Source: Apostichopus japonicus
Lineage: Eukaryota > Echinodermata > Holothuroidea > Aspidochirotida > Stichopodidae
Length of the DNA stretch: 64,000 nt
Direction of reading: 5' to 3'
Assembly: GCF_037975245.1 (NCBI RefSeq)
Contig: NC_092562.1
Coordinates: 2,198,501 to 2,262,500 of the forward strand
Shown here: positions 1 to 64,000 of the stretch, in pieces
How positions within the stretch are numbered: position 1 is the stretch's first letter
Layout: each line of letters begins with the position of its first letter
The notes under the pieces: model-generated
The model's database searches: none
The model's input: only the letters and a program-made list of their open reading frames with translations
Told to the model about the DNA's origin: nothing
Translations under genes and position numbers: made by a program

Positions 1-719
1 TAAATCAAAAAAAAAAGTTGTATTTTCTGCTGGAAATAAAAGACAATAAAAGATAGAATACAACATCATAAAAAATATTGCACTTGTGAGTTACCTCAAC
101 CCGGTACTGTAAACATTCATATACAGTATTATTGTCGTAAAATACATCAAAACCGACTGACAATACTAACAGTGGAATGTATTGCCATATAATGAAAAAT
201 AAATACTAAGTCTTCATAAAATAAAGATAAAGATGTTTGGTCTAATTTTTTTTATTAATCAATGGATGTAAGAAACTTGTTGAGGTATAAAGTTTTCCAG
301 CAATTCCTAAATGTGCTACAATATGAAAGCACTGATGGGAAGGCCCAGCTATTGATAAACCCATTCTCTCTGCACTCTCTCTGGCATTCTGCACTTGTAA
401 AGTGTAGGTTACTATCAGCCTGCCAATCAAACTTGCCAACCTGTCTTTCACAAATAAACAAAATGTGAGATTTACAATTTGCCATCCCAAGAAATCGGAG
501 GACTAAGATAGTAACAGGGAGAATTGAGCAAAATTCAATAATGTAACCGCAAGGTTGCGATGTAAACATTAACAACGATTTTTTTTGGGGGGGGGGGGGG
601 CGGACACGTCACCAATGCGAAAATATAGGTTACCCAAGAGTAATTCTCACTGTAATACTGAAAGCACTGCGGAATGTAAAGACATGTCTATTGGCTAAAA
701 CGGGGTGATCCTTATATAG

Positions 720-860
720 TCCTACCAACACAGTTACCAAGTTTAAAGTTCAAGCAACTTTTACTTCTTGAGTTATCAAGTTTACAAGGTTTTTAGCCTT
801 TGACCTCTGGTGCCTTCTATGACATTTGACCTTTTTTTATGTGTCTACATTGTTCATTTA
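720..860. repeat. Single DR1-type repeat unit (unit 1 left edge)
   Basis: It contains CTTGAGTTATCAAGTTTACAAG and TGACATTTGACCT, one mismatch from the DR1 word. The counterpart is at 23,165-23,300. Confidence 0.75.
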
Positions 861-1530
861 CTAATATTATATAATAAGAAAATAATTCTTTGTTTTAAAG
901 CAGGTTTCACTGGATATCATCTCTTTAAAGTAATACACTCTATAGTTTCAAATGAAGATTTTCTGTGACACTTCAAAGACTGACATTCTGTACAGTTGCT
1001 AATCTCTACACCGTTAATTAATTATATATTAATTATAATATTAATAAAGGTAAGCAAGCCTCCAAATCCAAGACAGAACTCCCTTCAAACTAGGTTTCAA
1101 TAATATATACATTTGAAAAATAATTTGAAAATAAATTCCATGCTTTAATCTTAAAGCAGCATTAAGCTGATGTAGGACATTCATTTCATTTACTTGTTTC
1201 TCCTCAATATACAGGTTTAACGATAAATAGTTATAGTCAGATGGGGTATCAAAAAAACAAAAACAATTTACCTAAAGTTTGATATAACAAGAGATAAACA
1301 CAACACAACAAGTTTAAATTCTACTCTTCCTGGCCTATAGATTTTTTTTTTATTTTTTTTTTATCCCAACTACCCTCTTGTTTTTTTTTTACCCTACTTG
1401 ATAATACTACCATAAACGTAAATACAACGAGGAAGGAAGTGGCCAAGAAAACCTTTCAAGACTTAACGAGTAGTGCCATTCCCTTTGCAAAAGAAAATAA
1501 CAAAAGACAAAAAGAAAAAAAAAACGGGGG

Positions 1531-1700
1531 ATGGTCAACTTAGTGGTGTGAACACACCATACTACCTCATACTACGAGAGTTGGTCAATATGGTGGTGTG
1601 AATACACCATACTATCTCATACTACTGGGGATGGTCACACCATACTATCTCATACTACGAGAAATGGTCAACATGGTGGTGTGAACACACTCGTACTCAC
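1531..1700. repeat. 49-bp minisatellite, unit 1
   Basis: About 3.5 repeats of GATGGTCAACTTAGTGG - TGTGAACACACCATACTA - TCTCATACTACGA. It lies directly downstream (minus sense) of the last scramblase exon. Confidence 0.9.
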
Positions 1701-1732
1701 GATCGGACACTGTCATCATGATCTCCTTTTCA

Positions 1733-4700
1733 CTAACAACCACCATCACCACCACCACCGCCCATACTGGTGGAACTACCATCACTTGGTATAATACACA
1801 AAACCCAGGCAGCGGCCAGTATCACACCTACTTTCATTCTTACGTCCAGGTCACGTTGGATGCTTCCCTCTATACAACTGGAATTCCTTGTAGGACCAAA
1901 TTCACCTATTTTGTGGTTACCAGCTTGCGACAATACCTGAATTTAAGAGAAGATGGTAATAAAAAGGTACAAAGATACTGTTCCTTCTAGATCAAACCAT
2001 GTAGAGAATTTTCTACAAATATTCAGTTCATCTAATTATTTTAATTTGCCTCTAGAGAAATTCCTGCTTGGATAGAAATCTCAGGGTGTGTTAACAATTT
2101 TAGCTATTAACTGCACCAGCTTTTTGCAGCGCATATGAGTTTCAGAGTTTGTAAATAGAATATTCCCTTTATTTGTAGCATTTTTATCTACAAGAAGAAA
2201 AGTAAGTTCAGTCAAAATTTCAAGTAACTAACAAGTTTCCAATAAATAATTCTTACTAAACTTGAACTCTTAACTTCCGCTACCAGTCTTTACATGTGAG
2301 ACTCTTTCTCTAGACCAATGATTCATTTTTAAAGAAAACATTTGATGAGTTTTCATAAATACCACCTTACACACATGATAAACAACATTTGAGCTGCACA
2401 CTATTTATAAATCTGAATGTTAACGATGAACACATCTATACTTGATCACTTCTATTCATTTTTAGTTGTTAATACATATTTAGCTACATAATGTCAGGAA
2501 CATATTCAGATACGTATTAGGATACATATTTCAGGGACATATTTCACATACATATTTAGATCCACGTAATGGCAAAATCATCGGAACTTCTCCCTGCCAA
2601 ATAAATTTACATTACAGTCACCAAACAAAGTGTCCATTGAACATCATTGTTCATTAACAAAGACGACCTCATACTGGGAAGAGCTATTAAATGCCCCAGT
2701 ATGCTTTCATTGTCCTTCTTATCAGTAATAGTGTAGTTAATAATCACACAATGAAGACAATGTACTCTTTGCTCAAAGTTTGGCCCATTAGCAGAGATTG
2801 AGCGAATGAAAAATTCAAATCAAAACAAAGGTGTTCCAGTCTTTGTTATTTTTTGGGTCGAGATGAAACTATCAATAGGATGCACGCTTCCATTGTTTTG
2901 TTCCGTCTTCCGTTGGGTTTAACTTTTTCATTCCTGAAATATTGGCGGCTCCTTTATACAGGGATGAGACTGAGCCGGGTAAAAAAAATCTGAAATTTAT
3001 CGATCGCAGTCCTGGGGGAGGGGTTTAAGGGGAGGGGGTGTCCCCCTCCCCTTTAGAAATTTTTTGTCAGGTAAGGAGGGCTTAGATGCAAAATGGTGGA
3101 CTCTAGATGGAATCTATCACATCACGTAACTCGCCAAAAAAGTGTGGAATTTGTGCTTGTATAATTTATCTATTAGCTTTTTTGAACCAAACAAAGGGTT
3201 TTTTGCTTGCTTTGTGCTACTTGATTCCACCACTGGTCAAATTCGGTGTTCCTTCCCTTCACAGTCCAGCATGTTCGGCAATAAAAAAAAATATATAAAA
3301 AAATAATAATAATAAGAAATAATAAAAAACGCGAATTACGAGAAAAAAACGCGAAAATGAAAAAAAAATCGGAAATCCGCGTTTCCGCGGAAGAGTCTCA
3401 TGCCTGTTTATACTAACATTTCATATCGAAAAAAATCATTAGATTTTGACTGTCCAAATTTCATATCAAATAATGGAGTTAAAAATCGAACATTTTGAAA
3501 TTTCAATTTAAATATTTAACTGTGCAAATTTGCAAAATTTCCGCCCGACAAAATGCTGGAGATTTGCATCAAGTTCTCTAACAACCCATTTATAATCTTT
3601 CAATTTGCGGAAAGATAACAAAATCTAGGAGAGTGCCTTGTAGTTTGATTGATTACAATTTGGTCTTGAATGATACTTGGCAGGTATGAAAAAATAAAAG
3701 ATTAAATTCTCAAAGCTGCTTTAATATCTTCTTTTTTCCTTCTTCTTCTCTCTTCCCCCTCTCCTCTTTCCCCTCTTCCTCTTCCTATTCCTCTTCCTCT
3801 TCTTCTTCTTCTTCAAATTTGGTAGTACTGTAATCATTTTAGTTTGTCTTTTATTCTCTCTTGAGAACCTCCACTTTATAAAAGTTTACACTTATAGATA
3901 ACTTTGTACAGATATTTTTAAACTTACGTTGTAAGTGTAGCCTGAAGCAGATTTAACAAGCAGAGTTGATTCTCCATTCTCAAACAAAATTTCAAACTGC
4001 GGATACGAGAATATATTTTTGTTCCTAGACGAAAAAAACAATATGAATTTTCAATTAATACAACCAACAGTTTGGCTCTAGAGTGTTTCCTCTTTCAACG
4101 GGTAAATAGTACAACGTTTTCAAGATGGATATTCTGCCATATCCTCACGTAACCTAAAACAGCTTGTTGCATTTAACTGAGCTCCTACACTTTCTTCAAA
4201 TTAAAATACGATGACAAAATTCAGAGATTCCATTTTTCATACAACATGAGATTTTGACATGTTTTCAGAAGAAAAAAAGAGACACAATCTCTGAATACCA
4301 TTTCATATCCAATGATTTTTTACTTGGTAATCTTTCCATAAGTTTTCCCGACCTGGAAAATGTTTTTTTAAGAATTTGATGAAATTTCCATGATTGTGAG
4401 AACCGTGCCTTAAATATATTCTAGTATGACAAGAAGCCTGAAATCTTTATTGTGGCGACAATGACCAATTGCCAATGGATATTATTGCACTTTCAGTGAT
4501 CTCAATATAAAACAATTGCCTTTGGTAAAGCTAATGGGGCAAAAAATGCCTATAAAGAGCCGACAAAAATTCCTGCATCGTAAATACAGTAGATTCACAA
4601 ATGATATACTGAGTTTCTTTTTTGTACTGATAGAGTAGATGCAACTAACAGAGCATAGGCCTAGTACTGATAGTGTACATGTATGCAAGTGACAGAGCAT

Positions 4701-7700
4701 AGGCCCAGTATTGATAGTGTACATGTATGCAAGTGACATAGTAGGCCTATAGGCCTAGTACTGATAGTGTAAATGCAACTGTTCTAGAATTGCAAAGTGA
4801 AACAAGAAATTCTTTCCTTTCCCTTGGAGCCAAAGTGGTTCTGAATGTACTGTAAAGTAGCAGTCATGTACATGTACATTGGTAGACTAATACTGTATGC
4901 CCTTGAAGATATTTGAGATATCTATATAGGTATGTAGGCCTACAGTAGTTTATGCTGTCATATTTTGTAGTTGCACATCAGCAAACTTGAAGCAAGTAGG
5001 TGTGACATTAACAGAAGCAAGTTGAGTCGGAAAGGACACTCACGTCATATTAACATATCCGATCAAAGCCCCGGGCTGAAATGAGGGTGAGTTGTAATGA
5101 CAACCAACTTCACATTTATAGACACTTAGTACGCCTCTCTTTTGAGGATCCCTGACTCGCAATACTTCCCTGTTTATGTCGGATGCACAGCATGGTGTGG
5201 AGATAGACTTTATAGAGCACACCTGGAATGAAAAGCACATTATGAATAGTCATAACAGGAAGTTTGTACAAGAACGTAGTTGAACTGTAGCCTTGATACA
5301 ATGAAAAATTCATGAAGGGTTTTACATTATGACATTCAATTCCACGTTTGAACGTGCTCACTTCTGTGATGTATTACTCATATTCAGAAATTATCAGATT
5401 TGACTAGTCACTGTACGTACTTTGTCACCTGTCACCGTTATCTTACTGGCATACCGACAGGGTCAGCTCCTGACCCCTCCGGGCTCATGCCAAGTCTGAT
5501 TGTCAATAATGCTTAACTGCAATCAATGTTCCCATCAACCTACAGGTTGGTGGCATTACCATTTTGAATGTTGCACTTTTTAATATTTGTTTTCTTTGTG
5601 ATGCTTTAACACCTTCTTACTAAGTACTAGCCTACACTGATAATTCTAAAATCAAAGTTCTAGGCTGTTTTGATGCCAAGTTTACCTACAAGGGAATAGG
5701 AATTACTTAAAAACAGATTTACTGTTTCTATTTGGAGGGTCACGTGTGTGACATTGTTGGGTCACGTGTGTGACATTCTGCATTTTCATGGATGCTTCAA
5801 TTTCATTGGATGAAGCTTTCCTCATTTGCATAACACTGTTGTCATACCATTACAGTCCAAGTCCACTGTGCTGCTGCAATTTCATTGGATGAAGCTTTTC
5901 TGATGTGCATATTACACTGTTGTCAGGCTGCACACACACAACAAACCAGTCTGCTGACAATATTTAGTCCATTTAGTTTTGTTGAATGCTCAACTTGGGT
6001 CTTTATTGTCACACAAGTGACCATAAATGTCACACACGTGACCATCGATCACGTGTGTTACGACTCATTATAGAGGCTATTAATTAATTTTAGGAATAAT
6101 TATTTGACTGGATATTGTGCAGAACTAACAGTCTTTACCAAGAACGGTTGCATATCAAGTGTGGACATCATAAGGCACATCAGCTACTTTTTATGTAAAC
6201 TTTTGCATTATTTTGGTCACGTGTGTGACATCATAATTACTGTATGCTAATTAGCACCCATTATTAACGAAGAATCGAAGATCAGGAACGTCTGCTTTAG
6301 GAATGAAATAAATTAACCCATGTATAACTGCCTCCAGCCCTCCATGTGATAGTTGATAACTGATATATTATTTCTAGATACTTATGTAGAAAAAAAAAAC
6401 AAATATACAGTTAAAAACTACAAATTTTGGCTTAATTCTTACAATAATGCAAGTTTAATTAGTATGTTATGGTTGTAATTTAATGAAAAAAAAATGAAAC
6501 AGAAAACTTGAGGTATCCCTCTAAAAAAAATAAAAATAACATTTGGTCTTGATGAACACTTTAAATTTTTAATGCCAGTTTCATTTTCCAGAGAATGGCC
6601 CTTTTACTCAATGTTATAAATCTTCATACTAAGTATGAGACGTGCCTAAGCTTGCAACATTGAGATATCATGTTTACAAGATTTTCACAATTTGACCTAT
6701 TATGACCACAAATGACCTTTGACCTCCACCAAAAATAATATGCTACTTGTACTCAATGTGATTCTTCTACACCTTAAATATAAGGTCTGCCCTAGCTTCC
6801 CTTGAGATATCGTGTTTAAAAGTTTTTCACAATTTGACCCCTGGTGACCCCAAACTGACTGTGACCTCCTCCAAAAACAAAAGACTTCTTTTACAAAATT
6901 TGATACGCCTATGCACTTTATATGAGGTCTGCTCAAGCCTCCCTTCTTGAGATATCGTGTTTACAAATATTTCACAATTTGACCCCTGGTGATAGATAGA
7001 TATTTATTCAGCCGATGGATAGAATATATACGATGGAAATTGGATGAAAACAGGAGCTCAAGCGAAAACAATGAAACGTTTAAGACAATAAATAACAAGA
7101 GCATCAATGACGCAGTATCTCAATACTGGAAGTTTTAATTTTGATTCCTAATGTCAAATCTTTGCTCTGTCTCTACAATTATCAATATCAATCATGGTAC
7201 AACAAATATATAACTTGCATTTTTGCTACTTTGCCACTAATAGTCTCTGCAGGTTACACTTTATCCTGCTAGTCTTGCCTTTAGCGCTCATTGCCTGTTA
7301 GTCGAAAGAACGACGTTGCAAGGTTTAGTAATGTCATAGAATATTTAAGAACTTGTTTATGTGGTATCCTTCATCTTGGGTCAGTCTTTGTTGGACTTTT
7401 TGGTCATATAGTTTGACGTCAATCACAACGGCCAAATTAGAAGAGGCGAACAACTCGACCATATTCTTGATGCCCGCCTTGAGAGCTAGGCCTATTGACC
7501 TACTGTATGTTACTGTAGACTGTAGTAATGACTACCATCAAAACTGTGTCCACTTCTAGATATCAAAACAACCCACGTTTTTCCATCTCAATTTTTCTGA
7601 CATGAAGATTTCATGGATTTATGACTTGGAAAAAATAATGTAAATGAAGATTACAAGTTTTTATATGCAAGTGATGGGTGGCCTCCTCCTCCCCTAATAG

Positions 7701-10700
7701 CCACCTCAGTTCCTCTCCGTTTTGTTATTTTATTTTAATTCTTTGTACAATTGATGTCAAACATTACAGGTTCAAAAGAAAGCTAAACATACTTCTTATA
7801 ACCTTATACATCTTATATCCTTATAAATAAAACATGACCTTATACAATTTTTATAGTCTTAAAAAAGTTGTGATGCTATGGCCGGCTCCTCTTTTATACG
7901 TACCCATCAAACAAACTTACCCTGGTCCTTCCTAGGAAAAGCTGTCTGAACACCAGTACAATGCTAATGTGGCTATCACTGAAAGCCTAATAGGCCCAGG
8001 GGGCCTAGGCCTATATATATTTTTTTTAAATGCACTAGGCCTACAGTAAGTAGCCTTCAGAAATACAAGAATGTGTATACGTAATTATACAAAATACATA
8101 AAGGGCAATCAAACAAACTTATCATGGCCCTTGCTCTGAAAAGCTACCTGAACACCAATACTATCCTTAAATGGATGCTACAAAAACGAAGGCCTAATAT
8201 AAATTAAATGCACTACGTAGAATTCAGCAGTACAGGCTGTGTATATGTAATTAGCATGCAATACACACCTCGCGTACCTAACTAGAGTACAGAAAATTGT
8301 TCGCGAGGGTAGCCATTTTCGTATATAACATGTAGCTGTCATGATTCATAGCCAATCTGCTACAAAACAGACTTGGGGGCGGGGCTTAATCATCAAAAAC
8401 GGACCTCTTTACTAAAAGTAGGGGCGACAGCTCATTGTTGTTTTAAGAAAGAAAAAGTATTTAAACATCAAATAAAGCAAATAAAAGCCATAAAATGTCA
8501 TATACACCTAGTAATATACCTACCTGCAAACAACAAATGAAAGTTTAAAATGTTAATAAAATATATAATAAATAGGACCCTATCTTAGACAATACCACTG
8601 TTGAAAGACAATTCTATTCTATTCTCTTTCATAAAACATAAGTTTTGGAGCGTGTGCAAAACAGGTCTGCGAAAGTGTGTTTTTAGCCCGATTTGGACAA
8701 AAATCGGTGAAAAAGTCACAGAATGAGATCTAATTCTGGAATAAAAAATAGTAACTTTTGTTGGTCTATGTGATATATTCTTGCTCTGGCAATTCCAGAG
8801 AAAAAGAACTTTGTTTGAAGACGCTGAAAAATTTTTAAGAGAAGAGAGCGTCCCACTTACTGTTACAATATCTCTATACATGTAATGTTTTGACATAAAA
8901 ATGTAAACAATTCCTATGACTAGGTAAAGGATATAAAAGGGTACTATGTATACTGCTCATGATATAAAAAGACCCCAAATTAACTTTGACCTCCACCAAA
9001 AACAATAGTCTTTCTGATGCGCAAAGTGGTACTCTTACACACTTAATGTGAGGTCTGCCCATGCGCCACAAACGCACTCACACACACGCAACCACACACA
9101 TGAATGCAAAGGTTACGACTGTCATCAAAATCAACAATGGAAAAATAAGAAATTGTGTTGATTTATGGAAATTAAAAAAAAAGTGGTGGTAGAAAAACAC
9201 CCTATTCGACACATTGAAGAGTTGCTTACAAAATTGCAGGGAGCTTAATATTTTTCAAAGTGAGACCTTATGTCAGCGTACCATAAATTGGGATTACATG
9301 AGAGTCGCAATCTCACTATTTTCTTTACTCACGATGGTGTATATCGATAGACATGTTAGCTTCGGTCTGGTGTCTGCCCCTGTATGTTTCGGGAAAGTCA
9401 TGCAGTTTATTCTTGATGGCTTACCAGGCGTGCAATGCTATTTAGATGATACTGTGGTTTTCTGGAAGACACCAAACTGAGCGCAACTAAAATTTACGCC
9501 GCATTCTTAGTTCTTACTATGATACGCCAATGAGAAATGAAAACGAATTCAAACTTATGGCTTCAATGCTAGTAAAATTCAACTACTTGGTCATGTTGTT
9601 ACCAAGGAAGGCATTTGCATTGCGCCTGACTTTGTGCAAGCAATTGAAGATGCGCCAGCGCCGCAGTCCGTTGAAGAAATCAATTCATTTCTCGGCTTAG
9701 TGGGCTAGTATGCTAAATTTGTCCCTAATTTCGCCATGAACGTGCAGCCACTTAGGGCCATACAGATTGTAAAGAAGTAATTTTACACACAGACCAAATA
9801 GACTTACAATTTCTCCTGAGGAGTTCAACACCTTGCAGGAGCCGCTGTATCCTGACAAAGCGATTTTGTAAACATCGAGATTAACCAAGCCTTCGAGGGC
9901 AGGCAATAAGCTGGGGGATGTTGCAGCCTGTGAAGAGAAGAGAGCAAAGAGGAAAACAAGTCATTTGGGGTATTTTGTTTTCCAAAGACCATCCAGCAAC
10001 TGTGCTTTTCCGTCTGGGATTAGTTCCATTGTGATCAAATTACAGTAATGGTATAGTCACACACTCTCAGCCCAGCAAATGCATCTTTCACACAATTTGG
10101 ACGGTTTACTATTTTACCATCACAAGAAACGAGAACTGAGCAAAATCTGACTAAAACAAATCTAGCAATATTAATTTAGCAACATTGAAACTTCATAATT
10201 TGTATGTTTCCCATCAACTCAACAGTTAAAAAACTACAGGAATGCAGTTGTGTACTGTATGTTAGCCCTGCAGAACAGCATGTTACAACTAAGCATTTTG
10301 TATGATTTATTCCACTAAAAACGAAGTGGATTTTCTTTCATGTTTCTACGAATGTAAATACCTGCACTCAGCCGATTTTTCATCGCAATTGGGAACAAGA
10401 GCATCAATGACGCAGTATCTCAATACTGGAAGTTTTAATTTCGATTCCTAATTTCAAATCTTTGCTCTGTCTCTACAATTATCAATATCAATCATGTACA
10501 ACAAATATATAACTTGCATTTAAGCTACTTTGCCACGAATAGTCTCTGCAGGTTACACTTTTTCCTGCTAGTGTTGCCTTTAGCGCTCATTGCCTATTTG
10601 TCGAAAGAACAACGTTGCAAGGTTTAGTAATGTCATAGAATACCTAAGAACTTGTTTTTATGGTATCCTTCATCTTGGGTCAGTCTCTGTTGGACTTTTT

Positions 10701-13098
10701 GGTCATATAGTTTGACGTCAATGACAGCGGCCAAATTAGAAGAGGCGAACAACTCGACCATATTCTTGATGCCCGCCTTGAGAGCTAGGCCTATCGACCT
10801 ACTGTATGTTACTGTAGACTGTAGTGGTGACTACCATCAAAACTGTGTCCACTTCCAAGTATCAAAACAACCCACGTCTTTCCATCTCAATTTTTCTGAC
10901 ATGAAGATTTCATGGATTTATGACTTGGAAAAAAGTAAAAGAAGATTACAAGTTTTTATTTGAAAGTGATGGGTGGCCTCCTCCTCCCCTAATAGCCACC
11001 TCAGTTCCTCTCCATTTTGTTATTTTATTTTAATTCTTTGTACATTTGATGTCAAACATTACAGGTTCAAAAGAAAGCTAAACATACTTCTTATAACCTT
11101 ATACATCTTATATCCTTATAAATAAAACATAACCTTATACAATCTTTATAGTCTTAAAAAAGTTGTGATGCTATGGCCGGCTCCTCTTTTATACGTACCC
11201 ATCAAACAAACTTACCCTGGTCCTTCCTAAGAAAAGCTGTCTGAACACCAGTACAATGCCAATGTGACTATCACTGAAAGACTAATAATAGAAATAGGCC
11301 TAGCCTAGGCCTATATATATTTTAAATGCATTAGGCCTAGGCCTAAGTAGCCTTCAGAAGTACAACAATGTGTAAACGTAATTATTCCAAAATACATGAA
11401 GGGCAATCAAACAAACTTATCATGGACCTTGCTCTGAAAAGCTACCTGAAAACCAGTACTAGCCTTAATGGATGTTACAAAAACGAAGGCCTAATATAAA
11501 TTAAATGCACTACGTAAAATTCAACAGTACACAATGTGTATATGTAATTAGCATGCAATACACACCTCGCGTACCTAACTAGAGTACAGAAAATTGGTCG
11601 CGAGGGTAGCCATTTTCGTATATCTAACATGTAGCTGTCATGAGTCATAGCCAATCTGCTACAAACCAGACTTGGAGGCGGGGCTTAATCATCAAAAACC
11701 GACCTTTTTACTAAAAGTAGGGGCGGCAGCTCAGTGTTGTTTTAAGAAAGAAAAATCATTTAAACATCAAATAAAGCAAATAAAAGCCATAAAATGTCAT
11801 TTACAACTAGTAAAATTCTTATTCATACCTACCTGTAAAAACAAATGAAAGTTTAAAATGTTGATAAAATATATAATAAATAGGACCATATCTTAGACCA
11901 GGGTTGTCCAACCTTTTGCAGAGGAGGGCCACATGGAATGATCATGATGAAGGAGGGGGCCGCATGAACCTTTTTTGCCCGAAGCCCAAGGCAACAAAAT
12001 TTTTTGCCCGAAGCCCAAGGCAACAAAATGTTAAGCACTGCGCGCGGAGCGCACTGATTTATTTTCCTTCCTGATAAAACCGATGAATGAAGTCCAGCCG
12101 CCCCCCCCCCCCCCCGCTTAGAGAGTGTCACACAAACTGACCTGTATGCAGTTTTGTGGACCCAGAAGGTTCGAATGATTGATTGCATAGCTTCAAATTG
12201 TTATCAATAAATCTGCTCACTAAAATTTCGCACAGTAGAGCATCTCTGGCAGGCCGGACGCAACCCTGCGGCGGGCCGGACTGTGGCCCTCGGGCCGTAG
12301 GTTGGACAACCCTGTCTTAGACGATACCACTGTTGAAAGACAATTCTATTCTATTCTCTTTCATAAAACCGCAGATAAACCAATCGCTGAGAAGTAATAT
12401 GTCACGTGCCCATAATAAACCATAGACATCGAATAATAATTAACAAATGAGCAGGAAAACGTGGGCAAAAGTTCGCTACAAACAAGTTTTGGAGCGTGTG
12501 CAAAAAAGGTCTGTGACAATCGTTTTTCAGTCAGATTTGGCCCGATTTGGACATAAATCGGTGAAAAAGTCATAGAATGAGATAAAATTCTCGAATAAAA
12601 AATAGTAACTTTTGTTGGTCTATATGATATATTCTTGCTCTGGAAATTCCAGAGAAAAAGAGCTTTGTATGAAGACGCTGAAAAAATTTTAAGAGAAGAG
12701 AGAGTCCCACTTACTGTTACAATATCTCTATACATGTAATGTATTGAGATAAAAAAGAGTTAGGAATCATACTTTAAAGGAAGATTAGTGCTCCTGTGAT
12801 TGCCTTAAGAAGAACCAAGAGAGTCTGCACAATGTTGTATGAACATCCTCAATAGTGTCTTACTTCATCCTCTCAAATGCAAATGTCTGGCTAAATGGTT
12901 CTAGCACCTAATGATAACACATTTACACACTGAGTCAGAAACAATTGTCAACTTACTTCGTATGATGGTAGCTTTTCTCCAAAATGTACGATTGGGTATC
13001 CTCTGATAGCCCATAAACTCTGATAAGCCCCCATAAAATCCTGTTGTCCTTTGCTTCAGTTTCCAGTCTAAATGATTGTGAATTTCAAGTGCTCAGAT
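1733..13098 (-). CDS. Phospholipid scramblase-like gene, copy 1 (5 coding exons)
   Basis: Coding exons, 5' to 3' on the minus strand, are 13034-12957 (ATG at 13034; exon starts at 13098), 9927-9808, 5222-5044, 4024-3928 and 1936-1733 (TAG). The donors are GTAAGT or GTGAGT, and the acceptors of exons 2-5 are good. Phases are 0, 0, 2, 0, giving 678 nt and a 225-residue protein. It matches the scramblase fold in order: LPALEGL (family P-GLEYL), REVLRV...KRG, PGALIGYV (family PGVPIGYV), PQFEI and RDLDVRMK (family FPLDLDVKMKA). Family members move phospholipids between membrane leaflets. This protein is shorter than vertebrate PLSCRs (about 300 residues). It lacks a clear DADNF-type Ca-binding stretch and the long Cys cluster. 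The N-terminus is MGAYQS, an N-myristoylation-type start. The C-terminus runs into a Gly-rich tail. Introns hold several transposons. Expression cannot be judged. Confidence 0.78.
2959..3406. mobile_element. Non-autonomous TIR element inserted in unit 1
   Basis: The ends are inverted (CAGGGATGAGACT / AGTCTCATGCCTG) and flanked by a 6-bp duplication TTTATA (2953-2958 and 3407-3412). Unit 2 has the empty site at 28,755-28,760 with a single TTTATA. The element is 448 bp with no long ORF of its own. The superfamily is uncertain. Confidence 0.85.
4645..4785. repeat. 44-bp minisatellite in scramblase intron 3, unit 1
   Basis: About three units of TAGGCCTAGTACTGATAG - TGTACATGTATGCAAGTG - ACATAG. 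Unit 3 has one unit near 51,983-52,012. Confidence 0.85.
5741..6223. promoter_or_regulatory. Cluster of five CACGTG E-boxes
   Basis: CACGTG occurs at 5741, 5763, 6035, 6050 and 6218, four of them within GTCACGTGTGTGAC or its inverse. Within the same block a segment with TTTCATTGGATGAAGC is tandemly duplicated (5,798-5,860 and 5,878-5,925). The block (5,692-6,590) is absent from units 2 and 3. It may be part of an unrecognised transposon. bHLH binding is possible but unproven. Confidence 0.5.
6590..6991. repeat. DR1-type tandem repeat block (unit 1, left part)
   Basis: There are about 2-3 units of a roughly 180-bp repeat with the frame: CACAATTTGACC, GACCTCCACCAAAAACAA, an ACTCAATGTGGTAC-like word, then CTTGAGATATCGTGTTTACAAG. 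The exact word TGACCTTTGACCT at 6713-6725 is the inverse of AGGTCAAAGGTCA, a direct repeat with 1-bp spacing. The block continues at 8,967-9,090 after an insertion. Confidence 0.85.
6992..8966. mobile_element. Unclassified 1.97-kb insertion inside the DR1-type repeat (unit 1)
   Basis: It interrupts a repeat that is continuous at 32,785-32,800 in unit 2. The left end (6992-7085), read on the minus strand, has AATAAA followed by a TATC tail, suggesting the 3' end of a minus-strand retroposon. Sequence from 7,088 to about 8,905 recurs at 10,396-12,750. No coding region is recognised on either strand. Confidence 0.6.
7088..8905. repeat. Copy A of a 1.85-kb repeat
   Basis: It starts AGAGCATCAATGACGC and ends near CTATACATGTAATG. 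It is highly similar throughout to 10,396-12,750 apart from the MITE inserted in that copy. Weak frames such as 7353-7559 are conserved only as short pieces and are not taken as genes. Confidence 0.9.
8967..9090. repeat. DR1-type repeat, right part, joined to Gypsy RT
   Basis: This continues the unit-1 block after the 6,992-8,966 insertion. It contains a degenerate AACTTTGACCTCC word and then CACACACA-rich sequence leading straight into the Gypsy RT remnant, as at 32,800-32,905 in unit 2. Confidence 0.8.
9090..9780 (+). pseudogene. Gypsy-type reverse transcriptase remnant in unit 1
   Basis: Three frames on the plus strand give RT pieces: CVDL-KL, FTHDGVY, a SAPVCFGKVM segment and the catalytic YLDD at about 9,440. 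A frameshifted piece follows with GHVVTKEGI and SFLGLVG. Multiple stops make it inactive. It ends abruptly about 20 bp before the donor of scramblase exon 2, where unit 2 continues for another 2.2 kb through RNase H and integrase. That implies a deletion in unit 1. Its left edge is fused to the DR1-type repeat at exactly the junction seen in unit 2 (32,890). Confidence 0.8.
10396..12750. repeat. Copy B of the 1.85-kb repeat, carrying a MITE
   Basis: Same orientation and content as 7,088-8,905, plus the 416-bp hAT-like MITE and about 110 bp of private sequence at 12,368-12,480. It sits in the intron between scramblase exons 1 and 2. Unit 2 has the short empty sequence at 36,185-36,205. Confidence 0.88.
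11899..12314. mobile_element. hAT-like MITE with 8-bp target duplication
   Basis: Perfect 15-bp terminal inverted repeats CAGGGTTGTCCAACC are flanked by TCTTAGAC on both sides (11891-11898 and 12315-12322). The sister copy of the surrounding repeat at 8,583-8,590 has one TCTTAGAC and no element. Length is 416 bp. CAG-starting ends and an 8-bp duplication are hAT hallmarks. Confidence 0.93.
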
Positions 13099-13689
13099 CT
13101 GCAGCATCTATGTAAAGATAATGCAAAATAAAACTTCAGTGTGATCTGAATATATACCATAAGATGGAAGGCCCACACCTTAATTTTAGTCTTAGAACTG
13201 AAATACTAACCAAACTTTCAAAATCTACCTGGAACAGAACACATACAAAACAAAGAAACAATTGTGCCACCAGTGCAGTAACGCAATACCATTCCCTTTA
13301 CTGCCATTCACAGTTTACATGATACTACTTTCTACTCAGTCAATTCACTACTATATTCTATCCATCCGTATGTATGTTAGGTGACATTTACATTTCATCA
13401 AAGGTACTCTACTACGTTGTTTTTTCTACGCTTAGAATTTCCAACAGTGGATCGTATTAAATCCTACATCTCTTCTACCCATTATCTACGTTGCGCCTAC
13501 ACAGCCGAGCTTTGTACATGTAGAGTGTTAGGCTAAGAAGCTACAACACCTGCAGGTACCTGTACTATTTTATAAAAGGTTTAACACCCAGCCGGTAGGG
13601 CTGTAGCATATAACTCACCATTGTATGCTCACTTGAATATTATGGCAGCATCCTGTGGCCATAACAGTCCCAAGAATGGATCTTACCAA

Positions 13690-14320
13690 CGGACAAATTG
13701 AGCTCCTCACAATCATCGACCATTATACCATTTCTTCAAATAGATTTTAAGTTTAGGTAACTTTTTGCAGGGAGGGGAGATATTTAGAGACAACTCAACA
13801 ATTTCATGGTCGCTTATGCCTGGAATGACTTTAGTTGAGGTGAAAGCTGAAGAATTGTTAGTGAACATAAGATCAATAATGTTATTGTCTCTGGTGGGTG
13901 ACATATTAATACAAGACTTTCATAAGACTTTCGATGGAAGCTTGCTTGTTACAAACACTCTGGAAGTTTACGACAAGAAATTTGAGTGCCTTCCTTTTAA
14001 TCTGTCTTGAGTTGGTTTTCAATTTGATCTTGGTATGGTGGTTGGACCCCAAGTCAACGCCAGACGTACAATTTTGAAGTAGTTCGTACGATTTAGTGCA
14101 GCTGATGGAATTGTTATTTGAGAAGAAAGGATCAGAGTTCATTAAGTCGCACACATCACACACCCAGTTACAGCTAGAGTACATTAGCTCGCTGTACTTT
14201 GAGCCATCACTTTTAAAGCACGTAGTGTGGATCCATTGATCACAATTGTCGCACTGTACTGCTTTTGGGGTTGAACGGCACTGGATACCATTCATGAACA
14301 TTCTACGCAAAGCCAATCGT
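13690..14320 (-). pseudogene. CR1-like LINE fragment: zinc-finger and APE endonuclease remnants (unit 1)
   Basis: On the minus strand, 14316-13906 encodes a PHD-like C-x2-C...H...C-x2-C zinc region (CDNCDQWIHTTC...CNWVCDVCD). It then starts an apurinic-type endonuclease with VVNFQSVCNKQA. The end of that domain follows at 13904-13713 with GISDH, the SDH motif. The middle of the endonuclease is deleted between the two parts, compared with unit 2. No reverse transcriptase follows. It lies in the 5' intron of scramblase copy 1 and predates the unit duplication. Confidence 0.75.
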
Positions 14321-14440
14321 CATTTGGCTGACCAAGGGTGTTGTAAGCTGCATTACTGATGCATGCCCACTTACTATGAACCCATCAATCACAACCATTA
14401 TAGCATATACCTCTCTGGTTATTTTGAACAGATATTTTAC

Positions 14441-14829
14441 TGTTTTTCGACCGATATTCGACATCGTGACCGATTATCAAACAATAAATCGGTTAATAAT
14501 CGGCATCGACAAAATCCATTGCGCAACCGATTATACGGAACCGATTATTACGTTCCACATAAAGGATTCTGTTTTACCGCGCTATTGATTCATCACATCC
14601 ACAGCGGGAAAGAATGTACATCATTCGATTCAACGCATTTGAAAGCCGGGGATGGTAACGGTATCGCAAGTCCCTCACGAGAGATTGTACTAATGTTCTT
14701 TGATATACTATCTAGTTTTGCCAATTAACATCATACTGTATATCTGCAATAAGCTTATGGGTAATCGCAGATGGTAATCATTGCAAGCTTGAAGCAAACG
14801 TCCGGGATTGTTTTATTTTTCGAACACTA
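14441..14829. mobile_element. Internally deleted hAT-like element at the matching site (unit 1)
   Basis: It has the same TATTTTAC duplications (14433-14440 and 14830-14837) and the same ends as 37,989-39,338 but is only 389 bp. About 960 bp of interior have been lost since the units separated, or were gained in unit 2. The left terminus is mutated (TGTTTTTCGA). Confidence 0.88.
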
Positions 14830-15659
14830 TATTTTACAAATTTTACAAGGTTTTTTTTTTTTTGGTGCAGGTCCTGGGTTGCTTCGAGGTAACCAGAGAG
14901 GGTAATTAATAACAGGAACATTTTCTCTGGGACTTGAATTTTGACAACTTACAATTTGAACTTGAAGAATGAAAATGCCCATCAATACAAAGATAATTTG
15001 ATAAGTGTATTTTGAATAATCACTTGATCCAAACAGCACAACATACCTAGTTTTTTGGAGCATTAAAAACAAATTTGATCTCTGAGAGTGAGTGAGGTTG
15101 CGACGAAAACAAAAAGTTTGGAAAGCCATAGACTTCTGAGTATGTTAGCAAGAACAGCACAGAGATGATAAGGTTGTGGGTGACAATGAGCATGATAAAT
15201 AATTAATAAGCTCAACGGATAGAACACTGAAATGAGATAAAATGAAATAAAGGAAACGGTAAACTTACTCAAGGTTAGATGCGTGCCGATCATCGAAGGA
15301 CAAATCTGGTGTTATACAAGTAGGCTAGTATGTTAGGCTACTTTAACCGGTTCGCAAAACTACACACATAACAGACACAGAAAATCAACTAAAATAGGCA
15401 AACAAACACAAAGCAAGACACATAAAAGTGAGCAGAATGTACCGATAACTAAAAAACACTATAAATGCGTTGAAGCTGGAAAATTTGAATTTGTTGTTGC
15501 TGACCCAGCTATTTCTATTTTCAGGGATATCGGAAGCTTGCGAAAATAATTTCGTATATTCGCTTACTTCAATCCACGTACGCCCGTCTATGCCAAGAAG
15601 TACTATATATATATATGTGTAAACACGGAGCGTCATATTTATTTTCGTTGATTACGTAC

Positions 15660-15880
15660 CACAATGCAGTCTGTGTACAAATAGTATCATATGAATATTC
15701 ATCTCGGTCCTCCTTCTTTCACAAAAATCTGTATTTATGTGTCCTCTTCCTAGCCTAGTTGTATCTTCGTTCCGAAGGAATGAATATAAAGTGCCATGCC
15801 CCAAGCAATGAATTTATCGGCACAGTACGAATGAGTTCAGTCACGGTTGGTTTTTGCTACCCTCTGCAATGTACAATTTT
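15660..15880 (-). promoter_or_regulatory. Putative promoter and 5' noncoding exon of scramblase copy 1
   Basis: The stretch is conserved upstream of all three scramblase copies. On the minus strand it ends at a donor (exon end 15660, then GTACGT). Copies 2 and 3 have the same donor position with GTACGT and GTATGT. About 120 bp further upstream is a weak TATA-like word near 15,786. The nearest good acceptor downstream is at 13,098, which would join this exon to the ATG exon. A second conserved donor (exon end 15269, GTAAGT; 39751 in unit 2) could serve an alternative noncoding exon. This is inference from cross-copy conservation. Confidence 0.4.
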
Positions 15881-17849
15881 TCTTTTTGTGTTGCTATCAT
15901 AGAAACGGAAGTGAAGCATGACGACAGGGCTAAATATAATGCTCACACACTGAGCAAAAGAAACCAAAAATATTTTGATAACGTAATGCAGCTTATGGCG
16001 TAACGAGTAACCAATCACAATCGCATATTAGAATTGAAAATCCATGGCAGTGGTTTTAACAGGCGCATTTTTTAAATGTTCAGGTTTGCGCAATACTTTT
16101 TACCATGGCTATAACAAGTTACAACGGCCTCCCGAAAAAAAGAAAGAAATTAGAATGTGTTACCCATGTTTCGAAGTCGTTCCCAATTAGCCTAGCCTAG
16201 TAGTAAAAATTTGTACACCGCTCTAGTCTAACGTATACTAAACTGTTAAGGCTAAGCAATCGCTCATGCTAAAACAAATACGGTTGGGTGCATGTACTTG
16301 TAATTTCTGTGTACCGTTTGTCACGGCAACAAAAAGAGTTATTGTAATCGTCGGCGTAATAAAGTCAGCCTTTACCACAATCGGTGCATACATTTTGGTG
16401 GCAGTGAAACGCTCGAACCTTTTTCATTTTTGTAAAGTGTTTTTACAATTTTAGGACCAAGGCCTAAGTCTACCCTAGTTCCTAGGCTATGGCTAGTTAT
16501 AATAAATACAAAAATAGTATCAGTTGTACTAGTACATTGCACAGTCCAACTGTAGGGTCTATGATTGTTGTATTACTAACTTGTTAACAGCAAAATACAC
16601 AGTTACTGTACTGTTACTGTTTGAGTAGTTATCTTAGTTAAAGCTGATTCTTGTGAGTGGCCAGCGACTAAGATATGACCTATCCCTTTTGCACACATAT
16701 AAAATTAAGTCACCTCGTGTAACTAGCATCACCCATTCTCCATCCAATTTAATACTGCATGAGAAGATTGCACAAAGTAATAAAAGAGTAGGACTGCTGC
16801 ATTAATAACAACTAATACAGGTATACTTCTACCAGAAACATGCATCTTCTTATGGTATTCATCAACGAACTTATGGGTTCCCAGGTTATTAAGGGCAGTT
16901 AATGTGGGAGCTGGTAAAACATGAATTCAAAGTTGTTGTTGTTTTGTTCTTGGTATGGTCTTTCTTGTTGAAGATCCCTTGTATATATTCTTTTTGAACT
17001 AATGCTAGTTGTTCATTTCTTCATGTTAAACCAATTTAATGGTTACAGTCTGTCTCTTGGATACAGGTCTTGAGGTAATTCATAATCACAAAGTATACAT
17101 TATCTTCATCGTAGGCTAAAATTGTTCAAAAAAATCTCTTTATTATCTGTCTAGCAGAGGATTTATCATCTCAAACTGATACTACAAATGTTGAAGACTG
17201 CCCACACAATGATAAGATTTCCATCTGTTGCTTCCAAATAGAGCAATTATGTACGTGTTGGTATATAGGCCTATACACAAACTTATGACAAACCATTTGC
17301 TCTTTGCGTTTTTAACATAAACAACAGCTGGAACCGCAGCTGGCTCAGGCTACCTTGCAGATAAAGGGCATTTTACCAACACATCAGGTTAATATAGTAA
17401 CATAACCTTTTCGTGCTACATTCACGGCCAACACAGCAGATGTTCAAGCCAGAATTTTGAATAAATATTTTCACATAGTACTCACAGTTGATTTAGTGAA
17501 AGGTGTGAAGACTCGCGTACAAGAAACGTCTCATACAGGTAATGTGACCTAGTTTCGAATATGGTGTAACAGAAGCGTTAGACACCACCATCGATCCAAG
17601 ATAATACACACACAGATTGCTACCGTCGGTAATTAGACACTAGTGTACAGTCAATACATACAGCTACGGTCAATACCCACAACACCGTGCACATAGCAGC
17701 GATGAACATCTCAGGTCTAGATAAACGATAACAAGGTATCACGTTTCATTACTGTCTGCATTTTGTAGCGACAAGAAGAAAACTTCACTTGCAAGAAACT
17801 TGCAAGCAACGGAAATAAATATTTTCGCATTAGTTACAGTTGATTTAGT
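15881..17849. other. Unit 1 spacer between scramblase promoter block and transposon cassette
   Basis: No gene is seen. The stretch aligns in pieces with 40,456-42,389. A stretch of about 370 bp (17,450-17,820) is private to unit 1 and is bounded by two copies of AATAAATATTTTC...CAGTTGATTTAGT, suggesting a local duplication or insertion. Confidence 0.6.
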
Positions 17850-20800
17850 TAAGCTTTTAAAGCAATTTACCATACATGAGTAAGTTTTCAAAGTTAAGTT
17901 ACAATTATTATTTGTTGCTCAGTGTAGGTTTGAATGAATTGTCTGCTGTTGTGGAAGTTTTTGGATTCCAACAAAGGTGGTAAAGGTTAAAGTACCCAAA
18001 CTTACTATAACTGCCTTGATACTTAAATGTATTTCAAAGGAAATTTAGATACATATTTTGTTTAAAAGTAAATTCATGTCGGATAATCATTCGCAAATTG
18101 ATAAAAATCAGTTTAACACGTCAAGAAAAACGTTCAAGAAAAAGTTACTGAGCTTGTGGAGATACACTCTTTGTCAAGGCCGTTGGTTAATTCAAAAAGT
18201 TAGAGATATTTTGGAGCAGTGTCATGAAAAAGGTTTTCACTTTGTTGAGCAACTTACAAATGCCCTTTTTTCAGGAGTATCCATTTGTGAAGTATCCAGC
18301 CAAGGATATACCGAAATTCTTGCCTCAAATAAATTAAGACAAAAATATGATCAAGAAAATGTTCATGTTGTAAAGGCTCAGGAAATTGCATTGGGAAGGT
18401 ACAATGGTAAACATTCTTTGAAAAAGCAGGTTTCTTTATAGAAACATTGGGGGAAATGTAAAAGGTACTGTAAAATGAAGCTGTGATAACCTTGATGTTC
18501 ACCAAATTGGTGGATTTCTTGAGAGCTTTGGCCGAAATGACCTTATCGAATGTGTATAGCCACCAGCTCTGATTTACAAATCATAGATTTTGCAGCAGAA
18601 AATTGCGAAGTAAAAACAAGGAAAATAACACATACCACAATATTCGAGTGTCAGAGAAGACCCAACATTGTCTAGACTTCATGGTGTTAAATGTGACTGT
18701 GTTTTACATGAGTACTTAGAGCGCTTCCACATAACTAAGGGTCTTCCTTTTGATGTTTCCCATGATCTCTTAGAGGGCAATACACCCTACGATATAGCAC
18801 TTTGTCCTAGCTACTTAATTTCTCCAAAAAAAAACAGATGACTTTGGAATATTTCAACTCTCAGATACAGCATTTTCAGTACAAGCACTCCGATAGAGTA
18901 AATAGACCACAGGTAATTGGACAAAATTACAAGCAAAACAGGTAGTATTGGCGGTAATCAGTCTGAAAATTGGACCTTGCTTCGGTTGATCCCATTATTT
19001 GTGATAGGCTGTGTACCAGAGCAGGACCCAGTACTTGCTGTGATATTACTACATGGAGATATTGTTGAAATTGCCCACAGTTTTCACTGAAGGAACTATT
19101 GTTTCCCTTCAGGCTAAAACAAAGGAATACAAACAGATATTCAAGATGTTAATTCCTGAGGCAAGACTGAAACCTAGGCACCATTTCGTTGAACATTACC
19201 CTGAACAAATAAGGTTATTTGGACCTTTAGTTCAAGTCCCCACAGTACGGTTCGAAGCGAAACACTATTTCTTCAAAAGAATCATTCGAAATATTTATAA
19301 CTTCAAGAATATACTAGCCAATAGGCATCAAATGATGGAAACATATCATTTGGCTTCCCCACATTTCTTTGGCTTACCTGTTGTTGTGGAGAATGTGACA
19401 AGTTTGCCTATTGTATTACTCTCAGAAGTTATGAAGAGTGTTATCCCTAATGTCCTTAATTCTTCCACAATCTCAATTTCAGACAAAGTCTTAGTTCATG
19501 GAACAAAGTATTCCAAAGACATGTCGGTTCTTATTTCTGATGGCTTAGCACAGTTTGCACAGATTTAACCTATACCAGTTAACAAGGATATTGGTTTTGT
19601 GGTCAAATGTTTTGAAAGTAGATTTGCAAAATATATGGGGATTGGGGGCATACATTGTTAAGGAGACAGATAAATTTTATCTAGCCCATCATAGAGACTT
19701 TGCTGATTTATATCCATTGGCATGATATTCAAATCATGGACATAGTTAGGTAGTCGTCAAGCGACAGTATGGAACCTTTGAAATTAAGGTTGATAATTTC
19801 TGCCTCGGAAATCAGGGAGCTCTGCCTTCAGAAGCGCCCAAATTCAGTTGAAAGTTTGAAACAAATAATTGAAAATAAAGAAAACATTAACTATGAGTTT
19901 AATAGACAGTATGCAGATTCAGATTTTGGGGGAGATATGGTAAATTTAGTCATCATTAGTGATTTAGTCCAGAATGTTGCAACAGTTAAAATAGTTCCCA
20001 AAGCAATACCCATCCCTGTACTTTCTCCTCTTGACTTAAGCAGTGCAAGCTGCAGTATTTTTCCTTATGGTAACTCATTAGATGAAAGCTCACAGGATAC
20101 AATGAGTGTCAGTCAGCTCCTCTGATGATATGCAGTCTTTGCATATGAAACTAAGACAGGGTTCATGACCAGAGGTATTTCAACTTTCTAAGCTAATACC
20201 GGAGTTACAGTTATTGTTTGATTTATGTAATGCAAACTACAAATCTACTAAAGATCAACTTGCACTGGGCAAAGGCATGAAAAGCCACTCTTTTGATGCA
20301 ATATCCAATGAAAATATCCAATTTAAAGCCTATCCAACAAACTTGGAGTATATGGATGTTGCAAAGGCAATTCTGGCAAAGAATCAATGTCTGACCCCCC
20401 GATACACACAGAGAACACAGTTACTACTGTAAATCTTACAGTTTTGAACCACAGTAAAAACTGGATCGTGCTATAATTTGGTAGCATGTGCTATTACGAT
20501 TACAGTAAGAACTGAGGATATGTGTTATTCCAACATATCCAGTTGTTGGGGATTTGTTGGAATAACAAATATCCAGTCAGTTCTTACTGTAAACTTAATA
20601 GCACATTCTACCGATTTATCAGATTTGTCAGCACAATCCAGTATTTACTGTGGTACAAATCTTTAGATTTACAGTAGTTACTGTAATCACTATGTGAATC
20701 GGCTGGTCTGACAAAAAAGGGATCTGCATCTGGCTATGATGAACTGGTCAACAGTCTAAAGTTAAAAACGGGCAAAATCTTTGCAAAAGACAAAGCTGGG

Positions 20801-21160
20801 TTGTTTGGAAATGAAGGTCAATTCAAGATAAAGATTGACTACTGGCAGTGAGACATCAACACGAAAACTTAACGACCGAAGAAGGTCGAGTTTACCTACC
20901 TCCCGGGGCTTCTTATGGGTAAACACAACACAACTATGGAAATCTACTGAACCCGTCTTATTACAGAAATGTCAAAAGAGAACAAAAACATGATAACGAT
21001 CCGTTGTCATGTGGGTCTTACATTTGCTTACAGAAGGAGGGAGTTGTTAATGAACACATCACCAGTCAAAGACGTACTTGAACGATGGCCCGTTCTTTTC
21101 CTTGAAAGTGAAGTAAGTGATATTACTTCGGTTAGTGTAACGTTCATTTTTCTGTAATAA
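17850..21160 (+). pseudogene. Transposon-derived two-part cassette (PB1/SAMD3-like), unit 1
   Basis: Two broken reading regions lie on the plus strand. The first (18,058-19,568) includes LHGVK-DCVLHEYLERF, DVSHDLLEG and HHFVEHYPEQI-LFGPL...RFEAKH-FFK. I associate these motifs with a widespread, uncharacterised transposon protein of fish and invertebrates. The second (19,769-21,115) starts with a PB1-like stretch (LRLIISASEIR...), continues with ...RWPVLFLE and resembles proteins annotated SAMD3-like. Stops, frameshifts and a 310-bp hAT-like insertion (20,396-20,705) disrupt it. The 171-codon piece at 19,053-19,568 is still open. Family names are from memory and need a search; the coding nature is clear from frame-preserving similarity to 42,390-44,540. 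Confidence 0.6.
20396..20705. mobile_element. Palindromic hAT-like MITE inside the unit-1 cassette
   Basis: The two halves are long imperfect inverted repeats: TTACTACTGTAAATC near the start has its inverse near the end, and ACAGTAAGAACTGA likewise. The element is flanked by GTCTGAC on both sides (20389-20395 and 20706-20712), or an 8-bp duplication with one mismatch. Unit 2 at 44,131-44,140 has the uninterrupted site. Length is 310 bp. Confidence 0.88.
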
Positions 21161-21573
21161 GTTTTAGCTATATCATATCTATGTTGGATATATTCAAGTT
21201 GCAATGATGATTCTTAATTAATCCAAAACTGAATGCTCACAGTACGTGCTACTAAATTGCATTTTTGGTAATGTTCATTGGACTTGTAAATAATTATGAA
21301 TCCTACATTGTCAAAAACTGCAGATGCTTGGAAGCTTCCACAAAATTACATTTACGATCACCATTTTATCTTTGTAACCATAACTTTGAAACAACACTGA
21401 TATGAACATTGACTTTACTTGGAATTTGCTTTAAACAAGATATCCATAGTATTTGTGGCTAAATGTGTAAGACAGCTTTGACTCCTTACATGAGTGATCA
21501 TTTTGGACAGTCAAAGAGTAAAACTTCAAAAATAAGAAATCTTCCAAGAGAGACGATAACCCTAATTGGAATT

Positions 21574-21610
21574 GGCGTATTACCCAACTGTTATGATTGG
21601 GTAATACGCC
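21574..21610. repeat. Perfect 14-bp hairpin at the left edge of the hammerhead dimer
   Basis: The left arm GGCGTATTACCCAA (21574-21587) and right arm (21597-21610) are exact reverse complements around a 9-nt loop. A related word, TTGGGTAATATGCC, recurs at 21,918-21,931 before monomer 2. The right arm is therefore part of the monomer, and the left arm is an inverted copy at the junction. Confidence 0.85.
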
Positions 21611-21726
21611 TTGAAAAACAGTTATACAAAACCAATTTATATGCATTCACACACCAGTAGAATCACTGTGGTCGAGTGTTATGGACTTAGGTCTGTGATA
21701 CAAGATCCGGGGGTTCGATTCCTACC

Positions 21727-21766
21727 TTCGCCTGATTAGTCCCAAAAGGACGAAACCGGTCGTAAA
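21727..21766 (+). ncRNA. Degenerate hammerhead ribozyme (G8 mutated)
   Basis: This has the same layout as 22,051-22,090. The core reads CTGATTA at 21732-21738, so the catalytic G8 is U in RNA. Stem II, GAA, stem III ACC/GGT and the GTC triplet (cut would be after 21761) are intact, but stem I is weakened on its 3' side (GTAAA). G8 acts as general acid in hammerhead catalysis, so this copy should be inactive. Confidence 0.8.
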
Positions 21767-22050
21767 GTGGAATTTTTCTAGTGTTTATAATTTATTTATT
21801 TACTATAAATCTGTTATACCACTTCTTATTTACGGCTTGGCTTGCCTAAAAGAGTGGTTATTCTGTGTAGATTGTCAGATTCAAAGCACCAGGGGTGCAC
21901 TCTGTACAATCATATCACTTGGGTAATATGCCCTCAATGATAGTTATACCGCAAAGCCAATTTATACGCATTCACACTCCAGTAGAATCACTGTGGTCGA
22001 GTGGCACGGACTTCGTTCTGTGACACAAGATCCGGGGTTCGATTACTACC

Positions 22051-22090
22051 TTCGCCTGATGAGTCCCAAAAGGACGAAACCGGTCGTGAG
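22051..22090 (+). ncRNA. Hammerhead ribozyme, type I with minimal stem III (complete core)
   Basis: In order: stem I 5' strand TTCGC (22051-22055); core CTGATGA (22056-22062; C3 U4 G5 A6 U7 G8 A9); stem II GTCC-CAAAA-GGAC (22063-22075); core GAA (22076-22078); stem III ACC/GGT with no loop; cleavage triplet GTC with the cut after 22085; stem I 3' strand GTGAG (22086-22090). All invariant bases are present. Stem I has five pairs, two of them G-U. The loopless stem III resembles the schistosome and newt hammerheads, which often cleave well only as dimers. The expected product is self-cleavage of a pol III-type transcript into a unit of about 324 nt. Activity is inferred, not shown. Confidence 0.85.
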
Positions 22091-23164
22091 ATTTTCTGGT
22101 GTGTTATTCTTTATTAATTTACTATATTAATATAAATGTTTATATATGTTTATATATATATTATTATTATTATTAGAGAAAACCAGAGAAATAAGATATG
22201 ACTCATAATTGACAAATAAAGGAGTAAAGTTTTAGAAAATATATTGGAATATACTTGGCAGTCGAATGAAAAGTACAAAATGTAACACAATGAAATTATG
22301 ACGCTAGATAGGTGTAAGTTGCATTGATGGAATTAAAACCAAATAAACCATGACTATACAGGAAGCGGATTAAGGAGCAAAGAACGGATTAAATATGCTC
22401 TACGGTCACCGACAGAGTACATTGTTTGGAAACACACACTTGATGGTCTAATTTTTTGTTTCCTCAATGGATGAAGAAACTTCTAGCGGTTTTGAAGTTT
22501 TTCAGCAATTCCTAAATGTGCTACAATTGCCATCCCCAGAAATCGGGAGACTAGGATAGTACAGGGAGAATTTGGCAAAATTCAATAGTGTAATGCAAGG
22601 TAGCGATGTAAAAAGTAACAAAGAAACATTTTTTGGTTCTGGAAACGTCACCAATGCGAAAATATAGGTTACCCAAGAGTAATTCCCACTGTAACACTTA
22701 AAGCACTCCGGAACGGAAAGATATGACTGTTGGCTAAAACGGGACGATCCTACTATTCATAGCTTTGTTAGGGGAGCCAGTCAGAAAGAAGATTACCTTG
22801 CATACAAAGTAACCAGGGGTCACGCTATAGTGTAATTTGATTCAATCCAAAAGGGATTTCAAGAGACATTTTTTTTTCATTATATTTTCTATGTCTCGCT
22901 ATTGTTCATTAACTGATATCATATAATAAACCAGATAGTCAAGTAACTTAGTGTTACTTTGCAAATATGAAAAGAAACTTAAGATGTACACAATTTCTAA
23001 CGAACTGAATTGCTGAGCAGAAATGGCAAGTCTTGCAGAATTGATTAATGCGTCCCTATGCAAAGAGGGTTGAAGGTCAAACAAACTTCTCTTCTGCATA
23101 ATCATACTTATACATGCAATTCACCATAAACGGCTTGGACCTTCACGAAAACAATATGGATCAT

Positions 23165-23300
23165 CTACTCACCAAAGGCTACCAACACAGTTACCAAGTT
23201 TAAAGTTCAAGCAACTTTTACTTCTTGAGATATCGAGTTTACAAGGGTTTCAGCCTTTGACCTCTGGTGCCTACAATGACCTTTGACCTTTTTGATATGT
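23165..23300. repeat. Single DR1-type repeat unit (unit 2 left edge)
   Basis: The exact TGACCTTTGACCT is at 23,277-23,289, preceded by CTTGAGATATCGAGTTTACAAG. It lies beyond the 3' end of scramblase copy 2. Confidence 0.78.
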
Positions 23301-23984
23301 CTAAATTGTTCGTTTACTAATACTATATAATACAAAAATAATTCTTTGTTTTAAAGCACGTTTCACTGGATATCATCTCTTAAAATTTACACTCTATAGT
23401 TTCATATGAAGATTTTTTTGTGACACTTCAAAGACTGGCATCTGTGCAGTTACTAACCTCTACAGTCTACACCGTTTATTAATTACAGATTAATTATAAT
23501 ATAATAAAGGTAATCAAGCCTCCAAATCAAAGACAGAACTTCCTTCAAACCAGGTTTAAATATTATATACATTTAAAAGATAATTTTAAAATAAATTCCG
23601 ATTTTTAATCTCAAAGCAGCATTAAGCTCATGTAGGACATTCATTTCATTTCATTAACTTGTTTCTCATCAATATACAGGTTTAACAATCAAAAGTTACT
23701 ACCATAAATGTAAATACAACGTGGATGGAAGTGGCCAAGAAAACATTGCAACGCTTAACGAGTAGTGCCACTCCCTTTGCAAAGGAAAAAACAAAACAAA
23801 AAACCAAAACCAACCGCCCCAACACTCCCGAGGAAAAAGAAAGTAAGAATGATCGTAACATATTGAGAAAAAAAGTCAACTGGAATGAGCCACATATCTA
23901 AGATATTTCTAACAAATTTCTTGTAGCCCAACAATCCATTTTACCATCAAATGTAATTAAATTCTCGACACACCTTGCACTTTC

Positions 23985-24375
23985 TGCAGTGGTGTGAACA
24001 CACGCATACTATCTTATACTACGAGAGATGGTCAACATGGTGGTGTGAACACACCATACTATCTCATACTATGTGGATGGTAAACTTAGTTCTGTTACAC
24101 ACGCGTACTACCTCAAACTACGAGAGATGGTCAACATGGCGGTGTGAACACACCATACTATCTCATACTACGGGGGATGGTCAATTTAGGAGTGCGAACA
24201 CACGCGTAATAGCTCATACTATGAGGGATGGTATAGATGGTGATGTGAACACACCATACAATCGCATACTACGGAGGATGGTCAACTTAGTGGTTTGAAC
24301 ACACGCGTACTACCTCATTCTACGAGAGATGGTCAATATGGTGGTGTAAGCACACGCGTACTCAGGATTGGACAA
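23985..24375. repeat. 49-bp minisatellite, unit 2 first array
   Basis: About seven to eight repeats of the 49-50-bp family. It ends in a truncated copy of the Gly-rich end of the scramblase last exon (24,376-24,440). Confidence 0.9.
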
Positions 24376-24440
24376 TGCCATCATGATCTCCTTTTCACTA
24401 ACAACCACCTCCACCACCGCCACCACCGCCACCAGTCGCC
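24376..24440 (-). pseudogene. Fragment of scramblase last exon (Gly-rich tail only)
   Basis: On the minus strand it encodes only a Gly-rich run ending GGC then TAG, as at 27,540-27,600 and 1,733-1,770. The same flanking word TCATGATCTCCTTTTCACTAAC is present. The LINE and 26,631-27,290 element lie between this fragment and the real exon, so the minisatellite-plus-exon end was duplicated within unit 2. Confidence 0.7.
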
Positions 24441-25006
24441 CCACTTGGATTTTGGGTGTCGTAAAAAAAATTACATGTGCGAAAAATATATCATTGGTGT
24501 CGAAATTCCATGATGACCACTCATGAACGACCCTTCGACCGCGGACCTGCAGTAGGCTATAGTTGCTGAAAAACCGTACGTGATATAGCGCATAGGCCGG
24601 GTTTTCACTTCTAAGTTCTGGGACGTATCCTGATGCTCTTAAAATCGCTAAAAAAAAACAAATTTTGAAGAAAGGAGACAATACTATCGCTGAGAATCAG
24701 TCTATCACCCTAATAATGTTTCAGACGAAATCTTTCATGTCAGTCTGACATATAGTTCGGTCATTCAGTATGTAACTTGGCTGAAAGCCCATTCAATCTT
24801 TCTTTATTTTCCACGCGCAATTTGCAGATTTGTCGAAAAATGTCAATGCCGGTGTCAAACTCATAATTTTGTGGTATGACTCCCAGGACGGCAAATCGAG
24901 AAACTCACATGCAGTCGCGGCGGATAGCTTCCTTGGCCTATAGTATGTCCGGAACATTTTGGGGCATCGTCCTATAGGCCTTTATCTGGGGCCCTGAGGT
25001 CATTCC

Positions 25007-26630
25007 TTGACCGACTTGGTGCAATATAATATGAACTTGAATGAAAACAACCAACAGAATTACCGTCCGATTTCGAACCTGAAGTTCATCTTTAAGACTA
25101 TAGAGCGAGCATCCGCTGCCCAAATCAATGATTACCTCCAACGGGAGGGTTTGTATGCCCCGAAACAATCCGCGAACCGTAAGCACCACAGCACTGAGAC
25201 AGCTATGCTTCGTATACAGAATGATCTCTTGGAAGCTGTCGATCAATGTCAAGAAGCTGTGCTGGTTTTATTGGATTTCTCTGCGGCCTTCGACACAATC
25301 GATCACGACATCATACTTGAACGTCTTCAGAACCGCTACGGTATTCTTGCCACAGCTCGGAAGTGGTTCGAATCCTATTTGAGGGGTCGTAGTTTTTATG
25401 TAAATATAAAAGGAGCCCGCTCTATCCCGCGTAACCTGAATGACGGCGTGCCACAATGCTCCGTACTGGGACCATCCATTTTCGCCTTGTATATTGCTCC
25501 ACTTGGGGACATCGTCTCCGCTCATGGTATAGATTATATGTCCTACGCCGACGATACCCAACTGTATCTTACCTTAAGTCCTGGTAACCGTGAAATTTCG
25601 ATATCTCGTCTGGAGTCCTGCATACGTGACATTAAGTTCTGGAGCATACAGAACAAATTAATGTTCAATGAATCTAAAACAGAGGTCCTGCATATCTCTT
25701 CGAAATTCCTGAAGTGCCCAACATCACCTAAAATTGCAGTTGATGATTCATTCGTTGACACTGTATTGAAAGCTAAGAGCCTCGGAGTCATCGTTGATTG
25801 TAACCTCAACATGAAACATCATGTGAAGAACACCGCCTCCGCAGCTTCATTCGCATTATACAAGATCGGACAACTCGCCAAATACCTCGACCACAAATCT
25901 ACCGAACGACTCGTCCACGCATTCATTACGTCCCGCTTGGACTACTGCAACAGCCTCCTGTACGGCATTCCATCCACTGAACTTTCCAAACTTCAGCTCA
26001 TTCAGAACTCGGCCGCCCGTCTTGTCACACGTTCCAAGAAGCACGACCATATTACTCCAATCCTCCGTGATCTGCACTGGCTGCCCCTCCATCTTCGCAT
26101 TCGTTACAAAGTTGCCCTTCTTGCCTTCAAAGCTATTCACGGAATGGCCCCTAGTTATCTGACGGACCTCGTCGCTTCCTACTCACCACAACGTCGTCTC
26201 CGCTCGTCGTCCGAAACCCTTCTATGTCGTCCTCGCAGGTGCAACACTAGATTCTACGGAGACAGATGTTTCAGCGCTGCAGCTCCCAATTTCTGGAACA
26301 ATTTGCCTTGGGACTTTCGTGAAGCACCTCATCTTAACCGTTTTAAGAAAGATTTGAAAACTTACCTTTTTAGCTGTTTTTAACTGTCACAGTATTTGCT
26401 TCTTTTTATATGGTTACTAGTTTGCTTTTTAGCCTGTTTTATTTTTGTAGGTTACTATAGTCTTATCCTCTTAGCTGTTTTATCTGTATATTGTATTTCG
26501 TATCTTTTTGAGTTTGCATCTTTTGGTTTCTTAGCCTGGTTTTTCTGTTGATGACTTTCTTTTTACTGTACAGCGCTTCGAGATTTTTGGGAGGCGCTAT
26601 ATAAGTAGTATTTATTATTATTATTATATG
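25007..26630 (+). mobile_element. 5'-truncated CR1/L2-like LINE with 3' tail
   Basis: The insertion keeps the reverse transcriptase part and the 3' UTR of a non-LTR retrotransposon. The 3' end has the typical ending GGCGCTATATAAG followed by an ATT-rich microsatellite tail at about 26,600-26,628. No endonuclease domain is present upstream, so the element is 5' truncated, as expected for target-primed reverse transcription. It sits inside the 3' flank of scramblase copy 2, between two parts of the 49-bp minisatellite region. The exact left edge is uncertain (24,950-25,020). Confidence 0.85.
25031..26386 (+). CDS. Non-LTR reverse transcriptase (LINE ORF2 fragment)
   Basis: This is an open frame of about 450 codons. 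The first internal Met is at 25031; coding similarity starts slightly upstream, so the true N-terminus is missing. Reverse-transcriptase blocks are visible in order: YRPISNL, the first catalytic region DFSAAFDTID, GVPQCSVLGP, and YADDTQLY at 25,544-25,567 with the catalytic DD pair. After these come the thumb region and a C-terminal region (HWLPLHLRIRYK) typical of CR1/L2-group elements. The residue before SVLG in the PQ-S motif is Cys (codon at 25457) where Gly is almost invariant. This could impair activity. There are no stops or frameshifts over the whole stretch, so the insertion is young compared with the other LINE pieces here. Confidence 0.9.
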
Positions 26631-27290
26631 CTGCATTTCGAAGTAAATTTATTCACAGATTGTTAGTTGTCATGGGTTCGAACAAATAAGGGTTATTCTA
26701 TCCTGAAACATAGGGCAGAATGGGGCTGAGGTTTCCAGTTCGCCGCATCATTTGTCAACTTGCACTGGGTTCTAATGTTGATGTCAATTGGAATTACTAA
26801 TAACAGAAATAATCCACCAAAAATTAAGGCCACACGAGCTTTATTGCAGATTTCCTGAGTGACGAGTTTGTAATTTTCTCCCGAAATCACGCAACTAGAT
26901 GGCTGCTATCCAGCCTGGCAAGTGCCATCTCCAGCGATCTGGCAGGTATTGAAATCTGAAATTTTCTTGGTACACTGCGCGCCAACCAGCGGTGGCGCTC
27001 CGTTTAGATAGTACTTGCGGCCAAAATACTCGAACCGATTACGTCCCTCCCCAAACGTTTCAAATCGGATTGACGCCCCTGCTTACAAGGCCTGGGAAGT
27101 GTCATTTCTGACGATCTAGGAGGCCTTTTAAGCTAAGAAGTTTAGGTACGCTGCGCGCCAGCCAACGGTGGCGCTCCGCTCAGATAGAAACAAGACGCCC
27201 TCCCAGGAAATGGTCAAGCCCCCCCCCGCGCCCCCACTGAAAAAATCCTGGCTACGGCACTACAGCACTAAAGAAAATAAAAGCAAAAGA
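26631..27290. mobile_element. Fragment related to the 56,350 hAT-like element, with internal duplication
   Basis: Two similar stretches (26,915-27,010 and 27,098-27,190) each contain CTGCGCGCCA followed by GGTGGCGCTCCG. They match, in inverse orientation, the interior of 56,350-57,145. The right end reads CCTGGCTACGGCAC. The left part (26,640-26,900) is not recognised. The ends and target duplications were not resolved. Confidence 0.5.
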
Positions 27291-27314
27291 AAATAACAAA
27301 AGACAAAAAAAAAC

Positions 27315-27505
27315 AGGGGTTGGTCAACTTAGTGGTGTTAACACACGCGTACTACCTCATACTACGAGAGGTGGTCAATATGGTGGTGTGAATACACCAT
27401 ACTATCTCATACTACGAGGGATGGTCAACTTAGTGGTGTGAACACACCATACTATCTCATACTACGAGGGATGGTCAACATGGTGGTGTGAACACATGCG
27501 TACTC
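27315..27505. repeat. 49-bp minisatellite, unit 2 second array
   Basis: About four repeats of the same family, adjacent to the complete last exon of scramblase copy 2. Confidence 0.9.
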
Positions 27506-29079
27506 AGGATTGGACAACGCCATCATGATCTCCTTTTCACTAACAACCACCGTCACCACCGCCACAACCGACAGCACCGCCACCGCCGCCAACACCGCCA
27601 CTATTACGTTCACTTTCTACCTTCATGGAAACCTGGACAGCGGCCAGCAACACACCTACTTTCATTCTTACGTCCAGGTTACGTGGGAAGCTTCCCTTCA
27701 TATCTCTGGTATTCCAAGGACTAAATTGACCAAATTGACCAATTTGGTAGTAACCACCTTGCGACAATACCTGAATTAAAAAGAAGATAGTTGGTAATAA
27801 AGAAGGTACACATATACTGATCCTTCTGATAGATCAACCATGTAGAGAATTTCTACAAACATTCAGTTCATCTATTTATTTTAATCTGCTTCTAGAGGAA
27901 TTCCTGCTTGGATAGAATCTCAGGATGTGTTAATAATTTTAGCTATTTATCTGCACCAGCTATTTGCAGCGCATATGAGTTTGTAAATAGAATATTCCCT
28001 TTATTTGTAGCATTTTTATCTACAGGAAGAAAAGTAAGTTCAGTCAAAATTTTAAGTAACCAACAAGTTTCCAATAAATAATTCTTACTAAACTTGAACT
28101 CTAAACTTCCGCTACCTGTCTTTACATGTGAGACTCTTTTTCTAGACCTATGATTCATTTTTAAAGAAACCATTTGATGAGTTCGCATAAATACCACCTT
28201 ACACACATGATAAACAACATTTGAGCTGCACACTATTAAGAAATCGGAATGTTAACTACGAACACATAAATACTTGATCACTTCCAGTCATTTTTAGTTG
28301 TTAATACATATTCAGATACATAATGCCAGGAAAATAATCAGATACATATTATGATATATATTTCAAGTACATATTTCACATCCATATTTAGATCCACGTA
28401 ATGGCAAAATCATAGGAACTTCTCCCTGCCAAATAAATTTACATTATAATCACCAAACAAATTGTCCAATTAAAATCAAGGTTCATTAACAAAGGCCCCA
28501 GTATGCTTTCATTGTCCTTCTTATCAGTAAAAGTATAGTTAATAATCACACAATCAAGACAATGTACTGTTTGCTCAAAGTTTGGCCCATTAGCACAGAT
28601 TGAGCGAATACAAAATTCGAATCAAAACAAAGGTGTCTCATTATTTGTTATTGTTTTGGTCGAGATGAAACTATCAATAGGATGCACGCTTCCATTGTTT
28701 TGTTCCGTCTCTCGTTGGGTTTAACTTTTTCATTCCCGAAATATTGGCTGCTCCTTTATACTAAAATTTTATATCGAAAAAAATCATTAGATTTTGACTG
28801 GCCAAATTTCATTTCAAATAATGGAGTTAAAAAGCCAACATTTTGAAATTTCAATTTAAATATTTAACTGTGCCAATTTGCAAAATTTCCGCCCGACAAA
28901 ATGCTGGAGAGTTACATCAAGTTCTCTAATTACCCATTTATAATCTTTCAATTTGTGGAAAGATAACAAAATCTAGGAGAGTGCTTTGTAGGTTGATTGA
29001 TTACAATTTGATCTTGAGTTATACTTGGCAGGTATGAAAAAATAAAAGAATACATTCTGAAAGCTGCTTTAATATCTTC

Positions 29080-29230
29080 TTTTTGTCCCACTTCCCTCTC
29101 CCTTCTACCCTCTCTCCTCCCCGTCTCCACAATCCCCTCCCCTCTCCCTCTCCCTCTCCCTCTCCCTCTCCCTCTCCCTCTCCCTCTCCCTCTTCCTATT
29201 CCTATTCCTATTCCTGTTCTTCTTCTTCGT
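29080..29230. repeat. Pyrimidine-rich tract with CCCTCT hexamer array
   Basis: About eight or more CTCCCT hexamers at 29,133-29,192, followed by CTATTC-type repeats. The unit-1 counterpart (3,730-3,815) is a shorter CTT/CCT tract. It lies in scramblase intron 4. Confidence 0.9.
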
Positions 29231-30199
29231 CTTAAAATTTTGGTAGTACTGTAATCATTTTAGTTTGTCTCTTATTCTCTCTTGAGAACCTCCACTTTAT
29301 AAAAGTTTACCCTTATTGATAACTTTGCACAAATATTTTTTAAACTTACGTTGTAAGTGTACCCTGAAGCAGCTTTAACAAGCAGAGATAATTCTCCATT
29401 CTCAAACAAAATTTCATACTGCGGCTCCGAAGAATAGATATCCCTAGACGAAAAAAGCAATATGAATTTTCATTTAATTCTACGTTTTTGAAAACAGAGA
29501 TCATCTTTATTCCATTGCCTATCAAAATATAAAGATATATGTTTATATAATTATTCTTAATACTTACTGTTATAGCTCGAATGAAATGGTGAAAATTCAT
29601 CCGAGCCCCCAAGTTACAGCAACCAACAGTTTGGCTCTAGAGTGTTTCCTCTTTCACCGGGTAAATAGTACTACGTTTTCAAGATGGGTATTCTGCAATA
29701 TCCCCACTTAACTTAAAACAGCTGCATGCATTTAACAGAGCTCCTAAAATTTCTCCAAATTAAAATACCATGACAAAATTCAGAAAATCCATTTTTCATA
29801 CAACGTGAGATATGCACAAGTTTTCAGAAGAAAAAGAGTGACACAATTTGTGAAATCGTTTCATATTCAATGATCTTTAACATTTGTAATATTTTCAGAA
29901 GTTTTCCAGACCTGATTTTTTTTTTTAAGAATTTCATGAATTTTCCATGATTGTGGGAACCGTGCCTTAAAAATATTCTTAGTATGACAAGAAGCCTGAA
30001 ATCTTTGTGGCGACAATGACCAATTGCCAATGGATATTATTGCACTTTCAGTGACCACAATATAAAACAATTGCCTTTTGTGAAGCTAATGGTGCGAAAA
30101 TGCTTATAAAGAGCCGACAAAAAGTCCTGCAAAGTAAATACAGTAGATTCACAGATACTGAGTTTCTTTCTTGTACTGATATTGTAGATGAAACTGACA

Positions 30200-30412
30200 T
30201 AGTATAGGCCTAGTACTGATAGTGTACATGTATATAGGTGACATAGCATAGGCCTAGTACTAAGAGTGTACACGTATGCAAGTGACATAGTATAGGCCTA
30301 GTACTGATAGTGTACATGTATGCAAGTGACATAGTATAGGCCTAGTACTGATAGTGTACATGTATGCAAGTGACATAGTATAGGCCTAGTGCTGATATTA
30401 AATATGCAACTG
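30200..30412. repeat. 44-bp minisatellite in scramblase intron 3, unit 2
   Basis: About five units of the repeat seen at 4,645-4,785, with a very regular 44-bp period (unit starts near 30,205, 30,251, 30,295, 30,339, 30,383). Confidence 0.9.
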
Positions 30413-31343
30413 ACATCTGTTCTAAAATTGTTCAAAGTGAAACAAGAAATTCTTTCCTTTCCCTTGGATCCAAAGTGGTTCTGAATGTAAAGTAGAAGTC
30501 CTGTACATGTACATTGGTAGATTAATACTGTTTGCCCTTGAAGATATTTGAGATATCTATATAGGTATGTAGGCCTACAGTAGTACATGCTGTCATATTT
30601 TGTAGTTTGCACATAAGCAAACTTGAAGCAAGTAGGTGTGACATTAACAGAAGCAAATTGAGTCGGAACGGACACTCACGTAGTCTTAACATATCCGATC
30701 AAAGCGCCGGGCTGAGATGAGGATGAGTAGTAATGACTACCAACTTCACATTTATAGACACTTAGTACGCCTCTCTTTTGAGGATCCCTGACTCGAAACA
30801 CTTCCCAGTTTAGTTCGGATGCACAGCATGGTGTGGGGATAGACTTTATAGAGCATACCTGGAATGAAAAGCACATTATGCATAGTCATAACAGGAAGCT
30901 TGTACAAGAACATAGTTGAACTGTAGCCTGATACAACGAAAAAATCATGAGAGTTTTACATCATGACATTAAATTCCACGTTTGAACGTGCCCACTGCTG
31001 TGATGTATTACTCATATTCAGAAATTATCAGATCTGATTAGTCACTGTATGTACTTTTTCACCTGTCACCGTTATCTTACTGGCATATCGACATGGTCAG
31101 CTCCTGGCCCCTCCGTACTCCTGCCAAGTCTGATTGTCAATAATGCTCAACTGTAAAAAATGTTCCCATCGACCTACAGGTTGATACAGCTATTGGCATT
31201 ACCATTTTTTAAAGTTGCACTTTTTAATAATTTTTTTCTTTTGTGATGCTTTAACACCTTGTTACTATTAAAGTACTAGCCTACACTGATAATTCTAAAA
31301 TCAAAGTTCTAGGCTGTTTTAATGCCAAGTTTACTTACAAGGG

Positions 31344-34300
31344 CGATACATTTGTTTCAACTGTGTATGTTGTAAGACCTTGTAGATGCTCATTATGTAA
31401 AGACCTAATCCAAGTTTTACAGATTACGATTGACGGAGCTTCACTTTCATGTTTTGCAAATGGGGTACCTACTACTAATACTCATGCTCCTTCTACTGCT
31501 GTTCATACTGCTGTGGAAGATAAAAATAATTCTACCGATGTTCAATTAACTCCTCCACTTGAACCTTAGTTTTCCGATTTGTTCACAGATGAAATCGGTC
31601 TCATCACGGGTTCTCAACACAAGATTAACTAAAGCCAAGAGCGCAACTGGTTCAACAAAACTTACGACACATTCCCTTTGTTGTGAGGGATAAGGTCACC
31701 AGAGAATTGCAGAAGCTGGAAGCATGAGGGGTCATTGAAAAGGTCCGCGGTCCTTTTGATTGGGTTTCCCCAATAGTGGTTGTTTGGCGAAACCAGAATG
31801 CAAAAATGCATTGTGGTTTCGATTATGTAACTTGAGCAGTTTTCTTCATGAATCTGACATGATGTATAGTGAGAGTGAACAGTAAACTTGATATTAGTAA
31901 TACAGTGAAAAGCAGTGTGATGTGGCAAACAATAAATCCACAACGACACAGTCTGGTCTGAAATGACCATTGACCTCAACACTATATATGACATCTGTCC
32001 TTGTTGAAATATTGTGTAAAACATCCTTTCAAATTTTGACCCCTTGTGAACTCAAACGACCATCGACCTCCGTCCACAACATTAGGCATTTTTTTCATGT
32101 ACTCAATGTGGTACAATTACATACCAAATGTGCGATCTGTCCAAGCTTCATTTGGGATATTATGTGTAGGAAGGTGAGTTAGTGTATAGAGACAGGTTAG
32201 AGGGCAGTGAAGTAAATGTTTGGCATCTATTGACTTCAAATGACCTTTGTTCTCCACCAAATGCAAAAGTAGGCTCCTTAAATTTAATATGGTACATCTA
32301 CAAATATATATCTGTCCAATGTTCCCTTCTTCTAATATCTTTCACAATCTGACTTGTTGTCCCCAAATGAACTTTGACCTCCACTGAAATCCTTATGCTT
32401 CTTTTACTCAATGTTATACACCTCCATACTAAGTATGAGATCTGCCTAAGCTTGTAATATGGAGATATCATGTTTACAAGATTATCACAATATGACCTAT
32501 TATGACCCCAAATGACCTTTGACCTCCATCAAAACACTATGCTTCTTCCACTATATGTGGTACTTCTATACCTTAAATATCAGGTCTGCCCTAGCTTTCC
32601 TTATTTCAATATCGTGTTTACAAGGTTTTCACAATTTGACCTCTGGTGACCCCAAACTAATTGTGACATCCGCCAAAAACAATAGGCTCCTTTTAAAAAA
32701 TGTGGTGCTTCTATGCACCTAATATGAGGTCTGCTCAAGCTTCCCTTCTTGAGATATCGTGTTTACAAGGATTTCAAAATTTGACCCCGGTGAACCAAAA
32801 TTAACTTTGACCTCCACCAAAAACAAAAGTCTTCTTGTGCGCAAAGTGGTACTCACAGTTAGGTCTGTCCATGCTCCACAATCACACTCACACAACCACA
32901 CACATGAATGCAAAGGTTACGATTGTCATTGAAACCAACAATGGAAAAATAAGAAATTGTGTTGATTTACGGAAATTGAACAAAAATGTGGTGGTAGAAA
33001 AACACCCTATTTCCACACATTGAAGAGTTGCTTACAAAATTGTAGAGAGCTAAATATTTTTTCAAAGTGTGACGTTATGTCAGCGTACCATCAATTGGAA
33101 TTATATGAGAGTCGCAATCTCACTATTTTCTTTACTCACGATGGTGTATATCGATAGACGTGTCAGCTTCGGTCTGGTGTCTGGTCCTGTATGTTTCGGG
33201 AAAGTCATGCAGTTGATTCTTGATGGCTTACCAGACGTACTTTGCTATTTAGATGATAGTGTGGTTAACGAGAATACGCCATTCAGATATGAAACCGAAG
33301 TCAAAGTATGGCTTCAATGCTAGTTAAATTCAATTACTTGGTCATGTTGTTACCAAGGAAGGCATTTGCCTTGCGCCTGACTTTGGTCAAGCAATTAAAA
33401 GTGCACAAGCGCCGCAGTCCGTTGGAGAAATCAAGTCATTTCTCGGCTTAGTGGGCTAGTATGCTAAATTTGTCCCTAACTTCGTTATGAAAGTGCAGCC
33501 TATAAGGGCCATACAGCTTGTAAAGAAGCGTTTTTAGTGGACGCAGGAAGCACATGGGGCTGTTAAGCAAATGAAAGCGTCTATTTCCACTAATGGGGGC
33601 GGACTCACTTTGTTTGATTTTTCAAGCGACGTTTACATTACTGCTGATGCTTCCAATCGTGGAATTGCCACAAAAACGACCCAGCTTCACGATGGTGACA
33701 AGCGACTAGTCATGTGCGCTTTGCGTAAATTATCAGAGTGCGAACAGAGATGCATTTATGGGGGCGACGTTTCACTCTCCGTACTGAGGCACTTACTACT
33801 CTAATTTCTATATCAGGTACGGATCATAGACTATTGCGTATTGCTAGATGGGCACCTAGACTAGTGAATCATAATTATGCTGTTGAGCACAAACCAGCCA
33901 AACTGAACACTGTACATAGCAGATGATCTCTCAGGATTTCCCCTTCCTACAACTTCTGAAAATTATCCAAATAACGAGGAAGACACTGAATGTATCTGTC
34001 AACTAACTGTTGCGTGCCAAAGGGTTAGTAAAGATAAGTTACAAGATGCTTTACTCAATGCTGTTGTTTATGCTGGTGTCCGACTATGTTGTTCATAGAT
34101 GGCCGCATGACAAGTGCATACTTTCCGAAGCCTTTCTGCCCTATTCTCGAATTCAACGCGAGCTGTCTCTACATGGTGTTATTCTATTCAGGAGGGAGGG
34201 AATTGCTGTTCCACCATCCCTTACACCCTGTGTTTTAAAAAACGATACTGCACACGAGGGTCACCAAGGTGTGGTCCGTACTAAACAAAGAGGAAGGCAG

Positions 34301-35160
34301 CTCCTCTGGTGGCCACTCATGGTCATTAACAAATCGAGACCATGATTAACAATTGTACAATATGCCAATTACATGATAAGACGTCTAGGATCCGGACCTA
34401 GCACTATGCAACCTGTTCAATATCAAACTAAACCCTGTTCAAGGGAAGCAATGGATATCGTTGGTCCGTACAACACTATGCCTCAGAACGCCAGATTTGT
34501 CATTACACTCATTGATTTTCGCAGTAAGTGGCCAAGAGGTTGGCTTCACTGCTAATGTTACATCTGAAAGTTTCATTGATTTCCTAAAAATTATATTCAG
34601 TAGCTGGGAAGGATTCCCCGAGGAAATCGTAACAGACAATGGATCACATTTCGCATCACACAAAAATTTGAAACATTTCTGGGTGAACGTAATATCAAAC
34701 AAACTAAGTCTTCTGTGTACCATCCACAAGGTCACGGGGAGATAGAAAGATTCAATAAAATTTACATGTTTTCTTTACTACGACAGTTTCACTCCAATAT
34801 TTAGAGCTGTTCGAGAATTCCTAGGAGTTTATCAATCTACCGACCATGTTACGACTGGTACTGAACCATCCATTTTCTCCATAACAGGCACCTGAAAACT
34901 AAATTGGACATTACTGGGATTACCAAGGGTCCCCTGTCTGTGAATATTGAAACAGTCAATGATCTTGTGCAAAAGCAGTAGACCAAAAGTAGACTGTATT
35001 TTGACAAAAGCCATCATGTCAAGAAACCAGGTTTTATATATTTTCCATTATTATTACATATGAGTAGTCTAGATCTGGAGGCTGTGGAAGAAAGACATTA
35101 CAACAGCAGAAACATACTACTATTTGTCTGTGTCTTCATTTTACTATTTGTGTGCAACAT
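31344..35160 (+). mobile_element. Degenerate Gypsy-type LTR retrotransposon internal region (unit 2)
   Basis: Pol parts run in the standard order. The RT N-terminal part is at 31,660-31,850 (VRDKVTRELQKLEA, WVSPIVVV). A tandem repeat block at 31,950-32,880 interrupts it. The RT core follows at 32,890-33,330 with YLDD at 33,245, then RT end at 33,340-33,530, RNase H at 33,535-33,905 (DASN; WGRRFTLRTE) and integrase at 34,220-34,760. The integrase has an HEGHQG...C-x2-C zinc region and a DDE core: D in DIVGPY, D in TDNGSHF, E in GEIERFN. Many stops and frameshifts show long decay. No flanking LTR pair was found. It is inserted in the intron between scramblase exons 2 and 3; unit 3 lacks it. Confidence 0.85.
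31950..32880. repeat. DR1-type tandem repeat block inside the Gypsy RT (unit 2)
   Basis: There are about five units of the roughly 180-bp repeat. The exact TGACCTTTGACCT is at 32,513-32,525; degenerate versions occur near 31,970, 32,055, 32,230, 32,365 and 32,800. It separates the N-terminal RT part (to 31,850) from the RT core (from 32,890), so it was inserted into an existing Gypsy element. Confidence 0.85.
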
Positions 35161-36849
35161 AACAGCTTCCAAAGATATTCCCACACGTGAACAAATTCTG
35201 CATCTCAAATTTGATATTCACAAACAACTTTTGACCATCACTTTAATCAATTCAGATATAATGTAAGATCTAACTCAACCTGGTTCTGTCCTACTGTAAT
35301 CCGAGACAAATGGATCTGGTGCAACCATGACTACCAGGTAAATGTCATACTGTAGCATAGCTGCACAATTATAGCCTTTCCTATATATACAATGATAACA
35401 GACACAGAGCTTAAACTAAAGACTGGGAATAATTGCCCTCCAACAGTCTTGAATGTTATAAATGTGTGCGAAGACATTGAAGATCTTACGCATACATTAT
35501 CAATGCAAAAATCTACTAAACACACAGTTACATTTGTGATGTAATACTCTAACCATTTCATGTACAGCACTTTGTTAAATGCAAAATAATGACATCCAGT
35601 AACAATTTTATGATTCCAATTACACTTTGCTGTAAACTTCTGTTCATGGCATGGGACATCATCTATTTATCTAACATGAATCACTCTTTGAAGCATTAAT
35701 TTGCCAAAGTGTGTTATCATCATCGCACCCAGTGAAGACATATAGTTTACACACATACCAAATAGACTTACAATTACTCCTGAGGAGTTATACACCTTGT
35801 AGGAGCCTCCAGTGAGTCCAGGCACAGTGATTTTGTAAACATCGAGATAAATCAAGCCTTCGAGGCCAGGCAAAAAACCGGGGATTGTTGCAGTCTGTGC
35901 AGAGAAGGGAGCGAAGAGAAAAACAAGTCATCTGGGGTATTTTGTTTTCCAAAGACCGTCCAGCATCTGTGATTTTCCGTCTGGGATTAGTTCCAGTGTG
36001 AAACTGATTAAATTACAGTTATGGTATAGTCAAACACTTTCAGCCCAGCCAATTATCTTTTACACAATTAGGAAGGACAGAATGCTACAATTAAGCATTT
36101 TATATAATTGATTCCACTAAAAAGGAAGTGGACTTTATTTCATGTTCCTAACAATCATAAATACATGCACTCAGCCATTTTTCATCGCAATCGGTTGAAA
36201 AAAGTTAGGAATCAGACTTTGAAGGGTGTGGGGGGGGGGGGGGTAGTGCTCCTGTGATTGCCTTAAGAAGAACCAGGAGAGTCTGCACAATGTTGCATAA
36301 TCATCCTCAAATGCTTGTCTGGCTGATGAGAAGCCAGATATAAGTAGATGGTTCTAGCACCCAATGTTAACGTATATTTCATTTACACACTGATCAGAAG
36401 CATGATGGTGGCTGTTCTCCTAAACGTACCAGTGGGTTTCCCCTGATAGCTAATAAACTCTCTGAAGCCCCCATTATGTCCTGTTGTCCTTTGCTTCAGT
36501 TTCCAGTCTATGTGATTGTGAATTTCAAGTGCTCAGATCTGCAGCATCTATGGAAAGAGTATGCAAAATAAAATGTCAGTATGATTTAAATATATACATA
36601 CCATAAGATGGACGGCCACACCTTAATTTCAGTCTTAGAACTGAAATACTAACCAATCTTTCAAAATCTATGTGGACCAGAACACTACAAAACGAAGCAA
36701 CAATTGTGCCTTCTGTGCAGTAACGCGTAGCTCATTCCCTTCACTCCCATACACAGTTTACGCGGTACTACTTTCTACTCAGCCAATTCACTACTATATT
36801 CTATCCATCGGTATGTATCTTAGGTGATAATTACATTTCATCAATCATC

Positions 36850-37910
36850 GACCACTATATCATTTCTTTAAATAGATTTTAAGTTTAGGTAACTTTTTGC
36901 GGGAGGGGAGATATTTAGAGACATCTCAACAATTTCATGGTCGCTTATGCCTTGAATGACTTTAGTTGAGGTGAAAGCTGAAGAATTGTTAGTGAGAACT
37001 AGATCAAGGATGTTATTGTCTCTGGTGGGTGACTGTACGATTTGTGTGAGGTTGAATGAGTCAGCTACTTCAAGAAGGATTTTTGCTGCTTCGGAGGAAG
37101 CAAGTGTGTCTGAAATAATGTTTTGGCTCCAGTCAATGTTGGGTTGGTTGAAATCGCCAGCAAGTACAACATTATTTTTGTCACAATCTTTGCCCATTTT
37201 TTGGAGGTTTTTTTCAACTCTTGAAGGCTAGAAAGATAAATGTAACTGGGCCTGTAAAGGTTCCTATATACATGCCCTTTTTCTTAGGGAATTGTAATTT
37301 GGTCCAGATTATCTAACAATTAAATCCAATTTTGTGAGCTCAGTGAAAATCAGGTGTCTTTTTATTGACTGTCATACTCCACCATAACCATTTGGACTTC
37401 TATCTTTACAAATGACTGCATAATTTTCTGGAAAAGATTTCTGAATTGTTCATTTCCGGTTTAAGCCAAGTCTCTGTGCCGATAATGACATCTGGGTCTT
37501 TTTCTTTGATAAGACTTGCTATGGGGGCTTGCTTGTTACAAACACTCTGGAAGTTTATGACAAGAAAAACCTGTCTTGAGTTGGTTTGATCTTGTGATGG
37601 TGGTTGGACCCCAAGTCAACGCCAGGGGTACAATTTTGAAGTAGTTCGTACGAGTTAGTGCAGCTGATGGAATTGCTATTTGAGAAGAAAAAAATGGAGA
37701 AGTTCATGAAGTCGCAAACATCACACACCCAGTTACAACTAGAGTGCATTTAGCTCGCTGTAGTCATCACTTTTACAACACTTAGTGTGGATCCATTGAT
37801 CACAGCTGTCGCACTGCACTGCTTTTTGTGTACGACCCTGGATACCACACATGCCGCAATGTGCTGAACATTCTACACAAAACCAATCGTCATTTGAGGA
37901 ACCAAGGGTA
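36850..37910 (-). pseudogene. CR1-like LINE fragment: zinc-finger and APE endonuclease remnants (unit 2)
   Basis: This is the fuller counterpart of 13,690-14,320. Read on the minus strand it has the zinc region (about 37,860-37,680), VINFQSVCNKQAP, the catalytic GTETWL motif, then after a decayed stretch GDFNQPNIDW and GISDH at 37,197-36,868. These are the diagnostic blocks of the APE-type endonuclease of CR1-group LINEs. Several stops and frameshifts interrupt 37,200-37,560. The reverse transcriptase is absent, so the element was cut or deleted at its 3' side before or during duplication. Confidence 0.78.
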
Positions 37911-37988
37911 TTGTAAGCTGCATTACTGATACCTGTTCACTAATTATGAACCCATAAACTCTCTGGTTATTTTTCACAGATATTTTAC

Positions 37989-39338
37989 TAGTGTTCGACC
38001 GATAATCGGCATCAGGCCGAATATCAGACAATTCGGTAATCGGCATCGGCAAAATCCATTGCGCTACCAATTATGCGGAACCGATTAAAATGTTCCACAT
38101 AAAGGACTGTTTTTTTTCCGCGCTTTTGATTCACCACAACCACAAAGGGAAAAGAATTTAGATCATTCGATAAAACGCTTTTCATAGCCGGAGAGGGTAA
38201 CGGTTAAATTCCCTCACGCGAGATTGTACTAATGCTCTTCAATATAATATCTAGTTTTGGCAGTTAACATCATACAATATACCCGCAATAAGCTTAGGTG
38301 GACGACGTAATTTTTTTCTTTCCACTTTGCTTCAAGTTCTTGCATCCAACAAAACATCCTGTTACCCATGTTTAACGATTGATAAGAAAGATTTAGTGTC
38401 TTGACTAAATATAATACCCCCCAAAAGTATACCTTTAAACCACTTTGACCGTTTCACCGTACGTGAAAACTGGAAAGTGAAAATGATAACATCAGGCTTT
38501 GCTCATTGTGAGTTCTACGTACATTAGGCTAGTTTGCAAATGTGCCCTAGACTTTACAATGCGATAAAATGATGAAATCAAGGCGCCAAACACTCCTAAA
38601 ATCCCTTATAATGTGTGACGACAGTCCCTCATTTTTCCCTGACGGCATGTACCATACGTGGTAAAATAGCCCCTTTAAGTAACTGAACTCCCGCAACCGA
38701 CTTAAGCAATTCTGATTTCCAGCGACACGCGCGATAAAGTCAATGGTACTTTAGTTTGTTATTTCTCGCACATGTAGTTTAGTCAACGGAGAAGCGCCAT
38801 TGACTTACTGTGTGTAATCGTTTGAAACTTATTAGCTTATTAGCCTCATTTCGGAAGTTTTCCCTCGCTGATGGTAATCATTGAAAACTTGAAGCAACCG
38901 TCCGGGATTGTATTATTTTTGATATCAGATTATATATTGCGATATCATATTACAAAATTACGAATATTTTAATATCGGTTTTTTTTTTCATTTTATTTAC
39001 GTCATTGGTTACTAATTCCCCCCTTCTGTATTCTGTACAACACTGCCGTTTACTGTGTTGTGGTGGGATGGAAATATTGCTATTCATCGTTATAAACATA
39101 CCAGTGTCATGCCAGTGTATGTATTACAATGTCCTTTATTTGCTTTAGTGTGAACCGTGAAGTCTTTCATTTACATCTCTGATTGTATTTTCTTAGAAGT
39201 TGATAATCATGCATATCACTTAATAATATATTAGGACAGTTCCACGAAAACGATGAAATAATCGGCATCGGCCCGACTGTCACATGAACTAATCGGCTAT
39301 CGGTAATAACCGATTATCATATAATCGTTCGAACACTA
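37989..39338. mobile_element. hAT-like element, 1350 bp (unit 2)
   Basis: Terminal inverted repeats begin TAGTGTTCGA and end TCGAACACTA. They are flanked by the 8-bp duplication TATTTTAC (37981-37988 and 39339-39346). Subterminal CCGAT-type words are repeated in both orientations. No transposase is visible, so it is non-autonomous. The counterpart in unit 1 is an internally deleted form at the same site. Confidence 0.9.
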
Positions 39339-40122
39339 TATTTTACAAGCGGTTTTTGAAGCAGGGCCTTGGTTGCGATGTCACCAGAAGAGGGTAATTC
39401 ATAACAGGAATAACTTTCTCCAGTGAGAGTTAAATTTTGACAACTTCCAATTTGAACTTGAAGAATGAAAATGCCCATCAATACCAAGATAATTTGATAA
39501 AGTGTGATTTAATAATCACTTGATCCAAACAGCACAACAAACCCAGTTTTTGGAGCATTTAAAGGCAAATTTGATCTCTGAGATGAGTAATTAAGGCTGC
39601 GACGAACACAAGAAGTTTGGAGAGCAATAGACTTTTGAGTATGTTAGCAAGAACAGCACAGAGATGATAAGGTTGTGGTTGAAAATGAGCATGATAAATA
39701 ATAAATAAATGAAATGAGAAAAATTGAAATAAAACAAACGATAAACTTACTCAAGGTTAAATGCGTGCCGATCACCAAAGTAAAAATCTGGTGTAATTCA
39801 AGTAGTATGTTCGGCTACTTCAACCGGTTGGCAAAACTACACATATAAACAGATACGGAAAATCAACCAAAATAGGCAAACAAACACAAACAAGACACAT
39901 CAATGTGAGAAGAATGTACCGATAACTGAACAAAACACTATAAATGCGTTCAAGCTGGAAAATCTGAATTTGTTGTTGTTGAACCAGGTATTTCTATTTT
40001 CAGGGATATCGGCAGCTTACGAATATAATTTCGTACATTCGCTTCCTTCAATCCACGTACGACGGCTGCACTGTGGCTGTGTCTTATCATAAGCACTTCC
40101 GACTACGCCCGTCTATGCCAAG

Positions 40123-40126
<4 letters not shown>

Positions 40127-40211
<85 letters not shown>
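40127..40211. repeat. TA microsatellite, unit 2
   Basis: An almost pure TA array in the first intron of scramblase copy 2, just inside the conserved donor. Unit 1 has about 9 units at 15,603-15,616. Confidence 0.95.
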
Positions 40212-40218
<7 letters not shown>

Positions 40219-40252
40219 CTGTGCGTCATATTTATTTTCGTTGATTACGTAC

Positions 40253-40455
40253 CAGAATGGAGTCTGTGTACAAATGGTCCTCGGTCCTCGTTCTTTCACA
40301 AAATTCTGTATTTCTGAAACCTCTTTCTAGAGTTGTATCTTCGTTTCGAAGGAATGAATATAGAGTGCTATGCCCCAAGCAATGAATTGATCAGCACAGT
40401 ACGAATGAGTTCAGTCACGGTTGGTTTTTGCTACCCTCTACAATGTACAATTTTC
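40253..40455 (-). promoter_or_regulatory. Putative promoter and 5' noncoding exon of scramblase copy 2
   Basis: This corresponds to the block at 15,660-15,880. The donor is intact (exon end 40253, then GTACGT). The TATA-like word near 40,356 is CTATATTC when read on the minus strand. A TA microsatellite (40,127-40,211) has expanded just downstream of the donor, where unit 1 has only a short TA run. Confidence 0.35.
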
Positions 40456-41174
40456 CTTTTCGTGTTGCTATCATAGAAACGGAAGGGTAGCATGACGACA
40501 GGGCTAAATATATTGCTCTCACACTGAGCGAAAGAAGCCAAAAGTATTTTAATGACGTAAAACAGCTTATGACGTAACGAGTAACCAGTCATAATCGCAA
40601 ATTCCAATTGAAAATCCGCCCTTTAGTAAGACTGTCGATCATTTTTCGCCACTGGCCACTTCTACACCTTTCAAGGTTATTGGTTCATGATAACACACAA
40701 GGGAACGAGCATGAAAATTCACTTCCTCCACTCAAATGTCTTCTGCGAGAGCCTATACAAATGCCCGAGACAGTTAAACTGTTATGGCAGCGGTATTAAC
40801 AGGCGCATTTTTAAATGTTCAGGTTTGCAAAATACTTTTTTACCATGGCTTCAACAAGTTACAACGGCCTCCCGAGAAAGAAAGAAATTAGAATGTGTTA
40901 TCCATGTTTCAAAGTCGTTCCCAATTAGCCAGCCTAGTGGTAACAATAGTACACAGCTCTAGTCTAACGTCTACTTAACTGTTAAGGCTAAGCAATCGCT
41001 TATGCTAACACAAATATGGTTGGCTGCCTAATTTCTGTGCGCCCTTTGTCACGGCAACAAAGAGAGTTTTTGTATTCGTGGGCGTAGTAAAGTCAGCGTT
41101 TCAAATGACGACGGTAGGTAAACTGTTATGGCAGTGGCATTAAAGGGCGCATTTTTAAATGTGCAGGTTTGATT

Positions 41175-41630
<456 letters not shown>

Positions 41631-42389
41631 CTTTCAACTTTCATATAGGCCTATACACAAACTTATGACAAACCATTGCTCTTTGCGTTTTTAACATAAA
41701 CAACGGATTTTAACCCCACGTGTGAAGGTATCTTACAACATGGGTCTGTAAGTGAACAGAAATACAGATGGTGCTTGTTATTTTGCATGTTTTTGACTTG
41801 TTCAAACGTTACCTTTATTGCAAATAAAAAGTACATCAATGTGAGGGTGTGACTGCAGGCTAGAACCTTTATAAAGCAATGCAATTTATAAATTGGTTTC
41901 TTGAACCATTGTCTGTAACTTGGTGTTTTTTCAAAGTGAATAATCAGACTTTAAAGGTATGCTTTGTCATTCCTTCCACACACCAGTGTCCCAAAACAAC
42001 AATTGGCTGAATGACATATTCATAGTGATATTGTTTTGTACAAAGAGCTCACACGGCAGCTAGCTCAGGCTACCTTGAGGATAAAGGGTATTTTACCAAC
42101 ACATCAGGTTAATATAGTAACATAACCTTTTCGTAGTAAATTCGAATAAATATTTTCGCATTAGTTACAGTTGATTTAGTTAAGCTTTGAGAGGAATTTA
42201 CCATACATAAGTAAGTTTTCAAAGTTAAGTTACAATTATTATTTGTTGCTCAGTGTAGGTTTGAATGAATTGTCTGCTGTTGTGGAAGTTTTTGGATTCC
42301 AACAAAGGTGGTAAAGGTTAAAGTACCCAAACGTAATATAACTGCCTTTATACTTAAATGTATTTCAAAGGAAATTTAGATACATATTT

Positions 42390-44540
42390 TGTTTAAAAGT
42401 AAATTCATGTCGGATAATCATTCGCAAATTGATAAAAATCAGTTTAACACGTCCCAGTCGTAAACATTCAAGAAAAAGTTACTGAGCTTGTGGAGATACA
42501 CTCTTTGTCAAGGCCTTTGATTAATTCAAAAGTGAGAGATATTTTGGAGCAGTGTCCTGAAAAAGGTTTTCACCTTGTTGAACAACTTAGAAATGCCTTT
42601 TTTTCAGGAGTATCCATTTGTGAAGAGTATACAAGTATCCAGTCAAGGATACACCGGAATTCTTGCCTCAAATAAATTAAGACAAAAATATGATCAAGAA
42701 AATGTTCATGTTGTAGAGGCTCAGGAAATTGCATTGGGAAGGTACAATGGTAAACTTTCTTTGAAAAAACTTTCTTTGTAGACACATTGGGGGAAATGTA
42801 AAAGGTACTGTTGTTTGTTTTAGCTGTGATAACCTTGATGCTCACCAAATTGTTAGATTTCTTGAGAGCTTTGGCCCAAATGACCTTATTGAATGTGTAT
42901 GGCCACCAGCTCTGATTTACAAATCATAGATTTTGCAGCAGAAAATTGCGAAGTAAAAACAAGGAAAATAACACATACCACAACATTCGAGTCAGAGAAG
43001 ACCCAACATTGTCTAGACTTCATGGTGTTAAAAATGACTGTGTTTTACATGAGTACTTAGAGCGCTTCCACATAACTGAGGGTCTTCCTTTTGATGTTTC
43101 CCATGATCTTTTAGAGGGCATTACACCCTACGATATAGCACTTTGTCCTAGCTACTTAATTTCTCCAAAAAAAACAGATGACTTTGGAATATTTCAACTC
43201 TCAGATACAGCATTTTCAGTACAAGCACTCCGACAGAGTAAATAGACCACAGGTAATTGAACAAAATTACAAGCAAAACAGGTAGTATTGGCGGTAATCA
43301 GTCTGAAAATTGGACACTATAACAGTTAACAAGGATATTGGTTTTGTGGTCAAATATTTTGAAAATAGATTTGCAAAGTATATGGGGATTGGGGGCATAC
43401 ATTGTTAAGGAGACAGATAAATTCAATCTAGTCCATCATAGAGACTTTGCTGATTTATATCCATTGGCATGATATTCAAATCATGGACATAATTAGGTAG
43501 TAGTCAAGCGACAGTATGGAACCTTTGAAATTAAGGTTGATAATTTCTGCCTCGGAAATCAGGAAGCTCTGCCTTCAGAAGCGCCCAAATTCAGTTGAAA
43601 GTTTGAAACAAATAATTGAAAATAAAGAAAACATTAACTATGAGTTTAATAGACAGTATGCAGATTCAGATTTTGGGGGAGATATGGTAAATTTAGTCAT
43701 CATTAGTGATTTAGTCCAGAATTTTGCAACAGTTAAAATAGTTCCCAAAGCAACACCCATTCCAGTACTTTCTCCTCTTGATTTAAGCAGTGCAAGCTGC
43801 AGACTAGTATTCTTCCTTATGGTAACTTATTAGATGAAAGCTCACAGGATACAATGAGTGTCAGCTCCTTTGATGATATGCAGTCTTTGCATATGAAACT
43901 AAGACAGGGTTCATGACCAGAGCAACTTTCAAGCTAATACCGGAATTACAGTTATTGTTTGATTTATGTAATGCAAACTACAAATCTTGTAAAGATCAAC
44001 TTGCACTGGGCAAGGACATGGAAAGCCAATATTTTGATGCAATATCAAATGAAAAGTGGCAATGTAAACCCTATCCAACAAACTTGGAGTATATTGATGT
44101 TGCAAAAGCAATTCTGGCAAAGAATCAATGTCTGACAGAAAAGGGATCTGTATCTCATTATGATGAACTGGTTAACAGTCTAAAGTTAAAAATGGGCAAA
44201 ATCTATGCAAAAGAGAAAGCTGGGTTGTTTGGAAATGAAGGTCAATTCAATAAAAAGATTGACCACTGGCAGTGAGACATCAACACCAAAACCTAAAGAC
44301 CGAAGAGGGTCGAGTTCACCTACCTCCCGGAGCTTCCTACGGTAATAAGCACAACACAACTATGAAAATCTACCGAACCCGTCTAATCACAGAAATGTCA
44401 AAAAGAACAAGAATATGATAACGATCCGTTCTCATATGGGTCTTACATTTGCTTACAGAAGGAGGTAGTTAGTAATGAACACACCACCAGTCAAAGACGT
44501 ACTTGAACGATGGCCCGTTCTTTTCCATGAAAGTAAAGTA
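42390..44540 (+). pseudogene. Transposon-derived two-part cassette (PB1/SAMD3-like), unit 2
   Basis: This is a close relative of 17,850-21,160. Compared with it, about 600 bp are missing at about 43,312, which removes the HYPEQI...RFEAKH region. It lacks the hAT-like insertion, so the stretch at 43,905-44,275 reads through as one 120-codon frame (pseudogene, stop at 44,273). The PB1-like part is at 43,516-43,833. Shared stop codons show that the cassette was already dead, or needs frames I did not resolve, before duplication. Confidence 0.6.
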
Positions 44541-45110
44541 AGTGATATTACTTCGGTTAGTGTAAGGTTCATTTTCCTGTAATAATATTTAGCTATATCA
44601 TATCTATGTTGGATATATTTAAGTTGAAATGATGATTCTTAATGATTCCAAAACTGAATGTTCACAATGTTATTCGACTTGCAAATAACCATGAATCCTA
44701 CATTGTCAAAAACTGCTGATGCTTGGAAGCTCCCACAAACTGATATCTTACGGTCACCATTTTATCTTTGTAACCATAACTTTGACACAACTTTGAACAA
44801 CGATAGGATCTAATTGAAATGTATACTTATTGTGAGAATTACCGTACACACGGTCTCCATATAAATTGCAAAGCCACTTTAATTTATGCCAAAGAATCTA
44901 CCATATGACGTATAGCAGCAACCAATCAAAGCATTGGCTTCACTTGGTATTTGCCTTAAAAAAGGGGATATTCATAGTATTTGTGGCTAAATGTGAAAGA
45001 CTGCATTGACTCCTTACATGAGTGATCATTCTGGACACTCAAAGAGTAAAACTTACAAAAAGCAATCTTCCAAGCGAGACGATCACCCAAATTGGAATTG
45101 GTGTCAAGTC

Positions 45111-47339
45111 CGAGTGCACAACAATGGACTGGAGTACTATAAACGTGTATATTAAATAATTCTTCGTGGGCATAGGGGTGGGATCTACATTAAATACGCG
45201 TTTGCTGGTACTTCGTTCAGAGGTGTTGTTATTGTTTGTTGTGTAAAGCAATCAATCTTTTTAAAGCTTTATACAACAGACACATCCCTACATATGATTC
45301 ATTGATGAACTGTCACTGTAGGTGCGTGTTTTGTAACTTACCAGGTAGAAACAACTAAACACAACAACAATGTGACACAACAATGTTAACACATTGTTAA
45401 TAACAGATGATATACTGTAGCCAGCAATAAAAGTATGATTTCATGTACCGTATAAGAATTCAAAATCAGAACAATTTGGTAGCTAGGAAAGTTTTTAAGG
45501 AAGATGGTTACGCATTTCTTAAAGAGCAATGGCCTGCCGTTATTACGATTCCTCATTCCGATAAACAGTTAATAGAAATGCTGTTTTGCCTGCAGCATTA
45601 CACCAGGGAGTTGAAAATAATATGTATCTGTTTGCACAACTCGTAAATTTAATCCCTCAGTGACGAAATGTAAATTGTGTAGACCAGTGTACAGTGACGC
45701 AAGATTCGGGAATTCAGTAGCATTCCAAACACTTTTGTCAAACGCTTTTGGAATGAATATCTTTCTTTCTTTCCAAAAACTTCTCAAAAGAACCAAAATT
45801 TCTTCCAATCCTTTGTACAGTTGATTGAATTTGTTTGAAAACAAATACATCATAATAATCAACCGCAAAGTACAAGGTTAAGCGCACTCCCGTTACAAAG
45901 ATTTTCATGCTGAAAGTAGTGAATTATGCGTTTCCAAAGTTCCTGTGATTTGATTGCAAGTCTAATAGTCCCTTACCATGATTGTCTACGAACATTCTTG
46001 CATCTATAGTGCTCAATGAAAACAAAGTACTTTGTTTAAATAATAATATTAGTAATACTTATTTATGTAGCGCATTGAACCGACGGTCTCAATGCAACTA
46101 ACTTTAACGTGACTGTCCCCTGTGTAGAGACACTATACGCTATCATATGTGTACACTCATATATCATAAAGTTAGGTGTTGTTGACCCACATATGACAAG
46201 AAGCACTCATGGTAGTAAGTTGTAGTCGAATTTGTTTCTAAAAATATCACGTATATTTGAATCATTCTCTGATCACAAAATGTTATGAGATGAGACAATT
46301 TATGAATTTTGTGGGAAGCTAACATCACTGATACTGAAAAAGATTTTTCTTCTCACAATATATTTGTTCTCTCCGCATGATGAGTTACTAAAGTAATATG
46401 TGCATTTACACCACAGTAATTTCTTCATCACAAACTTGCAAACACTTTTGCGGTCCCTTTGACCACGTGCTTCAATTACTTTTTATTACGAGTGAAAATT
46501 ATATACTTCATACTCCATCAAATTGGCAATTGAGTTTTTAATCGACATTTCGTGAAAAGTTATTTACATCATGTAATAGGAAAGGCGTCGGAACTGGCTG
46601 GGATTGGGCTGACTTGTTTATATTGGTTGGTGAAAAAGAAAATGTTCAACTTTGAATAAATTGCATTGTGTAACTGATAATTGTTACTACAGGGGCTCAT
46701 GAACGTTGCTCAAGCGCATCTCAGTCTGATAGCCAAGAGGTACTAGCAACAGAAACGTAAGACTAGAGATCAAGAAAGACGAAACACCGCCTGGGCTATT
46801 ATTCTGCCGAAATTAAGCTTTGTAACCTGCATTATCGTCATGATCATACATATAATTTTATATCTGTTTCTTTTATATGTATTAACCTTTTAGTAATCAT
46901 TCTTAACAACTAATAGTAATATTTTATATTTTGAATATTAGCCTACTTTATAGTTTAAATGTATTTTGTACTCCTTTTTAAAAAAAAAATTGTTGATATT
47001 TATACTGGTTTCAATAAACATTCAGCATCGCCTGAAAAAGTAAGTTAAGCTTAGTAGGGGAAAAGGATCAGGAGGGACAATCAAGTCCCCATTAAGGACC
47101 CTATGGGAGAGTTACCTGTTAATGTTGCTCTCACGGTTGTAACGATTTGTGCAGCCAAAAGCTGAGCAGGAAATAACATTTTTGGTACATTGGACGGTTT
47201 CTCCATTGTCCACATCCATTGGATTGTGGTACGCGCCGTTTAATTCTGGACAAACCTTTTTACCCAACATCGCATGATTCCTCGACGTCACTGATTGTTC
47301 AATGACGTCATTCTCCCTTTATTGTTTTAATTCTATGGT
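45111..47339. other. Spacer between units 2 and 3
   Basis: Unique-looking AT-rich sequence. Short frames on both strands (for example 45443-45646 and 45569-45868) have no recognisable motif and no counterpart in other units. No repeat or RNA gene is recognised. Confidence 0.5.
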
Positions 47340-47489
47340 TTGATCACTCTGTGGAGAATGTCAGGCTGTATATCATATTTCAACACATCAACTTATTTGC
47401 CTCCTGGCGTCTATCTTTGCGCAGGGTACTCATGTTCGGTGGACAGTCCAAAGTTTAGGTGAGAATTAGTTCAGACTAGTGGAACACTC

Positions 47490-47509
47490 TCTATATTTAT
47501 ATATATATT

Positions 47510-47549
<40 letters not shown>

Positions 47550-47566
47550 TATATAATTGAAATCAT

Positions 47567-47616
<50 letters not shown>

Positions 47617-47645
47617 ATATATAGATATATTTTCAGTATATATAT
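47490..47645. repeat. Compound TA-rich microsatellite
   Basis: TA runs interrupted by ATTT, CATA and AGATA words, at the left edge of unit 3. Confidence 0.9.
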
Positions 47646-48549
47646 TATGACGAACTATGTCGAGGGAATCCTAACTGTTGGTGGCTGGAACCGCGGCCCA
47701 GCCCTCTATCCGGTACTGAAACATACATATAATACTGTCATAAAAAAAAAAACATAAATATCGACTGATTAATACTAACAGTTGGGGGTGTATTGCCATA
47801 GAAAGAAAAGAATACTGAGTTGTGATAAAATACAAATATATTGTAAATATATAAATAACATTTAATGAGCAGTATTGGTATTAGCAGAATATATCGTAAA
47901 TGAGCTAAAAGAAAGTCACACAAAGTGACCACAAATAAAGAATTTACAGTTCATTCTGTTTCTACTGAACTTATATAGGTTCTTTAAATTCCCACCCTAA
48001 ATCCAAAATATCACCAGCTACAACACGCTTCCCCTCGAATATCCTCAATGGATAAAAAAAAATTCCTGCGGTTTTGAAGTTTTCCAGCAATTCCTAAATG
48101 TGCTACAATATAAAGACACTGTTGATGATCGTTCAGTCCCAGCTATCGATACAACCATTCTCTCTCTCTGGCATTCTGCAATAGTTAAGTGGACGTTACT
48201 ATCAGCCTGCTAATCAAACCTGCCAACCTATCTTTTACAAACAAAATAAAATGTGAGATTTAAAATTTGCCATCCCCAGAAATCTGGAGACTAAGATAGT
48301 ACAGGGAGAATTGGGCAAAATCCAACCGTGTAATGTAGGTAGCGATGTAAATAGTAACAAAGAAACAAATTTTGGGCTGGCCACATCACCAATGCGAAAA
48401 TATAGGTTACACAAGACTAATTCTCACTGTAACAGTTAGCACTGCGGAATGGATAGAAATGTGTCTTGGCTAAAAAGGGACGATCCTTATACGGTCATAG
48501 CTTTGCTAGGGAAGCCAGTTGGAAGCGACCTTGCTTACCTTGTAACCAG

Positions 48550-48880
48550 GGATCACCCAGAAAGTAGCAAGGAAGGGATTTCAAGAAATCCTTGTTTTTT
48601 TTGTATCTATATTGGTCATTGATTTATATTATATGATAAAAAAAGGAACTCTTTGTTTTAAAAAGAAATTTGGCAAGGAAGGGATTTCAAGAGATCTTGG
48701 TTTTTTTTCATGTCTCTATATTGTTCATTTACTTACATTTTGTAATAAAAAAGGAATTCTTAGTTTAAACAAAATACTTGGCAAGAAAGGGATTTCAAGA
48801 GATCTTGGATTTTTTGTCTGTGTGTGTCTGTCTATATTGTTCATATAATTACATTAGATAATAAAAAAAGAGTTCTTTGT
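48550..48880. repeat. About 110-bp tandem triplication, unit 3 only
   Basis: Three copies each contain GGCAAGGAAGGGATTTCAAG or a close variant, followed by a T-run, CTATATTGTTCAT and a TAATAAAAAAGGA word. Unit 2 has a single copy at about 22,850-22,930. Confidence 0.85.
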
Positions 48881-49384
48881 TTTAATGCAGGTTTCACTGG
48901 ATATCTTCTCTTAAACTTTGCACCCTTTGAACAGACGCTATAGTTTCAAATGAAGATTTTCTGTGATACTTCAAAGACTGACATTCTGTACAGATGCTAA
49001 TCTCTACATCATTAATTAATTACAGATTAATTATAATATTATTAAAGGTAACCAAGCCTCCAAATCCAAGACAGAACTTCCTTCAAACCAGGTTTCAATA
49101 TTATATACATTTGAAAAATAATTTTCATATGAATCCCATTTTTTAATCTTAAAGCAGCATTAAGCTCATATATAAGCTTATATATAGGCTTAGGACATTC
49201 AATATGTCTACCAAATTTATTCTGAACCAACAATCCATTTTTAGCGTCAAATATCAGGTAATTAATTCTCAACCTACCTTGCACTTACTGTATTTGAAGT
49301 ACAACAAAAGCAAGAAGAGACAAAGCCTCACATATTTACCTGAAGCCTTGTCCACATTTGATCAATGCAAGGAGGACCTCGTAC

Positions 49385-49735
49385 TACAATGGATGGTCAA
49401 CAGGGTGGTGTGAACACACCATACTATCTCATACTACAGGGGATGGTCAACTTAGTGGTGTGAACACACGTGTACTATCTCATACTAAGAGGCATGGTCA
49501 ACATGGTGGTGTGAACACACCATACTACTGGGGATGGTCAACTTAGTGGTGTGAACACATGCGTACTATCTCATACTACGAAAGATGGTCAACATGGTGG
49601 TGTGAACACACCATACTATCTCATACTGCGAAGGATGGTCAACTTAGTGGTGTAAACAGACGCGTACTATCTCATACTACGGGGGATGGTCAACTTAGTG
49701 GCGTACTCAGGATCGGACACTGTTATTATGATCTC
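49385..49735. repeat. 49-bp minisatellite, unit 3
   Basis: About seven repeats. In this unit about 1.1 kb separates it from the last scramblase exon, unlike units 1 and 2. Confidence 0.9.
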
Positions 49736-49739
49736 CTTT

Positions 49740-50823
49740 TCACAAAGGATCGTGACCCCGCGAGGACAATCAAGATGTGTAGTGTGAACGCTCATGGTTA
49801 ATGAGACCCCTGACCTCCTGTTACTAGCCCTATTCACTTAGGCAAAAACACACTATAAATTATAACTAGCTGACTTGCTTTGTAAAACAATCACTGTGCC
49901 CATTCCTCACTAACCTGATGCTCCTTCATTCAAAAGTGACCCACCACCGATTCTCATATGTGGAGGCGTCCCGGTCAGTGTGATTGCCTCCCTGATGGTA
50001 AGCAAGATCCCGATCCCCCCTTGCATTCTCAAATGTGGAACAAGGCTTCAGTAGAAAAACCAACTCAGTGGATGGCCGAGGGCTACATGGCATGCAACCT
50101 CTTACCCAGCTGCTTTATATCTACTGTACAAAAATAAATAATCAATGAACACTTTTATATTATGGAATAATACCCGACATGTGTGTTGTATACATCTTAA
50201 ACAAATATTGGGTTTTCAAAGACTTGAAATACCTTGATGCACAAAATGCCATTGATTTTGAACGGAATGACGAATGACTTATATATTGACAAGTTCCCTG
50301 TAGGGAAACAAATGAACGAGTCTTCTCCTGTTCAACGTTTAAGTTATGATTGACAGGTCCAGATCTAGGGGGGAGAAGAGGGGTACATGGGGAGGAGTGT
50401 AGACTCCTAATTTAACCCCACACAAAAGTTAAAACCCCGACCTGCCCCTGATCGATAAATTGTTCATTGACTACAACAATACAAATATTAGGCTTACAGA
50501 TTTCATCATGCAGTACCAAATATACAAAAAAGATAAAAACAAACGAGTTATATTAAAATCCATCCATGTTTTTTTTTTTTTTTCGTTTTTTACTTTTTCA
50601 AATTCTCATTAAAGCTCTGCAAGTCTTTAAAAAGCAATTCAACATGTTAGATATATTGGTGGCGAAGTTATGAAGCAAGGCTTGATTAATATTTCATAAA
50701 TATTGCATTTTGTGCATCAGTGATGATACAAACATTTTCAGAAAGTATGACCTCATAATTAATTTTACCCATAATGTCCGCACTTCTGCTGTACAGTAAT
50801 AGAATGTTTCGGGCGACTGGACT
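49740..50823. other. Unit 3 sequence between minisatellite and last scramblase exon
   Basis: About 1.1 kb without counterpart in units 1 and 2, where the exon abuts the minisatellite. It separates the coding end of copy 3 from the CCACCA-type repeat, which matches the absence of the Gly-rich tail in copy 3. No element ends were resolved. Confidence 0.5.
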
Positions 50824-53800
50824 TCAACTACGTCGTTCTTTTGCCCTCTTTCGGCAAATCACGACAGCCGTCAGTAGCACACCTGCTTTCATCCTTACGT
50901 CCAGGTCACGTGGGAAGCTTCCCTTGATCCCGCTGGTCATCCGAGGACAAAATTCACCAATTCTGTAATTCCCACCTTGCGAAAATACCTGAATGATTAG
51001 AAGAGACTGATCCCGTTCCTTCTGATGTTTCATACTAAAATCTCATTTCGATAGAAATCATTTGATTGTGACTGGCCAAGTCTCATTTCAAATAATGGAG
51101 TTAAAAAGTCCAACATTTTTGAAATTTCGATTTCGATTTTTAACTGTGCCACTGTGAAAAGTGTCCGCCCGAAGAAATACTGAAGAGTTGCATCAAGTTC
51201 TGTAATTACCCATTTATAATCTTTCAATTTGTGGAGAAGAGAAAAATGTAGGAGAGTGTCTAAGTTTTAATTTGATTATCATCTGATCTTGCGTAATACT
51301 TGGCAGGTATGAACAAAAGGAAAGAAAATTAACCCACAAAGCTGCATTAATATCTTTTCTTTCTTTTTCTTTCTCTTCAAATCTTGGTATTACTTTAATC
51401 ATTTCAGTTTGTCTCTTATCCTCTCTTGAGGACATCCACTTTATAAAATCTTACACTTATAGATAACTTTGCATTGTTTTGTCTGTTTTTGTCTTTACTT
51501 ACATTGTACATGCTGCCTGAAACTGGTCTGACAAGCAAAACCGATTCTCCATTCTCATTCAAAATTTCATACTGCGGATTTGAGAGTGTCTCTTTCCTAG
51601 AAGAAAAAAACACAATATAGATTTTCATTTCATACTCTGATTCTTAAACCATAGATCTACTTTATTCCATTGCCTATCAAAATATAAAGATAGATATTTG
51701 ATGTAATTATTTATAATACTTACTTTAATAGCTGGAAATTTCCTTTGAAACTTTCATGAGTGTTCCATGATTGTTGGAACTGTGCCATTCAATATATTCT
51801 TAGTATGACAAGAAGCCTGAAATCTTTGTGGCGACAATGACCAATTGCCAATGGATATAATTGCCCAGCCCGTGACCACTTAAAATGCCATCATAATTAA
51901 AAGATACAAAACAATTGCCTTTTGTGAAGCTAATGGTGCAAAAATGCTGCAAAGTATTACTGTGGATATAATTCACAGAGTATAGGCCTAGTACTGATAG
52001 TGTACATGTGACTGTTCTAGAAATGTTTTAAGACAAACATGAAATTCTTTCCTTTTTCTTGGAGCCAGGAAGGTACTGAATGTAAAGTAGCAGTCCTGTA
52101 CATGTACATTGGTAGACTAATACTGTATGCCCTTGAAGATATTTGAGACATCTACAGTATGTTGCTACGAACAGTAGTTTATGCTGTCACAATTTCTAGA
52201 TTGCACAATCGGCACACTTGAAGCAAGTAGGTGTGACATGAACAGAAGCAAGTTGAGCCCGAATGGACACTCACGTAATCTTAACATATCCGATCAAGAC
52301 ACCAGGAAGAGACGAGGGAGTGTTGTAATGAATACCGGCCACACAGTCGAAGACCCTGAGTGCGCCTCTCTTCTGAAAATCGTTGACTCGAAACACTTCT
52401 CTGTACAGGTTGTTTGCGAAGACTGACGAGGACACATGTTGGGCATGGTACACCTGGAATCAAAAGCAAATTATGACTATTCGTAGAAAGGAAATGTTTA
52501 CTAGAAGGACGTTGAACTGTGACCTCGATATAATTTGATATTTAATGAGGAGTTCTACCTTCATGACATTTAATTCCACGTTTGACAGTGCTTGCTTCAA
52601 AAGATATTCCCTCAAGTGAAAAAGTTATGCATCTCAACTTTGATATTCACAAACATCTCTTTTACCATCACTTTAATCAATTCAGATATAATGTAAGATC
52701 TAGTTCAACCTGGTTCTGTCCTACTGTAATCACAGACAAATGGGATCTGTTGCAACCATGACTAACAGCTAAATGTAAACAAGTTCATACTGTAGCATAC
52801 CTATAGCTGCACAATTATAGCCTTGCCTATTTATATACAATGATAACAGACACAGAGCTTAAACTAAGACTGGAGAATAATTTCCCTCCAACAGTCTTGA
52901 ATGTTATAAATGTCATGTGTGCGAAGACATTGAAGATCTTACACATACATTATCAATGCACAAATCTGCTAAACACACAGTTACATTTGTAAAGTAATTT
53001 ACTCTGATCATTTCACGTACAGCACTTTGTTAAATGCAAAATAATGACATCCAGTAAACTATTCTATGATACCAGTTACACTTTGCTGTAAACTTCTCTT
53101 CATGGCATGGAGCATCATCTACATCTCTGAAGAATCACATTTGGTTCAGTAAATTTCAAAACCAAATACCAAATATACCAAATAGACTTACAATTACTCC
53201 CGAGGAGTCGTGCACCTTGAAGGAGCTTCCGAAAGTTGATTTCTCATCGATTTTGTAAACATCGAGATTAACCAAGCCTTCGAGGCCAGGCAATAAACCA
53301 GGGATTGTTGCAATCTATGCAGAGAGGAGAGCAAAGACGAGGAAATCAAGTCCTTTGGAGTATTTTTGTTTTCCAAAGAACATGCGCCATCTGTGCATTT
53401 TCCTCTGTGATTAGTTCCAGTGTGATATTGATTAAAATATGTCAGTAATGGTGAAGTCACACACTCTCAGACCTACCAAGTTGTCTTTCACAAAATTAGG
53501 GAGCTTTACAATTTTTCCATCGCAAGAAATTGGGAGATTAGGGAATTACAGAGAGAATTGAGCAAAATCCGACTATAACAAATCTAGCAATATTAAAAGC
53601 AACATAGAAACTTTTTTATTATCTTACTCATCATCTTGACATAATAAACTGTATGTTAGGGGAATGTAGTTGTTGCACTATTACTGTATGTACATTAGAA
53701 GAGAATGTGAGATTGCCTTAAGAAGAACCAGGAGAGTCTGCACAATGTTGTATAATCATCCTCAATAGTGTCTAACTTCATCCTCTCGAATATAAATGTC

Positions 53801-54034
53801 TGGCTAATGAGAAGCCAGATAACATAGATGATTCTAGCACATAGTGATAACACCTTTACACACTGAGTCAGAAACAATTGTCAACTTACTTCGTATGATG
53901 GTGGCTGTTCTCCTACACATGTAGGTGGGTTTCCTGTGATAGCCCATAAACTCTGAGAAGCCCCCATTAAATCCTGTTGACCTTTGCTTTAGTTTCCCAG
54001 TTTAAACGATTGTAAATTAATCAAGTGCTCAGAT
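50824..54034 (-). CDS. Phospholipid scramblase-like gene, copy 3 (intact, compact)
   Basis: Coding exons are 53967-53890 (ATG at 53967; exon from 54034), 53314-53192, 52453-52275, 51596-51503 and 50988-50824 (TGA). Together they give 639 nt and 212 residues with matching phases. By residue: 1-26 begins MGASQS (N-myristoylation-type) and ends in PPSYE, a PPxY motif; 34-40 LPGLEGL; 85-90 REVFRV; 117-124 PGVLIGYV; 134-138 PQYEI; 183-193 FPRDLDVRMKA; 193-203 a short hydrophobic run followed by a basic tail. Order and motifs follow the Pfam Scramblase family, whose members move phospholipids between leaflets at membranes. Differences from PLSCR1 are the short length, no multi-Cys palmitoylation cluster, no DADNFG-like segment before FP-DLDV, and a C-terminal helix of only about 11 apolar residues. 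Introns are 0.2-0.9 kb, the shortest of the three copies. It is the best candidate for a functional gene. Confidence 0.82.
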
Positions 54035-55308
54035 CTACAGCATCTATGGAAAGATGATGCAAAATTAAATTTGAATGTGATCTGGATACATACATACCAT
54101 AAGATGGCGGGCCACACCTTTATTCCAGCCCTAGAACCTAAATATAAACCAATCTTAAAAATCCATCTTGACCTGAGAACATACAAAACCAAAACACAAT
54201 ACTGCCACCTGTTTAGTACCCCAATGCTCATTCCCATCACTCCCATCCCCAAGGGGGGAATAACCAGCTGGAACTCATAATATAGGCTACTACTGTATAG
54301 ATACAACCAGGGAATAGGCCATGTGTGTTATTTGCCTAGCCGCTTTATGAATAACACAGGCATAACTTCTCTTCCTCCATCTGTCATGTGAGTAACATGA
54401 GGCATTAAGTTCCCACTAGGTAGATGAAACGTACATCGGATATAGTATGCATAACATTGTCAATTTTCATCACACTGACAGAGTAAAAGGATATATAATG
54501 TGTAATGAGATGAAATCTGAAGACAGTACTGATTGTTAGTGTGTCTATCATATAGCAATTATCTCTTACTCTGGTTTAGAGAATCTGCCTCCTAGAAAGA
54601 TTGTGAAACTTGATTATGGGATGGGGCTTCTATACATGCTGTACCATGCCTTAGACCGAGCACTTTAGAAGTAGACCTTTAGGATAGGCCAACTACTTTA
54701 CAATACACAGAATAACATCATGCCTTCCTTCACAGGACTTCCTGTAGACCTAGCTGTTGTGTACACTGTAGGTCTAAGTATTAGATTATCATGGATGGGA
54801 AGGGCTTAATCAACAATGTATGTCAAGCCTACAGTGGTTGAATTTTGCCGGTACAGTTAACAAAGTGAATGAATGAATCTTCCGTTTAGTTATAATAGGA
54901 AACCAAATCATCCCAAGCATCAATTTGCAGTGTGCTAGTTGCTTGCTCAAAATCAAATACGCTAAACCTGAGGAGAGGCCTAGCCTGCACAGGGTGTAAA
55001 TTCCTGTCCGTCAATACAAACACAATCCAAATGCTGATAGTGATAGCTGTGAACAGAACTTGGATACAGGTTTCAAATAAAAAGTGAATGCTTCCTTGCC
55101 CTTTTTCATTATTAAACCATATAATATTCATTATTAATATTATACTCATAATTATTATATTCATGATTAATAATCATTATTAAACCGTACCTGTTACAAG
55201 GTTGTGTAGGCCTAAGCATACCAAGTTAGAACTCTCGCAGAAAACCTACATACAGATATCCCATACAGACTACCCTACAAAGTACGTTGCTTTTCGTTGA
55301 TTACATAC

Positions 55309-55515
55309 CAGACTGCAGGCTGAGTACAAATGGTATCCTATTATTTTTGCCTCATCCTCCTTCTTTCATAGAATTATGTATTTCTGTGTCTTCTTCCTAG
55401 CGTTGTATCTTCGCTTCGAAAGAATGAATAAAAAGTGTTATACCCCAAGCAATAAGTTGATCAGCAAGGTACGTATGAGTTCAGTTGGTTATTTGCTACC
55501 CTTTACACTGTACTT
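55309..55515 (-). promoter_or_regulatory. Putative promoter and 5' noncoding exon of scramblase copy 3
   Basis: This corresponds to the blocks at 15.7 and 40.3 kb. The donor is exon end 55309 followed by GTATGT. The conserved words around 55,410-55,510 match the other copies, but the TATA-like position is more degenerate (TTTTTATTC on the minus strand). The Ig receptor gene starts 2.7 kb away on the opposite strand. Confidence 0.38.
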
Positions 55516-56349
55516 TTTTCTTTTCATGTTGTGATTCACCCGGCGGGTGTACCAGCCTTAGTTAGATCCCCTTGTGGAGAATGTCAGGCCGGATATATTT
55601 CAACACATAAATTTGTTTGCCTCCCACTCCCAGGGAATTATTTTGACCCACAAAATATGTTGACCTTTGACACCGACCCTAAACACCTCTATCTGCACTA
55701 TTTTAAAATTCCTCTCATCATTACATACATGACGTGTGGTTGATCGTTGTTCCAAAATGTTGACAAGCAGAAAATGGCCAAAAAAACAAAACAACTAAGT
55801 TTCTTAACCTTTGACCCATGCAGTCATCAATCAAGCTGACACGAGTTTACATGGTCAGGCACCTAACCACCAAGTTTGAACTTGATCGGACTTACTGTCT
55901 AGGAGGAGTTTCGGTAGGCCTATTAGTGAATCATTCGAGGTGAAAAATATGTTTTTTCAACAAGTGAATACGGACCATGACAACCAATATTCCATCATGC
56001 CTCAGCCGAACCTAAGCTATCCTAATTAATTAAAAAAAACTATTTAGGCTTATACAGCATTCCACAGTCATTTTACTATGATTGAGGTGAAACAGTATTT
56101 CACTGTGTGAGCCCCCCCCCCTCCCCCCCACACACACAAATGATAAAGCACTCAGTTTATGGTAAACCAAACAGTCAGTCTGCATTTGGAATATTCTCAG
56201 ATGCAGCTAGATCAATAACAGTGAAGTTGCAGAACAGCAGGTTCATTGTTATGACCTAACGAAGCGAAAGTCCCAACAAGTTCCCAACAGAATATACGTA
56301 GTAGCACTACCGTTGGATTCTATGCAATGCAGCTTACTGCATATAGGAC

Positions 56350-57145
56350 CATGGGCGTCAGCAGGTTTCAGAGAGTGAGGGGGACACTATACTATCTAAG
56401 CGGAGCGCCACCATTAGTTGGCGCGTAGCGTACCAGAAAATTTTGGGTACATAAGACCCCCTAGATCGCAGGAGACGGCCTTCCTGAGTCGTTTTTAGTT
56501 ACATCAGAACCAGATCTGTGAGGAGAAAGTTTGTCTCACAAAACTAAATTCCGACAGAAAGTACTGGTAGAAAGATGCCGTTCTGACACCAAGGGAGACG
56601 AATTACACAGCGTCCATCTCAAACGAAATATTTTCGGTAGTTTGGTATCATATAATACCCTGCATACAGGCAGAATACTGTCTGTAGGGCCTAAAATATA
56701 TGATATTACCTTCCTGGTGGGGTCTTCGACTTGTTTTCAAGTTGACTTGCGTCGTTTTCTCTGATTCACAGTGTAGGGCAAGGGGAATTCCATTTCTGGC
56801 GAGAAGGGGTGCTTCCACAAAACACTCTAAAACATCGTTCAAACATCGCACAAACTTTTATCAGAGGTCTCGGACGAAGCGGGGAGGGTGAATATCGGAG
56901 GAAGGGGGATAAAGGGCCAAGCACTGTTCTAATTTCCAGCGCAATTTATTGATAATGATTCTTAAGTTAGATTCTACTTGAATCAGCTCAGCAATTGTGA
57001 TAGAAAATCGCGCATATGCATGTGATTTTTTAATAACTGCTCTGAAAAGTGGGGGGGGGGGGGGACAAATGATATGATATCCTCTCCACTTTTGAAAGTG
57101 GGGGGACATGTCCCCCCCCCCGTCCCCCACCTGTTGACGCCCATG
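56350..57145. mobile_element. hAT-like element between scramblase 3 and the Ig gene
   Basis: The ends CATGGGCGTCAGCAGG and CCTGTTGACGCCCATG are inverted and flanked by TATAGGAC on both sides (56342-56349 and 57146-57153). Length is 796 bp. The interior has a block (56,398-56,490) that recurs inverted and twice at 26,915-27,190. No transposase frame is recognised. Confidence 0.92.
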
Positions 57146-58213
57146 TATAGGACCGTAGTCGATCATAAATTTTGCAAAAAAATGTTTTCAAAGACATCTT
57201 CCAAATTACGACCATGTTGCACGGAGATAAATAAGGGTTTTACGACGGGCCAGAGTAGTTACCTGTGTCTTCGCAAACTCAATTGTTAGGCTTTATGATT
57301 ATTAGATGGTGTATAACGGAATCAGAAGTTGGAGAAAAAAGAGGGCGCCTGACATTAATTGCTTGGCTGGATTTATTGTGTAGCCTCTTTAAGGCGTTAT
57401 TGATATTGTTTCCGTACCGAGACTTCGCCTACATATCTAACAGCGTAGGCCTGTATACATGTCTAAAGAGAAAGAGGGGAGCGAGACTAAAAGCAAACAG
57501 GCTATCAGACTAGAAGTTTTAATGCTTAAACGTCTAACTTGGCTTTGAAAATCCTGAACCCGGAAAACCGAATGGAAAGTAATTTATTGAGGAAGTCGTA
57601 CGCCCCTCGCACAATGTCAAGTATATAGTAAAAGTGGTACAGGGCGCACGTTATAACTCTGTTGTGAACAAATCTCTTTTCATTAAGCGGGCTAGCGAGC
57701 CGAGAACAGCCAAAGGGCTAAGATCATGATGATGATTTATCTACGAATGGATACATATATATCTTTAGCGACCATGTAACTTGTCTGTAATGCGACAAAG
57801 CAATTATAAATATATTTAGTTTGTTTCACTAAAATTGCAGGACATAAAGTACATCGACATCGATGGAAGCATGCCAAGGGACATATGACTAACTGTCGAA
57901 TCGCTTGATCACTGACGGAGAGCTACCCACTTAACTCAAATGATTTCACTTTCGAAATACATTTAAAACAATAAAAAATATTATAAACCTATATTAACAA
58001 ATTAAATTCGGTATTTATATTAAATGAACACAACATAGATGTATATATTTGATTATTTCTGTACGCAGGCCGAGCCTCGATGAGTGACAATCATATATAT
58101 TTCCGTGTTTCTGTGGATGGGAAAGTACTGTTCAATTAATATATTGAAAATTGAATGTTGCATTTATCGCGAACACGGTGTTGACATAGGCATCTCGTAT
58201 ATGGACAAGGAAA
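57146..58213. other. Region upstream of the Ig receptor gene
   Basis: No coding feature is seen. It must include the 5' UTR and promoter of the Ig gene, but no TATA or initiator could be assigned. The frame at 57265-57513 shows no recognisable domain. Confidence 0.4.
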
Positions 58214-63644
<5,431 letters not shown>

Positions 63645-64000
63645 GTAAGTATAAGAATGGTTTTCTTTGTTTTATGGAATTGCTTGAAAATGCATGCTTT
63701 GCTGAAATGGTTCGGTTAGAAAAAAAATCAGTGTTTCATTTGAGTGGATACGCCCGCTTGGTCATAGTTTAGATGAATGTTTTCAAGCAGTGTTATGGTA
63801 TTTTATTCATCCCGTAATCACTTCCTTATATATTGTTGCAACTCTGCTTTACTATACTGATAGGTATGGTTAAGGTGGGATGTAAGGCATGGGTGCAGTG
63901 ATCCAATTTTGATGTTGGCTTGCCTTTATAGCAAGCCGGGTGAGCTAGAAAATACAGACTAGTCGGGTGATCTAGAAAATACAGACTAGTCTATAATTAT

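Follow-up and report, generated by a model that had tools for sequence, protein, structure and literature searches.

The genome of Apostichopus japonicus contains a short, dispersed, non-coding repeat in which polymerase III (pol III)–type promoter boxes are joined directly to a hammerhead ribozyme, and whose copies end preferentially at two internal positions next to (TA)n tracts. This repeat is probably a non-autonomous, SINE-like animal retrozyme that is copied from a circular or multi-unit RNA template and inserted by a Penelope-like enzyme with reverse transcriptase (RT) and GIY-YIG activities. The insertion footprint, comprising the TA target, the two 3′ ends and priming on both strands, is more informative than the anatomy of the boxes and the ribozyme.

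Anatomy of the repeat in the window and in the genome

The window, as used here, is the whole analyzed stretch of 64,000 nucleotides. In it, the repeat forms an array at 21597–22127 on the forward strand, which corresponds to 1.58 units of the dispersed repeat by BLAST against the genomic unit (L001 1538–2068). Positions within the unit are given on a genomic ruler of 337 nt, with the ribozyme cut at unit 161. The array ends 3′ at unit 209 with AT-rich DNA beyond, and its units are 324 nt long compared to about 337 nt genomically. At the 5′ junction lies a short inverted unit piece (21574–21599, reverse strand) that is 88% complementary to 21907–21932.

Both copies in the array, all on the forward strand, carry the same series of elements. 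In copy 1, box A (TGGTCGAGTGT, 21669–21679), whose final base is off the consensus, is followed by box B (GGTTCGATTCC, 21712–21722) and a hammerhead at 21715–21782, cut after 21761. In copy 2, box A (TGGTCGAGTGG, 21994–22004) is followed by box B (GGTTCGATTAC, 22036–22046), which has one mismatch, and a hammerhead at 22038–22105, cut after 22085. The layout proposed in the first-pass annotation is real, since the gaps between the boxes are 32 nt in copy 1 and 31 nt in copy 2, the hammerhead core begins 9 nt past box B in both copies, and the distance measured between the cut sites is 324 nt (21762–22085). The same annotation described two full hammerheads; the layout is present in both, but each ribozyme is damaged. 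The core of copy 1 is CTGATTA (21732–21738), in which G8 is changed, and copy 2, with an intact CTGATGA core (22056–22062), has lost about 6 nt of the outer 3′ strand of helix I. In a tested hammerhead of a Penelope-like element (PLE), mutation of G8 abolished cleavage (PMC11167929). Because ribozyme 1 lacks G8, the window locus is unlikely to be cut twice, and the proposed release of a 324-nt circle from this array is not supported by the sequence of its two ribozymes, one without G8 and the other with a partial helix I. Other loci of the repeat are a plausible source of the circle.

The dispersed nature of the repeat, which had been only suspected, was borne out in a search of the whole genome (671,581,487 bases, 35 contigs). 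A 30-nt hammerhead pattern matched 576 genomic copies with at most three mismatches, and the reversed control pattern matched none; a pattern with free letters in stem II gave 257 matches compared to 0 for its control. The exact pattern of box A, a spacer of 25 to 36 nt and box B was found as 223 pairs, again with no match to the reversed pattern, and among the matches listed (100 of the 223), all resembled this repeat family by eye. The reading as a dispersed, multi-copy retroposon with pol III–type boxes fused to a hammerhead is supported. In a set of 56 hammerheads with an array extending upstream (12 of 68 distinct hammerheads were excluded as truncated or split), both boxes were present with at most one mismatch each in 47, compared to none of 1360 shuffles, and both were perfect in 25. 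The composition-based expectation for such a pair is approximately 5e-7 per unit. Box pairs 205 bp apart, which could represent a shortened unit, were seen at G000 C9:34929067–34929325 and near 34937214, 35006439 and 35583314.

The boxes and the ribozyme share sequence. GATTCC of box B doubles as the outer 5′ strand of helix I, where it pairs with GGAATT, and this dual use ties promoter and ribozyme together. Descent from a tRNA found no support in the sequence. ARAGORN called no tRNA within the window and none inside the element at 25 loci (its sole call, a tRNA-Cys at L016, lies outside the element), and Rfam gave no tRNA match in 20500–23500; by these searches the boxes appear to belong to no recognizable tRNA.

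The boxes suggest that the repeat may be transcribed by pol III. A run of at least four T residues is a likely pol III terminator. Among 100 matched copies, with duplicates kept in, 89 have such a run downstream of the ribozyme, and in the window a candidate terminator, TTTTT, lies at 21773–21777 on the forward strand. These T-runs argue against simple pol III multimers. They speak for a different template, an uncut multimer produced by pol II read-through, in which the hammerhead and the boxes would be passengers or would act only after insertion. This alternative deserves serious weight, even if we lean away from it. It leaves the conservation of both parts to be explained: besides the boxes kept in 47 of 56 arrays, a set of 39 hammerheads chosen without a hammerhead match includes 24 with all core residues intact, although recent common descent could also account for this conservation.

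Several other features of the window were recorded. A CTGATGA–stem–GAAAC string at 20122–20150 passes a simple hammerhead scan and is probably a chance occurrence (approximately 0.5 expected per shuffled window). A long hairpin at 20507–20585, with weak matches to several unrelated Rfam hairpin families, is perhaps a small inverted-repeat element. Small arrays of one unit of about 50 bp with GGTGTGAACACACC-like palindromes lie at 1524–1670, 23989–24362, 27317–27496 and 49378–49701, and a perfect (GAAA)114 tract spans 41175–41630.

Structure and conservation of the hammerhead

In a search of 3 kb, the Rfam model Hammerhead_HH9 (RF02275) matched copy 1 with E 4.3e-5 (30.9 bits) and copy 2 with E 1.4e-4 (29.3 bits). 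Both scores lie under the curated gathering cut-off of 52 bits; the Rfam check suggested at first pass thus returned matches, but no hit above threshold in the strict sense. Genome-wide, the best of 55 matches reached 47 bits, also under the cut-off (58 candidates scored of 44310). At a lax E ≤10, matches also arose in 11 of 14 prokaryote genomes used as controls, none above the cut-off. The higher-scoring matches were considered as a separate family, and three of three that were fetched proved to be copies of this element in which the loop is longer. The hammerhead pattern had no exact match in collections of viral and prokaryote contigs, a result that says nothing on animals.

The low Rfam score is likely due to the form of helix III, which consists of ACC and GGT without a loop, so that a single RNA cannot close it. 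Two RNA copies could form a palindromic stem III of 6 bp, and cofolding of two copies predicts that structure. The palindrome ACCGGT lies at 22079–22084 and at 21755–21760 on the forward strand, and is present in 59 of 68 distinct hammerheads. From this model and by analogy, the ribozyme reads as a dimer-type minimal hammerhead of type I. A dimer-type minimal hammerhead was reportedly described by Lunse in 2017, and minimal hammerheads with a very short stem III are on record in the accessible part of the literature.

Across the 68 distinct hammerheads, 91.9% of the cells in the helices are paired, compared to 38–50% when the strands are slid against each other. Double-sided changes were found in 7 cells across three pairs, and the covariation score was equalled by 2 of 500 shuffles. 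The covariation anticipated in the first-pass annotation was visible in these two measures, but the number of covarying pairs (equalled by 196 of 500 shuffles) and the number of pair types (172 of 500) were no better than in shuffles. Differences in stem II among the matches to the free-stem-II pattern are mainly single changes. Covariation is weak, as a young family would give. The evidence from the family as a whole outweighs the sub-threshold Rfam scores.

Two further structures were considered but abandoned. An extended closing stem, joining sequence 5′ of box A with sequence 3′ of the ribozyme, paired in 299 of 352 cells compared to 299.4 in shuffles (32 of 46 monomers parsed), and a hairpin in the head of the element gave no covariation (91 of 96 compared to 91.1, in 16 distinct forms).

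Insertion footprint and the form of the template

The ends of the repeat were mapped on the unit for 93 distinct pieces from 80 loci (L001–L080) of the at least 576 hammerheads; 70 of the 80 loci contributed. Loci L001–L030 were drawn from 54 matches to a 551-base query taken from the window, and L031–L080 are exact hammerhead matches among the matches listed (100 places), which biases hammerhead conservation there. Matches of less than 72% identity, overlapping matches and duplicate pieces were dropped, and L089–L091 were left out of the counts. Multimers, predicted at a spacing of about 324 bp, do occur: 39 of 93 pieces exceed one unit (about 337 nt), and the longest reaches approximately three units.

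The 3′ ends fall into two clusters, at unit 207–211 in 33 of 93 pieces and at unit 244–248 in 22, compared to 2.8 expected for both together; the other 38 lie outside. The clusters are about 37 nt apart, and lie 50 and 87 nt beyond the ribozyme cut. A (TA)n tract adjoins 30 of 33 ends in the first cluster and 17 of 22 in the second (47 of 55), compared to 12 of 38 non-clustered 3′ ends and 20 of 93 5′ flanks. Microhomology with TA blurs the end base, and the start ranges are given as unit 204–211 and 238–248. Insertion into (TA)n also makes target site duplications unreadable.

The 5′ ends are scattered over the unit and do not accumulate at the ribozyme cut, where 2 of 93 lie (2.5 expected). 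Linear cut monomers would have produced such an accumulation and were rejected as the template. Of the 55 pieces with clustered ends, none stops at the cut site; 46 continue past it, 14 of them twice. The template was therefore generally a circle or an uncut multimer rather than a cut linear monomer. An uncut pol II read-through multimer would show the same passage of the cut site, and this result is a second point on its side.

Seventeen head-to-head joints with an inverted piece were found, and in nine of them both outer ends lie at start sites. Eight of these nine informative joints combine one 211-type end with one 248-type end, compared to approximately 4.3 of 9 expected by hand calculation from the 33:22 mix.

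Two other routes to such copies were weighed against this footprint. The first is spread at the DNA level, as a satellite or by segmental duplication, with no RNA involved. Tandem units are present, and segmental copies occur (the overlapping L003 and L008, L005–L007, and L025 and L026), but many flanks are unrelated, the 3′ ends are fixed and the 5′ ends scattered, and the longest piece has only about three units. This route is disfavored by the end statistics, and we consider it very improbable. The second is a LINE-type enzyme acting by target-primed reverse transcription with twin priming at (TA)n. Fixed 3′ ends, scattered 5′ ends and inverted joints also suit LINEs, and copies of the repeat fit that description; furthermore, the window itself holds an RVT_1 open reading frame that is LINE-like by eye (25007–26383, 458 aa, E 3e-27). 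A LINE remains an unlikely agent in view of the two internal starts about 37 nt apart, the lack of any end at the template cut and the (TA)n target that the repeat has in common with PLEs.

We favor a mechanism in which a Penelope-like enzyme is the agent. The unit would comprise, in order, the pol III–type boxes, a hammerhead that uses the end of box B in helix I, an AT-rich stretch with two RT starts, and the remainder. A circular or multi-unit RNA would be taken up by a Penelope-like RT/GIY-YIG enzyme, which would open a (TA)n tract. The cDNA would begin within the RNA, at about unit 204–211 or 238–248, pass the ribozyme site for up to approximately three units and end anywhere. Both target strands would sometimes be primed, giving head-to-head copies.

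Penelope-like elements and known relatives

Published work on PAc, a PLE of Anolis, offers a close parallel. In PAc, reverse transcription has two internal starting points on the RNA, which bound a "tail" of 30–40 bp; the hammerhead cuts at +26 and the main start lies at +111–118 in the ORF, 85–92 nt away; and the target is AT-rich, with both strands cut and extended (PMC11167929). The two internal starts, the AT-rich target and the extension of both strands in the repeat match this published PLE, and the starts of the repeat likewise lie 30–40 nt apart. Like PAc, the repeat also has a minimal hammerhead and partial tandems; it differs in having no protein, a pol III–type head and a unit of about 337 nt (PMC11167929). 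Ribozyme cleavage was dispensable for PAc insertion in vitro (PMC11167929), which also favors the pol II read-through template. No ORF of at least 110 aa overlaps the repeat, so that it lacks an RT and GIY-YIG protein; it is thus not itself a PLE and can at most be a user of one.

Open reading frames with RVT_1 and GIY-YIG, which mark PLEs, are present in the A. japonicus genome. In one PLE family, 40 scored copies (of 1003 candidates) are all 99–100% identical over 301 bases of the 3′ region, and a tandem spacing of 3143 bp occurs at three places (L088, L092–L095; G000 C7:17879971, C17:6639840 and C3:19098390). From this near-identity, the family has probably been active recently. Its 3′ end, CCGTTATTCC, enters (TA)n at five of five non-tandem ends, the sixth being a tandem joint.

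Several observations count against a PLE as the agent. First, 38 of the 93 3′ ends are scattered. Second, comparison of the repeat with eight PLE loci revealed no common 3′ sequence, just short chance matches, and because of this the PLE partner is deduced from target and footprint. Third, a TA tract of at least 12 is present at five of eight GIY-YIG loci and absent at three. Fourth, none of the PLE loci searched with Rfam gave a hammerhead match, and our own motif scan, which gives 0.5 chance matches per shuffled 64 kb, found a hammerhead-like motif in the PLE family and L082. A different hammerhead-like motif (CTGAAGA…GAAAC, with arms TAGTTGT and ACAACTA) lies at L084:2227–2275 between two TA tracts, just beyond a PLE 3′ end, and perhaps marks another TA-inserted ribozyme element.

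The joints of mixed type suggested a more specific version, a PLE-dependent SINE: a pol III–headed RNA with a PLE cassette, inserted by the PLE at (TA)n from a circle, with one start for each target strand. We put this forward as a tentative possibility. The idea of one start site per strand is weakened because the study of PAc detected no strand difference in the start site (PMC11167929).

Compared to known elements, the repeat shows both shared and distinctive features. The Sm-alpha and Sj-alpha repeats of schistosomes were reportedly described by Ferbeyre in 1998 and Laha in 2000. According to the accessible parts of later papers, these are SINE-like repeats with hammerheads, and Sm-alpha is tRNA-Gln-TTG-like (PMC2770079, PMC8490949). 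The present repeat resembles them, as described there, in being dispersed and SINE-like, of similar size (theirs 335 bp) and equipped with a type I hammerhead; it is set apart by phylum, by the palindromic loop-less helix III and by having no recognizable tRNA origin. Internal boxes A and B are shared with tRNA-derived SINEs, and recognizable tRNA homology was not found. As far as its available description goes, newt satellite 2 is similar in that its hammerhead is predicted to work as a dimer with an elongated helix III, and differs in sequence, host and pol III boxes.

Metazoan non-LTR retrozymes, as described in the accessible text of Cervera and de la Pena (2020, PMC7229834), are non-coding, tandem or monomeric, 150–450 bp long and below 50% GC, with a type I hammerhead. 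The repeat (GC 0.41) agrees with this class as a short, non-coding, multi-copy tandem repeat whose hammerhead is of type I by layout, helices and dimer fold, with sub-threshold Rfam scores; it differs from the retrozymes in that text by its boxes joined to the ribozyme, by its defined TA target and by the two positions at which its copies end 3′. The terms "pol III", "polymerase III" and "SINE" do not occur in the accessible text, which put PLEs forward as strong candidates to mobilize animal retrozymes (PMC7229834). The accessible part of a review of the same year noted that retrozyme repeats lack a conserved motif pointing to an autonomous element (PMC7761336).

Retrozymes are known, in the sources available, from many animal phyla; typical of the metazoan class are self-cleaved RNAs, both linear and circular, and, in some cases, target site duplications. 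The accessible part of the A. japonicus assembly paper puts SINEs at 0.02% of the genome and contains neither "hammerhead" nor "Penelope" (PMC10344927). In a literature search mostly of papers outside subscription, no hammerhead SINE or retrozyme was recognized in echinoderms, nor was any insertion footprint found that ties an animal retrozyme to PLE machinery. The first-pass suggestion that the arrangement may be undescribed stands for echinoderms within that search but not more broadly, given the partly available accounts of Sm-alpha and Sj-alpha. The combination is not categorically new, as schistosome hammerhead SINEs, animal retrozymes and the proposal of a PLE helper precede it.

What the repeat adds is a family of several hundred copies whose footprint, in the mapped sample, is indicative of Penelope-like machinery; the same genome carries near-identical PLEs that were probably active recently. 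A PLE-dependent SINE, if true, would provide direct genomic evidence of what mobilizes an animal retrozyme and would explain why PLEs have a "tail". With this family, the question of what mobilizes retrozymes becomes testable with a single RNA and a single protein.
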